Source: Curtobacterium flaccumfaciens (GTDB lineage Bacteria; Actinomycetota; Actinomycetes; Actinomycetales; Microbacteriaceae). Taken from it: a DNA stretch of 64,000 bases. The position numbers and the translations under genes are program-made. This document shows, in pieces, positions 1 to 64,000 of this stretch. The DNA is taken from contig CP121450.1 in the NCBI GenBank assembly GCA_029689965.1, positions 1,426,001 to 1,490,000 of the forward strand, in the 5' to 3' direction. Under the pieces are notes generated by a model. It was not told where the DNA came from and searched no databases. It saw nothing but the letters and a program-made list of their open reading frames with translations. Within the stretch, counting starts at the first letter, position 1. Each line of letters starts with the position of its first letter.

Positions 1-403
1 AGCTTCGCACGGAGCGCGCCCTTGTGGTCGGTGGCGGCGTCCGGCAGGCTCTCGCGCATCGGCCCGTCGACCGGACCGTAGGGGTAGAGGTTGCCCGTGA
101 TCGCGTACACCGCCCCGGTGCGCTCGGCCGCCGTGAGCAGCGATGCGGCGAGGGGCGGCCAGGTCTGCTCCCACTGCGTGTAGTTCCCCGGGTTCGCGCA
201 GTTGTACAGGACCGCTGCTCCTTCGGTCACCCGGGTGAGTGCATCCGGTCGGAGGCGTCGAGGGTGACGTGGTCCACTCCTGCCCGGCCGGTGTCGCGTC
301 CCGACCGGGTGACGACGGTGACGCGTTCCCCGCGCTCGGCGAGGAGCGCGGCGACGTGCCGTCCCACGGGGCCGGCGCCGACGATGACGTGGTGCTGCGA
401 CAT
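1..403 (-). CDS. NAD(P)-binding epimerase/oxidoreductase, partial
   Basis: N-terminal part of an atypical short-chain dehydrogenase/NAD-dependent epimerase; the gene runs off the left edge. The start at 403 is preceded by a purine-rich ribosome site. A Rossmann glycine motif (VGAGPVGRHVA, about residues 7-17) follows the first strand, and the next strand leads to TRSGR, which fits NADP binding. The frame breaks near 248, where one missing G (GACCGGGATG expected) interrupts it; the other frame continues sensibly (LTRVTEGAAVLYNCANPG) to position 1. Divergent from the TetR gene at 551, with two palindromic operators between them, so it is probably that regulator's target. The substrate cannot be told from this fragment. 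Confidence 0.75.
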
Positions 404-448
404 GACTTCCTGCTCTCCTCGGCGTCTCCGCCGAATGTCGGGATTTTC

Positions 449-514
449 CGAGAGCACTGCTCTCGAAACTCAGCATGCACCCTGGTCGAGAAGATTGCAA
501 GAGCGGTGCTCTTG
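449..514. promoter_or_regulatory. Two palindromic operators for the adjacent TetR regulator
   Basis: Two sites with the same GAGC core lie in the 147-base divergent intergenic region. Site 1, CGAGAGCACTGCTCTCG (449-465), is a perfect palindrome with 8-base arms. Site 2, CAAGAGCGGTGCTCTTG (498-514), has perfect 7-base arms. A third half-site (CACTGCTCTCA) follows at about 522-532. Site 1 is nearer the minus-strand gene and site 2 nearer the tetR start, which suggests joint repression of both directions. That the TetR protein binds here is inferred from position and symmetry. Confidence 0.75.
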
Positions 515-550
515 ATTGTGTGCACTGCTCTCACGTGGCAGGGTGGAGGG

Positions 551-1297
551 ATGACCGACCGAGCTCCGACCGCCCGCGCACTCGCCCGCGAGGCCGTGCA
601 CGCGAGCATCCTCGCCGCCGCTCGTGCTCGCCTGACGGAGGAGGGCCCGTCGCAGCTCAGCCTCCGCGCCGTGGCCCGCGACGTCGGGATGGTCTCGTCC
701 GCCGTCTACCGGTACTTCCCGAGCCGTGACGACCTGCTCACCGCGCTGCTCATCGCCGACTACGACGAGCTCGGCGCCGCCGTGGAGGCCGCCGACGCTG
801 CGGCCGGCCCGACCCCCGGCGCACGGTGGGTCGCGGTCTGCCGGGCGATCCGCGAGTGGTCGCTCGGGCATCCCGGCGACTTCGCCCTCCTGTTCGGATC
901 GCCCGTCCCCGGCTACGCGGCACCGCGTGAGACGGTCGAGCCCGCGTCCCGAACGACGCTCGCGATCGTCCGGGTGGTCGCCGATGCGACGGCGGCGCGG
1001 CTCGGCGGGGCGGCGGTTCCGGACAGGAGGCACGGATCGCCCGTCGCGCCGACGGCGGCTCCCGGGATGGTCGGCTCGGCCGTCGCGGACGGCGTGGCGT
1101 CACTGCGCGAGCTCGGTGTCGAACTGCCGGAGGAGGTCCTGGTGCGCACGCTGATGGCCTGGACGACGGTGTTCGGCGCGGTGTCGTTCGAACTCTTCGG
1201 CCACTACGTCGGCTCGGTGTCGGACGGCGCCGCGTACTTCGACGAGGTGGTCGCGCGGCTGGCGGACGACCTCGGGTTCGCTGCATCGTTCGGCTGA
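551..1297 (+). CDS. TetR/AcrR-family transcriptional regulator
   Basis: Intact regulator of 248 residues. The N-terminal helix-turn-helix is recognisable (LSLRAVARDVGMVSSAVYRY followed by FPSRDDLL, about residues 35-65). The C-terminal ligand-binding half resembles the TetR_C_33/WHG group seen in many actinobacteria (ALLFGSPVPGY). The ATG at 551 has a GGTGGAGGG ribosome site directly upstream; longer in-frame extensions would run through the operators and are rejected. It probably represses itself and the divergent NAD-binding oxidoreductase through the palindromes at 449-514. The inducer is unknown. Confidence 0.88.
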   Translation: MTDRAPTARALAREAVHASILAAARARLTEEGPSQLSLRAVARDVGMVSSAVYRYFPSRDDLLTALLIADYDELGAAVEAADAAAGPTPGARWVAVCRAIREWSLGHPGDFALLFGSPVPGYAAPRETVEPASRTTLAIVRVVADATAARLGGAAVPDRRHGSPVAPTAAPGMVGSAVADGVASLRELGVELPEEVLVRTLMAWTTVFGAVSFELFGHYVGSVSDGAAYFDEVVARLADDLGFAASFG

Positions 1298-1342
1298 TCC
1301 AGCCCGCCGACGACGTGTCCCGCACCGACGGAACCGGGTACC

Positions 1343-1387
1343 GACGGGCGGGATGGTGAGGAGACGACCCGCACCGTCCCGCCCGTC
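1343..1387. terminator. Bidirectional hairpin terminator
   Basis: Arms of 16 bases, 1343-1358 (GACGGGCGGGATGGTG) and 1372-1387, pair with a single T/C position that becomes G-U in RNA. The loop is 13 bases. It lies between the convergent tetR (ends 1297) and Gfo/Idh gene (ends 1460). There is no T-tract, which is usual in high-GC actinobacteria. Confidence 0.65.
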
Positions 1388-1434
1388 ACCGCACCCGGTC
1401 GCCCGGCGAGCCGGCGGGGCGGGCCGGCGGGACC

Positions 1435-1445
1435 GCCTCCAGGCC
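1435..1445. repeat. Dispersed repeat family A, intergenic copy
   Basis: GCCTCCAGGCC, the reverse complement of the recurring GGCCTGGAGGC core found many times in this window, mostly outside genes. This copy lies in the convergent intergenic region just beyond the Gfo/Idh stop codon. Confidence 0.55.
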
Positions 1446-1459
1446 GTCCCACTGGTCCG

Positions 1460-2570
1460 TCAACCGAGGGCTGCCGCGTCCGGCGACGCCGTCGTGAGCG
1501 CAGCGCGGACCGATCCCCACGAGGCGAGCCGCTCGCGGACCGCCTCGTCCCCTCTGTCTCGAGCGCGGCGGCGTGCGCCTGCTCGAGCACCTCGTCGATG
1601 ACGATGCGCCGCCCCGAGCGGGCCGAGGCGATCGCGGCGTCCACCATGGTGAGGCTCATGACGTTGCCGTGGACCTCACCGTCCGGGGTCTCCCCGGAGC
1701 GGACCGCGTGCACGAACGACGCGAGCGCCCCGGCGAGCTCGTTCCCGACGCTCGGTGCCGCGGGCGGCGATCCGGGTACGCCGTCGAGGTCGCTCCACGG
1801 GTCGTGGTCGCCGTCCCAGAGCGCGGTGCCGGCGGAGCCGGACGCTCGCCAGTCGCCGTTCCACGAGGTCTCGGATCCGGCGCGCACCACGAGCCGTCGT
1901 ACACGTAGCGGACGTCGTCGTCGAAGGTGAAGACCGCGACGGCAGCTGCATCGCCCCGGTACCAGGACCAGGACGGGTTCCACGACTCGCAGTACACGGA
2001 CACCGGGTCACGCTCGAGGACGTAGCGGGCGGAGTCGAAGGCGTGGATCGCCATGTCGAGCAGCAGGACGTCGTCCATCTCCTCGCGGAAGCCACCGAAG
2101 TGCGGGGCTCTCGCGAAGCGGGTGCTCAGCGCGCCGACGGCCCCGAGTCCGCGGACGTGCTGCCGGAACGCGACGAGGTGGTCGTTGTACCGCCGTGACT
2201 GCGACACCATGAAGAGCTTGCCGGTGGCCTCGGCGGCGGCCGCGAGCGAGAGCGCCTCGGCGACGGACTGCGCGGCGGGCTTCTCGCCGAGGACGGGCAG
2301 GCCGGCGCGCAGGGCCTCGAGCGTGACGGGGTGGTGGGCGACCGGCACGGTGATGTCGAGGACCGCCTCCGCACCGGTCTCTGTGGCCAGCGCCGTCAGG
2401 TCGGTGCCGACCGGCAGGTGCGGTGCTCCGGCGACCGCGGCCCCGGCGCGTGCGGCGTCGAGGTCGAGGTCGACGACGCCGACGAGCTCCACGTCCGGGG
2501 ACGCGGCGACCGTGGCGAGCCAGGCCCGGCCCATGCCGCCCGCGCCGACCTGCACCACGCGGAGCGTCAT
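1460..2570 (-). CDS. Gfo/Idh/MocA-family oxidoreductase
   Basis: NAD(P)-dependent sugar or cyclitol dehydrogenase, about 370 residues after repair. The Rossmann motif VGAGGMGRAW is at the N-terminus, the family EKP motif (LGEKPAAQ) is near residue 97, and the C-terminal alpha/beta domain follows. The ATG at 2570 overlaps the ThuA stop by four bases (ATGA), so the two are translationally coupled. Two frame breaks, near 1890 and 1558 (GAGGGGGACGAG expected), divide the reading frame; restoring one base at each gives a protein ending ALTTASPDAAALG and a length divisible by three. It is the last gene of the minus-strand ABC importer operon. The substrate is unknown; with ThuA it may oxidise or reduce a keto-sugar. 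Confidence 0.85.
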
Positions 2571-3441
2571 GCGCGGGCCTCGGCGGCGTCGTGCTGGTCG
2601 TGCTCGCCGACGGGGACGTCGTGCGCATCGTGCTCGCCGCCGGCCGCGTCGTGCGCGTCGTGCTCGTCGACGGGGGCGTCGTCGAACGGGCCGCGGTAGT
2701 GCTGGCCGTCGAAGTACTCGCCGAGGTCGTACCGACGGAGTGTCGGGAGCTCGCGCTCGCGCTCCGGACGGGCCCACTCGGCGCCGTTCGCGATCACACG
2801 GCGGACGTCCGGGTGGTGGTAGACGGGGTAGTCCTGGTCGCCGGGGGAGAAGAAGAAGATCTTCCCGAAGCCGCGGCGGTACGTCATGCCGCTGCGGAAC
2901 ACCTCGCCCCGGTGAACCCGGAGATGAAGACGAGCTCGTCGGGCGTGGGGACGTCGAAGTACTCGCCGTACATCTCCTGCTCGGGGATGACGATCGGGTT
3001 CGGGACGCCGCGCGTGATGGGGTGCTGCGGGTTGACGGTCCAGACGAGCTCCTGGTCGTGCTCGCCGCGCCACCGGAGCGTGCAGGTGGTGCCCATGAGC
3101 TTGCCGAAGATCTTCGACCAGTGGCCGGAGTGCAGGACGACGAGCCCCATGCCGGACAGCACGTGCTTGTGCACGCGGTCGACCACGGCGTCGTCGACGT
3201 CCTGGTGCGCGGCGTGCCCCCACCAGGTGAGGACGTCCGTCTCGGCGAGGACCGCCTCGGTGAGGCCGTGCTCCGGTTCCTGCATGGTGGCGGTGCGGAC
3301 GACGGCGTCGGGCAGGTTCTCACGGATGCCGTCGGCGACGGCGCCGTGCATGCCGTCCGGGTAGCGCTCGGCGACGTGCTGCTCGACCTGCTCGTGGACG
3401 TTCTCGCCCCAGACGGTGATGCGGAGCGGGGTGCTGGTCAT
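2567..3441 (-). CDS. ThuA-like protein (trehalose-utilisation family)
   Basis: ThuA domain protein of about 291 residues, glutamine-amidotransferase-like fold. Family landmarks include VLTWWGHAAHQDV, GLVVLHSGHWSKIF and the HPITRGVPN segment. One frame break near 2905 (FISGFTG followed by GEVFRSG) is repaired by one base. The C-terminus carries a tail rich in His, Asp and Ala with three near-repeats (DEHDAHD, GEHDAHD, GEHDQHD) that is not part of the usual domain and may bind metal. ThuA is linked to 3-keto-sugar metabolism in rhizobial trehalose use; the reaction here is not established. Downstream of the importer and coupled to the Gfo/Idh gene. RBS GGAAGGGC precedes the start. Confidence 0.82.
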
Positions 3442-3502
3442 GGTGTTGTGCCCTTCCGGGTCGATGTGGTCGCTGGTCCGGCCGTGCCGGTGCGGTGCGG
3501 TG

Positions 3503-4399
3503 TCACTTGACGGCGCCGCCGGTGGCCCCGGCGGCGATGAACCTCTGAGCCACGAGCAGCAGCACGATGGCGGGGATCGACGCCATCACCGCGGCGGCCA
3601 TCACGGTGGACCAGTCGGCGGTGAAGGTGCCGATGTAGTTGTAGATGCCGAGGGTGATCGGTCGGACGTCGCCGGTGGTGGTGAGCGTCAGGGCGAACAG
3701 GAAGTCGCTCCAGGTGAAGAGGAACGTGAACAGCCCGGCGGTGATGAGGGCGTTGGCGCTGATCGGCACGACGACCGACCGGAACGCGCGGAAGTTGCCG
3801 GCACCGTCGACCTTCGCCGCCTCGATGATCGACGGCGGGATGTTCTGCATGAACGCCCGCATGATCAGGATCGCGAACGGCACGCCGGCGGTGGAGTCGG
3901 CGAGGATCAGGCCGGGGATGGTGTTGAGCAGCCCGAGGTCGTTGTACGCGGCGTACAGCGCGTTCGCGACGACGATGCCGGGGATCATCTGCGAGATGAG
4001 GATCCCGAACAGGACGGCGCCGACGCCCTTCACCCTGAACTGCGCCAGGGCGTAGGAGGCGGGTGTGGCGATGAGCAGGCTGACCACCACGCTGCCGAGG
4101 GCGATCGCGAGGCTCGTGAGGAGCGCACCGCCCTGGTCTGCGATGGCCTGCGCGTACCCGTTCAGCTGTGCGTGGATCGGGAACCAGGCGGCCTCGATCG
4201 CGGGGCCCGCCGGCTGCAGCGAGATGTTGATCATCCAGTAGACGGGGAACAGCATCACGGCGAGGACCAGGATGCCGACGCCGGAGAGCACCCACTGCCG
4301 GGGCGTGGTGGGGCGGACTGGTCGACGGCCGCCGCGGGCTCCCCGTGTGACGACGGCACGGGTACCCAGGACGTCGTTGGTGGTCGCTGTGTCAGTCAT
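3503..4399 (-). CDS. Carbohydrate ABC transporter permease, MalG type
   Basis: Intact inner-membrane permease of 298 residues with six predicted membrane segments. The cytoplasmic EAA loop that contacts the ATPase is EAAKVDGAGNFRAFRSVVVP, about two thirds along, as usual in CUT1 importers. The C-terminal AAGATGGAVK resembles the family ending. The start overlaps the upstream permease by eight bases. It works with the permease at 4392-5360 and the lipoprotein at 5363-6596; no ATPase gene is nearby. Confidence 0.92.
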   Translation of the reverse strand: MTDTATTNDVLGTRAVVTRGARGGRRPVRPTTPRQWVLSGVGILVLAVMLFPVYWMINISLQPAGPAIEAAWFPIHAQLNGYAQAIADQGGALLTSLAIALGSVVVSLLIATPASYALAQFRVKGVGAVLFGILISQMIPGIVVANALYAAYNDLGLLNTIPGLILADSTAGVPFAILIMRAFMQNIPPSIIEAAKVDGAGNFRAFRSVVVPISANALITAGLFTFLFTWSDFLFALTLTTTGDVRPITLGIYNYIGTFTADWSTVMAAAVMASIPAIVLLLVAQRFIAAGATGGAVK

Positions 4400-5360
4400 C
4401 GACGGCCTTCCTGTTGAGGCGGAGGTAGACGATCGCGAACAGGGCGGAGATCACGATGAGGATGTTGCTCAGCGCGGCACCCTGGCCGAAGTCGAACTGC
4501 TTGAACGACAGGTCGTACGACTGGGTGGCGATCGTCTGGGTCGCGTTCGCCGGGCCGCCGTTCGTCAGCCCGAGGATGATGTCGAGCACCTTGATCGTGT
4601 AGACCACCCCGAGCACGAGGGTGACGCTGACGACCGGGCGGAGCATCGGCCACGTGATCGACCAGAACGCCTTCCAGCCGGTCGCGCCGTCCAGTGCAGC
4701 GGCCTCGTACAGCTCGGTGGGGATGTCCTGCAGCCCGCCGTAGAGGATCGTGGTGTTGAACGGGATGCCGATCCAGATGTTCACGCCGATCACGGTGATG
4801 AGCGCGACCGCGGGGCTCGTCAGCCACGGCACCGAACCGGCGCCGAACAGGTGCAGGAACTGGTTCACCACACCCGAGTCCTGGTCGAGCATCCACTTCC
4901 AGACCGCGCTCGAGACGATGAGCGGCAGGAGCCAGGGGAGCAGGAGCAGGGACCGCAGGAGTCCGGACAGCGGGAAGTTCCGCCGGAAGAACAGCGCGAG
5001 GAGCAGCCCGAGGACGAACTGGCCGACGATCGACCCGATCGTGAACAGTGCGGTGTTGAGCAGTGCCGTTCCGAACAGCTGCGACGACACCACGGAGGCG
5101 TAGTTCGCGAGACCGACCCACGGAGCCTCGCCGGTGTAGAACGTCGAGGTCGTGTAGGCCTGGAAGCTTATCACGATGTTCTTGACGACGGGGTAGCCGA
5201 AGAACAGCACGAGGAAGAGCGCGGCCGGCAGCAGGAACAGGAGCTGGGCGGCCCGCTCGAAGCGCAGACCGCGGCCCCGGCGGGCGGGCCGCGGCGGCGG
5301 AGTGGTGACTCCGTCGCCGGCGACCCGCTGCGGGGCGACGTGCGTCGCGGTGGAGGTCAT
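4392..5360 (-). CDS. Carbohydrate ABC transporter permease, MalF type
   Basis: Intact 322-residue permease. An Arg/Pro-rich cytoplasmic N-terminus of about 35 residues is followed by six membrane segments. The EAA loop reads YEAAALDGATGWKAFWSITWP. The segment ILGLTNGGPANATQTIATQSY is typical of the CUT1 family shortly before the last helices. Two bases separate it from the binding-protein stop, so it belongs to one transcript from a promoter in 6597-6797. Confidence 0.92.
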   Translation of the reverse strand: MTSTATHVAPQRVAGDGVTTPPPRPARRGRGLRFERAAQLLFLLPAALFLVLFFGYPVVKNIVISFQAYTTSTFYTGEAPWVGLANYASVVSSQLFGTALLNTALFTIGSIVGQFVLGLLLALFFRRNFPLSGLLRSLLLLPWLLPLIVSSAVWKWMLDQDSGVVNQFLHLFGAGSVPWLTSPAVALITVIGVNIWIGIPFNTTILYGGLQDIPTELYEAAALDGATGWKAFWSITWPMLRPVVSVTLVLGVVYTIKVLDIILGLTNGGPANATQTIATQSYDLSFKQFDFGQGAALSNILIVISALFAIVYLRLNRKAVDD

Positions 5361-5362
5361 GC

Positions 5363-6596
5363 TCAGTTGCTCGACTGCGCGTTCTTCAGGGCGTCGGCTG
5401 GCGAGTCCTGCCCCGTCAGCGCCGACTGCACCGCGGTGTAGATCTTCGTCGCCGCCTTCGGCCAGTCGGCACCGAGCTCGCCGGTGCGGGCACGGGCGTC
5501 CGCGACCAGGTCGACGAAGACCTGCTCCTCGGGGACGTCCTTGCCGAACTGCTGCGCGACCTCGGTCTTCGACGGGATCGTGTAGCGGAGCTTCGCCATC
5601 GCGAGCTGGTTCTTGGCGTCGTTCATGCAGTCGACGACCTTGGCCGCGACCTGCTGCTTGGCCTTGTCGCCGGTGTTCGGGACGGTCCAGACCTCGCCGC
5701 CGAGCGGTGCTACGGCGGTGTCACCGGTGGACTGCACGGGGATCTGCGCGATGCCGTAGTCGATGCCGGACTGCTTCAGCGCGGGGATCTGCCACGGCCC
5801 GTTGATCATCATCGCGGCCTTGCCGGCCATGAACTGGTCGTTGACGTCCGCCTGCGTCCAGTTCACGACGCTCTTCGACATCGAGCCGTCCTTGACGAGA
5901 TCGGTCCAGAGCGACAGCGCCTCGGCGGTCTTCGCGGTGGCGATGTCCTTTTCGTCGCCGCCGTTCGACCACATGAACGGCAGGAACTGCCAGGTGCCCT
6001 CGTAGGTGGCGTTGGCGTCCACGGCGAACCCGTACTGCCCGCCGCTCGTGAGCTTCGCCGCGTCGGTCTGCAGGTCGGCCCAGGTCTTCGGCGGGGTCAG
6101 GCCGGCCGCAGCGAGCTTCTCTTGTCGTAGAACAGCGCGATGGTGTTCACGGTCGGCGCGAGGCCGTAGACCTTGCCCTTGTACGTGCCGGCCTGCAGCA
6201 CGCCCTTCGCGTACCCGTCGGTGGAGATGCCGTAGTCGGTGAGCGGCGAGAGCGCACCCGTCTCGGCGATCTGCTGGAGGTCGGGGTTGTCGAGCATGAG
6301 GACGTCGGGCAGCGTCTTCGAGGACGCCTGCTGGAGCACCTTCTGGATGAGGGACGCTCCCGGCACCACGCTCCGCTTGATCGTGACGTCGTTCTCGGCA
6401 CCGCACTTGTCCAGGTAGTCGCCGATGACCTTCTTGTCGTTGCCCTGGTTGTAGTAGTCGAGCACGGTGATGGAGTCCACCTTGCCGCCGGAGTTCGCGG
6501 AGGAACCGCCGGAGCAGCCGGCGAGGACGAGGGGACGGTCGCCAGCATAGCGACCGCGCTGAGGACCGGGGCGATCCTGCGGTGTCGAGGCTTCAT
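5363..6596 (-). CDS. Sugar ABC transporter substrate-binding lipoprotein
   Basis: Extracellular solute-binding protein (family 1) of about 411 residues. After a basic start (MKPRHRR) and a hydrophobic stretch comes the lipobox LVLAGC, which marks signal peptidase II cleavage and lipid anchoring. Binding-protein landmarks include LPDVLMLDNPDL and FMAGKAAMMINGPWQ. Two frame breaks occur: near 6533 inside the signal peptide (a C lost from a C-run) and near 6120 (YDKEKLAAAG expected). It heads the operon 6596 to 1460, and its promoter region contains the AAGCGCTT operators. The imported sugar cannot be assigned. Confidence 0.87.
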
Positions 6597-6710
6597 TGCT
6601 TCGCTCTTCTCTGGATGGTTGCCGGACACGGACGGGCTTGCCGTCCGTGGATCGGGGCGAACCGGACCAGAAGCGCTCCGTCGCGTCCCGAGTGGGCACG
6701 AAGCTAGCAT

Positions 6711-6738
6711 CTAAGCGCTTCGATAGTAAAGCGCTTAG
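6711..6738. promoter_or_regulatory. Paired LacI-type operators, AAGCGCTT
   Basis: Two copies of the palindrome AAGCGCTT (6713-6720 and 6729-6736), centres 16 bases apart, sit inside a larger inverted arrangement: CTAAGCGCTT, spacer, AAGCGCTTAG. They lie between the divergent binding-protein gene and the lacI-family gene. The central CG and the symmetry fit LacI/GalR operators. Binding by the product of 6798-7819 is inferred. Confidence 0.72.
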
Positions 6739-6797
6739 ACCAACTTTTTCCCGGCCTACCGGCGCTACAGTGAGCGGATCACACGAACGGAGGCGGC

Positions 6798-7819
6798 ATG
6801 GCGACGATGCAGCAGGTCGCCGACCGTGCTGGGGTGTCGATCGCCACGGTGTCGTTCGTGGTCAACGGCAACAAGCGCGTGTCGGAGGACACCCGTGCCC
6901 GCGTCACCACGGCCATGCGGGAGCTCGGGTACCGCAACAACGTCGTCGCACGTGCGCTGGCGTCACGTCGCACCCGGATCCTGGCGCTGCTCTTCCCCGT
7001 GCTCGAGCACCGGCTCGGCCAGACCGCGCTGCAGTTCTTCACGAGTGCCGCGAGCCGCGCCTCCGAGCTCGGGTACCACCTCGTGCTGTGGCCTGCCGCC
7101 GCCACCGCGGAGGACGTCCGCGACCTCGCGTCCGGCGGGCTGGCCGACGGTGTCGTGGTGATGGAGGTCACGATGCACGACCCGCGCATCGAGCAGCTCG
7201 CCGCGATGGACGTGCCGTTCGTCGCCATCGGCAGGACCGCCGACCCCTCGGCGATGTCCTACGTGGACATCGACTTCGAGCGGACCGTCGAGGACGCACT
7301 CGACCACCTCGCCGGACTCGGCACCGCCACATCGGCCTCGTGGTGGAGGACCTCGACGGCACGGCAATGGCCGAGTACGGCCCGAAGCTCCGGTCCGAGG
7401 CTGCCTTCCGGGCCGCCATGGCACGGCGAGGACTGCACGGAGCGGTCGTCGCGTCCGGCGCCTCGGCCGAGGGTGGCCGCCGCGCTGCTCGGGAGCTGCT
7501 CGCGCTCGATCCCGACGTGACCGCGGCGATCATCATGAAGGACGACTCGAACTTCGGCCTCGTCAGTGGCCTGGTCGCCGCCGGCCGCCGGGTCCCCGAG
7601 GACGTCTCCGTGATCGCGATCGTCTCGTCGGACGGCGCCGGGGCCGCGACGGAGCCGGTGCTGACCACGCTCAACGCTCCCGGTCCCGAACTCGGGCGGC
7701 TTGCGGTGGAGTCCCTCGCCGACCGGCTCGAGGGCAGGACGGTCGAGCTGACGCACACGCTGCTCCCGTGCACGCTCCACCTCGCCGACTCGACGGCTCG
7801 CGCCCGCGTCTCTGCCTGA
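6798..7819 (+). CDS. LacI-family transcriptional regulator
   Basis: Regulator of about 340 residues. The helix-turn-helix MQQVADRAGVSIATVSFVVN lies at residues 4-23, the hinge helix region (RNNVVARALASRRT) near 50-63, and the periplasmic-binding-protein-like sensor domain follows. One frame break near 7321 (GGACTCGGGCACCGC expected, one G missing). ATG 6798 has GGAGG upstream. Divergent from the sugar importer; it probably represses the importer and itself through the AAGCGCTT pair. The effector is presumably the imported sugar or a derivative. Confidence 0.88.
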
Positions 7820-7842
7820 CCGCGGCGCCGGGTCGGCCCCCT

Positions 7843-7910
7843 GAGGCTCGGCTTCAGCGACACGTCTCGCGCTCGCCACTGCGAGAACGGTCGCGCACCC
7901 CGAGACTCGG
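7843..7910. repeat. Hairpin repeat family B, copy 1
   Basis: A hairpin-forming element between the lacI stop and the small ORF. Its right arm (7882-7910) begins CGAGAACGGTCGCGCA and ends CGAGACTCGG; it matches 26479-26507 at all but two of 29 positions. The left arm (GAGGCTCGGCTTC, then a diverged CGTCTCGC) is the degraded partner. A second, local hairpin at 7890-7920 could act as a terminator for lacI. Confidence 0.6.
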
Positions 7911-7946
7911 GTCGTGCGACGATTCGCGACCGCGACCCCGGCTGCG

Positions 7947-8101
7947 TCAGTGGCGCCGGGGTCCCGGGCCGTGTCGGTGAACAGGTCGTCGTAGAGGCCG
8001 GCACCGTCCTGCAGTTCGCCGTGCTTCCAGCGCCTGCGCAAGCGGCGGAACGTCTCGATGCGCACCGGTTCGACGCCCTGCTGCGATTCGTAGTTGCCCA
8101 T
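7947..8101 (-). CDS. Small hypothetical protein, end uncertain
   Basis: A possible short gene beginning MGNYESQQGVEP at 8101 with a strong ribosome site (GGAAGGG) and a palindromic promoter element 85 bases upstream. The predicted start is basic and amphipathic (FRRLRRRWKHGE). In the observed frame there is no sensible stop; one extra base in the CCCC run near 7960 would end the protein at 7947 after about 51 residues. No family was recognised. It lies just downstream of marR on the same strand, so it may be under MarR control. Confidence 0.35.
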
Positions 8102-8185
8102 GGTCCCTTCCCGTCGTCCTGGGCCCCCCGATCGGGGGTGCTCGTCCCAGAACCTACGGATGCCGCGTCCGTCCGTCCGGCAAGA

Positions 8186-8204
8186 TAGGTAGGGAAGTTA
8201 CCTA
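8186..8204. promoter_or_regulatory. Palindromic operator, probably MarR type
   Basis: TAGGTA-gggaagt-TACCTA is an inverted repeat with six-base arms and a 7-base spacer, between the marR stop (8260) and the small minus-strand ORF (start 8101). Unusually AT-rich for its surroundings. It may be a MarR binding site controlling the small ORF; this is inferred from position only. Confidence 0.45.
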
Positions 8205-8259
8205 ACTGCGCTTGGCGGACAAACGTCCGAGGTGTGCTCGTCCCGCCCGTACCCTGCCG

Positions 8260-8705
8260 TCAAGGGGATGCGGCGCCGGACTCGAGCGCCTCGACCACGC
8301 GGTCGATGACCCGGACGTACTTCGCCCGTTCCCGATCAGTGAAGGAGGACAACAGATCGTGCAGATGCTCGTTCGTGCTGTCCATCGCCGAGGCGTAGGC
8401 GCGCTCGGTCGGGGCGTGAGCTCGATGAAGCGGCTCCGTCCGTCGTCGGGGTTCGGCACGCGGCACAGGTGCCCGGAGCGCTCGAGGCGGTCCACGATGC
8501 CGGTGACCGCCGGACCGCTGAGGCCCAGGTGCGACGCCAGGTCCTTCACGCGGACCTTCCGCTCGGCCGCCTCGGCGCGCGCGACGAACTGCAGCACCGT
8601 CAGGTCCGACCCGGAGACGCCCAGATGGTCGCGGAGCCGGGCGCGGAGAGCGCCCATCGCGGCCTCGAGTCGTGTGACGGCCGCCGTCAGGTCGATCTCA
8701 CTCAC
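8260..8705 (-). CDS. MarR-family transcriptional regulator
   Basis: Winged-helix regulator of about 148 residues. The DNA-binding part is clear: VKDLASHLGLSGPAVTGIVD (recognition helix) followed by the wing RLERSGHLCRVPNPDDGRSR and FIELTP. The GTG start at 8705 (VSEIDLT) has a GAAGGGG ribosome site. One frame break near 8415 at a run of C (LTP followed by TERAYASAM) is repaired by one base; the protein then ends VVEALESGAASP. MarR proteins usually bind phenolic or oxidative ligands as dimers; no ligand can be named here. Divergent from the AraC gene at 8828. Confidence 0.85.
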
Positions 8706-8742
8706 GCGGTCGCCCCTTCGGTGCGTCTCGGTTCCGCGCCAC

Positions 8743-8772
8743 GATACGCCGCGCGTTCCCGTACAGCGTATC
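8743..8772. promoter_or_regulatory. Inverted repeat in marR/araC divergent promoter region
   Basis: GATACGC (8743-8749) and GCGTATC (8766-8772) form perfect seven-base arms separated by 16 bases, in the 122-base region between the divergent marR and araC starts. A regulator site is plausible, but the owner is unknown. Confidence 0.35.
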
Positions 8773-8827
8773 CAGATAACGAGAGGAACCGCGCGATCCG
8801 GATGGCCGCCTCGCACCGGAGGTGCGC

Positions 8828-9816
8828 ATGGCCGGCCTGCTGACCGACGACTTCGCCGATGGCGGGACGGCGACGCCGGCGACGATCCGCTTCGAGGTCG
8901 CCGGACGTCAGCCGGAGGACGCCGTCCGGGACCTCGGCGGGATCTACGGCGGGGACCGCTGGGCCGCGCGACCGTCCGACGGCGCGTTCGACTACCGGTA
9001 CACCGCGCTGGGGGACGCCGAGGTGACCATCAGACGCTCGATGCTGCGCGGCGCACTGTCCGGCCTCGTGGCCGCAGGCGGGGACTACGTGGTGACCTGG
9101 ATCAGTGCCGGCCACGCCGAGGTCGAACGCTCGGGCGAGCGGTACGCACTCCCGTTGGAGACGCCCGTGCTGCTCCCGGCCGACCAGGAGTTCTCGTTCC
9201 GCACGGCGGACTGCGACCAGCGTCTCGTGCACCTCGGCCGGGCGTTCGTCGAGCGCGTCGCCGCGGGCCGTGCCGACGGCGGCGAGGACGCACTACGCCT
9301 CGACGACCGTCGTCGCCCGGATCCCGAGGCCGCGCGTCGGTGGCAGGGCGTGCTCACCGCGCTCGCCCGGGCGCTCCGGGTCGGGGGCACGGAGTCGGTC
9401 GCCTGGCAGAGCGCGAAGACCGCCGCGACCGAGGTGTTCCTCGACCTGTTCCCGCCGCAGCTCGACGACCTGCCCGCGGTCCTCGGGCAGCCTCGCAACG
9501 CCAGGCTCCGCGCTGCCGTCGAGTACGTGCACGACCACGCGGCCGAGCCGGTGACCGTCGCCGACCTGTCCGCGGCGTCCGGGCTGAGCGTGAGGTCGGT
9601 GCAGGAGTCGTTCCGGCGCGTGTTCGACGTGTCGCCGCTGACCTACCTGCGGCAGGTTCGACTCGACCGGGTGCGTGCCGAGTTGCTCGACGCCGATCCG
9701 CAGGCCGGTGCGGTGGGGGACGTCGCGCGCCGCTGGGGCTTCGCGCACCTCGGGCGGTTCTCGGCGTCCTACGCGGAGCGGTTCGGGAGTACCCGAAGCA
9801 GACGCTCCGGCGCTGA
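8828..9816 (+). CDS. AraC-family transcriptional regulator
   Basis: About 329 residues. The N-terminal 190 residues form a sensor domain of the AraC-binding-like type (RYALPLETPVLLPADQEFSF). The C-terminal double helix-turn-helix is typical: VTVADLSAASGLSVRSVQES and FRRVFDVSPLTYLRQVRLDR, then DVARRWGFAHLGRFSASYAE. One frame break near 9788 (GGTTCGGGGAGTAC expected, one G missing) separates the last residues GEYPKQTLRR. The ATG at 8828 follows GGAGG. Target genes are not obvious; the divergent marR may be one. Confidence 0.85.
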
Positions 9817-9875
9817 GGCCGAGCGGCCGGGCGCCGCGCGCGGGCTCGCGGGCAGGCGGGCTCGTCGAGTGAGTG

Positions 9876-9912
9876 GCAATGGTCGGGTCGCCTTGCGGGA
9901 CCCGACCATTGC
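9876..9912. terminator. Strong bidirectional terminator hairpin
   Basis: GCAATGGTCGGGTC (9876-9889) and GACCCGACCATTGC (9899-9912) form a perfect 14-bp stem with a 9-base loop. It separates the convergent araC (ends 9816) and lacI-family gene (ends 9916). Confidence 0.85.
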
Positions 9913-9915
9913 TGC

Positions 9916-10991
9916 TCACCCGCGTGCGGGCGGTGCGGGCGGTGCGGGCGGTGCCGGCGGTGCGGGCGACGCCGGCGGAGCCGTGCTCGCGCGGACCCGC
10001 AGGGTCGTCGGCAGCCGGACGTGGTCGGACGCCGACTCGCCGCGCAGCATCGTCAGCAGCATCTCGACCGCACGTGACCCGAGCTCGGCGAGCGGCTGCG
10101 CGACCGTCGTGAGCGGCGGCGTCGTGGTCGAGGCCTGCGGGACGTCGTCGAACCCGACGACCGACAGGTCCTCGGGCACACGGAGCCCGAGTGCGGCGGC
10201 GGCACGCAGCACACCCACCGCCGAGGAGTCGTTCGCGGCGAAGACGGCCGTCGGCCGGTCCGGCGTGGCCAGGAGGTCACGGGCGACCGCCGCCGACTGC
10301 TCCTCCTGGTAGCCGCCGTTCCGGATGAGGTCCTCGTCGACCGGCAGGCCCGCTGCGGTGAGGGCGCGTCGGTACCCCGCTTCGCGGAGCTGGGCGGACG
10401 CCAGGTCCGCGCGGCCGCGCAGGTGCGCGATCCGGACGTGCCCGAGGGCGAGCAGGTGTTCGACGGCCTGGGCGGCGCCGTCCTCGTTGTCGGCGTCGAC
10501 GGTCGCGTGTCCCTCCGGCCCGGTGTGCGGGTCGATGGCGACGACGGGGATCGAGGAGCTCGACAGGGCCGTGGTGGGCGTGACCACGATCGCGCCGTCG
10601 ATGAGCGTGCCGGACAGCCTCGACAGCGATCGGCGCTCCCATCCGGGCTGATCGGCGCCGGTGACGAGCCCGGCGTAGGCGAGCAGCTCGTAGCCCGTGC
10701 CCGTGGTGGCGCTCGAGATGCCGCGGAGCAGCTCGGTGGAGAACGGTTCGAACTCGGGCACCAGGATGCCGACGACCCCGGTCCGGGAGCTGCGGAGGCT
10801 CCGGGCGACGAGCGAGGTCTCGTAGCCGAGCTGCTCCACCACCTCCTGCACGCGGAGGATCGTCGCGGGGGCCACGCCGTCGCGCTGGTTGATGACCTTC
10901 GAGACGGTGGGGATCGAGACCCGGCCGCACGCGCGACGTCCGCGATGGTGACCCGGCCGGCTCCGGGACGCATGCCGAGGGCCGTGTCCAT
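9916..10991 (-). CDS. LacI-family transcriptional regulator
   Basis: About 358 residues. The helix-turn-helix begins VTIADVARAAGVSIPTVSKV (near residues 13-32 from the ATG at 10991), interrupted by a frame break near 10918 (GCCGGGGTC expected, one G missing). The sensor domain follows with LGYETSLVARSLRSSRTGVV and VPEDLSVVGFDD. The C-terminal tail is a low-complexity run of PAP/APP units encoded by the 9-base tandem repeat near 9925-9978. A start at 10973 is also possible. Divergent from the importer and GH3 operon 11138-16884, which it probably represses through the site at 11031-11056. Confidence 0.86.
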
Positions 10992-11030
10992 GTGCTCACC
11001 GTACCGCTGCTCAGGCCCGAAATCGGTAAA

Positions 11031-11056
11031 GAAAACGTTATCGATATCGATTGACA
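11031..11056. promoter_or_regulatory. LacI-type operator overlapping a -35 box
   Basis: The AT-rich stretch AACGTTATCGATATCGATT contains the palindrome ATCGATATCGAT (11040-11051) and the LacI-like half-site AACGTTATCGAT. A consensus -35 box TTGACA (11051-11056) abuts it, so bound repressor would block polymerase at the promoter of the binding-protein operon. A -10 box is not clear (CACGCT at 11075-11080 is a candidate). Confidence 0.65.
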
Positions 11057-11137
11057 AGCGGGTCGATCACCTGGCACGCTCTCCGCAGCGGCAGTCGATG
11101 TCGCTGCATGTCAACGACGACACCGAGGAGTTCCACG

Positions 11138-12436
11138 ATGACGAGGAAGATCCGTGCCGCGGCAGCCATCGCGCTGATCGGGGCCACAGCACTGGTGGCC
11201 GCAGGCTGCTCGGCGGGCAGCGATGCCGCCGGAGGCGACGGCGGGAAGGTCACGATGACCTTCTGGCACAACTCCACGACCGGGCCGGGCAAGGCCTTCT
11301 GGGAGCAGACCGTCAAGGACTTCGAGGCGAAGAACCCGAACGTCACGATCACGATCCAGGCGATCCAGAACGAGGACCTCGACGGCAAGCTGCAGACCGC
11401 CCTGAACTCGGGCTCCGCTCCGGACGTCTTCCTGCAGCGCGGCGGCGGCAAGATGGCCGCGATGGTCGATGCCGGCCAGCTCATGGACATCTCCGGCTCG
11501 ATCGGGAAGACCGCCAAGAGCGAGGTCAGCGACGGCGCGTTCGGCGGGTACAAGCAGGACGGCAAGACCTGGGCCATGCCGGTCGACGTCAACCCCGAGG
11601 GCATCTGGTACAGCCAGGACCTCTTCAAGCAGGCCGGCATCGAGGGCACGCCCACCACGCTCGACGAGCTGAACGCCGACATCGAGAAGCTCAAGGACGC
11701 CGGCATCCAGCCCGTCGCCGTCGGCGCGAAGGACGCGTGGCCGGCGGCCCACTGGTACTACAACTTCGCCCTCCGGGCCTGCAGCGAGAGCACCCTGACC
11801 AAGACCGCCAAGGACCTGAAGTTCACGAACTCCTGCTGGACCCAGGCCGGCAAGGACACCAAGGCGTTCTTCGACACGAAGCCGTTCAACGACGGCTACC
11901 TGACCACCGCGGCCCAGCAGGGCGCCGGCAGCTCGGCCGGCCTCGTCGCGAACCACAAGGCCGCGATGGAGCTCATGGGGGCGTGGGACCCTGGAGTGAT
12001 CTCCTCGCTCACCCCGGACGGCAAGCCCCTCGCCGACCTCGGCTTCTTCCCCTTCCCGGAGGTCTCCGGCGGGAAGGGCGCCCCTGGTTCGATGATGGGC
12101 GCCGTCGACGGGTACTCCTGCTCGGCGAAGGCCCCGAAGCAGGCCTGCACCGACTTCCTCAACTACATGACCGAGAAGCCCGTGCAGGAGGCCTACTACA
12201 AGGCGTTCAACGCGATCCCGGCGAACCAGTCCGCACAGTCGGTCGTCACCGAGCCGTACCTGAAGAGCGTCCTCGAGGCCTACAACAAGGCGCCGTTCGT
12301 CTCGAACTACCTCGACACCGTCTACGGTCAGAACGTCGGCAACGCGCTGAACACCAGCGTCGTGAACCTGCTCGCCGGCAAGGGATCGGTGGACGACATC
12401 GTGAAGACCGTCAACCAGGCCGCGGCCAAGGGGTGA
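11138..12436 (+). CDS. Sugar ABC transporter substrate-binding lipoprotein
   Basis: Intact 432-residue family 1 binding protein. The basic N-terminus (MTRKIR), hydrophobic stretch and lipobox LVAAGC give a lipoprotein signal. The start of the mature protein (KVTMTFWHNSTTGPGKAFWE) and the segment SGSAPDVFLQRGGGKM are typical of oligosaccharide binders of the CUT1 class. First gene of the operon with two permeases and a GH3 glycosidase, so it probably binds a beta-linked oligosaccharide that GH3 then splits in the cytoplasm. RBS GAGGAG lies upstream of the ATG. Confidence 0.92.
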   Translation: MTRKIRAAAAIALIGATALVAAGCSAGSDAAGGDGGKVTMTFWHNSTTGPGKAFWEQTVKDFEAKNPNVTITIQAIQNEDLDGKLQTALNSGSAPDVFLQRGGGKMAAMVDAGQLMDISGSIGKTAKSEVSDGAFGGYKQDGKTWAMPVDVNPEGIWYSQDLFKQAGIEGTPTTLDELNADIEKLKDAGIQPVAVGAKDAWPAAHWYYNFALRACSESTLTKTAKDLKFTNSCWTQAGKDTKAFFDTKPFNDGYLTTAAQQGAGSSAGLVANHKAAMELMGAWDPGVISSLTPDGKPLADLGFFPFPEVSGGKGAPGSMMGAVDGYSCSAKAPKQACTDFLNYMTEKPVQEAYYKAFNAIPANQSAQSVVTEPYLKSVLEAYNKAPFVSNYLDTVYGQNVGNALNTSVVNLLAGKGSVDDIVKTVNQAAAKG

Positions 12437-12443
12437 CGACACG

Positions 12444-13457
12444 ATGACCACCTCCGTCGCACCCCGCTCCGAAGCGCGGTCCGGGACGGGGCGGAACACG
12501 GGCGGGGTCGACGGTTCGCCGTCGGCCCCGGCCCGCCGGGCCCGCAAGGGCACCGACGTCCGTACCCGCGTCGAGATCGCGGTCCTCGCCGGCCCGGCGA
12601 CGATCATGTTCGTCGGGTTCGTCATCCTGCCGGTCGCGCTGGCCGCCTACTACGGCTTCTACAAGTGGCAGGGGTACGGCGCCCCCACCGACTTCGTCGG
12701 CCTGCAGAACTACGCGATCATCTTCACCGACCCGGACTTCCGGGGTGTGCTGCTGCACAACGCCTTCATCGTGATCGGCTCGCTCCTCGTCCAGGGGCCG
12801 ATCGCCGTCGTCCTCGCGCTGCTGCTCAACCAGCGGATCCGGGGTCGCGGGCTCATCCGGGTGCTCATCTTCCTGCCGTACGTCATCTCCGAGGTGATCG
12901 TCGGCACCGGCTGGAGCCTCATGCTCCAGTCCAGCGGTGCCGTGAACGACCTCCTGCAGGCCGTCGGCCTCGGAGCCCTGCGCGCCGACTGGCTGTCGAA
13001 CCCCGACATCGCGATCTGGACGCTCCTCGCGATCATCTCGTGGAAGTACATCGGCTTCGCGGTGATCCTGTTCCTCGCCGGGCTGCAGAGCATCCCGGAG
13101 GAGCTGTTCGAGGCCGCCCAGCTCGACGGCGCGAGCTACTGGCAGATCCAGCGGCGCATCACCCTGCCGCTCCTCGGCCCGACCGTGCGCATCTGGGCGT
13201 TCCTGTCGATCATCGGGTCACTGCAGCTCTTCGACCTCGTCTACATCATCTGGGGGCAGTGCATCGCCGCGACGGCGGGCACCTCCACGATGGCGACGTA
13301 CATGGTCGCGAACGGCCGCATGTCCGGCAACTACGGGTACGGCAACGCCGTGGCCGTGGTCATCTTCCTCATCTCGCTGGTCGTCGCCCTCGTCTACCAG
13401 CGGTTCGTCCTGCGCCGCGACACCGCCGGCGCCCTGACCGAGAAGGCCGACCGATGA
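12444..13457 (+). CDS. Carbohydrate ABC transporter permease, MalF type
   Basis: Intact 337-residue permease with an N-terminal cytoplasmic extension of about 45 residues rich in Gly, Ser and Arg, then six membrane segments. The EAA loop reads FEAAQLDGASYWQIQRRITLP. The stop overlaps the next start by four bases (ATGA). Partner of the permease at 13454 and the lipoprotein at 11138. Confidence 0.92.
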   Translation: MTTSVAPRSEARSGTGRNTGGVDGSPSAPARRARKGTDVRTRVEIAVLAGPATIMFVGFVILPVALAAYYGFYKWQGYGAPTDFVGLQNYAIIFTDPDFRGVLLHNAFIVIGSLLVQGPIAVVLALLLNQRIRGRGLIRVLIFLPYVISEVIVGTGWSLMLQSSGAVNDLLQAVGLGALRADWLSNPDIAIWTLLAIISWKYIGFAVILFLAGLQSIPEELFEAAQLDGASYWQIQRRITLPLLGPTVRIWAFLSIIGSLQLFDLVYIIWGQCIAATAGTSTMATYMVANGRMSGNYGYGNAVAVVIFLISLVVALVYQRFVLRRDTAGALTEKADR

Positions 13458-14334
13458 CCGCCACCGCCTCCATCGTCTCGCCGAAGCGGGGACGCCGCCC
13501 CGGGGACACCGGGCCGGTCCGGCGTCAGCGGAACCTCGGCACCTACTTCATCGCGCTGCTGTTCATCGCGGTGTGCGTCGGCCCGGTCGCGTACATCGTG
13601 CTCGGCGGCTTCCGCAGCAACTCGCAGATCACCGCGAGCCCGGCGGGCCTGCCGAACCCGTGGCAGGTCGGCAACTACGTCTCGGTGCTCTCGAGCGGGA
13701 TCTTCTGGCGGCAGCTCGGCAACTCGGTCATCGCCGGCGTCACCACCACGGTCGGCGTCGTCGTGCTCGGCCTGATGGTGAGCTTCGTGATCGCCCGCTA
13801 CCGGTTCCGTGGGCGGGACGCGCTGTACTCGCTCTTCGCCGCGGGGCTGATGTTCCCGATCACGGTCGCGATCACGCCGCTGTACCTCCTGGTGAAGGAC
13901 CTCGGTCTGACGAACAGCCTGGCCGGCGTGATCCTGCCGCAGATCGCGTTCGCGCTGCCGACGACGGTGATCATCCTGGTGCCGTTCCTCCGGGCGATCC
14001 CGGACGAGCTCGAGGAGGCCGCGTCGATCGACGGTGCGAGCCGGCTCGGGTTCTTCTTCCGGATGGTCGTGCCGCTGTCGCTGCCGGGTGTCGTCACGGT
14101 CGGCATCCTCGCGTTCATCGGCAGCTGGAACAGCTACATCCTGCCGCTGTTCATCCTCAACGACGCGTCGACGTACACGCTGCCGCTCGGGTCCAGGCGT
14201 TCTCGTCGCAGTACTCCGTCGACACCGCCCGCGTGCTCGCGTTCACCTCGCTGTCGATGATCCCGGCGCTCGTGTTCTTCGCCGTCTTCCAGCGTCGCAT
14301 CGTGGGCGGCCTGACCGGGGCGGTGAAGGGGTGA
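13454..14334 (+). CDS. Carbohydrate ABC transporter permease, MalG type
   Basis: About 293 residues, six membrane segments. The EAA loop is EEAASIDGASRLGFFFRMVV. One frame break near 14192 (CTCGGGGTCCAG expected, one G missing) separates the last 47 residues, which end IVGGLTGAVKG as expected for this family. Start and stop both overlap neighbours by four bases (ATGA, GTGA), so importer and glycosidase are translationally coupled. Confidence 0.9.
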
Positions 14335-16884
14335 CGGCCCTCGACCGGACCGCGCGCGCCGACAGCGGCCTGGAGGCGCGCCCCGCCGCACCGACGGCGG
14401 ATGCGGCCGACGCGACCACCGACGGACGGGAGGCGCGTGGCGGCGCCGTCACGGGCCTCCAGTCCGGCACACGCCACGTCGACGACGCGACCGCGACCGA
14501 CCGTGCCACCGCCCTGCTCGCCGCGATGACCCTCGAGGAGAAGACCGCCCAGCTCGTCGGCTACTGGCTCGACCAGAACGGCGTCGTCGCCCCGATGCAG
14601 GGCGAGATGACCGCCGCCGCCGACGGCCGCACCCTCGCCGACATCACCCGCCACGGCATCGGCCAGTTCACCCGCGTCTACGGCACCCGCCCCGTCGAAC
14701 CGGACGAGCGCGCGGCCTGGCTGTGGGCCGAGCAGCGTCGGCTCAAGCGCGACACCCGGCTCGGGATCCCGGCGCTCGTCCACGAGGAGTGCCTCACGGG
14801 GCTCGCCGCGTGGAAGGCCGCGACGTTCCCGACGCCGCTCGCGTGGGGAGCCGCGTTCGACCCGGACCTCGTGGAGCAGGTCGGCGCCGCGATCGGTGAC
14901 TCGATGCGCGAGCTCGGCGTGCACCAGGGGCTCGCACCCGTGCTCGACGTGGTCCGGGACCCGCGCTGGGGGCGCGTCGACGAGTGCATCGGCGAGGACC
15001 CCTACCTGGTCGGGACCGTCGGCACCGCCTACGTCCGCGGCCTGCAGTCGGCCGGGGTGGATGCCACGCTCAAGCACTTCCTCGGGTACTCGGCATCGCA
15101 GGCGGGGCGGAACCGCGCACCCGTGCACGCCGGCCCCCGCGAGGTCGCGGACGTCTTCCTGCCGCCGTTCGAGATGGCGCTGCACGAGGGAGGAGCACGC
15201 AGTGTGATGAACTCGTACGCCGAGATCGACGGCCTGCCCGTCGCGGCGAACGGGGCACTGCTGACGGACCTGCTCCGCGACCGTCTCGGGTTCGACGGGA
15301 CGGTTGTCGCGGACTACTTCTCCGTCGCGTTCCTCGAGGTCATGCACGGTGTCGCCGCCGACCGTGGCGAGGCGGCCGAGCTCGCCCTGTCCGCCGGGGT
15401 CGACGTCGAGCTGCCGACCGGTGACGCCTACCTCGAGCCGCTCGTCGAACGGGTCCGCGCGGGCGACGTGGACGAGGCACTCGTCGACCGCGCCGTGCTC
15501 CGCGTGCTCCGGCAGAAGGAGCGGCTCGGGCTGCTCGACCCGGACGCGTTCGAGGGCGCGCCGCCGACCGGGATCGACCTCGACACGCCCCGGCACCGTG
15601 CGCTGGCCAGAAGCTGGCGGCGCGCTCGCTGGTGCTGCTGTCGAACGGAGCCGTCGCGGCGGACGCCGGTGCGGCTCCGGTGCTGCCGCTCCGTGCCGGT
15701 GCGTCCGTGGCCCTGATCGGCCCGAACGCCGACCGCGCCGAGGCCCTGCAGGGCTGCTACTCCTTCGCCAACCACGTCCTGGCCGCGCACCCCGATCTGC
15801 CGCTCGGCTTCGACATCCCGACCGTGCGCGAGGCGCTCACGGCGTCGCTCGGGCCCACGTCGGTCCGTTTCGCCGCCGGCTGTGCCGTCACCGGGACGGA
15901 CCGGAGCGGCTTCGCCGACGCCGTGGCCGTCGCGCGGGCCTCCGAGGTCGCCGTGGTGGTCGTCGGCGACCAGGCCGGGCTGTTCGGTCGCGGCACGGTC
16001 GGGGAGGGCAACGACACCGAGTCGCTCGACCTGCCCGGCGTGCAGCGCGAGCTCGTCGAGGCCGTCGTCGCCACCGGCACCCCGACGGTCGTGGTGCTCC
16101 TGACCGGTCGCCCCTACGCGATCGGCTGGGCGCTGGACGGCACCGGTACCGGTGGCGGCGACGTCCGTCCGGCCGCCGTCGTGCAGGCGTTCTTCCCCGG
16201 CGAGGGCGGTGGGCTCGCGATCGCGGACCTCCTGACCGGGGCGACGTCCCGTCCGGGCGCCTGCCGGTCTCGCTCCCGCGGGCCGCCGGTGCGCAGCCCT
16301 TCACGTACCTCCACCCGCGTCTCGGCGGTCCGTCCGACGTGACCGCGGCGGACTCGACACCGGTACGGCCCTTCGGGTTCGGGCTCGGCTACACCACGTT
16401 CCGCTACGAGCACCTCGTCGTCGACGAGACCGTGTCCACCGACGGTGTGTTCACTGCGAGCGTCACGGTGCGGAACACCGGGCAGCGGGACGGAGATGAG
16501 GTCGTGCAGCTCTACGGCCACGACCGTGCAGCATCCGTCACGCGGCCCGTCGTGCAGCTGCTCGGCTACGCGCGCGTCGCGGTCGCCGCTGGTTCGTCCG
16601 TGCGTGTCCGGTTCGAGGTGCCCGTGCAGCGGTTCGCGTTCACCGGTCACGATCGCTGCAAGGTCGTCGAGCCCGGTGACGTCGAGGTCTGGGTCGCGTC
16701 GCACGCGTCCGCGTCGCAGCCTGGAGGCACGGTGCACGCGGACGGGATCGTCGCGGTCGGGCGCGGGTCGGGTCCGGCCCCGGTTCCCGGCTCCGCCACC
16801 GAGCGTGCGGTCGTGCGGGTCACCGGCCCGGTCCGCGAGGTCCGGCCCCAGGACCCGCGGACCGTCACCGCGATGGTGGTCTGA
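14331..16884 (+). CDS. Glycoside hydrolase family 3 (beta-glucosidase/beta-xylosidase type)
   Basis: About 851 residues after repair of two frame breaks, near 15612 (GCCAGGAAGCTG expected) and near 16257. Domain order: GH3 N-terminal barrel (MTLEEKTAQLVG, then LAPVLDVVRDPRWGR and KHFLGYSASQ), with the family nucleophile Asp in FDGTVVADYFSV; GH3 C-terminal sandwich (GRGTVGEGNDTESLDLPG); and a fibronectin-III-like domain (FGFGLGYTTF). There is no signal peptide, so it acts in the cytoplasm on imported oligosaccharides. The GTG at 14331 overlaps the permease stop. The first 45 residues are not part of the domain and are encoded by two copies of repeat family A. Context with xylose genes suggests beta-xylosidase, but beta-glucosidase is equally possible. 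Confidence 0.9.
14424..14465. repeat. Repeat family A hairpin inside the GH3 5' end
   Basis: GGACGGGAGGC (14424-14434) and GCCTCCAGTCC (14455-14465) are complementary except at one position and flank a 20-base loop (GCGTGG, then GGCGCC). Another copy, GGCCTGGAGGCGCG, sits at 14367-14380. Both are translated as part of the GH3 N-terminal extension. Confidence 0.55.
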
Positions 16885-17005
16885 CCGCCCCCGTGGACGA
16901 CGGGGTGCTCACAGAACGAGGGTGAGCACGCCGCCGTCCTCGGAGGCGTCCAGCGAACCGAGCAGCTGCAGCAACTGATCCCGTCCCGACGTGTCAGCAT
17001 GGACC

Positions 17006-17745
17006 GTGCTCACCGTCGGGATCCTCGTCGTCGCCGGTGTGGTCGCGGGCGTGATCGGCACCGCCGGCGGCATCACCTCGCTCGTGGCGTACCCTGCGCT
17101 CCTCGCCGTCGGGATCCCACCGTTCGCCGCGAACGTGACCAACTCCGTGGCCCTCGTCGGCAGCGGCGCCAGTTCCGCACTGCGGGCGTGCCCGGAACTC
17201 CGGAGCGACCCCTCTGTCCTCCGCCGGTGGCTGCCCCTGACCGTCGGTGCGTCGCTGTGCGGCGCCGTGCTGCTCGTCGTCACCCCAGCACATCTCTTCG
17301 ACCGAATCGTCCCTTCCTGGTACTGGCCGGCGGCGTCCTGCTCCTGCTCCAGCCGGTGCTCGACCGGCGACGAGGGGGCGCCCGTGCGCGCCCGGCGGCC
17401 GCTGTGCCGAGCGTCGCGGGGGTCGGCCTGTACAACGGGTACTTCGGCGCCGGGGCGGGCGTGCTCATGATCGCCGTCCTGCTGCTCACCGGCGAGCCGA
17501 CCCTGCCGCGGGCCAACGCGCTGAAGAACGTGCTGCTCGTCGTGGCCGACCTGCTGCCGGCCGTCGTGTTCGCCCTCTCGGGGCACGTCGTGTGGTCCGC
17601 CGCACTGGCGCTGGGCGGGGGCTCGGTCGTCGGCGGCCTGATCGGGCCGACGGTCGCCCGGCGCGTGCCGCACGGGCTGCTGCGCATCGCGATCGCGATG
17701 TGTTCCGTCGCGCTCGCCGTGTACCTCTTCGTCACAGTCGACTGA
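17006..17745 (+). CDS. TauE/SafE-family sulfite/anion exporter
   Basis: Membrane protein of about 246 residues with roughly eight hydrophobic segments. The opening GVIGTAGGITSLVAYPALLA and the second-half repeat YNGYFGAGAGVLMIAVLL are the paired signature of TauE/SafE transporters. One frame break near 17312 (GTCCCCTTCCTG expected, one C missing). The start is uncertain: GTG 17006 is used (a possible -10 box lies just upstream, leaderless style); GTG 16991 would add five residues. Substrate is unknown; family members export organosulfonates, sulfite or other anions. Confidence 0.8.
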
Positions 17746-17790
17746 CCGGGTGACACGCTGGGGGCCGTGCAGCAGATCTGGGCCGGTCGG

Positions 17791-17796
17791 TACGGT
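17791..17796 (+). promoter_or_regulatory. Probable leaderless -10 box for tetR-type gene
   Basis: TACGGT ends seven bases before the ATG at 17804, the spacing of a -10 box for a leaderless transcript (TANNNT). No ribosome site lies between them. Confidence 0.5.
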
Positions 17797-17803
17797 GGTG
17801 CCC

Positions 17804-18379
17804 ATGCCCCGCTTCACGCCCCCTGCCAGCGATGCGATGCGCCAGAAGCTCCTGCTCGCCGCCCGTGACGAGTTCGCGGCGCTCGGACCCGCCGGTTCCC
17901 GGATCGAGCGGATCGCCGCCGCGGCGTCGAGCAACAAGGCGCAGGTGTTCCACTACTTCGGCAGCAAGGAGGGTCTCTTCGACGCCCTCGTCGAGCAGAC
18001 GATCGCCGACACCTTCGCCCGGGTGCCGCTCGACGTCGATGATCTGCCCGGGTTCGCCGGACGCTTGCACGACGATTGGACCGCACGCCCCTGGGCACCG
18101 CGGCTCGCGACCTGGCACCGGCTCGAGCGAGCCTCGACGGCACCGCTCGCGGCGGTCGTCGAGCGAACCACCGCAGCGGTCGCCGAGGTCGAGCACGCCC
18201 AGCGCGCAGGTGTGGTGCCGCGCACGCACCGTCCGGCAGTGCTGCTCGGGCTCGTGCTGCACGTCGCCGCGTTCTGGAGCGACGCGGCCCCGGAGTACGA
18301 GGCGGTGACGACGGCGGTGGTGCCGGCGCGGCGTCGGCAGGTCGTCGTCGACGCGGTCGCCGCACTGCTCGGCGGCTGA
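17804..18379 (+). CDS. TetR/AcrR-family transcriptional regulator
   Basis: Intact, 191 residues. Helix-turn-helix: SRIERIAAAASSNKAQVFHY followed by FGSKEGLFDALVE. The C-terminal half is alpha-helical with no recognised ligand motif; a TetR_C-type domain is likely. It lies just downstream of the TauE exporter on the same strand (58 bases), and may control it or be independent, since it seems to have its own leaderless promoter. Convergent with the CE7 esterase gene. Confidence 0.87.
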   Translation: MPRFTPPASDAMRQKLLLAARDEFAALGPAGSRIERIAAAASSNKAQVFHYFGSKEGLFDALVEQTIADTFARVPLDVDDLPGFAGRLHDDWTARPWAPRLATWHRLERASTAPLAAVVERTTAAVAEVEHAQRAGVVPRTHRPAVLLGLVLHVAAFWSDAAPEYEAVTTAVVPARRRQVVVDAVAALLGG

Positions 18380-18406
18380 CCGCTCACCGTCCGCTGCAGC
18401 TCGTGG

Positions 18407-19394
18407 TCAGCCGCGCTCCCGCAGGAACAACGCCTGCCGCTCCCACTGCGCGAACCCGCCTCCCTCGTGCCCGTTGTACGGGTAGACCTCGATCGCCTTG
18501 TCGGTCGAGCCGAGCGCGTTGTAGGCGGCGAAGGTCGTCCGGGGCGGGACGACGTCGTCCATGAGCGCCACGGAGAAGAGCGCCGGCGCGGAGATCCCGC
18601 CCGCGAAGTGCACCCCGTCGAAGTACGCCGCGGTCGACCACACGGTGGAGGCCGCGTCACGGTGCACCGACAGGTACTGCGCGAGCTCGAGGTACGGGCC
18701 GCCGATCGCGACGGCGGTGCCGTGCTCCCAATCGCTGAGGAACGCGACGTCCGGCATCGCGGCGGTGATCGGGCCGACGTGCGCCTCCACGAGTGCGGCG
18801 GCCGCGATGGTGATGCCACCGCCCTGGCTCCCGCCGGTCAGCGCGATCCGCGACGGGTCGACACCGGGGAGGGTGCGCACCGCATCGACGAGCCGGACCG
18901 CGTCGGTGTAGACGCGGCGGTAGTAGTGCTCCGCCGGGCTGGTGATGCCGGCGGTCGATCCACCCGCCGATGTGCGGCCCCGAGCCGTGCGGGTCCGGAG
19001 TGTCCCCGCCGGAGCCCCAGCCGCTGCCCTGGCCGCGGGTGTCCATCACGACGTGGACGTACCCGGCGAGAGCCCAGGAGACACGCTCCCCGGGCAGGCC
19101 CCGGCCGCCGTTGTAGCCGAGGAACTCGACCACGGCGGGCAGGTCGCCGTCACTCGCGGCCGGTCGGCTCACCCAGGCGCGGACGGGGTCGCCCCCGAAA
19201 CCGGCGAAGGTCAGGTCCTGCACGTCGAGTGCCGTGACGGGTGTCTCGGCGGGCGTGAGCACCGGCACGGTCCCGGATCCTGCCGCCCGGGCCTCGGCGA
19301 TCGTGTCGGCCCAGAACACGTCGAAGTCGGCGGGACGGCGCAGCTCGGGGCGGTACGCGTGGAGCTGCTCGAGCGGCAGGTCGGTGAACGGCAT
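18407..19394 (-). CDS. Acetyl xylan esterase / cephalosporin-C deacetylase (CE7)
   Basis: Alpha/beta hydrolase of about 328 residues, carbohydrate esterase family 7. The nucleophile elbow GGSQGGG, the acid in ALMDDVVPP and the catalytic His in NGHEGGG give a complete triad. The oxyanion region [14 protein letters not shown] is characteristic of CE7. One frame break near 18950: here an extra C (CGCCGGC for CGCGGC) best restores the family sequence [16 protein letters not shown]. Starts [18 protein letters not shown] with RBS AGGAGG. No signal peptide, so it probably deacetylates imported xylo-oligosaccharides. Last gene of the xylA-xylB-esterase operon. Confidence 0.9.
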
Positions 19395-19474
19395 GGATCC
19401 TCCTGGGACGATCGTGCCCCGGCACCGGGTCGAACGGCGCCGGGGGCGTGGTGTGTCGGGACGGGGTGTCGAGG

Positions 19475-21015
19475 TCAGCGTGCGGCGGCGCGGTACTGCT
19501 CGAGCACCTCGGGACGGGGTCCGCGGGCACGACCGCTGCGTCGAGGTGCCAGGCGGGAAGGCGCCCGGTGAGCACCCATGCGGCCTGCTTCGCGGCGCCG
19601 GCGGCGACGTACTCGCCGGGCTCCGGGATCGAGACGTCGCGGCCGAACACCTGTGTCGCGACGACGCGGACGGCCTCGTTCCGTGCTGCCCCGCCGATGA
19701 GCAGCAGCCGTGTCACCTGGACGCCGGTGTCCTCGACGGCCGCGAGGCCGTCCGCGAGGGCGCAGAGCATCCCCTCGACGGCGGCGCGGGCCAGGTGCGG
19801 CCGGTCCGTCGTCGCGGGGGTCATGCCGACGAGCGACGCGGTCGCGTCGGGCCGGTTCGGGGTGCGCTCGCCGACGAAGTACGGCACGAGCACGAGCCCG
19901 TCCGCACCTGCCGGTGCCTCGAGCGCCAGCGCGCCGAGCGCGTCGTGGTCCACGCCGAGCAGGCCGCCGATCACGTCGAGGACGCGGGCAGCGTTGAGCG
20001 TGGTGACGATCGGGAGGCGCGACCCGGTCCCGTCGGCGAAGCCCGCCACCGTCCCGCTCGGGTCTGCCACGTCGGCGTCGGTGACGCCGAAGACGGTGCC
20101 GCTGGTGCCGAGCGACACCGCGACGTCGCCCGGCCCGAGCCCGAGGCCGACCGCTGCTCCGGCGTTGTCGCCGAGTCCGGCGCCGACGACGAGCCCCGTG
20201 GGCGCCACCGCACCCCCGGGCAGCGGCACGTCGACGTCGAGCGTGCCCATCGCCTCGTCCGGCGCGACGACCCGCGGCACCACGACCGCGTCGTCGTCCT
20301 CGGAGGACTCCCCGGAACCAGGTTCCGGACTGTGCACCGCGCTGTTCCGTGGTTCTGTGTCCGGACCCTGGTTCCGGGCCGCGGCGGCGGGACGCATCGG
20401 TCTGCCGAGCGCGAGTTCGAACAGCTCCGGGTCGTACTCGCGGCGCACCGGGTCCCAGTACGCTGTCCCGCTGGCGTCCGAGGCGTCGGTCGCAAGGGTG
20501 TCGAGGTCGGGACCGAGCGGGCTCTCCTCAGCCGGGCCGTACCCGCGCAGGCGCCACGACAGCCAGTCGTGGGGGAGCGCGACGGCAGCGACCCGCGCCG
20601 CGTGCTCCGGCTCCGCGTCTCGGAGCCAGCGCAGCTTGGTGCCGGTGAACGAGGCCACCGGGACCAGACCCGTGCGGGCGACCCATGCCTCCCGGCCGAG
20701 CTCCTCGACCATCTGCGCGGCCGCGTCCGCACTGCGGACGTCGTTCCACAGGAGTGCGTCGCGGACGACGCGACCGTCGGCGTCGAGCGCGACCATGCCG
20801 TGCTGCTGCCCGGCGATCGCGACGGCGCCGACGTCGGCGAGCCTGCCGGCGTCCGCGATGGCGGTGCCGAGCGCGTCCCACCAGTGGCGGGGGTCGACGG
20901 AGGTGCCGTCCGGGTGGGACGCACGTCCCTCACGGACGACGGCGCCGGTGCTCGCGTCACGGATCGTGACCTTGCAGGACTGGGTCGACGAGTCGACCCC
21001 CGCCACCAGTGCCAT
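19475..21015 (-). CDS. xylB: Xylulokinase
   Basis: FGGY-family kinase of about 513 residues phosphorylating D-xylulose to xylulose 5-phosphate. Landmarks: [11 protein letters not shown] at the N-terminus, the substrate loop [10 protein letters not shown], the ATP-binding segment [11 protein letters not shown], and the C-terminal [13 protein letters not shown]. One frame break near 19525 displaces the end [11 protein letters not shown]. Between RPAAAARN and VPRVVAPDE the protein carries about 35 extra residues, encoded by a palindromic DNA element (20312-20377) in frame. The start overlaps the xylA stop by one base (TGATG). Together with XylA it brings xylose into the pentose phosphate pathway. 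Confidence 0.9.
20312..20377. repeat. Palindromic element inserted in frame in xylB
   Basis: CCGGAACCAGGTTCCGGAC (20312-20330) and GTCCGGACCCTGGTTCCGG (20359-20377) form 19-base arms with two mismatches around a 28-base loop; the left arm is also nearly self-complementary. The element is read through and encodes part of an insertion ([17 protein letters not shown]) that xylulokinases normally lack. Confidence 0.75.
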
Positions 21016-22208
21016 CAGGAACGAGCGCCCATCAGGTGCTCGATGGCCAGCTGCTGCAGCTTCACGAAGCCGAAGCCCTTGCCGCCGAAGTACGCCTCTG
21101 CGTCGAAGTCCTCGAACGCGGACCGGTCGGCGAGGAAGTCGTCGTACGACTCGCCGGCGTTCAGCGTCGGCTGCGAGAGCTCGGTGACCTTCGAGGCCTC
21201 GAGCGCGGCCCGCACCTCGGGGTCGGCACGGAACGCCTCGGCACGCTCCTTGAGCAGCAGGTACATGCGCATGTTGGCGGCGGCCGAGTCCCAGACACCC
21301 GAGATGTCCTCGGTGCGGCTCGGCTTGTAGTCGAAGTGGCGCGGGCCGTCGTAGGCCGGGCCGCCCTGCGGGGCACCGTGCTCGAGCAGATCGACGAGCG
21401 AGAACGCGTTCTGCAGGTCGCCGTGGCCGAACACCAGGTCCTGGTCGTACTTGATGCCGCGCTGACCGTTGAGGTCGATGTGGAAGAGCTTGCCCTGGTA
21501 GAGCGCCTGGGCGATGCCGGCCGTGAAGTTCAAGCCGGCCATCTGTTCGTGGCCGACCTCGGGGTTGATGCCGAAGAGCTTCGGGCGCTCGAGCGTCTCG
21601 GTGAACGCGATCGCGTGACCGAGGGTCGGCAGGAGGATGTCGCCGCGGGGCTCGTTCGGCTTCGGCTCGATCGCGAACCGGATGCCGTAGCCCTTGTCGG
21701 TGACGTACTCGGCGAGCAGGTTCACGGCCTCGCGGTAGCGCTCGAGCGCGGCCTGCACGTCCTTGGCGCTGTCGTACTCGGCGCCCTCGCGACCGCCCCA
21801 CATCACGAACGTCGTCGCGCCGAGCTCGGCGGCGAGGTCGATGTTGCGGAGGACCTTCCGAAGCGCGAACCGGCGGACCTGGCGGTCGTTCGAGGTGAAG
21901 CCACCGTCCTTGAACACCGGCGCCGAGAACAGGTTCGTGGTGACCATCGGCACGACGATGCCCGTCGCCTGGAGAGCGCCCTTCAGCCGGTCGATCTGCT
22001 TCTGGCGCTCGGCATCGGTCGAGCCGAACGCGAAGAGGTCGTCGTCGTGGAAGGTGAGGCCGTAGGCGCCGAGCTCGTCGAGCTTCTCCACCGCCTCGAC
22101 CACGTCGAGCGCCGGACGGGTCGGCCCGCCGAACGGGTCGGTCCCGTTGTAGCCGATGGTCCAGAGACCGAAGGAGAACTTGTCTGCGCGGGTGGGCGTC
22201 GTTGCCAT
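21015..22208 (-). CDS. xylA: Xylose isomerase
   Basis: Intact 397-residue TIM-barrel enzyme converting D-xylose to D-xylulose, in the length range of actinobacterial XylA. Signature elements: [13 protein letters not shown] with the catalytic His, [17 protein letters not shown], the metal ligand region [11 protein letters not shown], the [13 protein letters not shown] segment, and [20 protein letters not shown]. First gene of the minus-strand operon with xylB and the CE7 esterase. Divergent from Gfo/Idh at 22306 with a palindromic operator between. Confidence 0.95.
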
Positions 22209-22233
22209 GGTGATCACCGTTCGTCGTCGAAAC

Positions 22234-22257
22234 AAAATGTTGCCGCGCCCAACATAA
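22234..22257. promoter_or_regulatory. Operator between xylA and divergent operon (XylR/ROK type)
   Basis: ATGTTG (22237-22242) and CAACAT (22250-22255) form an inverted repeat with flanking A/T (AAATGTTG ... CAACATAA), AT-rich in GC-rich surroundings. It lies 26 bases from the xylA start and about 50 from the Gfo/Idh start, so one repressor could control both operons. The ROK regulator encoded at 26546-27750 is the likely owner. A possible -10 box for the plus strand, TAGGGT, lies at about 22262. Confidence 0.65.
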
Positions 22258-22305
22258 GCGGTAGGGTGAACTCTGGCAAGGACGTGATCGCAAGGGAGCG
22301 AGCGG

Positions 22306-23483
22306 ATGGCACACGATCGACTGCGGGTCGCGATGATCGGGCACGGTTTCATGGGAGCCGCCCACTCGCAGGCCTGGCGGACCGCCCCGAGGTTCTTCGA
22401 CCTCGGGGTCGAACCCGAGATGGCGGTGATCGTCGGGCGCGACCCGGACCGCACCGAAGCCGCCCGGCGGCAGTACGGCTGGCAGACCGCCTCGACCGAC
22501 TGGCGTGCCGTCGTCGCCGATCCGGACATCGACGTCGTCGACATCGTCTCGCCCGGTTCTTCGCACGTCGAGATCGCCATCGCCGCGCTCGAGGCCGGCA
22601 AGCACGTGCTGTGCGAGAAGCCCCTCGCCAACAGCGTCGCCGAGGCCGAGGCGATGACCGCTGCCGCTGCCGCCGCCCGGGCGGACGGCGTCCGCGCGAT
22701 GGTCGGCTTCAGCTACCGCCGGGTGCCCGCGATCGCGTTCGCGAAGCAGCTCGTGGCGTCCGGACGGGTGGGGACCGTGCGACAGGTCCGTGCGCTGTAC
22801 CTGCAGGACTGGTTGGCCGACGAGGACGGCCCGATGACCTGGCGGCTCGACAAGGAGCTCGCCGGGTCCGGATCGCTCGGCGACATCGGTGCGCACGCGA
22901 TCGACCTGGTCGAACACGTCACCGGTGCGTCGCTCACCACGGTCTCGGGGCTGCTCGAGACCTTCGTGACGGAACGGCCGCTGCTCGCCGACGGCGTCGG
23001 ACTGTCCGGCACCGCGTCGAGCGAACGCGGGCAGGTCACCGTCGACGACGCCGCGTTCTTCACCGCACGGCTCGCCGGCGGCGCGGCGGACGGCGCGATC
23101 GGCACGTTCGAGGCGACGCGGTACGCCACGGGCCGGAAGAACGGCCTCACCCTCGAGGTCAGCGGGTCGGCCGGCGCGATCCAGTTCGATCTCGAGTCGA
23201 TGAACGAACTGCGCTTCTACGACGCCACCGCTCCGGCGGGGAGCAGGGCTTCCAGCGCATCGTCGTCACCGAACCCGAGCACCCGTACATGGCCGCCTGG
23301 TGGCCCACCGGGCACCTCATCGGGTACGAGCACACCTTCAGCCACGAGGTGAAGGACTTCGTGCAGGCCATCGTGGCGGGCGAGGACCCGTCCCCGTCGT
23401 TCGAGGAGGGACTGCACGTGCAGCAGGTCCTCGACGCGGTCGAGCGCAGCGCCGCCGACGGCAGCGCCTGGACGGTGATCTGA
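22306..23483 (+). CDS. Gfo/Idh/MocA-family oxidoreductase
   Basis: About 392 residues. Rossmann motif [19 protein letters not shown] motif [15 protein letters not shown] near residue 105, and the substrate-domain segment [19 protein letters not shown] typical of the long subfamily close to YcjS-type and glucoside 3-dehydrogenases. The C-terminal segment [17 protein letters not shown] is also conserved there. One frame break near 23241 (GGGGAGCAGGGC expected). First gene of the plus-strand operon divergent from xylA; followed without gap by ThuA. It may oxidise the 3-OH of a glycoside, but this is inferred. Confidence 0.85.
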
Positions 23484-24181
23484 ATGGCCGACACGAAGAA
23501 GGCCCTCGTCGTCCGCGGCGGTTGGGACGGGCACATGCCGGTCGAGACCACGAACCTGTTCGTCCCGTTCCTGCGGGACAACGGCTTCGACGTCCACGTC
23601 TCGGAGTCGACCGCCGTGTACGCCGACGAGTCCGTCATGTCGGAGGTCGACCTCATCGTGCAGATCGTGACCATGTCCACGATCGCCGACGACGAGTTCG
23701 CCGGGCTCCAGAAGGCCGTGCTCTGCGGCGCGGGCCTCGCGGGGTGGCACGGCGGGATCGCGGACGCGTTCCGGAACACCGCCGACTACCTGCACATGAT
23801 CGGCGGGCAGTTCGCGCACCACGCGGGCAGGCACCCGTCCGAGCGCACCGGCGAGCAGTCCGACAACTACCTCCCGTACACGGTGCACGTCACCGACCTG
23901 GGACACGAGCACCCGATCACGCAGGGCATCGACGACTTCGACCTCGTCACCGAGCAGTACTGGGTGCTCTCCGACGAGTACAACGACGTCCTCGCGACCA
24001 CCACACAGGCGGCCCGGGACTTCGACGCCTGGAACCGACCGGTCACGGCACCGGCGATCTGGACCCGGCAGTGGGGCGAGGGCCGCGTCTTCGTCTCTGC
24101 CCCGGCCACCGGCTCGAGGTCGTCGAGTCGCAGCCGCTCCGCACGATCATCGAACGGGGACTCCTGTGGGCAGCCCGGTGA
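23484..24181 (+). CDS. ThuA-like protein (trehalose-utilisation family)
   Basis: About 232 residues, ThuA domain only (no His-rich tail, unlike the paralogue at 2567-3441). Landmarks: VVRGGWDGHMPVETT, LCGAGLAGWHGGIADAFR, YTVHVTDLGHEHPITQGI and the closing ISAPGHRLEVVESQP-like segment. The frame breaks near 24103 (GCCCCGGGCCAC expected, one G missing), after which it ends [11 protein letters not shown]. The start follows the preceding stop directly. It sits between two Gfo/Idh genes, which supports a role in keto-sugar metabolism. Confidence 0.83.
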
Positions 24182-25277
24182 ACGAACACGCGCTGCGGGT
24201 CGGTGTCGTCGGCGTCGGCGTGATCAGCCAGCAGTACTTCGACCACTTCCCGGCGCTCGACGGGCTCGAGCTCACCGCGGTCGCGGACATCGACGTCGCC
24301 CGGGCGCAGGCCGTCGGCGAGGCCCAGGGCGTCCGGGGTCCTCGGTCGACGACCTGCTCGCCGCGGACGACGTCGACGTCGTGCTCAACCTGACGATCCC
24401 CGCCGCGCACGCCGAGATCGCCACCCGAGCGCTGGAGTCCGGCAAGCACGTCTACGGCGAGAAGCCGCTCGCGATGTCGACCGCCGAGGCGCAGCCCGTG
24501 CTCGACCTCGCCCGACGGTCGGGCCTGCGGGTCGGCAGCGCACCGGACACCGTGCTCGGCACCGGGATCCAGACCGCCCGTGCCGCACTCGACGACGGCC
24601 TCATCGGGACCCCCGTCGGCGCGGCGGTGTCGTGGTCGGCACCCGGGCACGAAGCTTCGGCACCCGGCCCCGGCGTTCTACTACCAGCCCGGCGGCGGCC
24701 CGCTGCTCGACATGGGCCGTACTACCTGACGAGCCTCGTGCAGTTCTTCGGCCCGGTCGTCCGGGTGAGCGGCGCCTCGACGCGGTCGGACCGGCAGCGC
24801 ACGATCGCGACCGGTCCGGCAGCTGACACACCGCTGCGCGTCGACATCGACACGCACGTCGTCGCGGTCCTCGAGCACGCGAACGGCGTCGTCTCGACGG
24901 TCACGGTCTCGTTCGAGGTCTGGGCGACGAAGGCCCCGCTCTTCGAGGTGTACGGCACCGGCGGCAGCCTGGGCGTGCCCGACCCGAACCGGTTCTCCGA
25001 CGTGGTGTCGATCGCCACGGCCGACGACCGCGACTGGCGCGACCTGCCCGTGGCAGCCGGGTACGCCGACGCCGGACGCGGCTACGGACTCGCCGACATG
25101 GCGCACGCGATCGCCACCGAACGACCGCACCGTGCCTCGGGGGACCTCGCGTTCCACGTCCTCGAGATCATGGAGGCCGTGCAGACCGCAGCGCGCGAGC
25201 ACACCGTCGTGACGGTGGACTCCCGCGTCGAGCGGCCGGCGACGGTGCCCCTCGGCGCCCGGCCGGGCACCTGGTGA
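24178..25277 (+). CDS. Gfo/Idh/MocA-family oxidoreductase
   Basis: About 366 residues. GTG 24178 overlaps the ThuA stop (GTGA). Rossmann motif [20 protein letters not shown] motif [15 protein letters not shown], and the segment [28 protein letters not shown] of the short, galactose/xylose-dehydrogenase-like subfamily. At least three indels: near 24338, at 24650-24660 (around an AAGCTT site) and near 24713 (GACATGGGCCCGTAC expected). Probably the reductive or oxidative partner of the enzyme at 22306. Substrate unknown. Confidence 0.83.
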
Positions 25278-25303
25278 ACCGGCCGCAGGAGGAAGGAAGC
25301 AGC

Positions 25304-26353
25304 ATGACGGACACGACCCGCGCCTCCAGTCCGGCGGCGACGAGCGCGACACGACCGGTCACCCTGTTCACCGGCCAGTGGGCGGACCTGCCCTTCGAGG
25401 AGGTCGCACGCCTCGCCGGGGAGTGGGGGTACGACGGACTGGAGATCGCCTGCTGGGGCGACCACCTCGACGTCCGGCGCGCCGCGACGGACCCGTCGTA
25501 CGTCGCCGACCGCAGGGCGATCCTGGAGCGGAACGGCCTCCAGGTCTGGACCATCGCGAACCACCTGACCGGCCAGGCCGTGTGCGACGACCCGATCGAC
25601 CAGCGGCACGAGGACATCCTTCCGCCGCACGTCTGGGGCGACGGCGACGCCGAGGGCGTCCGGCAGCGCGCCGCCGAGGAGATGCAGTGGACCGCGCGTG
25701 CGGCCGCGGCGCTCGGGGTGTCCACGGTCACCGGGTTCTCCGGCTCGTCGATCTGGAAGACCGTCGCCGGCTTCCCGCCCGTGCCAGCAGGCATGATCGA
25801 CGCCGGGTACCAGGACTTCCACGACCGCTGGTCGCCGATCCTCGACGTCTTCGAAGAGGTCGGGGTGCGCTTCGCGCTCGAGGTGCACCCGTCCGAGATC
25901 GCCTACGACTACTGGACCGCGCGACGCACCCTCGACGTCTTCGCCGACCGGCCCGCGTTCGGGTTCAACTTCGATCCCTCGCACTTCGTCTGGCAGGACC
26001 TCGACCCCGCCGCGTTCCTGCTCGACTTCGCCGACCGGGTCTACCACGTGCACTGCAAGGAGTCGGTCAAGCAGCTTGACGGTCGCAACGGACGGCTCTC
26101 CTCGCACCTGCCGTGGGGCGACCCCCGCCGCGGATGGGACTTCGTCACCGCCGGGCACGGGGACGTGCCCTGGGAGCGGGTGTTCCGCGTGCTCAACCAC
26201 ATCGGGTACACGGGGCCGACGAGCGTCGAGTGGGAGGACGCCGGCATGGACCGGCTCGTCGGCGGCCCGGAGGCGCTGGCGTTCGTGCGGACGCTCGGGA
26301 CGATCGCCCCGCCGGAGGCTTCGTTCGACGCCGCGTTCTCGCGGTCCCGGTGA
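25304..26353 (+). CDS. Sugar phosphate isomerase/epimerase (AP endonuclease 2 fold)
   Basis: Intact 349-residue TIM-barrel protein. Metal-site motifs of the family are visible: [12 protein letters not shown] (Glu, His), [11 protein letters not shown] (Asp, His), HVHCKE (His) and [10 protein letters not shown] (Glu). The ATG at 25304 is preferred because GGAGGAAGG precedes it; GTG 25274 would overlap the upstream stop. Last metabolic gene of the Gfo/Idh-ThuA operon. Members of this fold isomerise keto-sugars or cleave 3-keto-glycosides; which applies is unknown. Repeat family A (CGCCTCCAGTCCGG, 25321-25334) lies in the poorly conserved N-terminus. Confidence 0.85.
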
Positions 26354-26441
26354 GCGGCGGGCGGGGCCCGAGCGGCGGGCGGGGCGTGAGCGGCGGGCGG
26401 AGCCCGAGCGGCGGGCGGGGCCCGAGCGGCGGGCGGAGCCG
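26352..26441. repeat. 18-base tandem repeat, five units
   Basis: Five copies of GAGCGGCGGGCGGGGCCC or close variants at 26352, 26370, 26388, 26406 and 26424. The first unit contains the last two bases of the epimerase stop codon, so the array begins exactly at the gene end. Confidence 0.85.
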
Positions 26442-26507
26442 AGTCTCGGCCCAGCGACGGTTCTCGCGGCCAAGGACCCGAGAACGGTCGCGCAACCCGA
26501 GTCTCGG
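26439..26507. repeat. Hairpin repeat family B, copy 2
   Basis: Left arm 26439-26467 (CCGAGTCTCGG, then GCGACGGTTCTCG) and right arm 26479-26507 (CGAGAACGGTCGC, then CCCGAGTCTCGG) are near-complementary over about 28 bases around a short loop. The right arm matches the element at 7882-7910. It directly precedes the ROK gene and may act as terminator for the upstream operon. Confidence 0.7.
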
Positions 26508-26545
26508 CGCCCACCCCCGGCAACGCCGCGCGCGTCCTCCGGCTC

Positions 26546-27750
26546 GTGCACGAGGACGGGCCGATCACGCGCGCCGAGATCACCCGGCGCACCGGCCTCA
26601 ACCGCTCGACCACGCTCGCACTCGTCGGCGAGCTCGTCGACCACGGACTGCTGCACGAGGAACTGCCCGTCCCCGGCACACCCGGCACCGGGGTCGGCCG
26701 CCCGAGTCCCGTCGTGCGCGCCGCCGCGGACGTCGTCGCTGCTGCCGTCACGGTCGAGATCGACACCGTGTCGATGGCGCTCGTCGGCCTCGACGGGACG
26801 GTGCGGGCGCGTCTCGTCGAGGGGCAGGACCGCCCGCCGACCGCGGCCGAGGCGGTCGAGACCGTCGCGGCCCTGATCGATCGCGTCCGCCGCCGGGCCT
26901 CGGCGGGGCGTGACGGCGACGGCTCGCTCCGGCTCGTCGGCATCGGCGTCGCCGTGCCAGGCACCGTCCGCGTCGAGGACGGCACCGTCCAGTACGCGCC
27001 GCACCTCGGGTGGCACGACGAACCCCTCGCCGGTCCGCTCGCCGCCCGCACCGGGCTCCCCGTCCGAGCCGCGAACGACGCGAACCTCGGCGCGTGGGCG
27101 GAGCGACTCGGCGGCAGCGGCCGGGGCGTCGACGACCTCGTGTACCTGAACGGCGGCGCGAGCGGCATCGGTGGCGGCGTGATCACCGGCGGGCGTCCGC
27201 TCGGCGGGGCCGATGGCTACGCCGGGAGCTCGGGCACACCTTCGTGGCGGCGAACGGCGTCCGCTGCCACTGCGGTGCGGTCGGCTGCCTCGAGACCGAG
27301 GCGTCCCGCGACATCCTGACCGCCGCCGCGGGGACCCCGCCCGACGACCTCGGAGCGCTGGCCACGGCGCTCGCCGAGCACCGACCCGAGGTCGAGCGTG
27401 TCGTGGACCGTCAGGTCAGCGCGCTCGCCACCGCGCTCCGCAACGCGATCCACACCGTGAACCCCGAGGTCGTCGTGCTCGGCGGGTTCCTCGGCGTCCT
27501 GCTCGAGCACGTCGGCGACCGCATCGCGGACGACGTGCGCGCGCAGTCGATGGCGGGCATGACCGACCGGATCCGCATCGTGCCGGCCGCACTCGGCCGT
27601 GACGTCCTCGTCCACGGGGCCGCCGAGATCGCGTTCCGCGACCTGCTGCGCGACCCGACGCGGATCGCCGAAGCCGTCGACGTGAACCAGCCTGCCACCC
27701 TGTCCGAACACGGCCGCGACGACGCGGTCGAGGAAGCGAGAACCCCATGA
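26546..27750 (+). CDS. ROK-family transcriptional regulator (XylR/NagC type)
   Basis: About 401 residues. Winged helix: ITRAEITRRTGLNRSTTLAL. ROK sugar-kinase-like domain: VGIGVAVPGTVR, AANDANLGAW and the zinc cluster CHCGAVGCLE. One frame break near 27227 (GCCGGGGAGCTC expected, one G missing). The GTG at 26546 is the first start in frame, but family members usually have 15-20 more N-terminal residues, and coding-like sequence (TPGNAARVLRL) lies just upstream without a start codon, so the true start is unclear. The final stop overlaps the next gene (ATGA). Likely repressor of the xyl genes via 22234-22257. Confidence 0.82.
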
Positions 27751-28782
27751 CCGACGTCCAGCACCAGCGCGTCAGCGTCCTGCTCGGCACGCAGGACCTC
27801 ACCGTCGAGGACCGTGCCGTCCCGGACGTCGACCCGGCGACGTCCTCGTCCGCGTCGCCGCCGTCGGCGTCTGCGGCTCCGACGTGCACTACTACCGGCA
27901 CGGCCGCATCGGGGACTTCGTCGTCGCGGAGCCGCTCGTCCTCGGCCACGAACTGTCCGGCACGATCACAGCCGTCGGCGAGGGCGTCGACCCGTCCCGC
28001 GTCGGGGAGCGCGTCGCGATCGAACCGCAGCGGCCGTGCCACCGGTGTGCGCAGTGCCTCGCCGGGCGCTACAACCTCTGTCCGCACATGCGCTTCTACG
28101 CGACGCCGCCGGTCGACGGTGCCTTCGCCGAGTTCGTCACGATCGAGTCCGAGTTCGCGCACCCGCTGCCCGACTCGGTGTCGTTCGAGGCCGGAGCCCT
28201 GCTCGAGCCCCTGTCCGTCGGCATCGCCGCCGTCCGCAAGGCCGGGATCGTCCCGGTTCGAGCGTGCTCATCGCCGGTGCCGGTCCGATTGGCATCATCT
28301 GCGCGCAGGCGGCGCGAGCGTTCGGCGCAGCACGGATCGTCGTCAGCGACCTCGTCGCGGAGCGCCGCTCGCGTGCGCTCGGCTACGGTGCCACCGAGGT
28401 CGTCGATCCGACCGCGGTGTCCGTCGCGTCCGACCTGCCGCCGTTCGACGCGTTCATCGACGCCAGCGGTGCGCCGCGCGCCGTCGCGGACGGCATCAGG
28501 GCGGTCGGCCCCGCTGGGGCTGCGGTGCTCGTCGGGCTCGGCAACTCCGAGATGACGCTGCCGGTCGAGCACATCCAGAACCTCGAGGTCACCGTGACCG
28601 GGATCTTCCGGTACACCGGCACGTGGCCGGTCGCCATCGAGCTCGTCGCGTCGGGTCAGATCGACCTCGACTCGCTCGTCACGGGCCGGTTCGGGCTCGA
28701 CCGGGTCCGCGAGGCACTCGAGAGCGACACCGACCCCGAGTCCCTCAAGTCGGTCGTCTACCCGGGTGGCGTCCCCGCCTGA
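27747..28782 (+). CDS. Zinc-dependent polyol dehydrogenase (sorbitol/xylitol type)
   Basis: Medium-chain dehydrogenase of about 345 residues. Catalytic zinc ligands appear in VCGSDVHYY and GHELSG; the structural zinc site is CHRCAQCLAGRYNLC; the coenzyme fold has GAGPIGIICAQAAR with an acidic residue afterwards (SDLVAE), favouring NAD. FAEFVTIESEFAHPLP is typical of sorbitol/xylitol dehydrogenases. Frame breaks near 27838 and 28255. Coupled to the ROK gene by a four-base overlap. Probably interconverts xylitol or sorbitol with a ketose that XylB can use. Confidence 0.87.
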
Positions 28783-28804
28783 GGACGGCCCGGCCCGCAG
28801 GCCG

Positions 28805-28827
28805 GCCCCTCGCACGGTGCGAGGGGC
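28805..28827. terminator. Terminator hairpin after the polyol dehydrogenase
   Basis: GCCCCTCGCAC and GTGCGAGGGGC are perfect 11-base arms around a single G (in practice a tetraloop-sized loop after opening), 22 bases beyond the stop codon. Confidence 0.7.
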
Positions 28828-28837
28828 GGCATGTACT

Positions 28838-28898
28838 GTGCGAGGTCCCGCACTCGGTGGCACCGTCGGACTCCCGCACCATGCACGAAACCTCGCAC
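28838..28898. repeat. Hairpin repeat family C, copy 1
   Basis: GTGCGAGGT (28838-28846) pairs with ACCTCGCAC (28890-28898); inside, CCGCA and TGC elements extend the symmetry. The right half, read on the minus strand as GTGCGAGGTTTCGTGCATGG, closely matches the element at 42518-42542. Confidence 0.55.
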
Positions 28899-28928
28899 CG
28901 TGCGTTCGACGGGCGCATCGTGCGGGCC

Positions 28929-28961
28929 GGGAGGCGCGTGGCGGCCCGACCCGCGCCTCCC
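28929..28961. repeat. Repeat family A hairpin
   Basis: GGGAGGCGCG (28929-28938) and CGCGCCTCCC (28952-28961) form a perfect 10-base stem with a 13-base loop; a variant of the family A hairpin seen at 14424 and 48710. It lies upstream of the MFS gene. Confidence 0.6.
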
Positions 28962-29010
28962 GTCCGACACGTGCGCCGGAACCGGGCCACCGCGCGACAC
29001 GCGGACGCGC

Positions 29011-29016
29011 TACGGT
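29011..29016 (+). promoter_or_regulatory. Probable leaderless -10 box for the MFS gene
   Basis: TACGGT ends six bases before the ATG at 29023, with no ribosome site between; consistent with a leaderless transcript. Confidence 0.5.
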
Positions 29017-29022
29017 TCGCGC

Positions 29023-30392
29023 ATGACGGCTTCTCCGACGGCGGCGGTGCCGCAGCGCACCGACCGCCGCGCACTCGTGTCCTGGGCACTGTGGGACTGG
29101 GGGTCGGCGGCCTTCAACGCCGTCGTGACCACCTTCGTGTTCAGCACGTACCTGGCGAGCCGGGCGTTCGTCGATCCGGCACTGGTCGCCGACACCTCCG
29201 CTGCCGGGAAGACGCTCGTCGAGCGGGAGCTCGCGCACAACGCGGCGGTGGTCTCGACGGCCCTGACCATCGCCGGTGTCGTCGTCGCGCTCGTGGCACC
29301 GGCGATCGGCCGGCTCGCGGACTCATCGGGGCACCGGCGACGGTCGGTCCTCATCGCCACGATCGGCATCGTGCTGTCCATCGGCGGCATGGTGTTCGTC
29401 GCGCCCAGTCAGCCGTACCTGCTGCTCGGCGCCGCACTGCTCGGCATCGGGACGGTCGCGTACGAGATCGCGAGCGTCGGCTACAACGCGATGCTCGGCC
29501 AGGTCGCCACGCCGGAGCAGACCGGGCGCGTCTCGGCGATCGGCTGGGCGGCGGGGTACTTCGGCGGCATCGTGCTGCTCGTCGTCCTGCTCGTCCTCTG
29601 CATCCAGGACTTCGGCGGGGCGACGTCGCCGGGCTCCTGCAGCTGCCGGCGACCGTTGCCTCCGGGCAGTGGGACGTCCGCGTCGCGATCGGCATCGCCG
29701 CCGTGTGGCTCGCGGTCAGCTCGGTCCCGCTGTTCGTCACCGTCCCCGAGGCCGCACCCGACCGGACGCACGCCGGGAGCGTCCTCGGCGCCTACGCCGA
29801 TCTCGGGCGGGACATCGCCCGGCTCTGGCGGGAGCGCCGCAACGTCCTGGCATTCCTACTCGCGAGCGCGGTGTTCCGCGACGGCGTCGGCGCGGTGTTC
29901 ACCTTCGGCGGGATCATCGCGGCGCAGGTGTTCGGCTTCAGCCCGTCGCAGGTCATCCTGTTCGCCATCGCGGCGAACATCGTCGCGGGTGTCTCCACGT
30001 TCCTGTCCGGAAGACTCGACGACCGGTTCGGCTCCCGGGCGGTGATCATCGTCTCGCTCGTCGGGCTCGCCGCGTGCGGGCTCGGCGTGCTCGCGATCGG
30101 GACGGTGTCGGCGGGCTTCTGGGTGCTCGGCCTGACGCTGGCGCTCTTCGTCGGACCGGTGCAGGCGTCGTCGCGGGCGTACCTCGCGCGACTGGCCACG
30201 CCCGGCCGCGAGGGCGAGCTCTTCGGGCTCTACGCGACCACGGGCCGGGCGGCGTCGTTCCTCGCGCCGGCGCTGTTCGGGGTCGCGGTCACAGTGGGTG
30301 GGTCGACGCGGTACGGGATCGTCGGGGTCGTGGTGGTGCTGGTCGCCGGCCTGGTGCTCATGGCGTTCGTGAAGCGGGAGCCGCGCGCGTAG
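29023..30392 (+). CDS. MFS transporter, UMF1/Atg22-like
   Basis: About 456 residues, 12 predicted membrane segments. The opening SWALWDWGSAAFNAVVTTFV is diagnostic of the UMF1 (Atg22-like) group. Further family segments are GRLADSSGHRRR and GPVQASSRAYLARLATPGREGELFGLYATTGR. One frame break near 29622 (TTCGGGGGCGAC expected, one G missing from a run). Monocistronic between repeats, with its own leaderless-type promoter. Substrate unknown; vacuolar homologues export amino acids, bacterial roles are not defined. Confidence 0.88.
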
Positions 30393-30424
30393 GGATGGGT
30401 TGCCGTTCGGAGCGTGGGTGGTCG

Positions 30425-30530
30425 TTTCGCGCGTGGGCGGTGGGTCGCCGTTTCGCGCGTAGGTTGTCCTTTCGCGCGTCGGTTGTCGTTTCGCGCGTAG
30501 GGGGTCGAAACTTCACGTCTCCTACGCGCG
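30425..30530. repeat. Interspersed repeat TTTCGCGCGT with inverted end
   Basis: TTTCGCGCGT occurs at 30425, 30451, 30470 and 30489 in units of about 19-26 bases (GTTGTCGTTTCGCGCGTAGG). The last unit is followed by CGAAAC and CCTACGCGCG (30521-30530), the inverse of the unit, giving a hairpin. The 297-base gap between the MFS gene and glmU holds only this array and a family A copy. Confidence 0.75.
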
Positions 30531-30589
30531 TTCCTGCCTCTCATCGCACTTGCGATGGGACGAATCGTCTCTCGGATCCGGCCTGGAGG

Positions 30590-30604
30590 CGCGGCTCGGC
30601 ACTC
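30590..30604. repeat. Dispersed repeat family A, intergenic copy
   Basis: GGCCTGGAGGCGCGG, the full family core, upstream of glmU. It is flanked by GGATCC on its left and GCGCGGATCC shortly to its right. Confidence 0.6.
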
Positions 30605-30689
30605 CTCCACAGGCGCGGATCCGCGCATGGTTGCGCACAGAGCCGTGGCTCGGTCGGTCTCCGCAGGCTGCGTGCGCCAGGATGGTGCC

Positions 30690-32122
30690 ATGACCGACCA
30701 GCGCATCGCCGTCGTCGTCCTCGCCGCCGGGCAGGGCACGCGCATGAAGTCGTCCACCCCGAAGGTCCTGCACCGCCTCGCGGGGCTGCCGCTCATCGCC
30801 CACGTGCTGCGAACGGCGTCGTCGCTCGAGCCGGAGCACGTCGCCGTCGTCGTGCGGCACGAGCGCGACCTGGTCGCGGCCGAGGTGATCGAGCGCGCAC
30901 CCGACGCGATCGTGGTCGACCAGGACGACGTCCCCGGGACCGGTCGCGCGGTCGAGGTCGCCGTGCAGGCGCTCCCCGCCGACTTCGACGGTGCCGTGGT
31001 GGTGCTCTCCGGCGACGTCCCGCTGCTCGACGCCGAGTCGCTCCGCCGGCTGGTGGACGCGCACGCACGCGGCGGCAACGGCGCCACGTTCGTCAGCGCG
31101 ATCGCGCCGGACCCGACGGGCCTCGGCCGCATCGTGCGCGACTCCTCCGGCGCGTTCGTCGGTGTCGTCGAGCACAAGGACGCCACGGCGGAGCAGCTCG
31201 CGATCACCGAGGCGAACGCCGGCATCTACTCGTTCGACGTGACGCACCTGCGCGCCGTCCTGCCGGCCCTGACCACCGCGAACGCCCAGGGTGAGAAGTA
31301 CATCACCGACGCCCCGCCCTCATCGCTGAGCGTGGTGGCCGCATCGACGTCGTGACCCTGACCGACCCGTGGCTCGTCGCGGGCATCAACGACCGTTCGC
31401 AGCTGTCGGACGCGGCGCGCGTGCTGAACGCCCGCATCGTCCGTCGGCACCAGCTCGCCGGCGTCACGGTGCAGGACCCGGCGACCACCTGGATCGACCT
31501 CGACGTCTCGATCGAGGCCGATGCCGAGATCCTGCCCGGCACGCAGCTGGTCGGCGCCACCGCGATCGCCGCCGGAGCGGTGGTGGGGCCGGACAGCACC
31601 CTCCGCGACACCGAGGTCGGCGCCGGTGCCGTCGTGAACCGGGTCGACGCGACCCTCGCCGTCATCGGCGACGGCGCCTCGGTCGGGCCCTTCGCCTACC
31701 TGCGTCCGGGCACGATCCTCGGCGACCAGGGCAAGATCGGCACGTTCGTCGAGACGAAGAACGCGACGATCGGGCGGGGCAGCAAGGTGCCACACCTGTC
31801 GTACATCGGGGACGCCGAGGTGGGCGAGGACTCGAACATCGGCGCGAACACGATCACCGCGAACTACGACGGCGTCCACAAGCACCGCACCGAGGTGGGG
31901 TCGAACGTGCGCACCGGCTCGCACAACGTGTTCGTCGCCCCCGTTAGGATTGGTGACGGAGCGTACACCGGCGCGGGTACGACGGTCCGCAAGGACGTAC
32001 CGGCCGGGTCGCTGGCGATCAGCTACGCCCCGCAGCGCAACACCGACGGATGGGTCGAGGAACACCGACCCGGCACGCCGGCGGCCGAGGCAGCTCGGCG
32101 CGCGCACGGCGAACAGATCTGA
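30690..32122 (+). CDS. glmU: Bifunctional GlcNAc-1-P uridyltransferase / GlcN-1-P acetyltransferase
   Basis: About 477 residues; makes UDP-GlcNAc for peptidoglycan in two steps. The N-terminal pyrophosphorylase has [20 protein letters not shown], and LSGDVPLL with the metal Asp. The C-terminal left-handed beta helix has hexapeptide repeats and the acetyl-CoA site region [18 protein letters not shown]. One frame break near 31310 (YITDA, then [15 protein letters not shown]) is repaired by one base; since GlmU is normally essential, this is most likely a sequence error. CAGGAT (30678-30683) is a possible leaderless-type -10 box. Neighbour of prs, as in many actinobacteria. Confidence 0.93.
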
Positions 32123-32176
32123 CGGCTCTCGGGCCGATCGACACGGCCCCTCGGGGTCAGGGAGTGAGCACCGCAC

Positions 32177-33154
32177 TTGTCCGGAATCAAAACGACCGGC
32201 CAGAAACGACTCGTCCTCGTCTCGGGGCGAGCACACCCGGCGCTCTCGGCCGAGATCGCCGAGGAACTCGGTGTCGATCTCGTCCCGACCGATGCCCGGA
32301 CGTTCGCGAACGGCGAGCTCTACGCCCGCTTCGACGAGTCGGTCCGTGGCTGTGACGCCTTCGTGATCCAGTCGCACACGGCGCCGATCAACGAGTGGCT
32401 CATGGAGCAGCTCATCATCGTCGACGCCCTGAAGCGCGCCTCGGCGAAGCGCATCACCGTCGTCGCGCCGTTCTACCCGTACGCCCGCCAGGACAAGAAG
32501 GGCCGCGGGCGCGAGCCGATCTCGGCCCGGCTCGTCGCCGACCTGTTCAAGGCGGCGGGCGCCCACCGCATCATGAGCGTCGACCTGCACGCCGCCCAGA
32601 TCCAGGGGTTCTTCGACGGACCCGTCGACCACCTGTTCGCGATGCCGGTCCTGCTCGAACGCTTCCAGCAGATCCTCGACCCCTCCACGCTGACGGTCGT
32701 CTCGCCGGACATGGGGCGCGTGCGCGTCGCCGACATCTGGTCCGAGAAGCTTGGCGCGCCGCTCGCCATCATCCACAAGCGTCGCGACCCGCTGGTGCCG
32801 AACCAGGTCTCCGTGCACGAGATCGTCGGCGACGTCTCCGGCCGCGTGTGCCTGCTCGTCGACGACCTCATCGACACCGGGCGCACGATCGCCAAGGCTG
32901 CGGAGGCGCTCAAGGCCAACGGCGCCACGGGTGTCGTCGTGGCCGCGACCCACGCCGTGTTCTCCGACCCGGCGACGGAGCTGCTGCAGAGCGAGTTCAT
33001 CGACCGCGTCGTGGTCACCGACACCCTTCCCGTGCCGGAGGAGAAGCGCTGGGACCGGCTCGAGGTCCTGCCGATCGCGCCGCTCATCGCCCGTGCCATC
33101 CACGAGGTCTTCGACGACGGTTCGGTGACCTCGATGTTCGACGGTGCTGCTTGA
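32177..33154 (+). CDS. prs: Ribose-phosphate pyrophosphokinase
   Basis: Intact 325-residue PRPP synthase, from ribose 5-phosphate and ATP. Signatures: ARTFANGELYARF (flexible and substrate loops), FYPYARQDKKGRGREPISAR, VDLHAAQIQGFF and the PRPP loop VDDLIDTGRT. The start is TTG (MSGIKTTGQKRL), with AGGGAG about a dozen bases upstream; no ATG or GTG fits better. Supplies PRPP for nucleotide, His and Trp synthesis. Confidence 0.95.
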   Translation: MSGIKTTGQKRLVLVSGRAHPALSAEIAEELGVDLVPTDARTFANGELYARFDESVRGCDAFVIQSHTAPINEWLMEQLIIVDALKRASAKRITVVAPFYPYARQDKKGRGREPISARLVADLFKAAGAHRIMSVDLHAAQIQGFFDGPVDHLFAMPVLLERFQQILDPSTLTVVSPDMGRVRVADIWSEKLGAPLAIIHKRRDPLVPNQVSVHEIVGDVSGRVCLLVDDLIDTGRTIAKAAEALKANGATGVVVAATHAVFSDPATELLQSEFIDRVVVTDTLPVPEEKRWDRLEVLPIAPLIARAIHEVFDDGSVTSMFDGAA

Positions 33155-33929
33155 CCCATCCCGCGCGTGACGCGCTCGCTGCCCGACTCCGGGCCGCGGG
33201 CAGCGTCTTCGCCGAGGACGAGGCCGACCTCCTGCTCGACGCCGGTGACGGTGACGCGGCACGTCTCCGCGGGCTCGTGCAGCGGCGTCTCGGGGGCGAA
33301 CCGCTGGAGTACGTGCTCGGCTGGGCGGCGTTCGACGGGCACCGCATCCGCGTGACCCGGGCGTCTTCGTGCCCCGGACCCGTACGGTCTCGGTCGTGGA
33401 GCAGGCCGCGCGCCGGCTCCGGCGCTACGACCGGGTCGTCGACCTCTGCTGCGGCGCCGGTGCGATCTCGGTCGCACTGCTCGGCCGGGTCGGAGCACTC
33501 GACCTGGTCGCGACGGACGTGGACCCGGCCGCGGTGGACGTCGCGGCCGAGAACATCGGCGACCGCGGGATCGTCGTCGCGGGAGACCTCTTCGCGCCGC
33601 TGCCGGACCGGTTCCGCGGAGCGGTCGACGTCATCGCGGTGAACGCCCCGTACGTCCCCACGGCCTCCATCGCCACGATGCCGGCGGAGGCCCGCGACCA
33701 CGAGCGCCGGGTCGCGCTCGACGGTGGCCCGGACGGCCTCGACCTGCACCGGCGCATCGCAGCGAGTGCAGGGGAGTGGCTCCGGCCGGGTGGCTCGGTC
33801 GTCGTCGAGGTGTCGCGCGCGCAGGCACCGGTGTCCTCCGCACTCTTCGCCGGCGCAGGCTTCACCGTGTCGGTCGAGTCCGACGACGCGGTCGACGGCA
33901 CGTGCATCGTGGCGACGGCCCCCCTCTGA
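33151..33929 (+). CDS. Putative protein N5-glutamine methyltransferase, PrmC-like
   Basis: SAM-dependent methyltransferase of about 259 residues related to HemK/PrmC. Motif I is VVDLCCGAGAISVALLG; the catalytic-loop motif is NAPYVPT instead of the usual NPPY, as in a PrmC-related actinobacterial subgroup. The N-terminal helical domain contains GGEPLEYVLGWAAF. One frame break near 33356 (GTGACCCCGGGCGTC expected, one C missing). A TTG start at 33151 overlaps the prs stop (TTGA), which suggests coupling. It may methylate release factors or another protein; the NAPY variant leaves the target open. Confidence 0.82.
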
Positions 33930-33938
33930 CGCGCACGA

Positions 33939-33995
33939 CGTCGCCGGACGCGCGCGGCGTCGCCGGACGCGCGCGGCGTCGCCGGACGCGCGAGG
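33939..33995. repeat. 19-base tandem repeat, three units
   Basis: CGTCGCCGGACGCGCGCGG at 33939, 33958 and 33977 (the third ends GCGAGG). The array starts ten bases after the methyltransferase stop codon. Confidence 0.85.
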
Positions 33996-34008
33996 CGCCG
34001 CCTGTCGG

Positions 34009-34040
34009 ACGAGACGCCGCCGGATCCGGCCGCGTCTCGT
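34009..34040. terminator. 32-base near-perfect palindrome, likely terminator
   Basis: Outer arms ACGAGACGC and GCGTCTCGT flank the perfect palindrome GCCGGATCCGGC, with a single C/C mismatch on each side. Located between convergent genes ending at 33929 and 34121. Confidence 0.65.
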
Positions 34041-34088
34041 AGTGGGGGCGGTGACTCGAGGACTGGACGGTGTCTCGCGAGCCGAGCC

Positions 34089-34101
34089 GTGCCTCCAGGC
34101 C
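34089..34101. repeat. Dispersed repeat family A, intergenic copy
   Basis: GTGCCTCCAGGCC, reverse orientation of the family A core, in the convergent intergenic region just beyond the Moco-oxidoreductase stop. Confidence 0.55.
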
Positions 34102-34120
34102 GTCGACCCGCCCGGAGCCG

Positions 34121-35703
34121 TCAGGTCGCCCGCACCTCCACGGTGTGCCAGCCGGTCGCGCCGCTCGGCGCGGGCGGCCGCTCCACGCTCGTCTGGACCT
34201 CGCCGTCCGCGCTGACGGCGCGCACCTGGAGCCGGTGCGACCCCTTCGTCGGCGTCCACCGGTACACCCACTGCCGCCACGTGTCGGCCGACACGGACTC
34301 GGCGAGTGTCGCCGCCTGCCACGGACCGTCGCCCACCCGGACCTGCACGCCCTCGACGCCGGTGTGGGGCTGCCAGGCGACGCCCGCGATCGCGACGGTC
34401 GACCCGGCAGACACCGTGGCACCGGCGCGGGGCGTGTCGATGCGCGACTCGAGCCGTACCGGACCGCGCTCGGACCATCCACGCGGCGTCCAGTACCCCT
34501 GGGCGTCGGCGAACCGGGTGACCTCGAGCTCGGTGACCCACTTGGTCGCGGAGACGTACCCGAACAGCCCGGGGACGACCATCCGCACCGGGAACCCGTG
34601 CTCCGGCGGCAGCGGCTCGCCGTTCATCCCGACCGCGAGCAGCGCCGCCGTGCCGTCGTCCTGCAGCACGTCGAGGGGCGTGCCGGCCGTGAACCCGTCG
34701 ACGCTGCGGGACAGCACCATGTCGGCGCCCGCGTGCGGCCCTGCACGTTCGAGCAGGTGCCGGATCGGGTAGCCGAGCCACAGCGCGTTCCCGATGAGGT
34801 CGCCCCCGACCTCGTTGGACACGCAGCTCAGCGTGGCGAGGTGTTCCTCGAGCGGCAGGGCGAGCAGCTGGGCCCAGGTCAGCTCGACCTCGTGGTCGAC
34901 CGCGCCGTGGATCCGCAGGCGCCAGTCCGCGGTGTCGACGGACGGCACGCGCAGCGCGGTGTCGATCCGGTAGAAGTCGGCGTTGGGCGTGACGTACGGC
35001 GTGATGCCGGGGACGTCGAGCGAGGCCCCGGCCGGGACGGCCGGTGCCGTCGTCGCCGCTGTGGGCAGCCTGATGGCCCGTCGCGCGGCCGCCGCTGCCT
35101 GCATGGCCGAGCTCCCCAGCCTGGAGGCGCTGCCCACCACGATCGCGACCGTCGCCGCGGTGACGCCCCAGACCAGGAAGGCGCGGCGCTCGGTCGACGC
35201 GGGCCGGCTGGCGGCGGACGGGACGGCTGCCGCGGACTCCCATCGTCTGAGCCGTCCGGTGAGGACCCGGAACACGACGACCGCCGCCGCCACACCGAGG
35301 ACCGAGGGGCGCCGTCCAGGGTCCCGCTCCCGGATCGAGTGGTCACCGCGAGGAGCGACAGGATCCCGCCGGCCGCGAACACCAGGGCGCCGAGCGGGGG
35401 CCGTCCCCGCTCGAGGACGCCCGCACCCGCGGTGATCACGGCGACGAGCACGACCATGAGCACGAACAGCGCCACCTTGTCGCCGGTGCCGAACACGGCG
35501 ACCATGAGGTCCTTCGCGCCCGGCGGTGCGAGGTCGATGACGGCAGATCCGACGGCGACCAGCGGGCTCCCCGCGCCCCCGAGGACGAGCGCACCGAGCT
35601 CGGCAGCGGCGAAGAACGCGGCGGCGGCGACGAGACCCACGGTCGCGGCGAGCAGCACGGGGCGGTGGACCGGGCGGGGCGCCGTCTCGATGTCGCTGGT
35701 CAC
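34121..35703 (-). CDS. Membrane-anchored molybdopterin-dependent oxidoreductase (sulfite-oxidase family)
   Basis: About 527 residues. The N-terminal 170 residues hold five or so membrane segments (VLLAATVGLVAAAAFFAAA onward). The Moco domain follows with the conserved molybdenum-ligand Cys in ATLSCVSNEVGGDLIGNALW, HGFPVRMVVPGLFGYVSATKW, and a C-terminal dimerisation-type domain (VAIAGVAWQPHTGVEGVQVR). The frame breaks near 35310 between the membrane and soluble parts (GAPSVLGVAAAVVVF region). Family members reduce sulfoxides or oxidise sulfite outside the membrane; the substrate here is unknown. Starts MTSDIETAPRPVHRP at 35703. Confidence 0.86.
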
Positions 35704-35828
35704 GGGCCGAGCGTAGGTCGCCCGTGCCGCATGTGCGCTGACAGTCGTGCATGGCGGGCCGACCGGTTCGTCGGCAGTTCACCGGTCCGGGCCAGCCGAT
35801 CGGGCGCGGACCGTGCAAGGATCGGGGT

Positions 35829-36518
35829 GTGCTGAGGCGTCCCGACCGTGTCCCGCGCTTCGGTCGCGCCCGGCGACGGGAACGACCGCCGATGTCCCCG
35901 GTGCGGCGACTGATGGTCCTGCGCTGGGTCATCGTCGGCGTGTGGGCCGCCCTGCTGACCGCTCGGATCATCGTGGTCGCCGCCTCGCCGCAGGCCGACC
36001 TGACGTACTTCGGCATCGCCGAGGTCGTGGCGATCTCGCTCGGCGTCGTGGTCATCGCGGTCGCGGTCGTGCGGGCGCAGTCGATCCGCCGTCGACGGGA
36101 GGACGAGGCGCTCGCTCTCGCGATCCGCCGCATCGACCCCACGGTGTGGCTCGTCCCGGCAGCGCCGACCCCCGAACTCCGGGCGTCGATCGAGTCCGCC
36201 AGGCCCGAGGTCTCCCTCGGGCACCGTGTGACCTGGGCGTTCGGGGCGACCGAGGCGTCGCTGTGGGAGCTCGAGGACCGCCGTGCCACCCGCCTGCTCG
36301 TCATCCGCTGGAGCCGCATGGTGCACGTCGGCCTCGAGGACGTGCACGGTGACGGCCGGGCGTGGGCGATCGCGATGCACTACGTCCGGCCGGACGACAC
36401 CGCCGCCGTGGCGACGTTCTTCGTCCGTGCGGCGCCGGGCTCGCGGCGGATGCTCGGTCGTGGTCCGCGACTCGAGCGGCTGATGGCGGACCTCGCACGC
36501 GAGCGCATCGTCGCGTGA
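35829..36518 (+). CDS. Hypothetical membrane protein
   Basis: Intact, 229 residues, no family recognised. An arginine-rich N-terminus is followed by two membrane segments (LRWVIVGVWAALLTARIIVV and IAEVVAISLGVVVIAVAVVR) and a soluble C-terminal domain of about 140 residues with a WELEDRRATRLLVIRWSRM stretch that could be a PH-like fold. GTG 35829 is chosen because a leaderless-type box (AAGGAT) ends six bases before it; ATG 35892 is an alternative. Divergent from the Moco oxidoreductase. Confidence 0.65.
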   Translation: MLRRPDRVPRFGRARRRERPPMSPVRRLMVLRWVIVGVWAALLTARIIVVAASPQADLTYFGIAEVVAISLGVVVIAVAVVRAQSIRRRREDEALALAIRRIDPTVWLVPAAPTPELRASIESARPEVSLGHRVTWAFGATEASLWELEDRRATRLLVIRWSRMVHVGLEDVHGDGRAWAIAMHYVRPDDTAAVATFFVRAAPGSRRMLGRGPRLERLMADLARERIVA

Positions 36519-36523
36519 GGCGT

Positions 36524-36561
36524 GTCGGGCGGCGCCCGTCGCGTCGGGCGGCGCCCGTCGC
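36524..36561. repeat. 19-base tandem repeat, two units
   Basis: GTCGGGCGGCGCCCGTCGC at 36524 and 36543, perfect copies. Each unit is internally symmetric (GGGC-GGC-GCCC). It begins five bases after the stop codon. Confidence 0.8.
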
Positions 36562-36793
36562 GCAAGGCGTGTCTGGCGACGACGCCCCGTCGCGTCGCCG
36601 GCGTCGACGCTCCACGGGCAGGCCGTGACGTCCCACCGACTCTCGCGCCCCGCAGCGGCGGCTCGCGCCCCGCGTCTCCTCGGTACCGGCCTCGAGGCGC
36701 TGGGCGCGTCCATCCCGCCGGCGCACCCCGCCGGGCTGCCGTCTTCTCCTGAGCGTGTGACCGTTCTGGTTCGCAGAACCCGGGGATGGTGAT

Positions 36794-36831
36794 CCGGGAC
36801 AGTCAACTGCAGCCGGGACAGTCAACTGCAG
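36794..36831. repeat. 19-base tandem repeat, two perfect units
   Basis: CCGGGACAGTCAACTGCAG at 36794-36812 and again at 36813-36831. AT content is higher than the surroundings. It could be a paired protein-binding site or simply a minisatellite. Confidence 0.8.
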
Positions 36832-37015
36832 AAGGAGTCGTACCGACCGCGCCCGGATCGCTCGATCCGCATCGGACTGCCGGGCGGCCTGCAGGCAGAC
36901 GCCTGAGGCGCGGACCTCCACGCGCGCTTCATGGAAGTCGTCAGACGCGCGACGTCCGGAGCCCGGTCCGTCCGCGAACCGGACAACGGAACCGACCTCG
37001 TCAGGAGCGGTCCGT

Positions 37016-38473
37016 CTAGTGGGTGGAGGGTTCCTGCTCGACTTCGCGTCGGTCGTCGTCGGACCAGAGTGTGTGGAAGGTGCCGTCCTTGTCGATGCGC
37101 TGGTAGGTGTGCGCGCCGAAGAAGTCGCGCTGTCCCTGGATGAGCGCGGCGGGGAGGCGGTCGGAGGCGAGGGAGTCGAAGTACGACAGCGCGGATGAGA
37201 ACCCCGGTGCCGGGACCCCCGATGCGGCCGCGATGCCGACGATGCGGCGCCAGGCGGCTTCGCCCTCGGCGACGGCGTTCGCGAAGTACGGGTCGACCAG
37301 CAGCGACTCGAGCTGCGGGTTCTTGTCGTACGCCTCGACGATGCGGTTGAGGAACTGGGCGCGGATGATGCAGCCGCCGCGCCAGATCTTCGCGATGTTG
37401 CCGAGGTCGATGTCCCAGCCGTACTCCTTCGCCCCGGCGATGATGAGGTCGAAGCCCTGCGCGTAGGCGACGACCTTCGACGCGTACAGTGCCGCGCGGA
37501 CGTCGTCGGCGAAGGTGTCGGGCACCTCGGCGATCGACGGCCGCGACTGCACCGATGCCTGGACGGCGGCACGCTGCGTCGGCTTCGACGACACCGCGCG
37601 GGCGAACACGGCCTCGCCGATCCCGGAGACCGGGATGCCGAGACCGACCGCGTTCTGCACGGTCCACACGCCGGTGCCCTTGGACCCGGCCTCGTCGCGG
37701 ATGACGTCCACGAGCGGCTTGCCGGTGTCGGCGTCGCGCTGCTTGAGGACCTCGACGGTGATCTCGATCAGGTACGACTCGAGGTCGCCGCCGTTCCACT
37801 CGTCGAACACCTCCACGAGGTCCTCGACCGAGTACCCGCCGACGCGGCGGAGCAGGTCGTAGGACTCCGCGATGAGCTGCATGTCGGCGTACTCGATGCC
37901 GTTGTGCACCATCTTCACGAAGTGCCCGGCACCGTCGGTCCCGACGTGCGTCACGCACGGCTCGCCCTCGGCGACCGCGGCGATCGACTGCAGGATCGGG
38001 CCGAGCGTCTCCCACGCCTCCGCGGAGCCGCCGGGCATGATCGACGGGCCCTTCAGCGCGCCCTCCTCGCCGCCGGAGATGCCGGTGCCGACGAAGTTCA
38101 GGCCCTGCTCGCGCAGGTCGTGCTCGCGGCGGATGGTGTCGTGGAAGTTCGCGTTGCCGCCGTCGACGATGATGTCGCCCGCCTCGAACCGCTCGGCGAG
38201 CTGGCCGATGACGGCGTCCGTGCCCGTGCCGGCCTGCACCATGATGATCGCGGTGCGCGGCTTGGACAGCGACGCCACGAAGTCATCGATCGACTCGGAC
38301 GCGATGAACCCGGCGTCGCCGTGCTCCTTGACGAGTTCCTCGGTGCGGGCGTAGGTGCGGTTGTACACCGCGACCGTGTTGCCCTCACGCGACGCGAGGT
38401 TCCGCGCGAGGTTCGACCCCATCACCGCCAGACCCACCACCCCGATGTTCGCCTGACCGTTGTTGTCTGCCAC
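37016..38473 (-). CDS. gnd: 6-phosphogluconate dehydrogenase, decarboxylating
   Basis: Intact, 485 residues, NADP-dependent. Rossmann motif VGLAVMGSNLARNLASR with NRT afterwards (NADP preference), IIVDGGNANFHDT, GTGISGGEEGALKGPSIMPGG, the catalytic Lys region FVKMVHNGIEYADMQLIAE, and RGGCIIRAQFL. GTG start at 38473 (MADNNGQAN). Converts 6-phosphogluconate to ribulose 5-phosphate. Divergent from gntK, which makes its substrate, so the 113-base intergenic region probably co-regulates both. Confidence 0.96.
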   Translation of the reverse strand: MADNNGQANIGVVGLAVMGSNLARNLASREGNTVAVYNRTYARTEELVKEHGDAGFIASESIDDFVASLSKPRTAIIMVQAGTGTDAVIGQLAERFEAGDIIVDGGNANFHDTIRREHDLREQGLNFVGTGISGGEEGALKGPSIMPGGSAEAWETLGPILQSIAAVAEGEPCVTHVGTDGAGHFVKMVHNGIEYADMQLIAESYDLLRRVGGYSVEDLVEVFDEWNGGDLESYLIEITVEVLKQRDADTGKPLVDVIRDEAGSKGTGVWTVQNAVGLGIPVSGIGEAVFARAVSSKPTQRAAVQASVQSRPSIAEVPDTFADDVRAALYASKVVAYAQGFDLIIAGAKEYGWDIDLGNIAKIWRGGCIIRAQFLNRIVEAYDKNPQLESLLVDPYFANAVAEGEAAWRRIVGIAAASGVPAPGFSSALSYFDSLASDRLPAALIQGQRDFFGAHTYQRIDKDGTFHTLWSDDDRREVEQEPSTH

Positions 38474-38574
38474 GAGGGTCTCCTTCGTCCTGACGTTCGG
38501 CACCAACCTACGGTCCACAGCCTGTGACCGCACGGGTGTTACGGCAACTGGGGATGGCCGTCCACCTGGACCAA

Positions 38575-38580
38575 TACTGT
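38575..38580 (+). promoter_or_regulatory. Probable -10 box for gntK
   Basis: TACTGT ends six bases before the gntK ATG; the intervening GGAGGG could also act as a ribosome site if transcription starts further upstream. A GTTACGGCAAC imperfect palindrome (38538-38548) nearby could be a GntR/LacI-type operator for gnd and gntK. Confidence 0.4.
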
Positions 38581-38586
38581 GGAGGG

Positions 38587-39125
38587 ATGACCGAGAGCAG
38601 TGTCCTCCGCCCGTGCTCGTGATGGGTGTCTCGGGCTCCGGCAAGTCGACGATCGGCCAGTCGCTCGCCGACGCCCTGGCGGAGCGCGGGGAGCCGTCCG
38701 TCTTCGTGGACGCGGACGACCTGCACCCGGCCGCCAACAAGGAGAAGATGCGGCAGGGCATCCCGCTCACGGACGAGGACCGGTGGCCCTGGCTCGACGC
38801 GTGCGCCGCCCGGATCGCCGAGGTCGAGGCCGCCGGCGACCGCTGCGTGATGGCGAACTCGGCGCTGAAGCGCACCTACCGCGATCGTCTCCGCGCATCG
38901 GCGCCGGGCCTGGTGATCGCGTTCCTCGACGGTTCGCGCGACCTCATCGCGGAGCGGCAGTCGCATCGCCACCACGAGTACATGCCGGACTCGCTGCTCG
39001 ACTCGCAGTTCGCCACGCTCGAGCGTCCGCAGCCGGACGAGACCGCCGTCGCCGTGTCGATCGAGGGATCGGTCGACGACACGGTGACGACGATCCTCGC
39101 CGCGCTGTCGGTCACTTCCGACTGA
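38587..39125 (+). CDS. gntK: Gluconokinase
   Basis: P-loop kinase of about 179 residues. Walker A GVSGSGKST, the gluconate-binding region DADDLHPAANKEKMRQGIPL, and TDEDRWPWLD are diagnostic. One frame break near 38612 (GTCCTCCCGCCCGTG expected, one C missing) separates the start MTESS from PVLVMGVSG. ATG 38587. Phosphorylates gluconate to 6-phosphogluconate, the substrate of the divergent gnd. Its end overlaps the convergent SHOCT gene by 14 bases. Confidence 0.92.
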
Positions 39126-39351
39126 GTTCCGAGAGTCGCGCGCGGTACTCCTCGGCGTCGAGGTCGCCACGGGCGAACCGGTCGGCGAGCACGGCACGGG
39201 CGTCCGAACGTGCCCGCCAGGCACCCCGTCGGGCCACCCCGAACACGAGGAACACGACGAGGACGGCGAAGAAGAAGAACGCGGGGAAGACGAAGAACGG
39301 GAACCCGCCGCCGTGCCAGTAGGGCGCGGTGGCGGCGATGGTGGTGAGCAT
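39112..39351 (-). CDS. Small membrane protein with SHOCT domain
   Basis: Intact, 79 residues. One strongly hydrophobic, Phe-rich membrane segment (FPFFVFPAFFFFAVLVVFLV) follows the short start MLTTIAATAPYWHGGG. The C-terminus is a SHOCT motif (LADRFARGDLDAEEYRARLS), a short domain often at the end of actinobacterial membrane proteins. RBS AGGAGG precedes the ATG at 39351. Function unknown; convergent with gntK. Confidence 0.85.
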   Translation of the reverse strand: MLTTIAATAPYWHGGGFPFFVFPAFFFFAVLVVFLVFGVARRGAWRARSDARAVLADRFARGDLDAEEYRARLSELSRK

Positions 39352-39404
39352 GGTGACCTCCTGTGGTCGGTTTCGGCGCCGCTGTCGCGACCGTCCCAGA
39401 CTCC

Positions 39405-39420
39405 GGCCTGGAGGCACGGC
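39405..39420. repeat. Dispersed repeat family A, intergenic copy
   Basis: GGCCTGGAGGCACGGC, forward orientation, upstream of the SHOCT gene and 145 bases before the histidine kinase. Confidence 0.55.
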
Positions 39421-39552
39421 GCGCGTCCGCCACGGAGCCCCACTTCGGCCTGCTCCGCGGTCGTACCCAAGTCCTCCCTCCACAGCCGGCTACTCCCTGG
39501 GAGTAGTCCACAGGTCGTGCTGGCGCCCGATGTACCGGGTGGCCGTCGACCC

Positions 39553-39558
39553 TAGGCT
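39553..39558 (+). promoter_or_regulatory. Probable leaderless -10 box for histidine kinase gene
   Basis: TAGGCT ends six bases before the ATG at 39565, with no ribosome site between. Confidence 0.5.
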
Positions 39559-39564
39559 CGAGCC

Positions 39565-40888
39565 ATGCACTCCACCCCGACCGTCGCCGAGCCGGTGACC
39601 GTCGACGGCCGCCGTGACGGACGTCGACGGTTCGCGCGTGTCGGTCGGGTGGTGCCGGTGGCCCTCCTGCAGATCGTGGGCACGCTCGTGGCGTCACGGT
39701 TCGCCACCGGGCCGACCGGTCCGGGTCCGACGGCGGCCCGCCCTGGGCGCGGCACGCGTTCGCCGACGGGGTCGATCCCGTCCAGCTCGGCCCGCTCGCG
39801 GTCGCGCTGCTCGTGGCCGGCGTCGTCGCGCTCCCGTGGCGGTGGCGGTGGCCCCGGGCGGTCCTCCTCGTGACGCTCGCCACCACGATCGGCTACGCCC
39901 TCGTGGTGAGTCCGCGTGGCCCGTTCGTCGCCGCCCTCACCATGGCGCTCGCGAACGCCTGGCTGCGCGGGCACCGGTCGTGGGTGGCGGTGTCCGCGGG
40001 CCTGGCGGTCGCGGTGCTCCCGACCGCCGACACCGTGCTCGGTCGTTCCTCGGTGCTCGACCTCAGCGCCGTGCTGCTGTGCGTCGCGTGGGTGACCGTG
40101 ACGATCGCGGTCTCGGAACTCGTCCGGGTCCGGCTCGAACGCGTCGCCGAACGGCGACGTCAGCGGGCCGAGGCCGAGCGCCGCCGTGCCGGAGACGAAC
40201 GCGTCCGCATCGCGCGCGAACTGCACGACTCCGTGGCCCACAGCATGTCGCTCATCAACCTGCAGGCAGGGGTCGCACTGCACCTCGGTGCCGATCTGCC
40301 GGACCAGACCCGGGAGTCGCTGGCGAACATCCGCGACTCCAGCCGCGACGCGCTCGTCGAGCTGCGGACGATCCTCGGTGTCCTCCGCTCCGTGGACGGC
40401 GAGCCCGGCGCTCCCGGCGATGCCGGAGGCGGCACGGACGGCGTGGGTTCTGCGCGGCACCCGACGGCCGGACTGGACCGTGTCCCGGACCTCGTCGAGC
40501 GCGCCCGGGCGGCCGGTGTCGACGTCGACGTGGCCGTGGAGGGAGACCCGTCGACCGTGCGCGGCGTGACCGACCGGAACGCGTTCCGCATCGTGCAGGA
40601 GTCGGTGACGAACGTCATGAAGCACGCCCCGGGCACCACGCCGGGGTGTCGGTGACCATCGGCTCGGAGGTCGTCGACCTCGTCGTCGAGGACCGCCCGG
40701 TCCACCCGGGGCCGACGGGGGCCGCCGCGACCGTCCAGCTCGGTCCGTCCGGCAACGGGATCATCGGCATGCGCGAGCGTGCGACCGCCGTCGGTGGCAC
40801 CCTCGCCGCCGGACCGACCACGGACGGCGGCTGGCGGGTCGTCGCGCGCCTCCCCGTGATCGGCAACGAGACCGAGGACGTCCGATGA
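39565..40888 (+). CDS. Two-component sensor histidine kinase (NarL-partner type)
   Basis: About 441 residues. Around five membrane segments occupy the first 190 residues, then a dimerisation domain with the phospho-acceptor His in RIARELHDSVAHSMSLINLQ, and an ATPase domain with N-box NAFRIVQESVTNVMKHAPG and G-box GNGIIGMRERATAVGG. Frame breaks near 39728 and 40642 (GGGCACCACGCCGGGGTG region) are each repaired by one base. The stop overlaps the response regulator start (ATGA). The signal is unknown. Confidence 0.88.
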
Positions 40889-41576
40889 GTGCCGACGAGA
40901 CAGCCCCGACCCGATCCGCGTGCTCCTCGTCGACGACCAGGTGCTGGTGCGTGCCGGGCTCCGAGCGCTCGTGGACGCCGAGCCCGGTATGGCCGTCGTC
41001 GGTGAGGCGGGCGACGGCGACGCCGCCGTGGCCGTCGCTCGTCGAGAGCGTCCCGACGTCGTGCTGATGGACATCCGCATGCCCGGCACCGACGGCCTCG
41101 CGGCGACGCAACGGATCTCCGCGGACCCGGACCTCGACGGCGTGCACGTGGTCATCCTCACGACCTTCGAGGAGGACGACTACGTCTTCGAGGCGATCCG
41201 GGGCGGGGCGGCCGGGTTCCTCGTCAAGGACACGGAGCCCGCCGACCTCCTCCGGGCCGTCCGAACCGTCGTCGCGGGGGAGTCGCTCCTGTCGCCCCGC
41301 GCCACCCGCTCCCTGATCGAGGCGTACGCGACGCACGCCAAACCCGCGTCCCTGGCCCCCGAGCTCGACGTCCTGACCGACCGCGAACGCCAGGTCATGC
41401 AGCTCGTCGCCGTGGGGATGACGAACGCCGAGATCGCCGAGCACCTGTTCGTCAGCCCGATGACCACCAAGACCCACGTCTCCCGGGCGATGATCAAGCT
41501 CGGCGCCCGCGACCGTGCGCAGCTCGTGGTCTTCGCCTACGAGACCGGCCTCGTCACCCCGGGCTGGCGCCCGTGA
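40885..41576 (+). CDS. Two-component response regulator, NarL/LuxR type
   Basis: About 230 residues. The receiver has acidic residues in RVLLVDDQVLVRAG, the phosphorylated Asp in VVLMDIRMPG, and the Lys in GFLVKDTEP. The LuxR-type helix-turn-helix is LTDRERQVMQLVAVGMTNAE onward. One frame break near 40908 (GACCCCGATCCGC expected, one C missing), just before the first receiver strand. Coupled to the kinase gene by a four-base overlap. Confidence 0.9.
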
Positions 41577-41651
41577 CCAGTCTCCTCGCCGACCAGGCAC
41601 CACGAGCGCTCTCCGCGCTCGTCGGGACCGCTGACCGACAGCGAGCACCGT

Positions 41652-41667
41652 GGCAACGGACGGCAAC
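41652..41667. promoter_or_regulatory. Direct half-sites GGCAAC, shared with the hexuronate LacI operator
   Basis: GGCAAC at 41652-41657 and 41662-41667, spaced ten bases start to start, followed by ATGCC. The same GGCAAC-N4-GGCAAC layout occurs at 45205-45220. It lies 38 bases before the epimerase start at 41705, so this gene is probably in the regulon of the LacI protein encoded at 44071-45114. Confidence 0.5.
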
Positions 41668-41704
41668 GAATGCCGGACTGCAGCACCCCGAGTTGCATGG
41701 ACCC

Positions 41705-42501
41705 ATGTCGTTCACCGGGTTCGGCGTCGTCGCCGGAGCAGCGCTGACGGAGGCGGTCCGTCGTGCCGGCGCCGACCACGTCGAGCCGACGATCGCGGAC
41801 AACCTCGCGCTCCGGTCGGACCACGGTGGTGGCTGGGATCGCAACGACGTCTACGCGGGCGACCGTTTCCCGTCGTTCGCGATCCTCGTCCCCGGTGACC
41901 TCGCGCTGCTGACCGCTGATCCCGGTGCCGTCCGGGACTACTTCGACGCCGTCCTCCCGATCGTCCGCTCCGTCGCCGACCCGGAGGCGAAGATCGTGTT
42001 CGGTTCGGGACCGCCCGCACGGCACCCGACGGCATGCCCGATGCCGAGGCCCACCGCCGTTTCGCGGAGGTGCTCCGCACCGCCCGGGACGTCGCGGCGG
42101 CGAGTGACCTCCGCATCGTGCTCGAACCGCTGAGCCGTTCGGAGACGAACGTGCTGCACTCCTTCGCCGAGGCCGCCCGGTTCCTGGACGACGCGGCCAT
42201 CGACGGTGTGGACGTCGTCGCCGACCTGTTCCACATCCGGAACGAGGGCGAGTCCCTCGACGTCCTCCGCGAGTACGGCGACCGCATCGGCCACGTGCAC
42301 GTCAGCGATCGCGACCGGCTCCCGCTCGGGGCAGCGGGCGGCGACGACGTGTGGCGCGACTTCCTCAGCGCCGTGCACGACGGCGGCTACCGCGGCTCGG
42401 TCTCGCTGGAGTGCACCTGGTCGCGCGACCCGGCGATGGCCGAGCCCGAGATCCGTCGCTCCCTCGACCTCCTCCGACGGCCAGACTCCGCGCTCGTGTA
42501 A
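41705..42501 (+). CDS. Sugar phosphate isomerase/epimerase family protein
   Basis: TIM-barrel (AP endonuclease 2 fold) protein of about 265 residues. Metal-site motifs: IVLEPLSRSETN (Glu), VVADLFHIRNEG (Asp, His), HVHVSDRDR (His, Asp) and SLECTWSRDP (Glu). One frame break near 42015 (FGSG, then MPDAEAHRRFAEV). The ATG at 41705 gives the natural start MSFTGFGVVAGA. Likely acts on a keto-sugar in uronate use, since its promoter carries the hexuronate operator half-sites; exact substrate unknown. Confidence 0.8.
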
Positions 42502-42517
42502 CGCCGGACCCGCACGG

Positions 42518-42576
42518 TGCGAGGTTCCGTGCAGTGTGCGACCGAGATCGCGTCGCACACTGCGCGGAACCTCGCA
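42518..42576. terminator. Large hairpin terminator, repeat family C copy 2
   Basis: Arms 42518-42542 (begins TGCGAGGTTCCGTGCAG) and 42552-42576 are complementary over 25 bases with one mismatch, around a 9-base loop. It separates the convergent epimerase (ends 42501) and uxaC (ends 42621). The arm sequence recurs in the element at 28838-28898. Confidence 0.8.
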
Positions 42577-42620
42577 CACAGCGTCAGCGCGGCGCGTCGC
42601 CGCGCCGCGCCCGTGCACCC

Positions 42621-44059
42621 TCAAAGCTTGAACGTCGCCCTCGGGATGTCCGACACGATCCGGCGTGCGGAGCGCACCGCGTCCTCCTCGGAGATCTCGT
42701 GCGTGACCACCAGCGAGGCCAGGTACGCCGCGTCCGCCCGCCGCGCCATGTCGTGCCGTGCGGGGATCGAGCAGTACGCCCGCGTGTCGTCGATGAACCC
42801 GGAGGTCTTCGTGAACGACGTCGAGTCGGTGATCGCCGCCCGGTACCGCCCGATCGCCGCCGGGGTGTCGATGAACCACCACGGTGCGCCCGCGTAGACC
42901 GCCGGGTAGAAGCCGGCGAGCGGGCCGATCTCCCGCGAGAACACGGTCTCGTCGACGGTGAACAGCACGAGGTGGAAGCCCGGCGCGGTGCCGAAGGCCT
43001 CGAGCAGCGGCCGGAGCGGCTCCGTGAACGACCCGACCGCGGGCAGGTCGTGCCCGGTGTCCGGGCCGAAGCGCTCGAGCGTCGGCGTGTGGTGGTTCCG
43101 GTGCACCCCGGGGTGGAGCTGCATGACGAGGCCGTCCTCGACGCTCATCTCGGCCCACCGGAAGAGCATGTCGTGGCGGTACGCGACGGCATCCGCCTCG
43201 GACACGGACGCCGGGTCGCGGAGCGCGTCGGCGTGGATGCGCTGGCGCTCCACGGGCGACAGCGGTGTCGACCCGGCGTCGAGCACCCCGGTGTCCGTCG
43301 CGGTCGCACCGCGCTCGATGAAGTACCGGCGGCGTGCCCGCAGCGCTGCCAGCAGCCCGTCGTGCGTGCCCGTGTCGATGCCGGCGGCCTCCCCGATCGA
43401 CGCGACCACGTGCCTCCAGTCCGGCCGCGACGGGTCGAAGACGGCGTCCGCGCGGAACGTGGGGACCACCCGGCCGGTGAAGGTCGGGTCGGCGGCGAGC
43501 CGGGCGTGCGCCGCGAGGTCGGCCGTCGGGTCGTCGGTGGTGGCGAGCACCTCGATGCCGAAGGCGTCGAACAGGGCGCGCGGCCGCATCTGCGGCTGCT
43601 GCAGCAGCGCGGCGATGTGGTCGTACTGCGCGTCCGCGTTCGCGGCCGACGGCTGCTCCGTCAGCCCGAAGACGTCGTGCAGCTCCGTCTCGAACCAGTA
43701 GCGCACAGGGGTGCCGAGGAAGTCGTCCCAGTGCTCCGCCAGCGTCCGCCAGATCTCGCGGCCTGGAGGAACGGGGCGCGTCCCTGACAGGTCGGCGCGA
43801 CCCAGCGCCTCCAGTCCGACGCCGTTCGCGTGCAGGAGCCGCAGGACGTAGTGGTCGGGCGTGACGAGCAGCGAGGCGGGGTCCGGGAACGGCTGGTCGT
43901 CCGCGATCAGGGCCGCGTCGACGTGCCCGTGGGGGAGATGATCGGCGCGTCCTTGACGGCGTCGTAGACGACGCGCGCGACCGCGCGCGCTCCCGGGTCG
44001 GCGGCGAAGAGCCGGTCGGGGTGCGGGGCGAGCGGGGTGATGGTGCTGAGCTGGGTCAT
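42621..44059 (-). CDS. uxaC: Glucuronate isomerase
   Basis: About 479 residues; isomerises D-glucuronate to D-fructuronate (or galacturonate to tagaturonate). Family motifs: ISPHGHVDA near residue 40 with metal-binding His residues, YWFETELHDVFG, VVPTFRADAVFDP, MQLHPGVHRNHH, and GAPWWFIDTP. One frame break near 43933 in a run of C (ATCTCCCCCCACGGG expected). Starts MTQLSTITPLAPHPDRL at 44059, eleven bases from the lacI gene stop, so the two form one minus-strand unit. Confidence 0.93.
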
Positions 44060-44070
44060 CGTCGACTCCT

Positions 44071-45114
44071 TCAGGACGGACGGTGGGGCGAGGACGGCGC
44101 CGGGCCGGTGGACTCGCGGACGGTGAGGTGGGTGGGCAGGGCGACGGCGCCGCTCGCGTGCTCGCCGGGCTGCTCCTCGGCGGGGGTCGCGCCGAGGCGA
44201 CCGAGCAGCATCCTGATCGCGACCCGCCCGGCGCGCTCGATGGGCGACGTCATCGTCGTGAGCGGCGGGTTGCAGAAGTCGGCGCCGAAGATGTCGTCGC
44301 AGCCGACGATGCTCATGTCCTCGGGGACGCGGACGCCGCGTTCCCGCAGCCGGGCGAGCATGCCGATCGCGATGAGGTCGTTGAACGCGATGCACGCGGT
44401 GGCGCCGGCGTTCACGGCGGCGTCCGCCGCGGCCGCACCGGAGTCGACGAACGGGGCGTGCGGGCCGATCCGGGCGACGCGGACACCGAGCCGCTTGGCG
44501 ACGCGGAGAAGCGCCTTCCACCGCCGCTCGTTCGACCACGAGCTGTCCGGACCGGCGACGTAGAGGACGTCCCGGTGCCCGAGCGACACGAGGTGCTGCA
44601 CGGCCTGCTCCACCCCGCCGGGGGTGTCGATGAGCACGGACGGCACCCCGGCCGGCCGACGGTTGACGACGACGAGCGGCGTGCGTTCGGCGAACCGGGC
44701 GATCTGCGCGTCGGACAGTCGGGACGCGGTGAGGACGGCGCCGTCGGCCTTCCCGGCGATCGCGCTGAGGGCGGCCGTCTCGGCGTCGGCGGACTCCTCG
44801 GTGTCGACGAGGAGCTGCGTCCACCCGGCGGCGGCGAGCTGGTGCTGGGTGCCGCGGATGACGTCGAAGTAGAACGGGTTGGTGATGTCCGACACGAGGA
44901 CGGCGACGGCCCGGGTCCGGCCGGACGTGAGCGCGCGGGCCTGCGAGTTCGGGACGTAGCCGAGGTCGCGGGCAGCCTGCTGGATGCGCTGCTGCGTGAC
45001 GTGGTTGACCCGGTCGGGCAGCGAGAGCGCCCGGGACACCGTCGACGGGGCGACACCGGTCGCGTCGGCGATGTCGCGGATGGTCACCCGCCGGGCGGTG
45101 TCGGTTTCGGTCAC
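44071..45114 (-). CDS. LacI-family transcriptional regulator of the hexuronate locus
   Basis: Intact, 347 residues. Helix-turn-helix VTIRDIADATGVAPSTVSRA, hinge region YVPNSQARALTSGRT, and sensor domain with LVSDITNPFYFDVIRGTQ and MSIVGCDDIFGADFCNPPLT. GTG start at 45114 with GGAGGAC just upstream. It sits between uxaC and the divergent importer operon; the palindrome GGCAACCGGTTGCC (45215-45228) is the likely operator. Effector probably a uronate or its metabolite. Confidence 0.9.
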   Translation of the reverse strand: MTETDTARRVTIRDIADATGVAPSTVSRALSLPDRVNHVTQQRIQQAARDLGYVPNSQARALTSGRTRAVAVLVSDITNPFYFDVIRGTQHQLAAAGWTQLLVDTEESADAETAALSAIAGKADGAVLTASRLSDAQIARFAERTPLVVVNRRPAGVPSVLIDTPGGVEQAVQHLVSLGHRDVLYVAGPDSSWSNERRWKALLRVAKRLGVRVARIGPHAPFVDSGAAAADAAVNAGATACIAFNDLIAIGMLARLRERGVRVPEDMSIVGCDDIFGADFCNPPLTTMTSPIERAGRVAIRMLLGRLGATPAEEQPGEHASGAVALPTHLTVRESTGPAPSSPHRPS

Positions 45115-45132
45115 GTGTCCTCCGTCGTACGC

Positions 45133-45187
45133 TCGGCGCCGCGGTGCGCCGGTGCAGCTCTGTCGGCGCCGCGGTGCGCCGGTGCAG
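45133..45187. repeat. 25-base perfect direct repeat
   Basis: A 25-base sequence beginning TCGGCGCCGCGGTGCGCC occurs perfectly at 45133-45157 and 45163-45187 (period 30), in the divergent promoter region just upstream of the lacI-type gene. Confidence 0.85.
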
Positions 45188-45204
45188 TGAACGTAGGACG
45201 ATCT

Positions 45205-45228
45205 GGCAACAAGTGGCAACCGGTTGCC
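45205..45228. promoter_or_regulatory. LacI-type operator of the hexuronate locus
   Basis: GGCAACCGGTTGCC (45215-45228) is a perfect 14-base palindrome with the central CG of LacI-family operators. An extra half-site GGCAAC lies ten bases earlier (45205-45210). It is between the divergent lacI-type gene and the binding-protein operon. Confidence 0.75.
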
Positions 45229-45336
45229 GGAATTCGCCACCCGGGGAACAGTGGTGGCCACGCCGGAGGCAACGCCGCCCGGCACCCGGGACGTAGCGTG
45301 GCTCCCGGGTGGAGGTCTCGAGGAGGAAACCCCCGC

Positions 45337-46695
45337 ATGAGCACAGGAAGACTGAGGCGACGCACCCTCGTCGGTGCCCTGGCCGTCGCCGCCGTGACCG
45401 CGCTGTCCCTCCAGGGATGCGCCGTCGTCAACGGCAGCGGCGACGACCCGAACACCCTCCGCGTGATGATGGGCGCGGACACCACCTACCCCAAGGAACG
45501 CAAACAGTGGCAGCAGCACGTCGCCGCCGAGTTCAAGCGCACCACCGGCGCGAACGTCCAGTGGGAGACCTACTCCTCCGCGCAGGAGGAACTCACCGCC
45601 ATCCAGACCAGCGTCATCTCCGGGCAGGGCCCCGACGTGTACGCCATCGGCAGCACCTTCACCCCCACCGCCTACGCCACCGGCGCCTTCGTCGAGATGG
45701 GCGCGAAGCAGTGGGACGCGATCGGGGGCAAGGACCAGTTCGACCCGGCCTCGTTCGGCATCTCGGGCCCGAGCGCCTCGAAGCAGATCGGCATCCCCTT
45801 CGCCAGCCGTCCGTTCGTGATGGCCGTCAACAAGGACCTGCTCGCCGAGGCCGGCATCGACTCGATGCCCACGACGTGGGACGAGCTGACCGAGGACGCG
45901 AAGGCCACCACCGGTGACGGACACCACGGCCTGGCGATCGCCTACGCCGACGGCTTCGACCCCTGGAAGTTCGTCTGGGGCATGGCACAGAACGCCGGCA
46001 ACACGATCGTGTCGAAGAACGGCAAGGCGGAGATCGACACCGAGGCCGTCGAGAAGGCGTACCGCACGTACTTCGACTGGGTCACGAAGGACGGCGTCGT
46101 CGACAAGGCCGCGATCGGGTGGAACAACGCCCAGGCCCTCGCGCAGTTCACCGAGGGCAAGGCGGCGTTCTTCCCGATGACGACGACCACCGCGATCAAC
46201 TCGTTCACGGGCACCCCGGTCGACGGCAAGTACGAGTTCGCCCTGCTCCCCACCGTCCCGCCCGGCGCGACTTCGCGTCCCGCCGACGGCATCGAGGCCG
46301 CCAGCATCCTGTCCGGTGACAACTGGGTCGTCGCCGACTACGGCAAGAAACAGGACCTGTCGTTCGACTTCATCAAGCAGCTTAGCACGCCGAAGGCCCA
46401 GCTCGAGTACTACAAGCTTCTTCGGCAACCTGCCGACGAACGCGGCCGCCGCCGGCAGCTCGCAGCAGCGAACCCCCAGCTGAAGCCCATCATCGACGCC
46501 GGCAAGCTTTCCAAGCCGACCGCGTTCACCGGGGCCTGGTCGGACATCCAGCTCGCCCTCGTCGACGTCGTCGTGCAGTCGATCCCGTCGCTGAAGTCCG
46601 GCGAGGTGACCGACGACCAGCTCCGGAAGCGTCTGCAGGACGCACAGAAGGACGCCCAGTCCACGCTGAACCGCCAGAAGAACGGAGGCCTGTGA
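45337..46695 (+). CDS. Sugar ABC transporter substrate-binding lipoprotein
   Basis: Family 1 binding protein, 452 residues. Basic start MSTGRLRRRT, hydrophobic region and a lipobox-like LSLQGC. Landmarks: QTSVISGQGPDVYAIGSTFT and FTEGKAAFFPMTTTT. Between about 46418 and 46465 the frame is displaced and then restored: the other frame reads FGNLPTNAAAAGSS, as expected after YYKL, so two compensating indels are likely. RBS AGGAGG. First gene of the eight-gene operon to 54391; probably binds a uronate or uronate-containing oligosaccharide. Confidence 0.88.
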   Translation: MSTGRLRRRTLVGALAVAAVTALSLQGCAVVNGSGDDPNTLRVMMGADTTYPKERKQWQQHVAAEFKRTTGANVQWETYSSAQEELTAIQTSVISGQGPDVYAIGSTFTPTAYATGAFVEMGAKQWDAIGGKDQFDPASFGISGPSASKQIGIPFASRPFVMAVNKDLLAEAGIDSMPTTWDELTEDAKATTGDGHHGLAIAYADGFDPWKFVWGMAQNAGNTIVSKNGKAEIDTEAVEKAYRTYFDWVTKDGVVDKAAIGWNNAQALAQFTEGKAAFFPMTTTTAINSFTGTPVDGKYEFALLPTVPPGATSRPADGIEAASILSGDNWVVADYGKKQDLSFDFIKQLSTPKAQLEYYKLLRQPADERGRRRQLAAANPQLKPIIDAGKLSKPTAFTGAWSDIQLALVDVVVQSIPSLKSGEVTDDQLRKRLQDAQKDAQSTLNRQKNGGL

Positions 46696-47723
46696 TGACG
46701 CAGGTCCAGACCCCCGCGCCGCGCGCTGTGCGGCAGGACCGCGAGGTCCGTCCGCAGGGGAAGACCCCGCTGTACAAGCGGGAGCGCCCACTCTGGATGC
46801 TCCTGCCCGGCGGCGTCCTCATGCTCGCCGTCATCGTGGTGCCGCTCCTGGTGGGCGTGTACATCGCGATGCTCGACCTCGACCAGTACACGCTCCGCCA
46901 GTGGTTCAGCGCCCCGTTCGTCGGCTTCGCGAACTTCGCCGAGGCGTTCACGAACTCGCCGCTGCTCCACTCGATCTGGATCTCGGTGTCGATCTCGGTG
47001 CTCGTCACCGCGGTCACCGTGCCGATCGGCGTCGCCGCGGCGATCTCCACGCAGAACCGGTTCCCCGGGCGCGGCCTGGTCCGGTCGATCTACCTCATCC
47101 CGTACGTGCTGCCCGCCTTCGTCGTCGGCACGTTCTTCCGGACCATGCTCCAGCCGCAGGGCGTCGTGAACTCGATCCTGCACACCGACGTGCTCTGGCT
47201 GAACGGCTCGGCGTCCTACTGGGCGCTCGCCGCGGTCATGGTGTGGACGAGCTGGCCGTTCGTGTACCTGCTGTCCCTCGCCGGACTGCAGGCCGTCGAC
47301 AACGAGGTGCACGAGGCCGCCGCGCTCGACGGGGTGACCTGGTGGGCGAAGCTGCGGTACATCATCTTCCCGTACCTGCGCGGGCCGCTCTCCCTCGCCG
47401 TGATCATCGCGATCCTGCACAACATCAACAACTTCACCCTGCCGTTCGTGCTCTTCGGCATCCCGCTGCCCTCGAGCGTCGAGGTGATGCCCGTCCTGAC
47501 GTACATCGCAAGCTTCCAGTCGTTCCGCTTCGGTCTCTCGGCGGCGATGGCGATCTGCTCGCTCGTGATCGTCGCCATCCCACTGTTCGTCTACCTCCGG
47601 GCCGTCAAGCTCGACACCGGCGACGACGCCGGGCCCGACCGGAAGCAGCGTCGCGCCGATCGGCGCACGCTCGCCGCCGCCACCCCGGCCGCGGCCGCCG
47701 ACCTCGACGGAGCCCGAGCATGA
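46695..47723 (+). CDS. Carbohydrate ABC transporter permease, MalF type
   Basis: Intact, about 342 residues. Cytoplasmic N-terminus, six membrane segments, EAA loop HEAAALDGVTWWAKLRYIIF, and a charged C-terminal tail of 40 residues rich in Arg, Ala and Asp. ATG 46695 shares a base with the binding-protein stop (TGATG). The stop overlaps the next permease (ATGA). Confidence 0.92.
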   Translation: MTQVQTPAPRAVRQDREVRPQGKTPLYKRERPLWMLLPGGVLMLAVIVVPLLVGVYIAMLDLDQYTLRQWFSAPFVGFANFAEAFTNSPLLHSIWISVSISVLVTAVTVPIGVAAAISTQNRFPGRGLVRSIYLIPYVLPAFVVGTFFRTMLQPQGVVNSILHTDVLWLNGSASYWALAAVMVWTSWPFVYLLSLAGLQAVDNEVHEAAALDGVTWWAKLRYIIFPYLRGPLSLAVIIAILHNINNFTLPFVLFGIPLPSSVEVMPVLTYIASFQSFRFGLSAAMAICSLVIVAIPLFVYLRAVKLDTGDDAGPDRKQRRADRRTLAAATPAAAADLDGARA

Positions 47724-48673
47724 GCGCGTTCAGCACCACCAGGACCCGTCCCACCGCCACGCTCACCGAGAGCATCACGGCCCCGCGGACCGGTGGCCGG
47801 CGTCCGAAGCGCCCCTACGACACCGACGTCACCCGGCTCCTGCCGCGCTGGCTGCTCATCGTCGTCATCGCCGTGATCGTCGCGTTCATCGCCGTGCCCG
47901 TGCTGTACATCCTGTTCGGCTCGGTGAACTCGGACGTCGCGGTCGCCCGCGGGGAGTACTTCCCCTCCGAGTTCACCCTGTCGAACTACGTGGAGATCTG
48001 GTCGACCGTCGCGCTGGGCTCGGGCCTGGTGAACTCGCTGCTGACCGCCGGCGCGGTCGCCGTCGCGAGTGCGGCGCTCGCCGTGTCCACCGCGTACGTG
48101 CTCGTCCGGTTCCGGTTCCTCGGCCGCCTGACCATCCTCCGCGGGCTCCTCGCACTCCAGTCGATCCCCGGCACGCTCCTGCTGCTGCCCGTGTTCGTCG
48201 TGTTCTCGAACATCGCGAGCGCGACCGGCGTGCAGATCATCGGTACCCGCTGGGGGCTGTTCGTCACCTACCTGACGTTCGCCCTGCCGTTCTCGACCTG
48301 GGTGATGGTGACGTACCTCCGGGGCCTGCCGAAGGAGCTGGAGGAGGCCGCCCGTATCGACGGCGCATCGAGCACCCGGATCCTGCGGAGCGTCGTGCTC
48401 CCGCTGTCCTGGCCGGGCATCGTCGTCTCGGCGATCTTCGCCTTCCTGCTCGGCTGGAACGACGTGCTGTTCTCGACGATCATGACGACCCCGAACACCC
48501 GCACGGTGGCCGTGGTGCTCCAGGTCCTCGGCACCACCCAGGAGGGCGGCGCCGTCCCGATCTACGGCCAGATGATGGCCGCGTCCATCGTGTGCGCCGT
48601 GCCGGTCGTCGCGCTCTACCTCATCTTCCAGCGCTACCTGGTGGGCGGTCTCACCGCCGGATCGGTCAAGTAG
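47720..48673 (+). CDS. Carbohydrate ABC transporter permease, MalG type
   Basis: Intact, 317 residues, six membrane segments. EAA loop EEAARIDGASSTRILRSVVL and the closing FQRYLVGGLTAGSVK are typical. Starts MSAFSTTRTRPTAT, coupled to the preceding permease. Followed by a family A hairpin and then the catabolic genes of the locus. Confidence 0.92.
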   Translation: MSAFSTTRTRPTATLTESITAPRTGGRRPKRPYDTDVTRLLPRWLLIVVIAVIVAFIAVPVLYILFGSVNSDVAVARGEYFPSEFTLSNYVEIWSTVALGSGLVNSLLTAGAVAVASAALAVSTAYVLVRFRFLGRLTILRGLLALQSIPGTLLLLPVFVVFSNIASATGVQIIGTRWGLFVTYLTFALPFSTWVMVTYLRGLPKELEEAARIDGASSTRILRSVVLPLSWPGIVVSAIFAFLLGWNDVLFSTIMTTPNTRTVAVVLQVLGTTQEGGAVPIYGQMMAASIVCAVPVVALYLIFQRYLVGGLTAGSVK

Positions 48674-48709
48674 CGCTGTGGAGTCTGCCGACTTGTCCAC
48701 AGACAGCCT

Positions 48710-48743
48710 GGAGGCGCGGTGCCAGCCCGCCCCGCGCCTCTCC
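48710..48743. repeat. Repeat family A hairpin after the permease genes
   Basis: GGAGGCGCGG (48710-48719, part of GCCTGGAGGCGCGG at 48706) pairs with CCGCGCCTC (48732-48740) plus flanking bases. It lies between the importer and the epimerase gene and may reduce read-through, lowering expression of downstream genes. Confidence 0.6.
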
Positions 48744-48835
48744 CCACCGGCACGGCCGGTTCGCCGCTGGCGCGTCGACCCGGAACCGGCGGCGGGGGCC
48801 CAGGCTGGTCTTCCGGTCACCATGAAGGGAATGCA

Positions 48836-49670
48836 ATGACCCAGCTCAGTTGGGAGCTCTCCGGTTTCGGTGATGAGATCGACGCCGACCCGGCGATCCA
48901 GGTGGCGGTCCTCCAAGCGCTGGGGGCCAGCGCCATCGAGGTCCGCAGCGCGTGGGGGTGAACGTCGTCGACCTCGACGAGGACCAGCTCGCCGGCCTCC
49001 ACCGCCTGTTCGAGGAGCGCGGGCAGACCGTGTCCGCCATCGCCTCGCCGATCGGCAAGGTGCCCGTCGACGAGCCCGTCGAGCACGAGGTCGGACGGCT
49101 CGGCCGGGCGATCGCCGCCGCACACGCGCTCGGCACCACCAACATCCGCATCTTCTCGTTCTACTTCGAGGGCCGGCAGCCCCAGGACGTCCGCGACGAC
49201 GTGCTCGTCCGGATGCGCGCCCTGGCCGACCTGGCCGAGCGCGAGGGCGTCACGCTGCTGCACGAGAACGAGAAGGACATCTACGGCGACGTCCCCTCGC
49301 GCGTGCTCGACATCGTCGAGAGCGTCGGGTCCTCCGCGCTCCGGCTCGCCTGGGACAACGCGAACTACGTGCAGTGCGGCGTCAAGCCGTTCAGCGACGG
49401 CTGGGCGCAGCTCGCCCCTACGTCGACTATCTGCAGGTCAAGGACGCGCTCGCCGCCGACTCCTCCGTCGTCCCGGCGGGCGAGGGTGACGGTGAGCTCG
49501 TGGAGACGCTCACCGCGCTCCGTGACGCCGGGTACTCCGGCTACGCCTCCCTCGAGCCGCACCTCAGCGACTTCACCCACCTCGGCGGGTTCTCCGGCCC
49601 CGCGGCGTTCGGCCGCGCCGGCCGCGCCCTCCGGAAGCTCACCGACCAGATCGGAGTCACCCTGCGATGA
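48836..49670 (+). CDS. Sugar phosphate isomerase/epimerase family protein
   Basis: TIM-barrel protein of about 278 residues. Start MTQLSWELSGFGDEIDAD; landmarks GTTNIRIFSFYF, LLHENEKDIYGD (Glu, metal), LAWDNANYVQCG (Asp) and YLQVKDAL (Lys in place of the usual His pair), then SLEPHLSDF (Glu). Two frame breaks, near 48957 and 49420. Resembles the hydroxypyruvate-isomerase-like group found beside Gfo/Idh genes. Coupled to the next gene (ATGA). Substrate unknown, probably a keto-sugar acid. Confidence 0.82.
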
Positions 49671-50882
49671 CCATCCCCAACGAAGTCAGCCCGCTCCGCC
49701 TGGCGGTCGTCGGCGCCGGAGTCATCGGACGCCACCACGCCAAGGTCGCCGTCCACCACCCCGACCTGCAGGTCGTCGCGCTCGTCGACGCGATCCCCGC
49801 CGCCGCCACGAGTGCCGCCGACGAGATCGAGGCGATGGGCGTCGCGCGCCCGATCACCACCGAGACCATCGAACAGGCCATCGCCGAGACGGACATCGAC
49901 GTCGTGGCGATCTGCTCGCCCTCCGGCATGCACGTGCAACTGGCCGAGGCGGCGCTCGCCGCGGGCAAGCACGTCGTGATCGAGAAGCCGCTCGACACCA
50001 CGATGCCGCGGGCGCGGGAGATCGCCCGCCTGGCGGCCGAGGCACGCGACCGCGGACTGGTGACGAGTGTCATCAGCCAGCACCGCTTCGACCCGGCGTC
50101 GGTCGTCGTGGCCGAGGCGGCGCACGGCGGCGGCTTCGGCACCGTCACCTCGGGTGTCGCGAGCGTCGCCTGGTACCGCTCGCAGGGCTACTACGACTCC
50201 GGGGACTGGCGCGGCACCTGGGACCTCGACGGCGGCGGCGCGGTGATGAACCAGGGCGTGCACACCGTCGACCTGCTGGTGTGGACGCTCGGGCGACCGG
50301 TCGAGATCTCCGCCCAGGTCGGTCTGCTCGCGCACGACCGGATCGAGGTCGAGGACACCGCGGTGGCCACCGTGCGGTTCTCAACGGCGCCCTCGGCGTC
50401 ATCCACTGCACGACCGCCGCGTACCCGGGGCTCTCCGCCCGCTACGCCGTCTACGGCACGCACGGTTCCGCGATCGTCGACGACGACCGGCTGTCGTACT
50501 TCCACATCGCCCCCGACTCGGCGACGCTCGAGTCGGCGTCGACCACGGCGAACGCCACCGCGGTCGCGGACGCCGTCGACCAGAAGGCCGACGTCGTCCC
50601 GCCGGAGCACGTCGTCGGCGGCCCGGCCGAGGCGGAGCACTTCGCTGCTGGACACGGTCGGCAGTACACGGACATCGTGGCCGCGATCCGCGACGGCCGC
50701 GAGCCCGGCGTCACCGTCGACGCGGCGCTCGTGTCGCTCGCCACCGTCCGCGGGCTCTACGTCAGCGCGACCCTGGGCAGCCCGTCCGCATCGACGACGT
50801 GATCGACGGCAAGTACGACGACGTCGTGCCGGTCGTCGCCCCCGCGGCCGCCGATCCCGCCACCGAAGGAGCAGTCCGATGA
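49667..50882 (+). CDS. Gfo/Idh/MocA-family oxidoreductase
   Basis: About 405 residues. Rossmann motif VVGAGVIGRHHAKVAVHHP, EKP motif VIEKPLDTTMPRAREIA, and WRGTWDLDGGGAVMNQGVHT of the substrate domain, a pattern seen in UDP-GlcNAcA 3-oxidase-like and related subfamilies. Frame breaks near 50382 and 50776 (CTGGGGCAGCCC expected, one G missing); the repaired C-terminus ends DPATEGAVR at 50882, overlapping the next ATG by four bases. Lies between two epimerase genes in the uronate operon. Confidence 0.85.
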
Positions 50883-51765
50883 AGTTCTCCGTGTTCACCG
50901 CCTCCACACCCGACTGGACCCGTCGCAGGCGGCGGACACCCTCGCCGCGCAGGGCTGGGACGGCATCGAGTGGCGCATCGTCGACGACCGCCCGGCGGAC
51001 GGTGCCGAGGTGCCGGCGGGCCGGTCGTTCTGGTCGGGCAACAGGTCCACCTGGCAGTTCACCGGCATCGCGGACCAGGTCGGCGAGATCGCCCGCACCA
51101 CCGACGGCGCCGGGCTCGAGTACTCCGGCATCGGCGGCTACCAGCAGGCGTCGGACCACGAGGGCGTCGAGACGATGCTCCGCGTCACCTCGGAGCTCGG
51201 AGCTCGGCAGGTCCGGGTCACGATGCCGATGTACCGGTCGGAGAAGGAGCGCACGGGCGAGACCTACCCGCAGATCTTCGACCGCACGCGCGCGGACCTC
51301 GAGTGGGTCACGTCCCGTGCGGCCGAGCTCGGCGTCAAGGCGCTCGTCGAGCTCCACCACATGACGATCACCCCCTCGGCTTCGGCGGCGCTGCGGCTCG
51401 TCGACGGCCTCGACCCCGCGCACGTCGGCGTCATCCACGACCTCGGCAACCTGGTCATCGAGGGGCAGGAGGACCACCTGGCGGCGTTCGAGCTCCTCGG
51501 CCCGTACCTCGCGCACGCCCACGTGAAGAACGCCCGCTGGGTGGACACCGGCGACACCCGGGCCGACGGCAGCGCGGTCTGGCGGAACGAGTGGGCGCCG
51601 TTGCGCACCGGTCAGGCGTCGGTGTCCGAGTACCTCGACGCGCTGCGGCAGGTCGGGTACGACGGCTGGGTCACCATCGAGGACTTCTCGACCGACCTGC
51701 CGCTCGAGGCCCGCACGGCCGACAACCTCGCGTACCTGCGTTCCCTCGTCCCGGTGTCGGCATGA
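50879..51765 (+). CDS. Sugar phosphate isomerase/epimerase family protein
   Basis: TIM-barrel protein of about 295 residues. One frame break near 50915 (GACTGGACCCCGTCG expected, one C missing) right after MKFSVFTASTPDWT. Landmarks: EYSGIGGYQQASDHEGV, KALVELHHMTITPSAS (Glu), VIHDLGNLVIEG (Asp), HAHVKNARWVDTG (His) and VTIEDFSTDLP (Glu). Four-base overlaps on both sides. The substrate is unknown; its operon suggests a sugar acid. Confidence 0.83.
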
Positions 51766-53044
51766 CCGATCGCCGACCGGGCATCGTGCACCTCGGGGTG
51801 GGTGCGTTCGCGCGCGCCCACCTCGCCTGGTACACGCAGCACTCGACGAGGGAGCGGTGGGGATCACCGCGTTCACCGGCCGGTCGCCCGAGGCAGCCGA
51901 TGCACTCGCCGCCCAGGGCTGCCGGTACACGCTGGTCACCCGCGGCGCGTCCGGCGACGCGGCAGAGGTCGTCGACACGATCGTGTCCGCCCACCCGGGC
52001 AGCGACGACGGAGCCTGGAGGCGCGTGGTCGCCTCGCCGGAGACCACGGTGGTCACGCTGACGGTCACCGAGCAGGGCTACCGGTCCGGCTCCGACGTGG
52101 CCGCCCGGCTGGTCGCGGGGCTCGACGCCCGGCGTGCCGCCGGCGGGGGCCGGATCGCGCTCCTGAGCCTCGACAACCTGACGCACAACGGCGAGGTGCT
52201 GCGGGACGCCGTGCTCGGTGCCGTGTCCGACGACGACCTGCGGGCGTGGATCGGCTCGACCGTGTCCTTCCCGAGCTCCATGGTCGACCGGATCACGCCG
52301 GCCACGACCGCAGCGGACGTCGACGGGCTCGCCGACCTGCCTGGAGCGCTGCCGGGGACCGCATCCCGGTCGTGACGGAGCCGTTCGCCGAGTGGGTGCT
52401 CGAGGACGCGTTCGACGGCGTCGACCGACCCGCGTGGGAGTCCGCCGGCGTCCGGATCGTCGACGACGTCACCCCGTACGAGCAGCGGAAGCTGTGGCTC
52501 CTCAACGGCTCGCACTCCCTGCTCGCGTACCTCGGCCTGCTGCTCGGCCACGAGACCGTCGCCCAGGCGATGGACGACCCGGAGTGCCGCACCGCCGTCG
52601 AGCGGCTCTGGGACGAGGCCGCGAGCGAACTGCCCCTGCCCGCCGACGAGGTCGTGGCCGCCCGCGCCGCGCTCGTCGATCGCTTCGCCAACCCGCGCAT
52701 CCGTCACACGCTGCAGCAGATCGCCTCCGGCGGTTCCGAGAAGCTGCCGGTGCGGATCGTCGACGTCGTCCGTCACCGACTCGAGCGCGACCCGGGCGCC
52801 GGCATCGGCCGGGGGCCGCGACCGCGATCGCGGCCTGGTGGCTCCACGTCACGGAACAGCCGGAGCTGGTGGACGACCCCGGCGCCCCGGGCCAGACTCG
52901 GACGTGCACGACGTGCTGCAGGCCATCGCGCCCGATCTCGACACCACCCCCGTGGTCGCTGCGGTCACCGCGGCGGCCGACCGCATCCGGGCGGCTCGCG
53001 ACGCCGCTGCCCGCACGACGACCGACGAAGGAGTCCACGCATGA
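51762..53044 (+). CDS. uxuB: Mannitol dehydrogenase family protein, probable fructuronate reductase
   Basis: About 428 residues, long-chain mannitol dehydrogenase family. [19 protein letters not shown] at the N-terminus (coenzyme fold), [33 protein letters not shown], and the catalytic motif [16 protein letters not shown] (Lys, Asn, His). Four frame breaks (about 51855, 52350, 52815, 52895) make it the most damaged reading in the window, yet all conserved blocks are in order. With UxaC and ManD nearby, reduction of fructuronate to mannonate is the natural role, though other family substrates are possible. Coupled to both neighbours by ATGA overlaps. Confidence 0.85.
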
Positions 53045-54391
53045 CCGACACCACCACGAACCCCGCGGCCCCGGTGCCCGGTGCCGACGACCCGGGGGCC
53101 GCGGGCGACGCGACCGCCGGGCGTCCGGACACGTGGGCGTCGGCCGACCGCGGCCAGCTGATCGACCGGGCCGAGGTGATCGTCACCAGCCCGAACCGGA
53201 ACTTCGTCACGCTGAAGATCACCACCGCCGACGGCGTCACGGGGCTGGGGACGCGACCCTCAACGGTCGCGAGCTCGCCGTCGCCGCCTACCTGTCGGAG
53301 CACGTCGTGCCGCTGCTCGTCGGCCGCGATGCCAGCCGCATCGAGGACGCCTGGCAGTTCCTCTACCGCTCGTCGTACTGGCGTCGCGGCCCGGTCACGA
53401 TGGCCGCGATCGCCGCCGTCGACATGGCGCTCTGGGACATCAAGGGCAAGGTCGCCGGGATGCCCGTCTACCAGCTGCTCGGCGGGGCATCGCGCACCGG
53501 GCTGATGGCGTACGGGCACGCCTCGGGCAAGGAGCTGCCCGAACTGTTCGACTCGATCCGCGAGCACCAGGCCGAGGGGTACCGGTCGATCCGCGTGCAG
53601 ACCGGTGTGCCCGGCCTGGAGAGCATCTACGGCATCGCGTCGAACAAGACGACCGAGGGCAACAGCGGCGTCCGCTACGACTTCGAGCCCGCCCAGCGCG
53701 GAGCGTTCCCCGCCATGGAGGACTGGGACACGCGGTCGTACCTGCGGCACGTGCCGACCGTGTTCGAGGCGGTCCGCAACGAGTTCGGCCCCGAGCTGCC
53801 GCTGCTGCACGACGGCCACCACCGGATGACCCCGCTGCAGGCCGCGAAGCTCGGCAAGTCCCTGGAGCCGTACGACCTGTTCTGGCTCGAGGACTGCACC
53901 CCGGCGGAGAACCAGGAGGCGCTCCGGCTCGTCCGGCAGCACACCACGACGCCGCTCGCGATCGGCGAGGTCTTCAACACGATCTGGGACTTCAAGGACA
54001 TCATCCGCGACCAGCTCATCGACTACGTCCGCGGGGCCGTCACGCACATGGGCGGCATCTCCCCGCTGCGGAAGACGATGGACTACGCCGCGATGTACCA
54101 GATCAAGTCCGGGTTCCACGGGCCGACCGACATCTCCCGGTGGGTCTCGCGGCGCAGATGCACCTCGGGCTCGCGATCCACAACTTCGGCATCCAGGAGT
54201 ACATGCAGCACGGGCCGAAGACGAACCAGGTGTTCCGGCAGACGTTCACCTTCACCGACGGGTACCTGCACCCGGGCGACGAGCCCGGCCTGGGCGTCTC
54301 GCTGGACGTCGACGAGGCGGGCAAGTACCCCTACGAGCAGGCGTACCTGCCGTTCAACCGTCTCGCCGACGGCACCGTCCACGACTGGTAG
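53041..54391 (+). CDS. manD: D-mannonate dehydratase (enolase superfamily, ManD type)
   Basis: About 450 residues. After a 35-residue Ala/Pro-rich extension comes the core from [20 protein letters not shown]. Metal and catalytic motifs: [11 protein letters not shown] (Asp, His), [14 protein letters not shown] (Glu), [11 protein letters not shown] (Glu), [10 protein letters not shown] and [11 protein letters not shown]-like. The closing [11 protein letters not shown] and [12 protein letters not shown] are typical of ManD/RspA. Frame breaks near 53254 and 54145. Converts mannonate to 2-keto-3-deoxygluconate; not every family member is active on mannonate, but the operon supports it. Confidence 0.9.
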
Positions 54392-54411
54392 CCACACGCG
54401 CCGACCGGGGC

Positions 54412-55402
54412 ATGCTGGACGGCATGGGGTTCGCGGACGTGGCGAGGGAACTGCTCCTCGTCGCGCCTGCGGACTTCGTCGCCGAGCGCACCGCGCGGCA
54501 GCGGGCCGTCCGGAAGGAGGACCGAGACCTCGCGTCGGCGGTCGGGCGCTCCGGAAGCCCACCCCGGCGGCCTGGGTCGTCGACCTGCTGGCGAACGAGG
54601 GTGCCCTCGACGAAGCCGTCGACCTCGGGCCGGCGATCCGCGACGCGCAGGCGAGCGCGGACCCGAGCGCGATCCGGGAGCTCCGACGTCGGCGTGCCGG
54701 AGTGGTGGACGCCCTGGCCCAGGCCGGGGCCGACCTCGCGTCGGACGCCGGACACCCGGCGACAGCGGCCGTGCTCGACCAGGTCCGTGCCACCATCGAG
54801 GCCGCGATGGCGGACCCGCGCGCGGGCGCCGCCGTCCGCTCCGGCCTGCTCCTCCGGCCGCTCGAGAGCGCCGGGTTCGACGACGTCGACCTCGACGGCA
54901 CGCTCGCCGATCCCGACGCGGTCCCCGACGCCTGGTCGGGGACCGCGGCGCAGCCGATCCCGATCGAGGAGGGGAGCCGCGCGCGGAAGGCGAGTCGCGC
55001 CTCCAGGCCCGCCGAACCGCGACTGCAGACCGGACGCACGCCGAAGCGCACCCGCCAGCCCTCGCCGGCGCCGGAGGCCGGAGCGACCGACGGACGCACC
55101 AGGAAGCGCTCCCGCGAGTCTTGCCGGAGCCGGAGCTCGACCCCGCCGCCGAACGCCGTGCCGCACGCGAGGCGGAAGCGGAGGCGCGCACGGCGAGCCG
55201 CGCGGCCGACGCGGCGCTCGACGCCGCGGAGAACGACCTCGGGGGCGCCGAGGAACGTCGCGCGGCGCTCGAACGCGACCTCGCCGCCGCCGTCGCGGAC
55301 GTCGAACGGCTCGAACGCGCCCGTGACGACGCGGAAGCCGCGAGCGACCGTGCTCGCGACGCCTTCACCGCAGCACGGAAGGCCCGCCGCGGCCGAGCGT
55401 GA
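54412..55402 (+). CDS. Hypothetical protein with C-terminal coiled coil
   Basis: About 330 residues, no family recognised. The first 170 residues are helical ([40 protein letters not shown]). A low-complexity Arg/Ser/Pro linker of about 50 residues contains a family A repeat (54997-55009). The last 90 residues form a charged coiled coil rich in Ala, Glu and Arg ([20 protein letters not shown]). Frame breaks near 54550 and 55125. Starts at 54412 or 54424. Convergent with the CBS gene, only three bases apart. Confidence 0.65.
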
Positions 55403-55405
55403 CCG

Positions 55406-55819
55406 CTAGAGCGAGATCTGCTCGGTCGTCGTCCCGACGGCGGGCGCGTCCGCTTCCCGGGCGACGTCGGCCAGGCTGATCACCCCGAGCAGCGTCTCGC
55501 CGTCGACGACCGGGAGCCGCCGGACCTGCTTCTCGCCCATGAGGTCCTGGACCTCCTCGAGGGTCGCGGTCGGCGCGACGGTGAACACCTCGTGCCGCAC
55601 ACCGTACTTCTCGATCGGATCGTCGGGCTGCGCACCGGCGGCGATGGCGAACACGACGAGGTCGCGGTCGGTCACCGTGCCGATCAGGCGCTGGTGGTCG
55701 TCGACGACGGGCAGGGCTCCGACGCGGTGCGCCTTGAGGAGCTGGGCGACCTCGACGACCGTCGAGGTGGGGAGGACCGTGAACAGGTCGTCCGACATGA
55801 TGTCGCGGGCAGTGGTCAT
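55406..55819 (-). CDS. CBS-domain-pair protein
   Basis: Intact, 137 residues: two CBS motifs and nothing else. First domain [20 protein letters not shown] onward with [12 protein letters not shown]; second [20 protein letters not shown] with [20 protein letters not shown]. Such stand-alone pairs bind adenine nucleotides and often respond to stress or energy state; partner unknown. Confidence 0.9.
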
Positions 55820-55910
55820 GCCCCTCGTGTACTCCCGGTCCGGATTCCGCGACCGCCGTGCGGCCGGACTCGACGCCGAGCACGGTGCGACACGCCCGGG
55901 CCGGTCCTGC

Positions 55911-56083
55911 TAGACTCGGTGACTGACTTCGGCGAGGGTCGCGCGTGCGCGGCCGTGATCGACGCGGTGGGAGACCCGGCCCAGTCCTGGGAGCGTTCCT
56001 CACGCGTGCACGCGTTCGAGTCGCAACACCACAGACCCCCACGATGCCGGCATCCGGTGTCGTCCCCGAGACCAGGAGGCACC
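55911..56083 (+). promoter_or_regulatory. rplY promoter and long 5' leader
   Basis: A likely -10 box TAGACT (55911-55916) with a weak TGCGACA about 18 bases upstream, then roughly 165 untranslated bases before rplY. The leader contains several self-complementary stretches (GGTCGCGCGTGCGCGGCC; ACGCGTGCACGCGT; GATGCCGGCATC). Transcript start and any regulatory role are unproven. The rest of 55820-55910 holds nothing recognisable. Confidence 0.4.
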
Positions 56084-56716
56084 ATGGCCGACCACACCAA
56101 GCTCGCAGCGGAAGTCCGCACCAAGTTCGGCAAGGGCGCTGCCCGGAAGATCCGTGCGAACGACAAGATCCCCGCGGTCGTCTACGGCCACGGCACGGAG
56201 CCGCAGCACATCACCCTCCCGGGGCACGAGACCATGCTGCTCGTCCGCCACGCCAACGCGATCGTCGACCTCGACATCGAGGGTGCGGCGCAGCTCGCCC
56301 TCGTCAAGGACGTCCAGCGCGACCCGGTGCGCCAGGTCATCGAGCACATCGACCTCGTGGTCGTCCGTCGTGGCGAGAAGGTCACGGTCTCCGTGCCCGT
56401 CGTGGTCGAGGGCGAGTCGTTCTCCGGCACCATCCACGTCCAGGACGAGTCGACCCTGTCGCTCCTGGTCGAGGCGACCGACATCCCCGAGCACGTCGTC
56501 GTGGACGTCGAGGGCCTCGAGGACGGCGCCCAGGTCCGTGCCGCCGACATCGAGCTCCCGGCCGGCGCCGAGCTCGAGACCGAGGGCGACACCCTCGTCG
56601 TCTCGATCGTCACCCCGCGCGGCACCGCCGACGACGACGCCGCGGACGAGGCCTCGGCCGAGGCGGGTGCCGAGGCCGGCGCTGAGGGCGGCGCCGAGCC
56701 GACGGACGCCGAGTAA
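56084..56716 (+). CDS. rplY: 50S ribosomal protein L25/general stress protein Ctc
   Basis: Intact, 210 residues, the long (TL5/Ctc) form. N-terminal 5S rRNA-binding domain ([20 protein letters not shown] then [14 protein letters not shown]); C-terminal beta domain ([20 protein letters not shown]); acidic Ala/Glu tail typical of actinobacteria. ATG 56084 with AGGAGG upstream. Followed by pth, the usual order. Confidence 0.95.
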
Positions 56717-56747
56717 TCACTCCCTCGCGGACGTCTGGTCGACGCTG

Positions 56748-57329
56748 ATGGCGGACAACACCCTGATCGTGGTCGGGCTCGGGAACCCCGGGCCCGGCTA
56801 CGCGGGCAACCGTCACAACGTCGGCCAGATGGTCCTCGACGAGCTCGCGGCCCGGATGAGCGCGACGTTCAAGAAGCACAAGACCCCGAACCAGGTCGCC
56901 GAGGGGCGGCTCGTGCCGGGTGGACCGCGGCTGGTGCTCGCCAAGCCGGGTCCTTCATGAACACCTCGGGCGGTCCCGTCACGAGCGTGCTCGGGTTCTA
57001 CAGCGCGACGCCCGAGCAGCTCGTCGTGGTGCACGACGAGCTCGACCTGCCGTTCGACACCGTGCGGCTCAAGGGCAGCGGCGGGCACGGCGGGCACAAC
57101 GGGCTCCGCGACATCATCAAGGCGACCGGGACGAACGAGTTCACCCGGGTGCGGATCGGCATCGGGCGACCCCCGGGCGACAGGACCCGGCCGACTACGT
57201 GCTGCGTGACTTCTCGCCGACCGAGAAGAGACGCTCCCGAACCTGCTGGCGGACGGCGCCGACGCCGTCGAGGCGATCGCCGACCTCGGGCTCCTCGCCG
57301 CCCAGCAGCGCGTGCACGCCCCGTCCTGA
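56748..57329 (+). CDS. pth: Peptidyl-tRNA hydrolase
   Basis: About 194 residues; releases tRNA from prematurely ended peptidyl-tRNAs. Motifs: [20 protein letters not shown] (catalytic His), [33 protein letters not shown] (catalytic Asp) and [20 protein letters not shown]. Three frame breaks, near 56952 (CCGGGGTCCTTC expected), 57190 and 57230 (GAGAAGGAGACG expected). Restoring three bases gives a normal protein ending [10 protein letters not shown]. Because pth is essential, these are very probably sequence errors. Confidence 0.92.
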
Positions 57330-57365
57330 GCCGCACCGTCCTGAGCCGCACCGTCCTGAGCCGCT
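57321..57365. repeat. 15-base tandem repeat, three units
   Basis: CCGTCCTGAGCCGCA at 57321, 57336 and 57351 (the last ends CGCT). The pth stop codon TGA lies inside the first unit, so each unit repeats the end of the gene including its stop. Confidence 0.85.
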
Positions 57366-57411
57366 CCGTTCGCTCGTCGCGCACGACGACAGTGCTGTCG
57401 GTGGTCGCCGG

Positions 57412-57417
57412 TACCAT
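57412..57417 (+). promoter_or_regulatory. Probable leaderless -10 box for mfd
   Basis: TACCAT ends seven bases before the GTG start at 57425 with no ribosome site between. Confidence 0.45.
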
Positions 57418-57424
57418 GTCCTGA

Positions 57425-60400
57425 GTGACGATCTCGGGCATCATCCCTGCGCTCACGCGCGCCTCCGCGTTCGATCGCGTCCTGCGCACCGCGAAGCGCG
57501 ACGCCGACTTCTCCGTCGTCGACGGGCTGCGCGTCCCGCTCCTCGCCTCCCTGCTCGCCGAGCGCGACGGCGCCCAGTGCGTGTTCGTCATCACGGCGAC
57601 GGGGCGCGAGGCCGAGGCCGTCCGCGACGCCGTCGGCAGTGACGTGCCCGACGCGGACGTGCTCGAGTTCCCTGCGTGGGAGACCCTGCCGCACGAGCGC
57701 CTCAGCCCGAGCGCGCAGACCGTCGGAACCCGGATCGCGACCCTCCGGAAGCTCGCCGCGTGGCAGGATGCCGCTGCGACCGACCGCCGCACGACGATCG
57801 TCGTCGCGAGCGTCCGCGCCGCGCTCCAGCCGATCGCCGGCAACCTCACCGCGCTCGCACCCGTCGTCCTCCGGACCGAGTCGCGCGGCAACGACCTCGC
57901 GGCGATCGCGTCGCAGCTCGTCGACCTCGCGTACGCCCGGGTCGACCTCGTCACCCGTCGGGGCGAGTTCGCCGTGCGCGGCGGCATCCTCGACGTCTTC
58001 CCGCCGACCGCCGACCACCCCGTCCGCGTCGACTTCTTCGGCGACGAGATCGAGGCGGTGAAGGCGTTCTCCGTCGCCGACCAGCGCACCACCGAGGACG
58101 ACCTCGGCGCCGTCGAGCTCACCGCCTCGCGCGAGCTCCTGCTGAGCGACGACGTCCGGCAGCGGGCGCGCGAGATGCTCCACGAGTTCCCGAACCTGTC
58201 GCAGATGCTCGCGAAGATCGCGGAGGGCATCCCGGTCGAGGGCATGGAGTCCCTCGCACCCGCCCTCGTGCAGGACCTCGTGCCGGTCACGCAGTACCTG
58301 CCGGACGACGCCGTCGTCGCGGTGTTCTCGCCCGAGCGGGTCAGTGGACGCGCACACAGTCTCGCCGAGACGAACACCGAGTTCCTGCAGGCGGCGTGGA
58401 GCGCGGCGGTAGCCGGGGCACAGGCGCCGATCGACCTCGACGCGGGCAACTTCCTCACCGTCCAGCAGCTGAAGAACGGCCGCGGGCATCGCACCTGGTG
58501 GACCGTGTCGCCGTTCGACTCCGGAGAGGACGAACCGCTCTCCGACGAGGACGCCGTGGCTGAAGCGGGTGAGTACGTCCGCGTCCGCGCCGAGGCCATC
58601 CCGAGCTTCGCAGGCAGCGCCGACGGTGCGGTCGCGCACGTCAAGGAGCTCACCGACGACGGATGGGCCGTCGTGGTGACCGCCCAGGGCAAGGGGCTCG
58701 TCGAGCGGGCGGTGCAGGTGCTCGCCGACGCGGGGGTCGCCGCCCGTGCCGAAGCCCTCACCGTGCCTCCCGAGCCCGGTGTCGCCATCGTCACGACCGC
58801 GACCGTCGAGCACGGCTTCTCCACCCCGGACCCCCGCATCGCGGTCCTCAGCGAGGCAGAGTTCTACGGCCGCAGCGTGCAGCAGGGCGCCCGCACCGTG
58901 AAGAAGCTCGCGGGACGTCGCAAGAACGTCGTCGACCCGCTGCAGCTCAAGCCGGGCGACGTCGTCGTGCACGCCACCCACGGGATCGGCAAGTTCGTCG
59001 AGCTCGTCTCGCGCGAGGTGAGCTCGGGTGGTCGCAACGCCGTGAAGACGCAGCGTGAGTACCTCGTGCTCGAGTACGCGCCCTCGAAGCGGGGGTACCC
59101 GGGCGACAAGTTGTTCGTCCCCACCGACCAGCTCGACCAGCTCTCCCGCTACGTCGGCGGCGAGTCCCCGACCCTGTCCAAGATGGGCGGTTCGGACTGG
59201 GCCGCCGCGAAGTCGAAGGCGCGCAAGGCCGTGCGCGACATCGCCGTCGACCTCGTGAAGCTGTACTCCGCGCGCATGGCCTCCAAGGGGCACGCCTTCG
59301 GCCCGGACACCCCCTGGCAGCGCGAGCTGGAAGAGGCGTTCCCGTTCGCCGAGACCGCCGACCAGCTCACCACGATCGACGAGATCAAACGCGACATGGA
59401 GCGGCCGATCCCGATGGACCGCCTGCTCTCCGGCGACGTCGGCTACGGCAAGACCGAGGTCGCGATCCGCGCCGCGTTCAAGGCGGTGCAGGACGGCAAG
59501 CAGGTCGCCGTGCTCGTGCCGACGACCCTGCTCGTCCGCCAGCACATGGAGACCTTCCAGGAGCGCTTCGCCGGGTTCCCGGTGCACCTCCGAGCGCTGA
59601 GCCGGTTCCAGAGCGAGAAGGAGTCGAAGGAGACGATCGCCGGGCTCGCGGACGGCACCGTCGACATCGTCATCGGCACGCACCGGATCCTGTCGCAGAA
59701 CGTGCAGTTCAAGGACGTCGGTCTGGTCGTCATCGACGAGGAGCAGCGGTTCGGCGTCGAGCACAAGGACCAGCTCAAGAAGCTCAAGACCAACGTGGAC
59801 GTCCTGGCGATGTCCGCGACGCCGATCCCGCGATCGCTCGAGATGGCGGTGACCGGCATCCGCGAGATGTCGACGCTCGCGACCCCGCCCGAGGACCGCC
59901 ACCCGATCCTCACGTTCGTCGGCCCCCAGTCGGACCTGCAGGTCGCCGCAGCGATCCGACGCGAGCTGCTGCGCGAGGGCCAGGTGTTCTACGTGCACAA
60001 CCGCGTGAAGGACATCCAGTCCGTGGCGGCGCACCTCGCCGAGATCGTCCCGGACGCCCGGATCGCCGTCGCGCACGGGCAGATGTCGGAGGGCACGCTC
60101 GAACAGGTGATGGTCGACTTCTGGGAGCGTCGCTTCGACGTCCTCGTGTCGACGACGATCGTCGAGACCGGTCTCGACATCGCGAACGCGAACACGCTCA
60201 TCATCGACAAGGCCGACAAGTACGGTCTGTCGCAGGCTGCACCAGCTTCCGCGGTCGAGTCGGCCGCGGCCGGGAGCGCGGCTACGCGTACTTCCTCTAC
60301 GACGCCGACAAGCCGCTGTCCGAGACCGCGCAGGACCGCCTCGAGACCATCGCCGCGAACAACGAGCTCGGCGCGGGCATGCAGGTCGCCATGAAGGACC

Positions 60401-61023
60401 TCGAGCTCCGCGGTGCAGGGAACCTGCTGGGCGGCGAGCAGTCCGGACACATCGCGGGCGTCGGGTTCGACCTGTACCTGCGGATGATCGGCGAGGCGGT
60501 GTCGCAGTTCCGCGGTGACGTCGCCGAAGGACAGACCGAGCTCCGGCTCGAAATCCCCGTCGACGCGCACATCCCCGAGGACTACGTCGAATCGGAGCGG
60601 CTCCGTCTCGAGGCGTACCAGAAGCTCTCCGCGGCCTCGGCCCCCACGGCGCAGGCCGAGGGGATCGACATGGTGCTCGACGAGCTGACCGATCGCTACG
60701 GGCAGCCCCCGCAGGCGGTGCTCACGCTGGTCGAGGTCTCCCGGCTCCGCCGGATGGCGCAGCAGGTCGGCCTGTCCGACGTGGTCGTGATGGGGTCGAA
60801 CCTGCGGGTCGCGGGCAAGGAGCTCGCGGACTCGGCGCAGGTGCGGCTGAAGCGGATGTTCCCTGGCGCCCGGTGGTTCCCGCAGCAAGATGCCGCGAGC
60901 ATCCCGCTGCCGAAGCCGCACGGCGAGACCCTGCCGGACGATTCGCTCATCCAGTGGGTGGAGAGCATCCTGACCGCGGTGTACGGCGCGTCGAAGGCAT
61001 CGGCCGAGAGCCCAGCCGCGTAA
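57425..61023 (+). CDS. mfd: Transcription-repair coupling factor
   Basis: About 1,198 residues. Removes stalled RNA polymerase and recruits nucleotide-excision repair. Order: UvrB-like N-terminal region (LEFPAWETLPHERLSPSAQT; RGGILDVFPPTADHPVRVDF), the CarD-like polymerase-interaction domain (LKPGDVVVHATHGIGKF), the SF2 translocase with Walker A GDVGYGKTEVA and box VVIDEEQRFG, and the C-terminal TRCF domain. Indels at 60236-60262 displace the frame at the SQLHQLRGRVGRGRERGYAY motif, after which it resumes normally. GTG start at 57425. Confidence 0.95.
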
Positions 61024-61105
61024 CGGGACCTGCCCCGGGTGGCGCGTCCTGCCCTGGTCGGTCGGGCCTCCAGTCCGCCGGTGGTGCGGTGGCGGCGGGG
61101 CCGGC

Positions 61106-61201
61106 GCGTGCGGACTCCGTACGCGGTCTCCGCGTGCGCACTCCGTACGCGGTCTCCGCGTGCGGACTCCGTACGTGGTCTCCGCGTGCGGACTCCGTAC
61201 G
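61106..61201. repeat. 26-base tandem repeat, 3.7 units
   Basis: Units start at 61106, 61132, 61158 and 61184 (partial): GCGTGCGGACTCCGTACG followed by CGGTCTCC, with one or two substitutions between units. Confidence 0.85.
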
Positions 61202-61219
61202 ACAAGATTGCTGTCGTAC
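61197..61219. terminator. Hairpin with GTACGACA arms
   Basis: GTACGACA (61197-61204) and TGTCGTAC (61212-61219) form a perfect eight-base stem with a seven-base, AT-rich loop (AGATTGC). The palindrome GTCGTACGAC recurs near 61286. It may terminate mfd and nhaA transcripts. Confidence 0.5.
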
Positions 61220-61308
61220 GACGGCGACCTTGTCGCTGCAGCGCGCATGCAACTGTCTGCGTGCGCAAGGAGCGACTCCGCCGTTGTCGTACGACAGCGA
61301 TGATGTCG

Positions 61309-61368
61309 TTCGGGTTCGGGTTCGGGTTCGGGTTCGGGTTCGGGTTCGGGTTCGGGTTCGGGTTCGGC
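61309..61368. repeat. Hexanucleotide repeat (TTCGGG)9
   Basis: Nine perfect TTCGGG units, 61309-61362, then a degenerate TTCGGC. The array ends six bases before the nhaA stop codon (61375-61377), on the 3' side of that gene. Confidence 0.9.
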
Positions 61369-61374
61369 GGGGCG

Positions 61375-62553
61375 CTACTCGGTCGCCTCGGCCTCGGACA
61401 GCTCGCGACGAGCGCGGTAGCGGCGCGCCCGGACGCTGACCAAGACCGCCGACGCGACGATCGCGATGGCGGACCCGACCAGGACCGCGAGGACGCCTTC
61501 GTCGAGGATCTCCTCGTTCCGGGCGAACGCCAGCTCGTTCATGAGCAACGAGACCGTGAAGCCGATGCCGCCGAGCACCCCGACCGTGACGATCGAGCCG
61601 AACGACAGCGTCGACCGGCCCGGTGCGCGGAAGATCCTGGTCGCGAGCGAGCCGAACAGCGTGATGCCGATCACCTTGCCGACCGGGAGTGCGAGGACGA
61701 CCGCCCAGAACGTGGGCGAGAGCTCGCTGATCCCCACGGCGGGGACGATGACGGCCGCCGAGGCAAACGCGAACACGGGCAGCACGACGGCGTTCGACCA
61801 CGGCTCGACCCGCTCGTGCAGCGTGTGCCCGGGGCGCCGCGGCAGCACGAGGCCGAGGGCGACCCCGGCGATCGTCGCGTGCACGCCCGAGTGGTAGACG
61901 AGCCACCAGGTGACGACACCGAGCAGGACCATGCCGGCGATGACCCACGCCTGCCCGGGACGACCGGGACGGAGTGTCCTGCCGAGCAACCAGAACAGTG
62001 CGAGCACGACCGCGGCGCCGGCGAGGGCCGCGAAGTCCGTCCCGTGTGCGAACACCACGGCGATGATGACGATCGCGATGAGGTCGTCGAGCACGGCCAG
62101 GGCCAGCAGGAACACCCGCAGCGTCGAGGGCAGGCCACGACCGAACATCGCGAGTACGCCGAGTGCGAAGGCGATGTCCGTCGCAGTCGGGATCGGCCAG
62201 CCGTGTCCGTACGGCGTCCCGGTCGTCACCACGAGGTAGATCCCGGCCGGCACCAGCACGCCACCCACTGCCGCGATCGCCGGGACGACCGCTGTCTTCG
62301 GGTTCGACAGCTCGCCGACGACGAGTTCGTGCTTCAGCTCGATCGCGACGAGCAGGAAGAACACCGCGAGCAGGCCGTCGCTGATCCAGTGCGCCACCGA
62401 GAGATCGAGCCCCGCCGCGCCCCACGGCGCGTGCACGTGCAGGACGTGCTCGAGCCCCGGCCCGGCCGGCGAATTGGCCACCAGGAGTCCGAGCACCGCA
62501 GCCGTGAGCAGGGCGATGGCGCTGAAACGAGGGGAACGGACGAGTGCCGACAT
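61375..62553 (-). CDS. nhaA: Na+/H+ antiporter NhaA
   Basis: Intact, 392 residues, 12 membrane segments. Diagnostic motifs: WISDGLLAVFFLLVAIELKH, PTATDIAFALGVLAMFG and the paired acidic residues in LAVLDDLIAIVIIA that bind Na+ and H+. C-terminal GGIGFTVSLLMNELAF as expected. ATG at 62553 (MSALVRSPRF). Exports sodium to hold internal pH. Divergent from mazG. Confidence 0.95.
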   Translation of the reverse strand: MSALVRSPRFSAIALLTAAVLGLLVANSPAGPGLEHVLHVHAPWGAAGLDLSVAHWISDGLLAVFFLLVAIELKHELVVGELSNPKTAVVPAIAAVGGVLVPAGIYLVVTTGTPYGHGWPIPTATDIAFALGVLAMFGRGLPSTLRVFLLALAVLDDLIAIVIIAVVFAHGTDFAALAGAAVVLALFWLLGRTLRPGRPGQAWVIAGMVLLGVVTWWLVYHSGVHATIAGVALGLVLPRRPGHTLHERVEPWSNAVVLPVFAFASAAVIVPAVGISELSPTFWAVVLALPVGKVIGITLFGSLATRIFRAPGRSTLSFGSIVTVGVLGGIGFTVSLLMNELAFARNEEILDEGVLAVLVGSAIAIVASAVLVSVRARRYRARRELSEAEATE

Positions 62554-62673
62554 GTTGCTCCGTCGATCGGGATCGGGTGATGGTCCGTCGACCAGACTTC
62601 CCGACACGCCACGTCCAGCATACCGGTCGCAGGTCGTGGCGGTCCACGGAGCCGAGCGTGGCACGATGACCGC

Positions 62674-63663
62674 ATGACCGCCGTCTCGGACCTCGTCGCC
62701 GTCGTCGACCGCCTGCTCGCACCCTCCGGGGGCTGCGTGTGGAACCGGGAGCAGACCCATGCGTCGCTGGCGCGGTACGCGGTCGAGGAGTCCTACGAGC
62801 TGGTCGACGCGATCGACTCCGGGGACGACGGCGAGCTGCGGGAAGAGCTCGGCGACGTCCTGTACCAGGTGGTCCTGCACGCGGGGCTCGCGGACTCCTT
62901 CGACCTCGAGGACGTCGCGGCCGGCGCCCGGGACAAGATGGTCCGTCGGCATCCGCACGTGTTCGGCGACGAGCGGGCGGACACGGTCGAGGACGTCGTG
63001 CGGGTCTGGCGTGCAGCGAAGGCTGCCGAGAAGTCCTCGCGACGGAGTGTGTTCGACGGCGTGCCGCACGCGATGCCGCCGCTCGAGCGTGCAGTGAAGC
63101 TGCTGGAGCGACTGGAGGAACGCGGAGACGCCGACGCTGTCGTCGCGTCGGTCGTGGCGGACGCCGGGGATGCCGTGGGTGCAGGTGCAGGTGCAGGTGC
63201 AGGTGCAGGTGCAGGTGGGCGCGCGGATGCGGGCGCCAGCGCTACTGCGGATGCGCGTGCCGGTGCGGGTGTCCGCGCTGGTGCGGGTGTCGTCGATCCG
63301 GGGTGGGGAAATGAGGTGCTCGCGATGATCGCTCGGGCGCGGAACGCCGGTGTCGACCCGATCGCGAGCTTGCGCGCGTCCGTCGCAGGCCTGGAGGCGG
63401 CGGGTCGCGCGAGTGAGCGAGCGCAGCGTGCGCAGCGCATGTGGAGGATGCAGCAGCTTGTGTCGTCGCTCCGGAAAATGCGGGCGTCCCCCAACCCGAA
63501 AAAGGAGGACGCCCGCGAGCGGGCCGACGGCACCACCAGGGATAGAGGTGCCGTCAGGAAACCCGCTCGAACCGCGGGGCACACTGCAGCACGTTGCCCA
63601 CGCGATCGGTTCAGCGGATGGATCAGGCACCCGCCGAACCGAAGTTCTGAATCCAGCATATGA
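62674..63663 (+). CDS. mazG: MazG nucleotide pyrophosphohydrolase
   Basis: All-alpha NTP pyrophosphohydrolase. The MazG domain is clear: GGCVWNREQTHASLARYAVE, then the metal motif EESYELVDAI and EELGDVLYQVVLHA, and a second block (DKMVRRHPHVFG). A glycine/alanine linker encoded by (GGTGCA)6 at 63178-63213 precedes the last helix (NEVLAMIARARNAGVDPIAS). The open frame runs to 63663, but its last 80 codons cross the hairpins at 63480-63641 and include rare codons, so the true end is probably near 63416 with a small indel. CACGAT (62662-62667) may be a leaderless -10 box. Confidence 0.85.
   Translation: MTAVSDLVAVVDRLLAPSGGCVWNREQTHASLARYAVEESYELVDAIDSGDDGELREELGDVLYQVVLHAGLADSFDLEDVAAGARDKMVRRHPHVFGDERADTVEDVVRVWRAAKAAEKSSRRSVFDGVPHAMPPLERAVKLLERLEERGDADAVVASVVADAGDAVGAGAGAGAGAGAGGRADAGASATADARAGAGVRAGAGVVDPGWGNEVLAMIARARNAGVDPIASLRASVAGLEAAGRASERAQRAQRMWRMQQLVSSLRKMRASPNPKKEDARERADGTTRDRGAVRKPARTAGHTAARCPRDRFSGWIRHPPNRSSESSI
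63178..63213. repeat. Hexanucleotide repeat (GGTGCA)6 inside mazG
   Basis: Six perfect GGTGCA units encode alternating Gly-Ala. Unit loss or gain keeps the reading frame and only changes linker length. Confidence 0.9.
63480..63641 (+). ncRNA. Candidate structured RNA or terminator cluster upstream of hisS
   Basis: Three consecutive hairpins. H1: GCGGGCGTCC (63480-63489) with GGACGCCCGC (63507-63516), perfect, 17-base loop. H2 abuts H1: outer GAGCGGG (63517-63523) with CCCGCTC (63562-63568), inner GACGGCACC (63526-63534) with GGTGCCGTC (63547-63555), asymmetric internal loop CC/AGGAAA and 12-base terminal loop. H3: CGGTTCAGCGG (63607-63617) with 63631-63641, one mismatch. Could be the mazG terminator, a hisS leader or an independent small RNA; strand is assumed. 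No known RNA family was recognised. Confidence 0.45.
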
Positions 63664-63702
63664 CCAGTTCGCCGCCCGCGCAAGTCCACGACGTCGATCT
63701 GC

Positions 63703-63708
63703 CAGAAT
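63703..63708 (+). promoter_or_regulatory. Possible leaderless -10 box for hisS
   Basis: CAGAAT ends six bases before the hisS ATG at 63715; weak match but the same spacing as at other genes in the window. Confidence 0.35.
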
Positions 63709-63714
63709 CGACGC

Positions 63715-64000
63715 ATGGCTTCGACCGTGACGGCTCCCCGTGGCATGCGCGACTTCCTCCCGGCCGACAAGGCCCGGCGCGAGCACGTGCTCGGCGTGAT
63801 CCGCGGTGTGTACGCCCGACACGGGTTCGACGAGATCGAGACGCCGGTCGTCGAGGACGCGTCGCGCCTGCACTCGGGCCTCGGCGGTGACAACGAGAAG
63901 CTCGCGTTCGCGGTCATGAAGCGTGGGCTCTCCACCGAGGACCTGCAGCGGGCCGAGGTACCGCTCGACCTGGCCGACCTCGGACTCCGGTTCGACCTGA
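63715..64000 (+). CDS. hisS: Histidyl-tRNA synthetase, partial
   Basis: N-terminal 95 residues of a class II synthetase; runs off the right edge. The opening APRGMRDFLPADKARREHVL and motif 1 region GFDEIETPVVEDASRL are diagnostic, followed by LGLRFDL leading to motif 2. Charges tRNA-His. ATG 63715 (MASTVTAPRG); no ribosome site is visible, in line with a leaderless start. Confidence 0.92.
   Translation, partial: MASTVTAPRGMRDFLPADKARREHVLGVIRGVYARHGFDEIETPVVEDASRLHSGLGGDNEKLAFAVMKRGLSTEDLQRAEVPLDLADLGLRFDL

Follow-up and report, generated by a model that had tools for sequence, protein, structure and literature searches.

What kind of element fills the gap between mazG and hisS in Curtobacterium flaccumfaciens, and to which strand does it belong? 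In the 64,000-nucleotide stretch analysed here (the window), several hairpins crowd together where the mazG frame loses its coding character. A sequence-only reading of these letters had proposed a possible new structured RNA, acting as a hisS leader, a small RNA or a compound terminator. We compared the locus within the genus, across the family and more widely, and weigh these readings below.

Hairpins and fold of the element

The three stems of the sequence-only reading are indeed present in the window (Table 1). H1, our hairpin P4, is a perfect 10-bp stem; H2, our P3, begins one base after it, its outer and inner stems joined via an asymmetric 2/6 internal loop; and 73 bases separate the third stem, our P1, from the hisS ATG at 63715. 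The fold contains a fourth hairpin, P2, that had escaped that reading. The plus strand folds at -94.8 kcal/mol, compared with a shuffled mean of -63.1 (z -7.6), and the minus strand at -111.5 kcal/mol (z -8.7), further from chance than the plus strand.

Table 1 Features of the mazG–hisS region, in window coordinates
Feature	Coordinates	Strand	Remarks
mazG open frame	62674..63663	+	runs through the RNA here; homologous end near 63416 (by sequence reading)
Structured small RNA gene, predicted transcript ~169 nt	63480..63648	-	covariation over 58 sequences; G-U versus A-C strand counts; covariance-model matches in relatives
Hairpin P4 (H1), probable RNA 3' end	63480..63516	-	stem 63480-63489 with 63507-63516; loop UUUUUCGGGUU at 63493-63503; 6/12 pairs changed on both sides
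Hairpin P3 (H2)	63517..63568	-	outer stem 63517-63523 with 63562-63568, 3/8 pairs changed on both sides; asymmetric internal loop; inner stem 63526-63534 with 63547-63555, 6/6 pairs changed on both sides
Hairpin P2	~63574..63603	-	loop GUGCUGCA invariant (58/58 copies); 2/5 pairs changed on both sides
Hairpin P1 (third stem)	63607..63641	-	loop UGAUCC nearly invariant; 8/12 pairs changed on both sides
-10-like box of small RNA, TATGCT	63655..63660	-	TG one base upstream in 50/58 copies
-35-like box of small RNA, TTGCGC	63678..63683	-	TTGC invariant (58/58); 17-base spacer
-10-like box of hisS, CAGAAT	63703..63708	+	TG one base upstream; 6 bases before ATG
hisS, histidyl-tRNA synthetase start, runs off window	63715..64000	+	

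Of 56 same-genus loci tested, the window's is the only one where the mazG frame runs through these hairpins: the gene stops short of the element in 50, and in five its stop lies in roughly the initial 15 bases. The window's assembly is scored as 65.5% complete, and read-through would fit a small upstream indel or assembly noise. Single-base indels and pair-keeping changes among 58 aligned copies likewise mark the element as not protein-coding. Within mazG, a tandem GCAGGT repeat at window positions ~63180-63216 encodes a Gly-Ala run, a linker that is variable among relatives.

Conservation and covariation within the genus

The element lies ahead of hisS in all 60 Curtobacterium genomes examined. 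A similarity search against 99 relatives, with positions 63400-63720 as the query, detected the region in genomes of the genus and usually returned matches that begin at the base of H1 (query ~73-83, window ~63472-63482), the best copies extending to hisS. At 59 loci, the window's included, the hisS start, mostly MATTVTAPRGMRD, directly follows the element, one of these loci (L044) being cut by a contig end; the sixtieth copy (G051) was found with a covariance model and sits between mazG and hisS.

Aligned on the minus strand, 58 of the 60 copies (alignment A2, which leaves out L044 and G051) give a consensus of 43 pairs, 25 of which carry changes on both sides, compared with an average of 14.9 in shuffles. 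Paired cells amount to 97.1% (88.4% in shuffles), cells changed on both sides number 238 (68 in shuffles), and the score is 0.335 versus 0.166, a level reached by none of 500 shuffles. Every helix contains pairs changed on both sides (Table 1). Sliding the pairing partners by 1-3 columns reduces paired cells to 43-46%, a comparison that favours the unslid structure, which was derived from A2 itself, and sequence kinship inflates counts of this kind; the size of the effect nevertheless makes these two factors an unlikely explanation of the covariation. Compensatory changes among relatives, the evidence for which the sequence-only reading had proposed to look, are present genus-wide.

The P4 loop has a distribution of its own. 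Of 25 same-genus genomes, 23 contain its 12-mer exactly once and two lack it; the 12-mer is always on the RNA strand at the mazG-hisS locus, and a reversed control pattern had no match in the same 25 genomes. The perfect complement of the loop, TTTTTCGGGTTR, considered as a possible target, had no second copy on either strand of these genomes. Beyond the genus, the loop core UUCGGGU is kept across genera.

Strand, promoter-like sequences and the relation to hisS

Read on the minus strand, the structure contains 178 G-U cells and 26 A-C or C-A cells, and a plus-strand reading swaps these roles; because the minus strand was also the one used for predicting the structure, the count is tilted in its favour, and one pair adjacent to the P4 loop supplies 35 of the 178. 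These counts point to the minus strand for the RNA. The predicted 5' end follows from promoter-like sequence on that strand, and the 3' end is set at the base of P4. The spacer between the -35-like and -10-like boxes is 17 bases in 54 of 58 copies and 18 in the other four, and all 58 share A and T at positions 2 and 6, respectively, of the -10-like box. Because the boxes are weak by consensus, with TTGCGC agreeing with TTGACA at three of six positions and a generic promoter scan reporting none, the case for this promoter rests on conservation.

On the opposite strand, a -10-like box with an upstream TG stands 6-7 bases before the hisS ATG in 58/58 copies (CAGGAT in 28, CAGAAT in 18, other variants in 12), and the hisS mRNA is thus probably leaderless. 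The hisS transcript should therefore not include the element, barring transcriptional read-through from mazG. These observations bear on the proposal that the element is a cis-regulatory leader of hisS, acting as an attenuator or in a riboswitch-like manner. Its constant position directly before hisS in the genus speaks for such a leader, but the G-U counts favour the opposite strand, the promoter-like sequence of the RNA is directed away from hisS, hisS has its own -10-like box close to the ATG in every aligned copy, and in many other-genus loci a tetR or ferritin gene separates the element from hisS. We therefore reject the leader, to which we assign almost no probability: judged at the sequence level by strand counts and the hisS box, the element is not in a same-strand 5' untranslated region. 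The alternative of a small RNA survives with its strand changed, minus rather than the one originally considered.

P4 as a possible terminator

Without invoking any regulatory RNA, a bidirectional or compound terminator that separates mazG from a convergent transcript would account for some features of the locus. H1 follows shortly after mazG in most same-genus loci and also follows mazG in other genera; being strong and GC-rich, this hairpin could serve transcription from either side, and its minus-strand tail in the window is AUUUUC. A conserved U-run after P4 was not found, however, the tails of relatives being mostly ACUCUC- or UCUCU-like. A generic terminator scan found none, and it allows only loops of 3-8 bases, which places H1 out of its reach. 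A terminator has no need of a single-copy, invariant loop, of conserved and covarying hairpins P1, P2 and P3, or of conserved promoter-like sequence. A simple terminator is rejected on the single-copy loop 12-mer and the lack of a conserved U-run, and the earlier suggestion of a compound terminator falls short of explaining that 12-mer and a loop core kept across genera; termination with no regulatory RNA thus seems to us an improbable account of the whole element. Termination by P4 may still be one of the RNA's jobs.

Occurrence in other Microbacteriaceae

A nucleotide search with the whole element across the family produced matches in 10 of 199 genomes: three same-genus copies at the mazG-hisS locus, and matches of ~27-41 bases in seven other genomes, which we took as chance. 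Covariance models were needed for this reason. The full model, R1, matched 30 of 398 family genomes, 20 of them outside the genus. Thirteen of these 20 loci have both mazG and hisS, one (L085) has mazG only and one (L091) hisS only; the remaining five (L094-L098) are weak matches (E 0.0019-0.0067) near neither gene and were treated as chance.

A model of P4 alone, R3, matched 52 of the 398 genomes, under 16 of 85 genera. R3 misses same-genus P4 copies, its sole match in the genus (in G051) being off the mazG-hisS locus, so the 346 genomes with no R3 match cannot be counted as lacking the RNA, nor can the RNA be taken as ubiquitous. Thirty of the matched loci (L099 and L124-L152) were examined in detail; mazG is present at 27 and hisS at 27, and each locus has at least one of the two. 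Order-wide, R3 matched five of 396 genomes, all from other families and with no hisS, mazG or tetR in the ~1.5-kb flanks, and we treated these as chance; this sample also included some Microbacteriaceae genomes, which gave no R3 match.

A scan with a P4 pattern through one genome per species (84,980 species) found 38 loci, 33 with mazG, 30 with hisS, 29 lying between both and 34 with at least one of them. Carriers include Salinibacterium, Rhodoglobus, Frigoribacterium, Homoserinimonas, Lacisediminihabitans and Terrimesophilobacter, as well as Leifsonia and Cryobacterium metagenome-assembled genomes (MAGs). The four off-locus matches, in Calothrix, a Pseudomonadales MAG and two Microbacterium, also have complementary arms. 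In Microbacterium, loci L182 and L192 have similar flanks and a P4-like hairpin whose loop is ATTCGGGTT, but neither lies by mazG or hisS; they represent either a different locus or chance.

Within 200 nt 5' of P4, 31 of the 34 mazG/hisS loci have a second CGGG motif (TCGGGTAA, TCGGGAAA or CCGGGTAA), flanked in 29 of the 31 by a stem of at least 5/6 pairs. Twelve other-genus loci, hand-picked from the 30 R3 loci for a similar RNA type (alignment A6), share a P1 in which GAUCGGGUAA is invariant, a middle hairpin whose CUG...CCAG arms are conserved, and then P4; 15 of the 32 pairs in A6 show changes on both sides. The P1 loop is UGAUCC in Curtobacterium versus CGGGUAA elsewhere, and three of the 34 loci have no CGGGUAA-type loop; because of these differences, homology across genera rests mainly on P4, on hairpin order and on position. 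With homology judged in this way, an RNA family appears to be present in many Microbacteriaceae, its common core being a 5' P1 and a 3' P4 with a UUCGGGU loop. At L151, two tandem hairpins at ~1450-1531 both contain the loop region ATTCGGGTTGAG, which gives the impression of a duplicated P4.

A divergent TetR-family gene and a recurrent ferritin gene

At 25 of the 30 other-genus loci examined in detail, a TetR-family match lies on the hisS side of the RNA and on the hisS strand, divergent from the RNA; no TetR-family gene is present at L124, L135, L136, L150 or L099, the last of which has a ferritin gene on the hisS side. Pfam backs the TetR assignment weakly: of three proteins searched, one clears TetR_N (25.9 bits, cut-off 24), another falls slightly short of it (23.5 bits) and the third falls slightly short of a TetR C-terminal model (26 bits against a cut-off of 27.4).

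Between the RNA and tetR, 17 of 26 tetR loci contain an operator-like repeat, TAAC[GA]NNTGTT or AACANN[CT]GTTA, and nine do not. By eye, the repeat often falls within the putative promoter region of the RNA. It was found at none of 16 further loci that lack tetR and at none of 57 same-genus loci (0/73 together), and the shuffled expectation is at most 0.03 per group; these counts skipped identical regions and loci with no recognisable P4 loop upstream, and the 16 include G051. Because the motif was first picked by eye, the contrast with tetR-less loci is the stronger part of this result, and it carries the caveat that the tetR-less loci also belong to different genera.

In Curtobacterium, the window included, no tetR gene is present at the mazG-hisS locus. 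A distant TetR match exists elsewhere in 12 of 13 same-genus genomes, with 28-43% identity, and we did not judge it an ortholog that had relocated. In the window's own genome, such a relative (L158; G000:C1:3347545-3348045) has 34% identity to the TetR of an other-genus locus.

Several genera have a ferritin gene at their mazG-hisS locus, placed to one side of the RNA or the other. Those at L187:6238-6765 and L194:977-1504 are confirmed by Pfam, and those at L191:5377-5901 and L142:675-1202 were judged from the likeness of their translations.

Comparison with known RNAs

Rfam families match none of six same-genus loci at gathering score and none of seven even when E values up to 0.1 are allowed; the best sub-threshold match at the element is istR, at 20.3 bits against 45. 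The sequence-only reading had seen no T-box, SRP, tmRNA or RNase P signature, and these scans agree; the SRP RNA of the window's genome is located elsewhere. No match was found in phage or plasmid collections, and a mobile element was dropped as a candidate. Genus-wide covariation, together with the empty Rfam result, bears out the proposal of a new structured RNA.

Could the element instead be an already known actinobacterial RNA, for example Ms1/6S or 6C, that has diverged in Microbacteriaceae? The 6C RNA (RF01066) is actinobacterial and has two hairpins with repeated, conserved loop motifs, a likeness to the present element, but its loops are C-rich, compared with CGGG here. A 6C search put none of seven genomes over the cut-off; weak matches in two of the seven were at other places, and none was at this site. 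Ms1 is longer and has a large central bubble. Like the RNA proposed here, Ms1/6S is a stand-alone structured small RNA of Actinobacteria with a conserved gene neighbourhood, according to PMC9130861. There Ms1 is reported to be widespread in Actinobacteria, and the string 'Microbacteri' is absent from its main text; Microbacteriaceae might thus hold an unrecognised Ms1. That source also describes the Ms1 gene as adjoining a HAD hydrolase gene, however, and this description sets it apart from an RNA flanked by mazG and hisS. With Rfam and 6C searches finding nothing at the element and SRP RNA placed elsewhere, we consider a divergent known RNA very unlikely.

In searches of titles and abstract openings, we found no paper on a small RNA at the mazG-hisS locus of Microbacteriaceae and no description of this RNA-TetR pair, and no paper was found that combines mazG, hisS and a small RNA. 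Small RNAs transcribed under a divergent repressor are a general class. The present family resembles that class in many genera, where a candidate operator occupies the RNA promoter region beside a divergent TetR-family gene, and differs from it in Curtobacterium, where the locus has no TetR gene. By kind, the element would be one of the small RNAs that a repressor probably controls; the family to which it belongs appears to be new.

Discussion

Taken as a whole, the locus is best explained, and we think with high probability, by a structured non-coding RNA that stands alone, is ~170 nt long and is encoded on the minus strand, belonging to a Microbacteriaceae family that is probably repressed by TetR in many other genera. 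Its structure, strand, conservation, synteny, promoter-like boxes and linkage to TetR are all supported at the level of sequence. The RNA would start near 63648 from its own predicted sigma-70-type promoter, which, together with the divergent promoter of leaderless hisS, would occupy the 66 bases in front of the hisS ATG, and would end at P4, convergent with mazG, to be released as a free transcript. In other genera, the divergent TetR-family gene and the operator-like repeats in the shared promoter region suggest that the RNA is probably repressed by TetR, where TetR is present, and released by a signal. Once made, the RNA could act in trans through its exposed conserved loops, either by base-pairing with mRNAs or by binding a protein; pairing of the P1 loop UGAUCC with the 3' end of 16S rRNA is a further conceivable contact. 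In Curtobacterium, with no TetR gene at the locus, the RNA would keep only its promoter.

More broadly, we can imagine a two-gene module, a picture that is possible but doubtful when all of its parts are taken jointly. A family-wide TetR-type sensor would be paired with a divergent effector RNA carrying CGGGU in its P1 and P4 loops. Release of the repressor would flood the cell with the RNA, which would then pair with ACCCG-bearing targets or titrate a loop-binding protein. Some lineages, including Curtobacterium, would have lost the repressor and changed their P1 loop, leaving the RNA constitutive or otherwise controlled. The recurrent ferritin gene hints at an iron or oxidative signal.

For the locus itself, the present analysis corrects two likely misreadings, in which mazG is extended through the RNA or the element is taken for a hisS leader. 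The Microbacteriaceae are a large actinobacterial family whose members live on plants, in soil and in the sea. With strand, promoter-like sequence, structure, loop motifs, fixed position and a candidate regulator in hand, the expression of this RNA, its control by TetR and its targets are directly testable.
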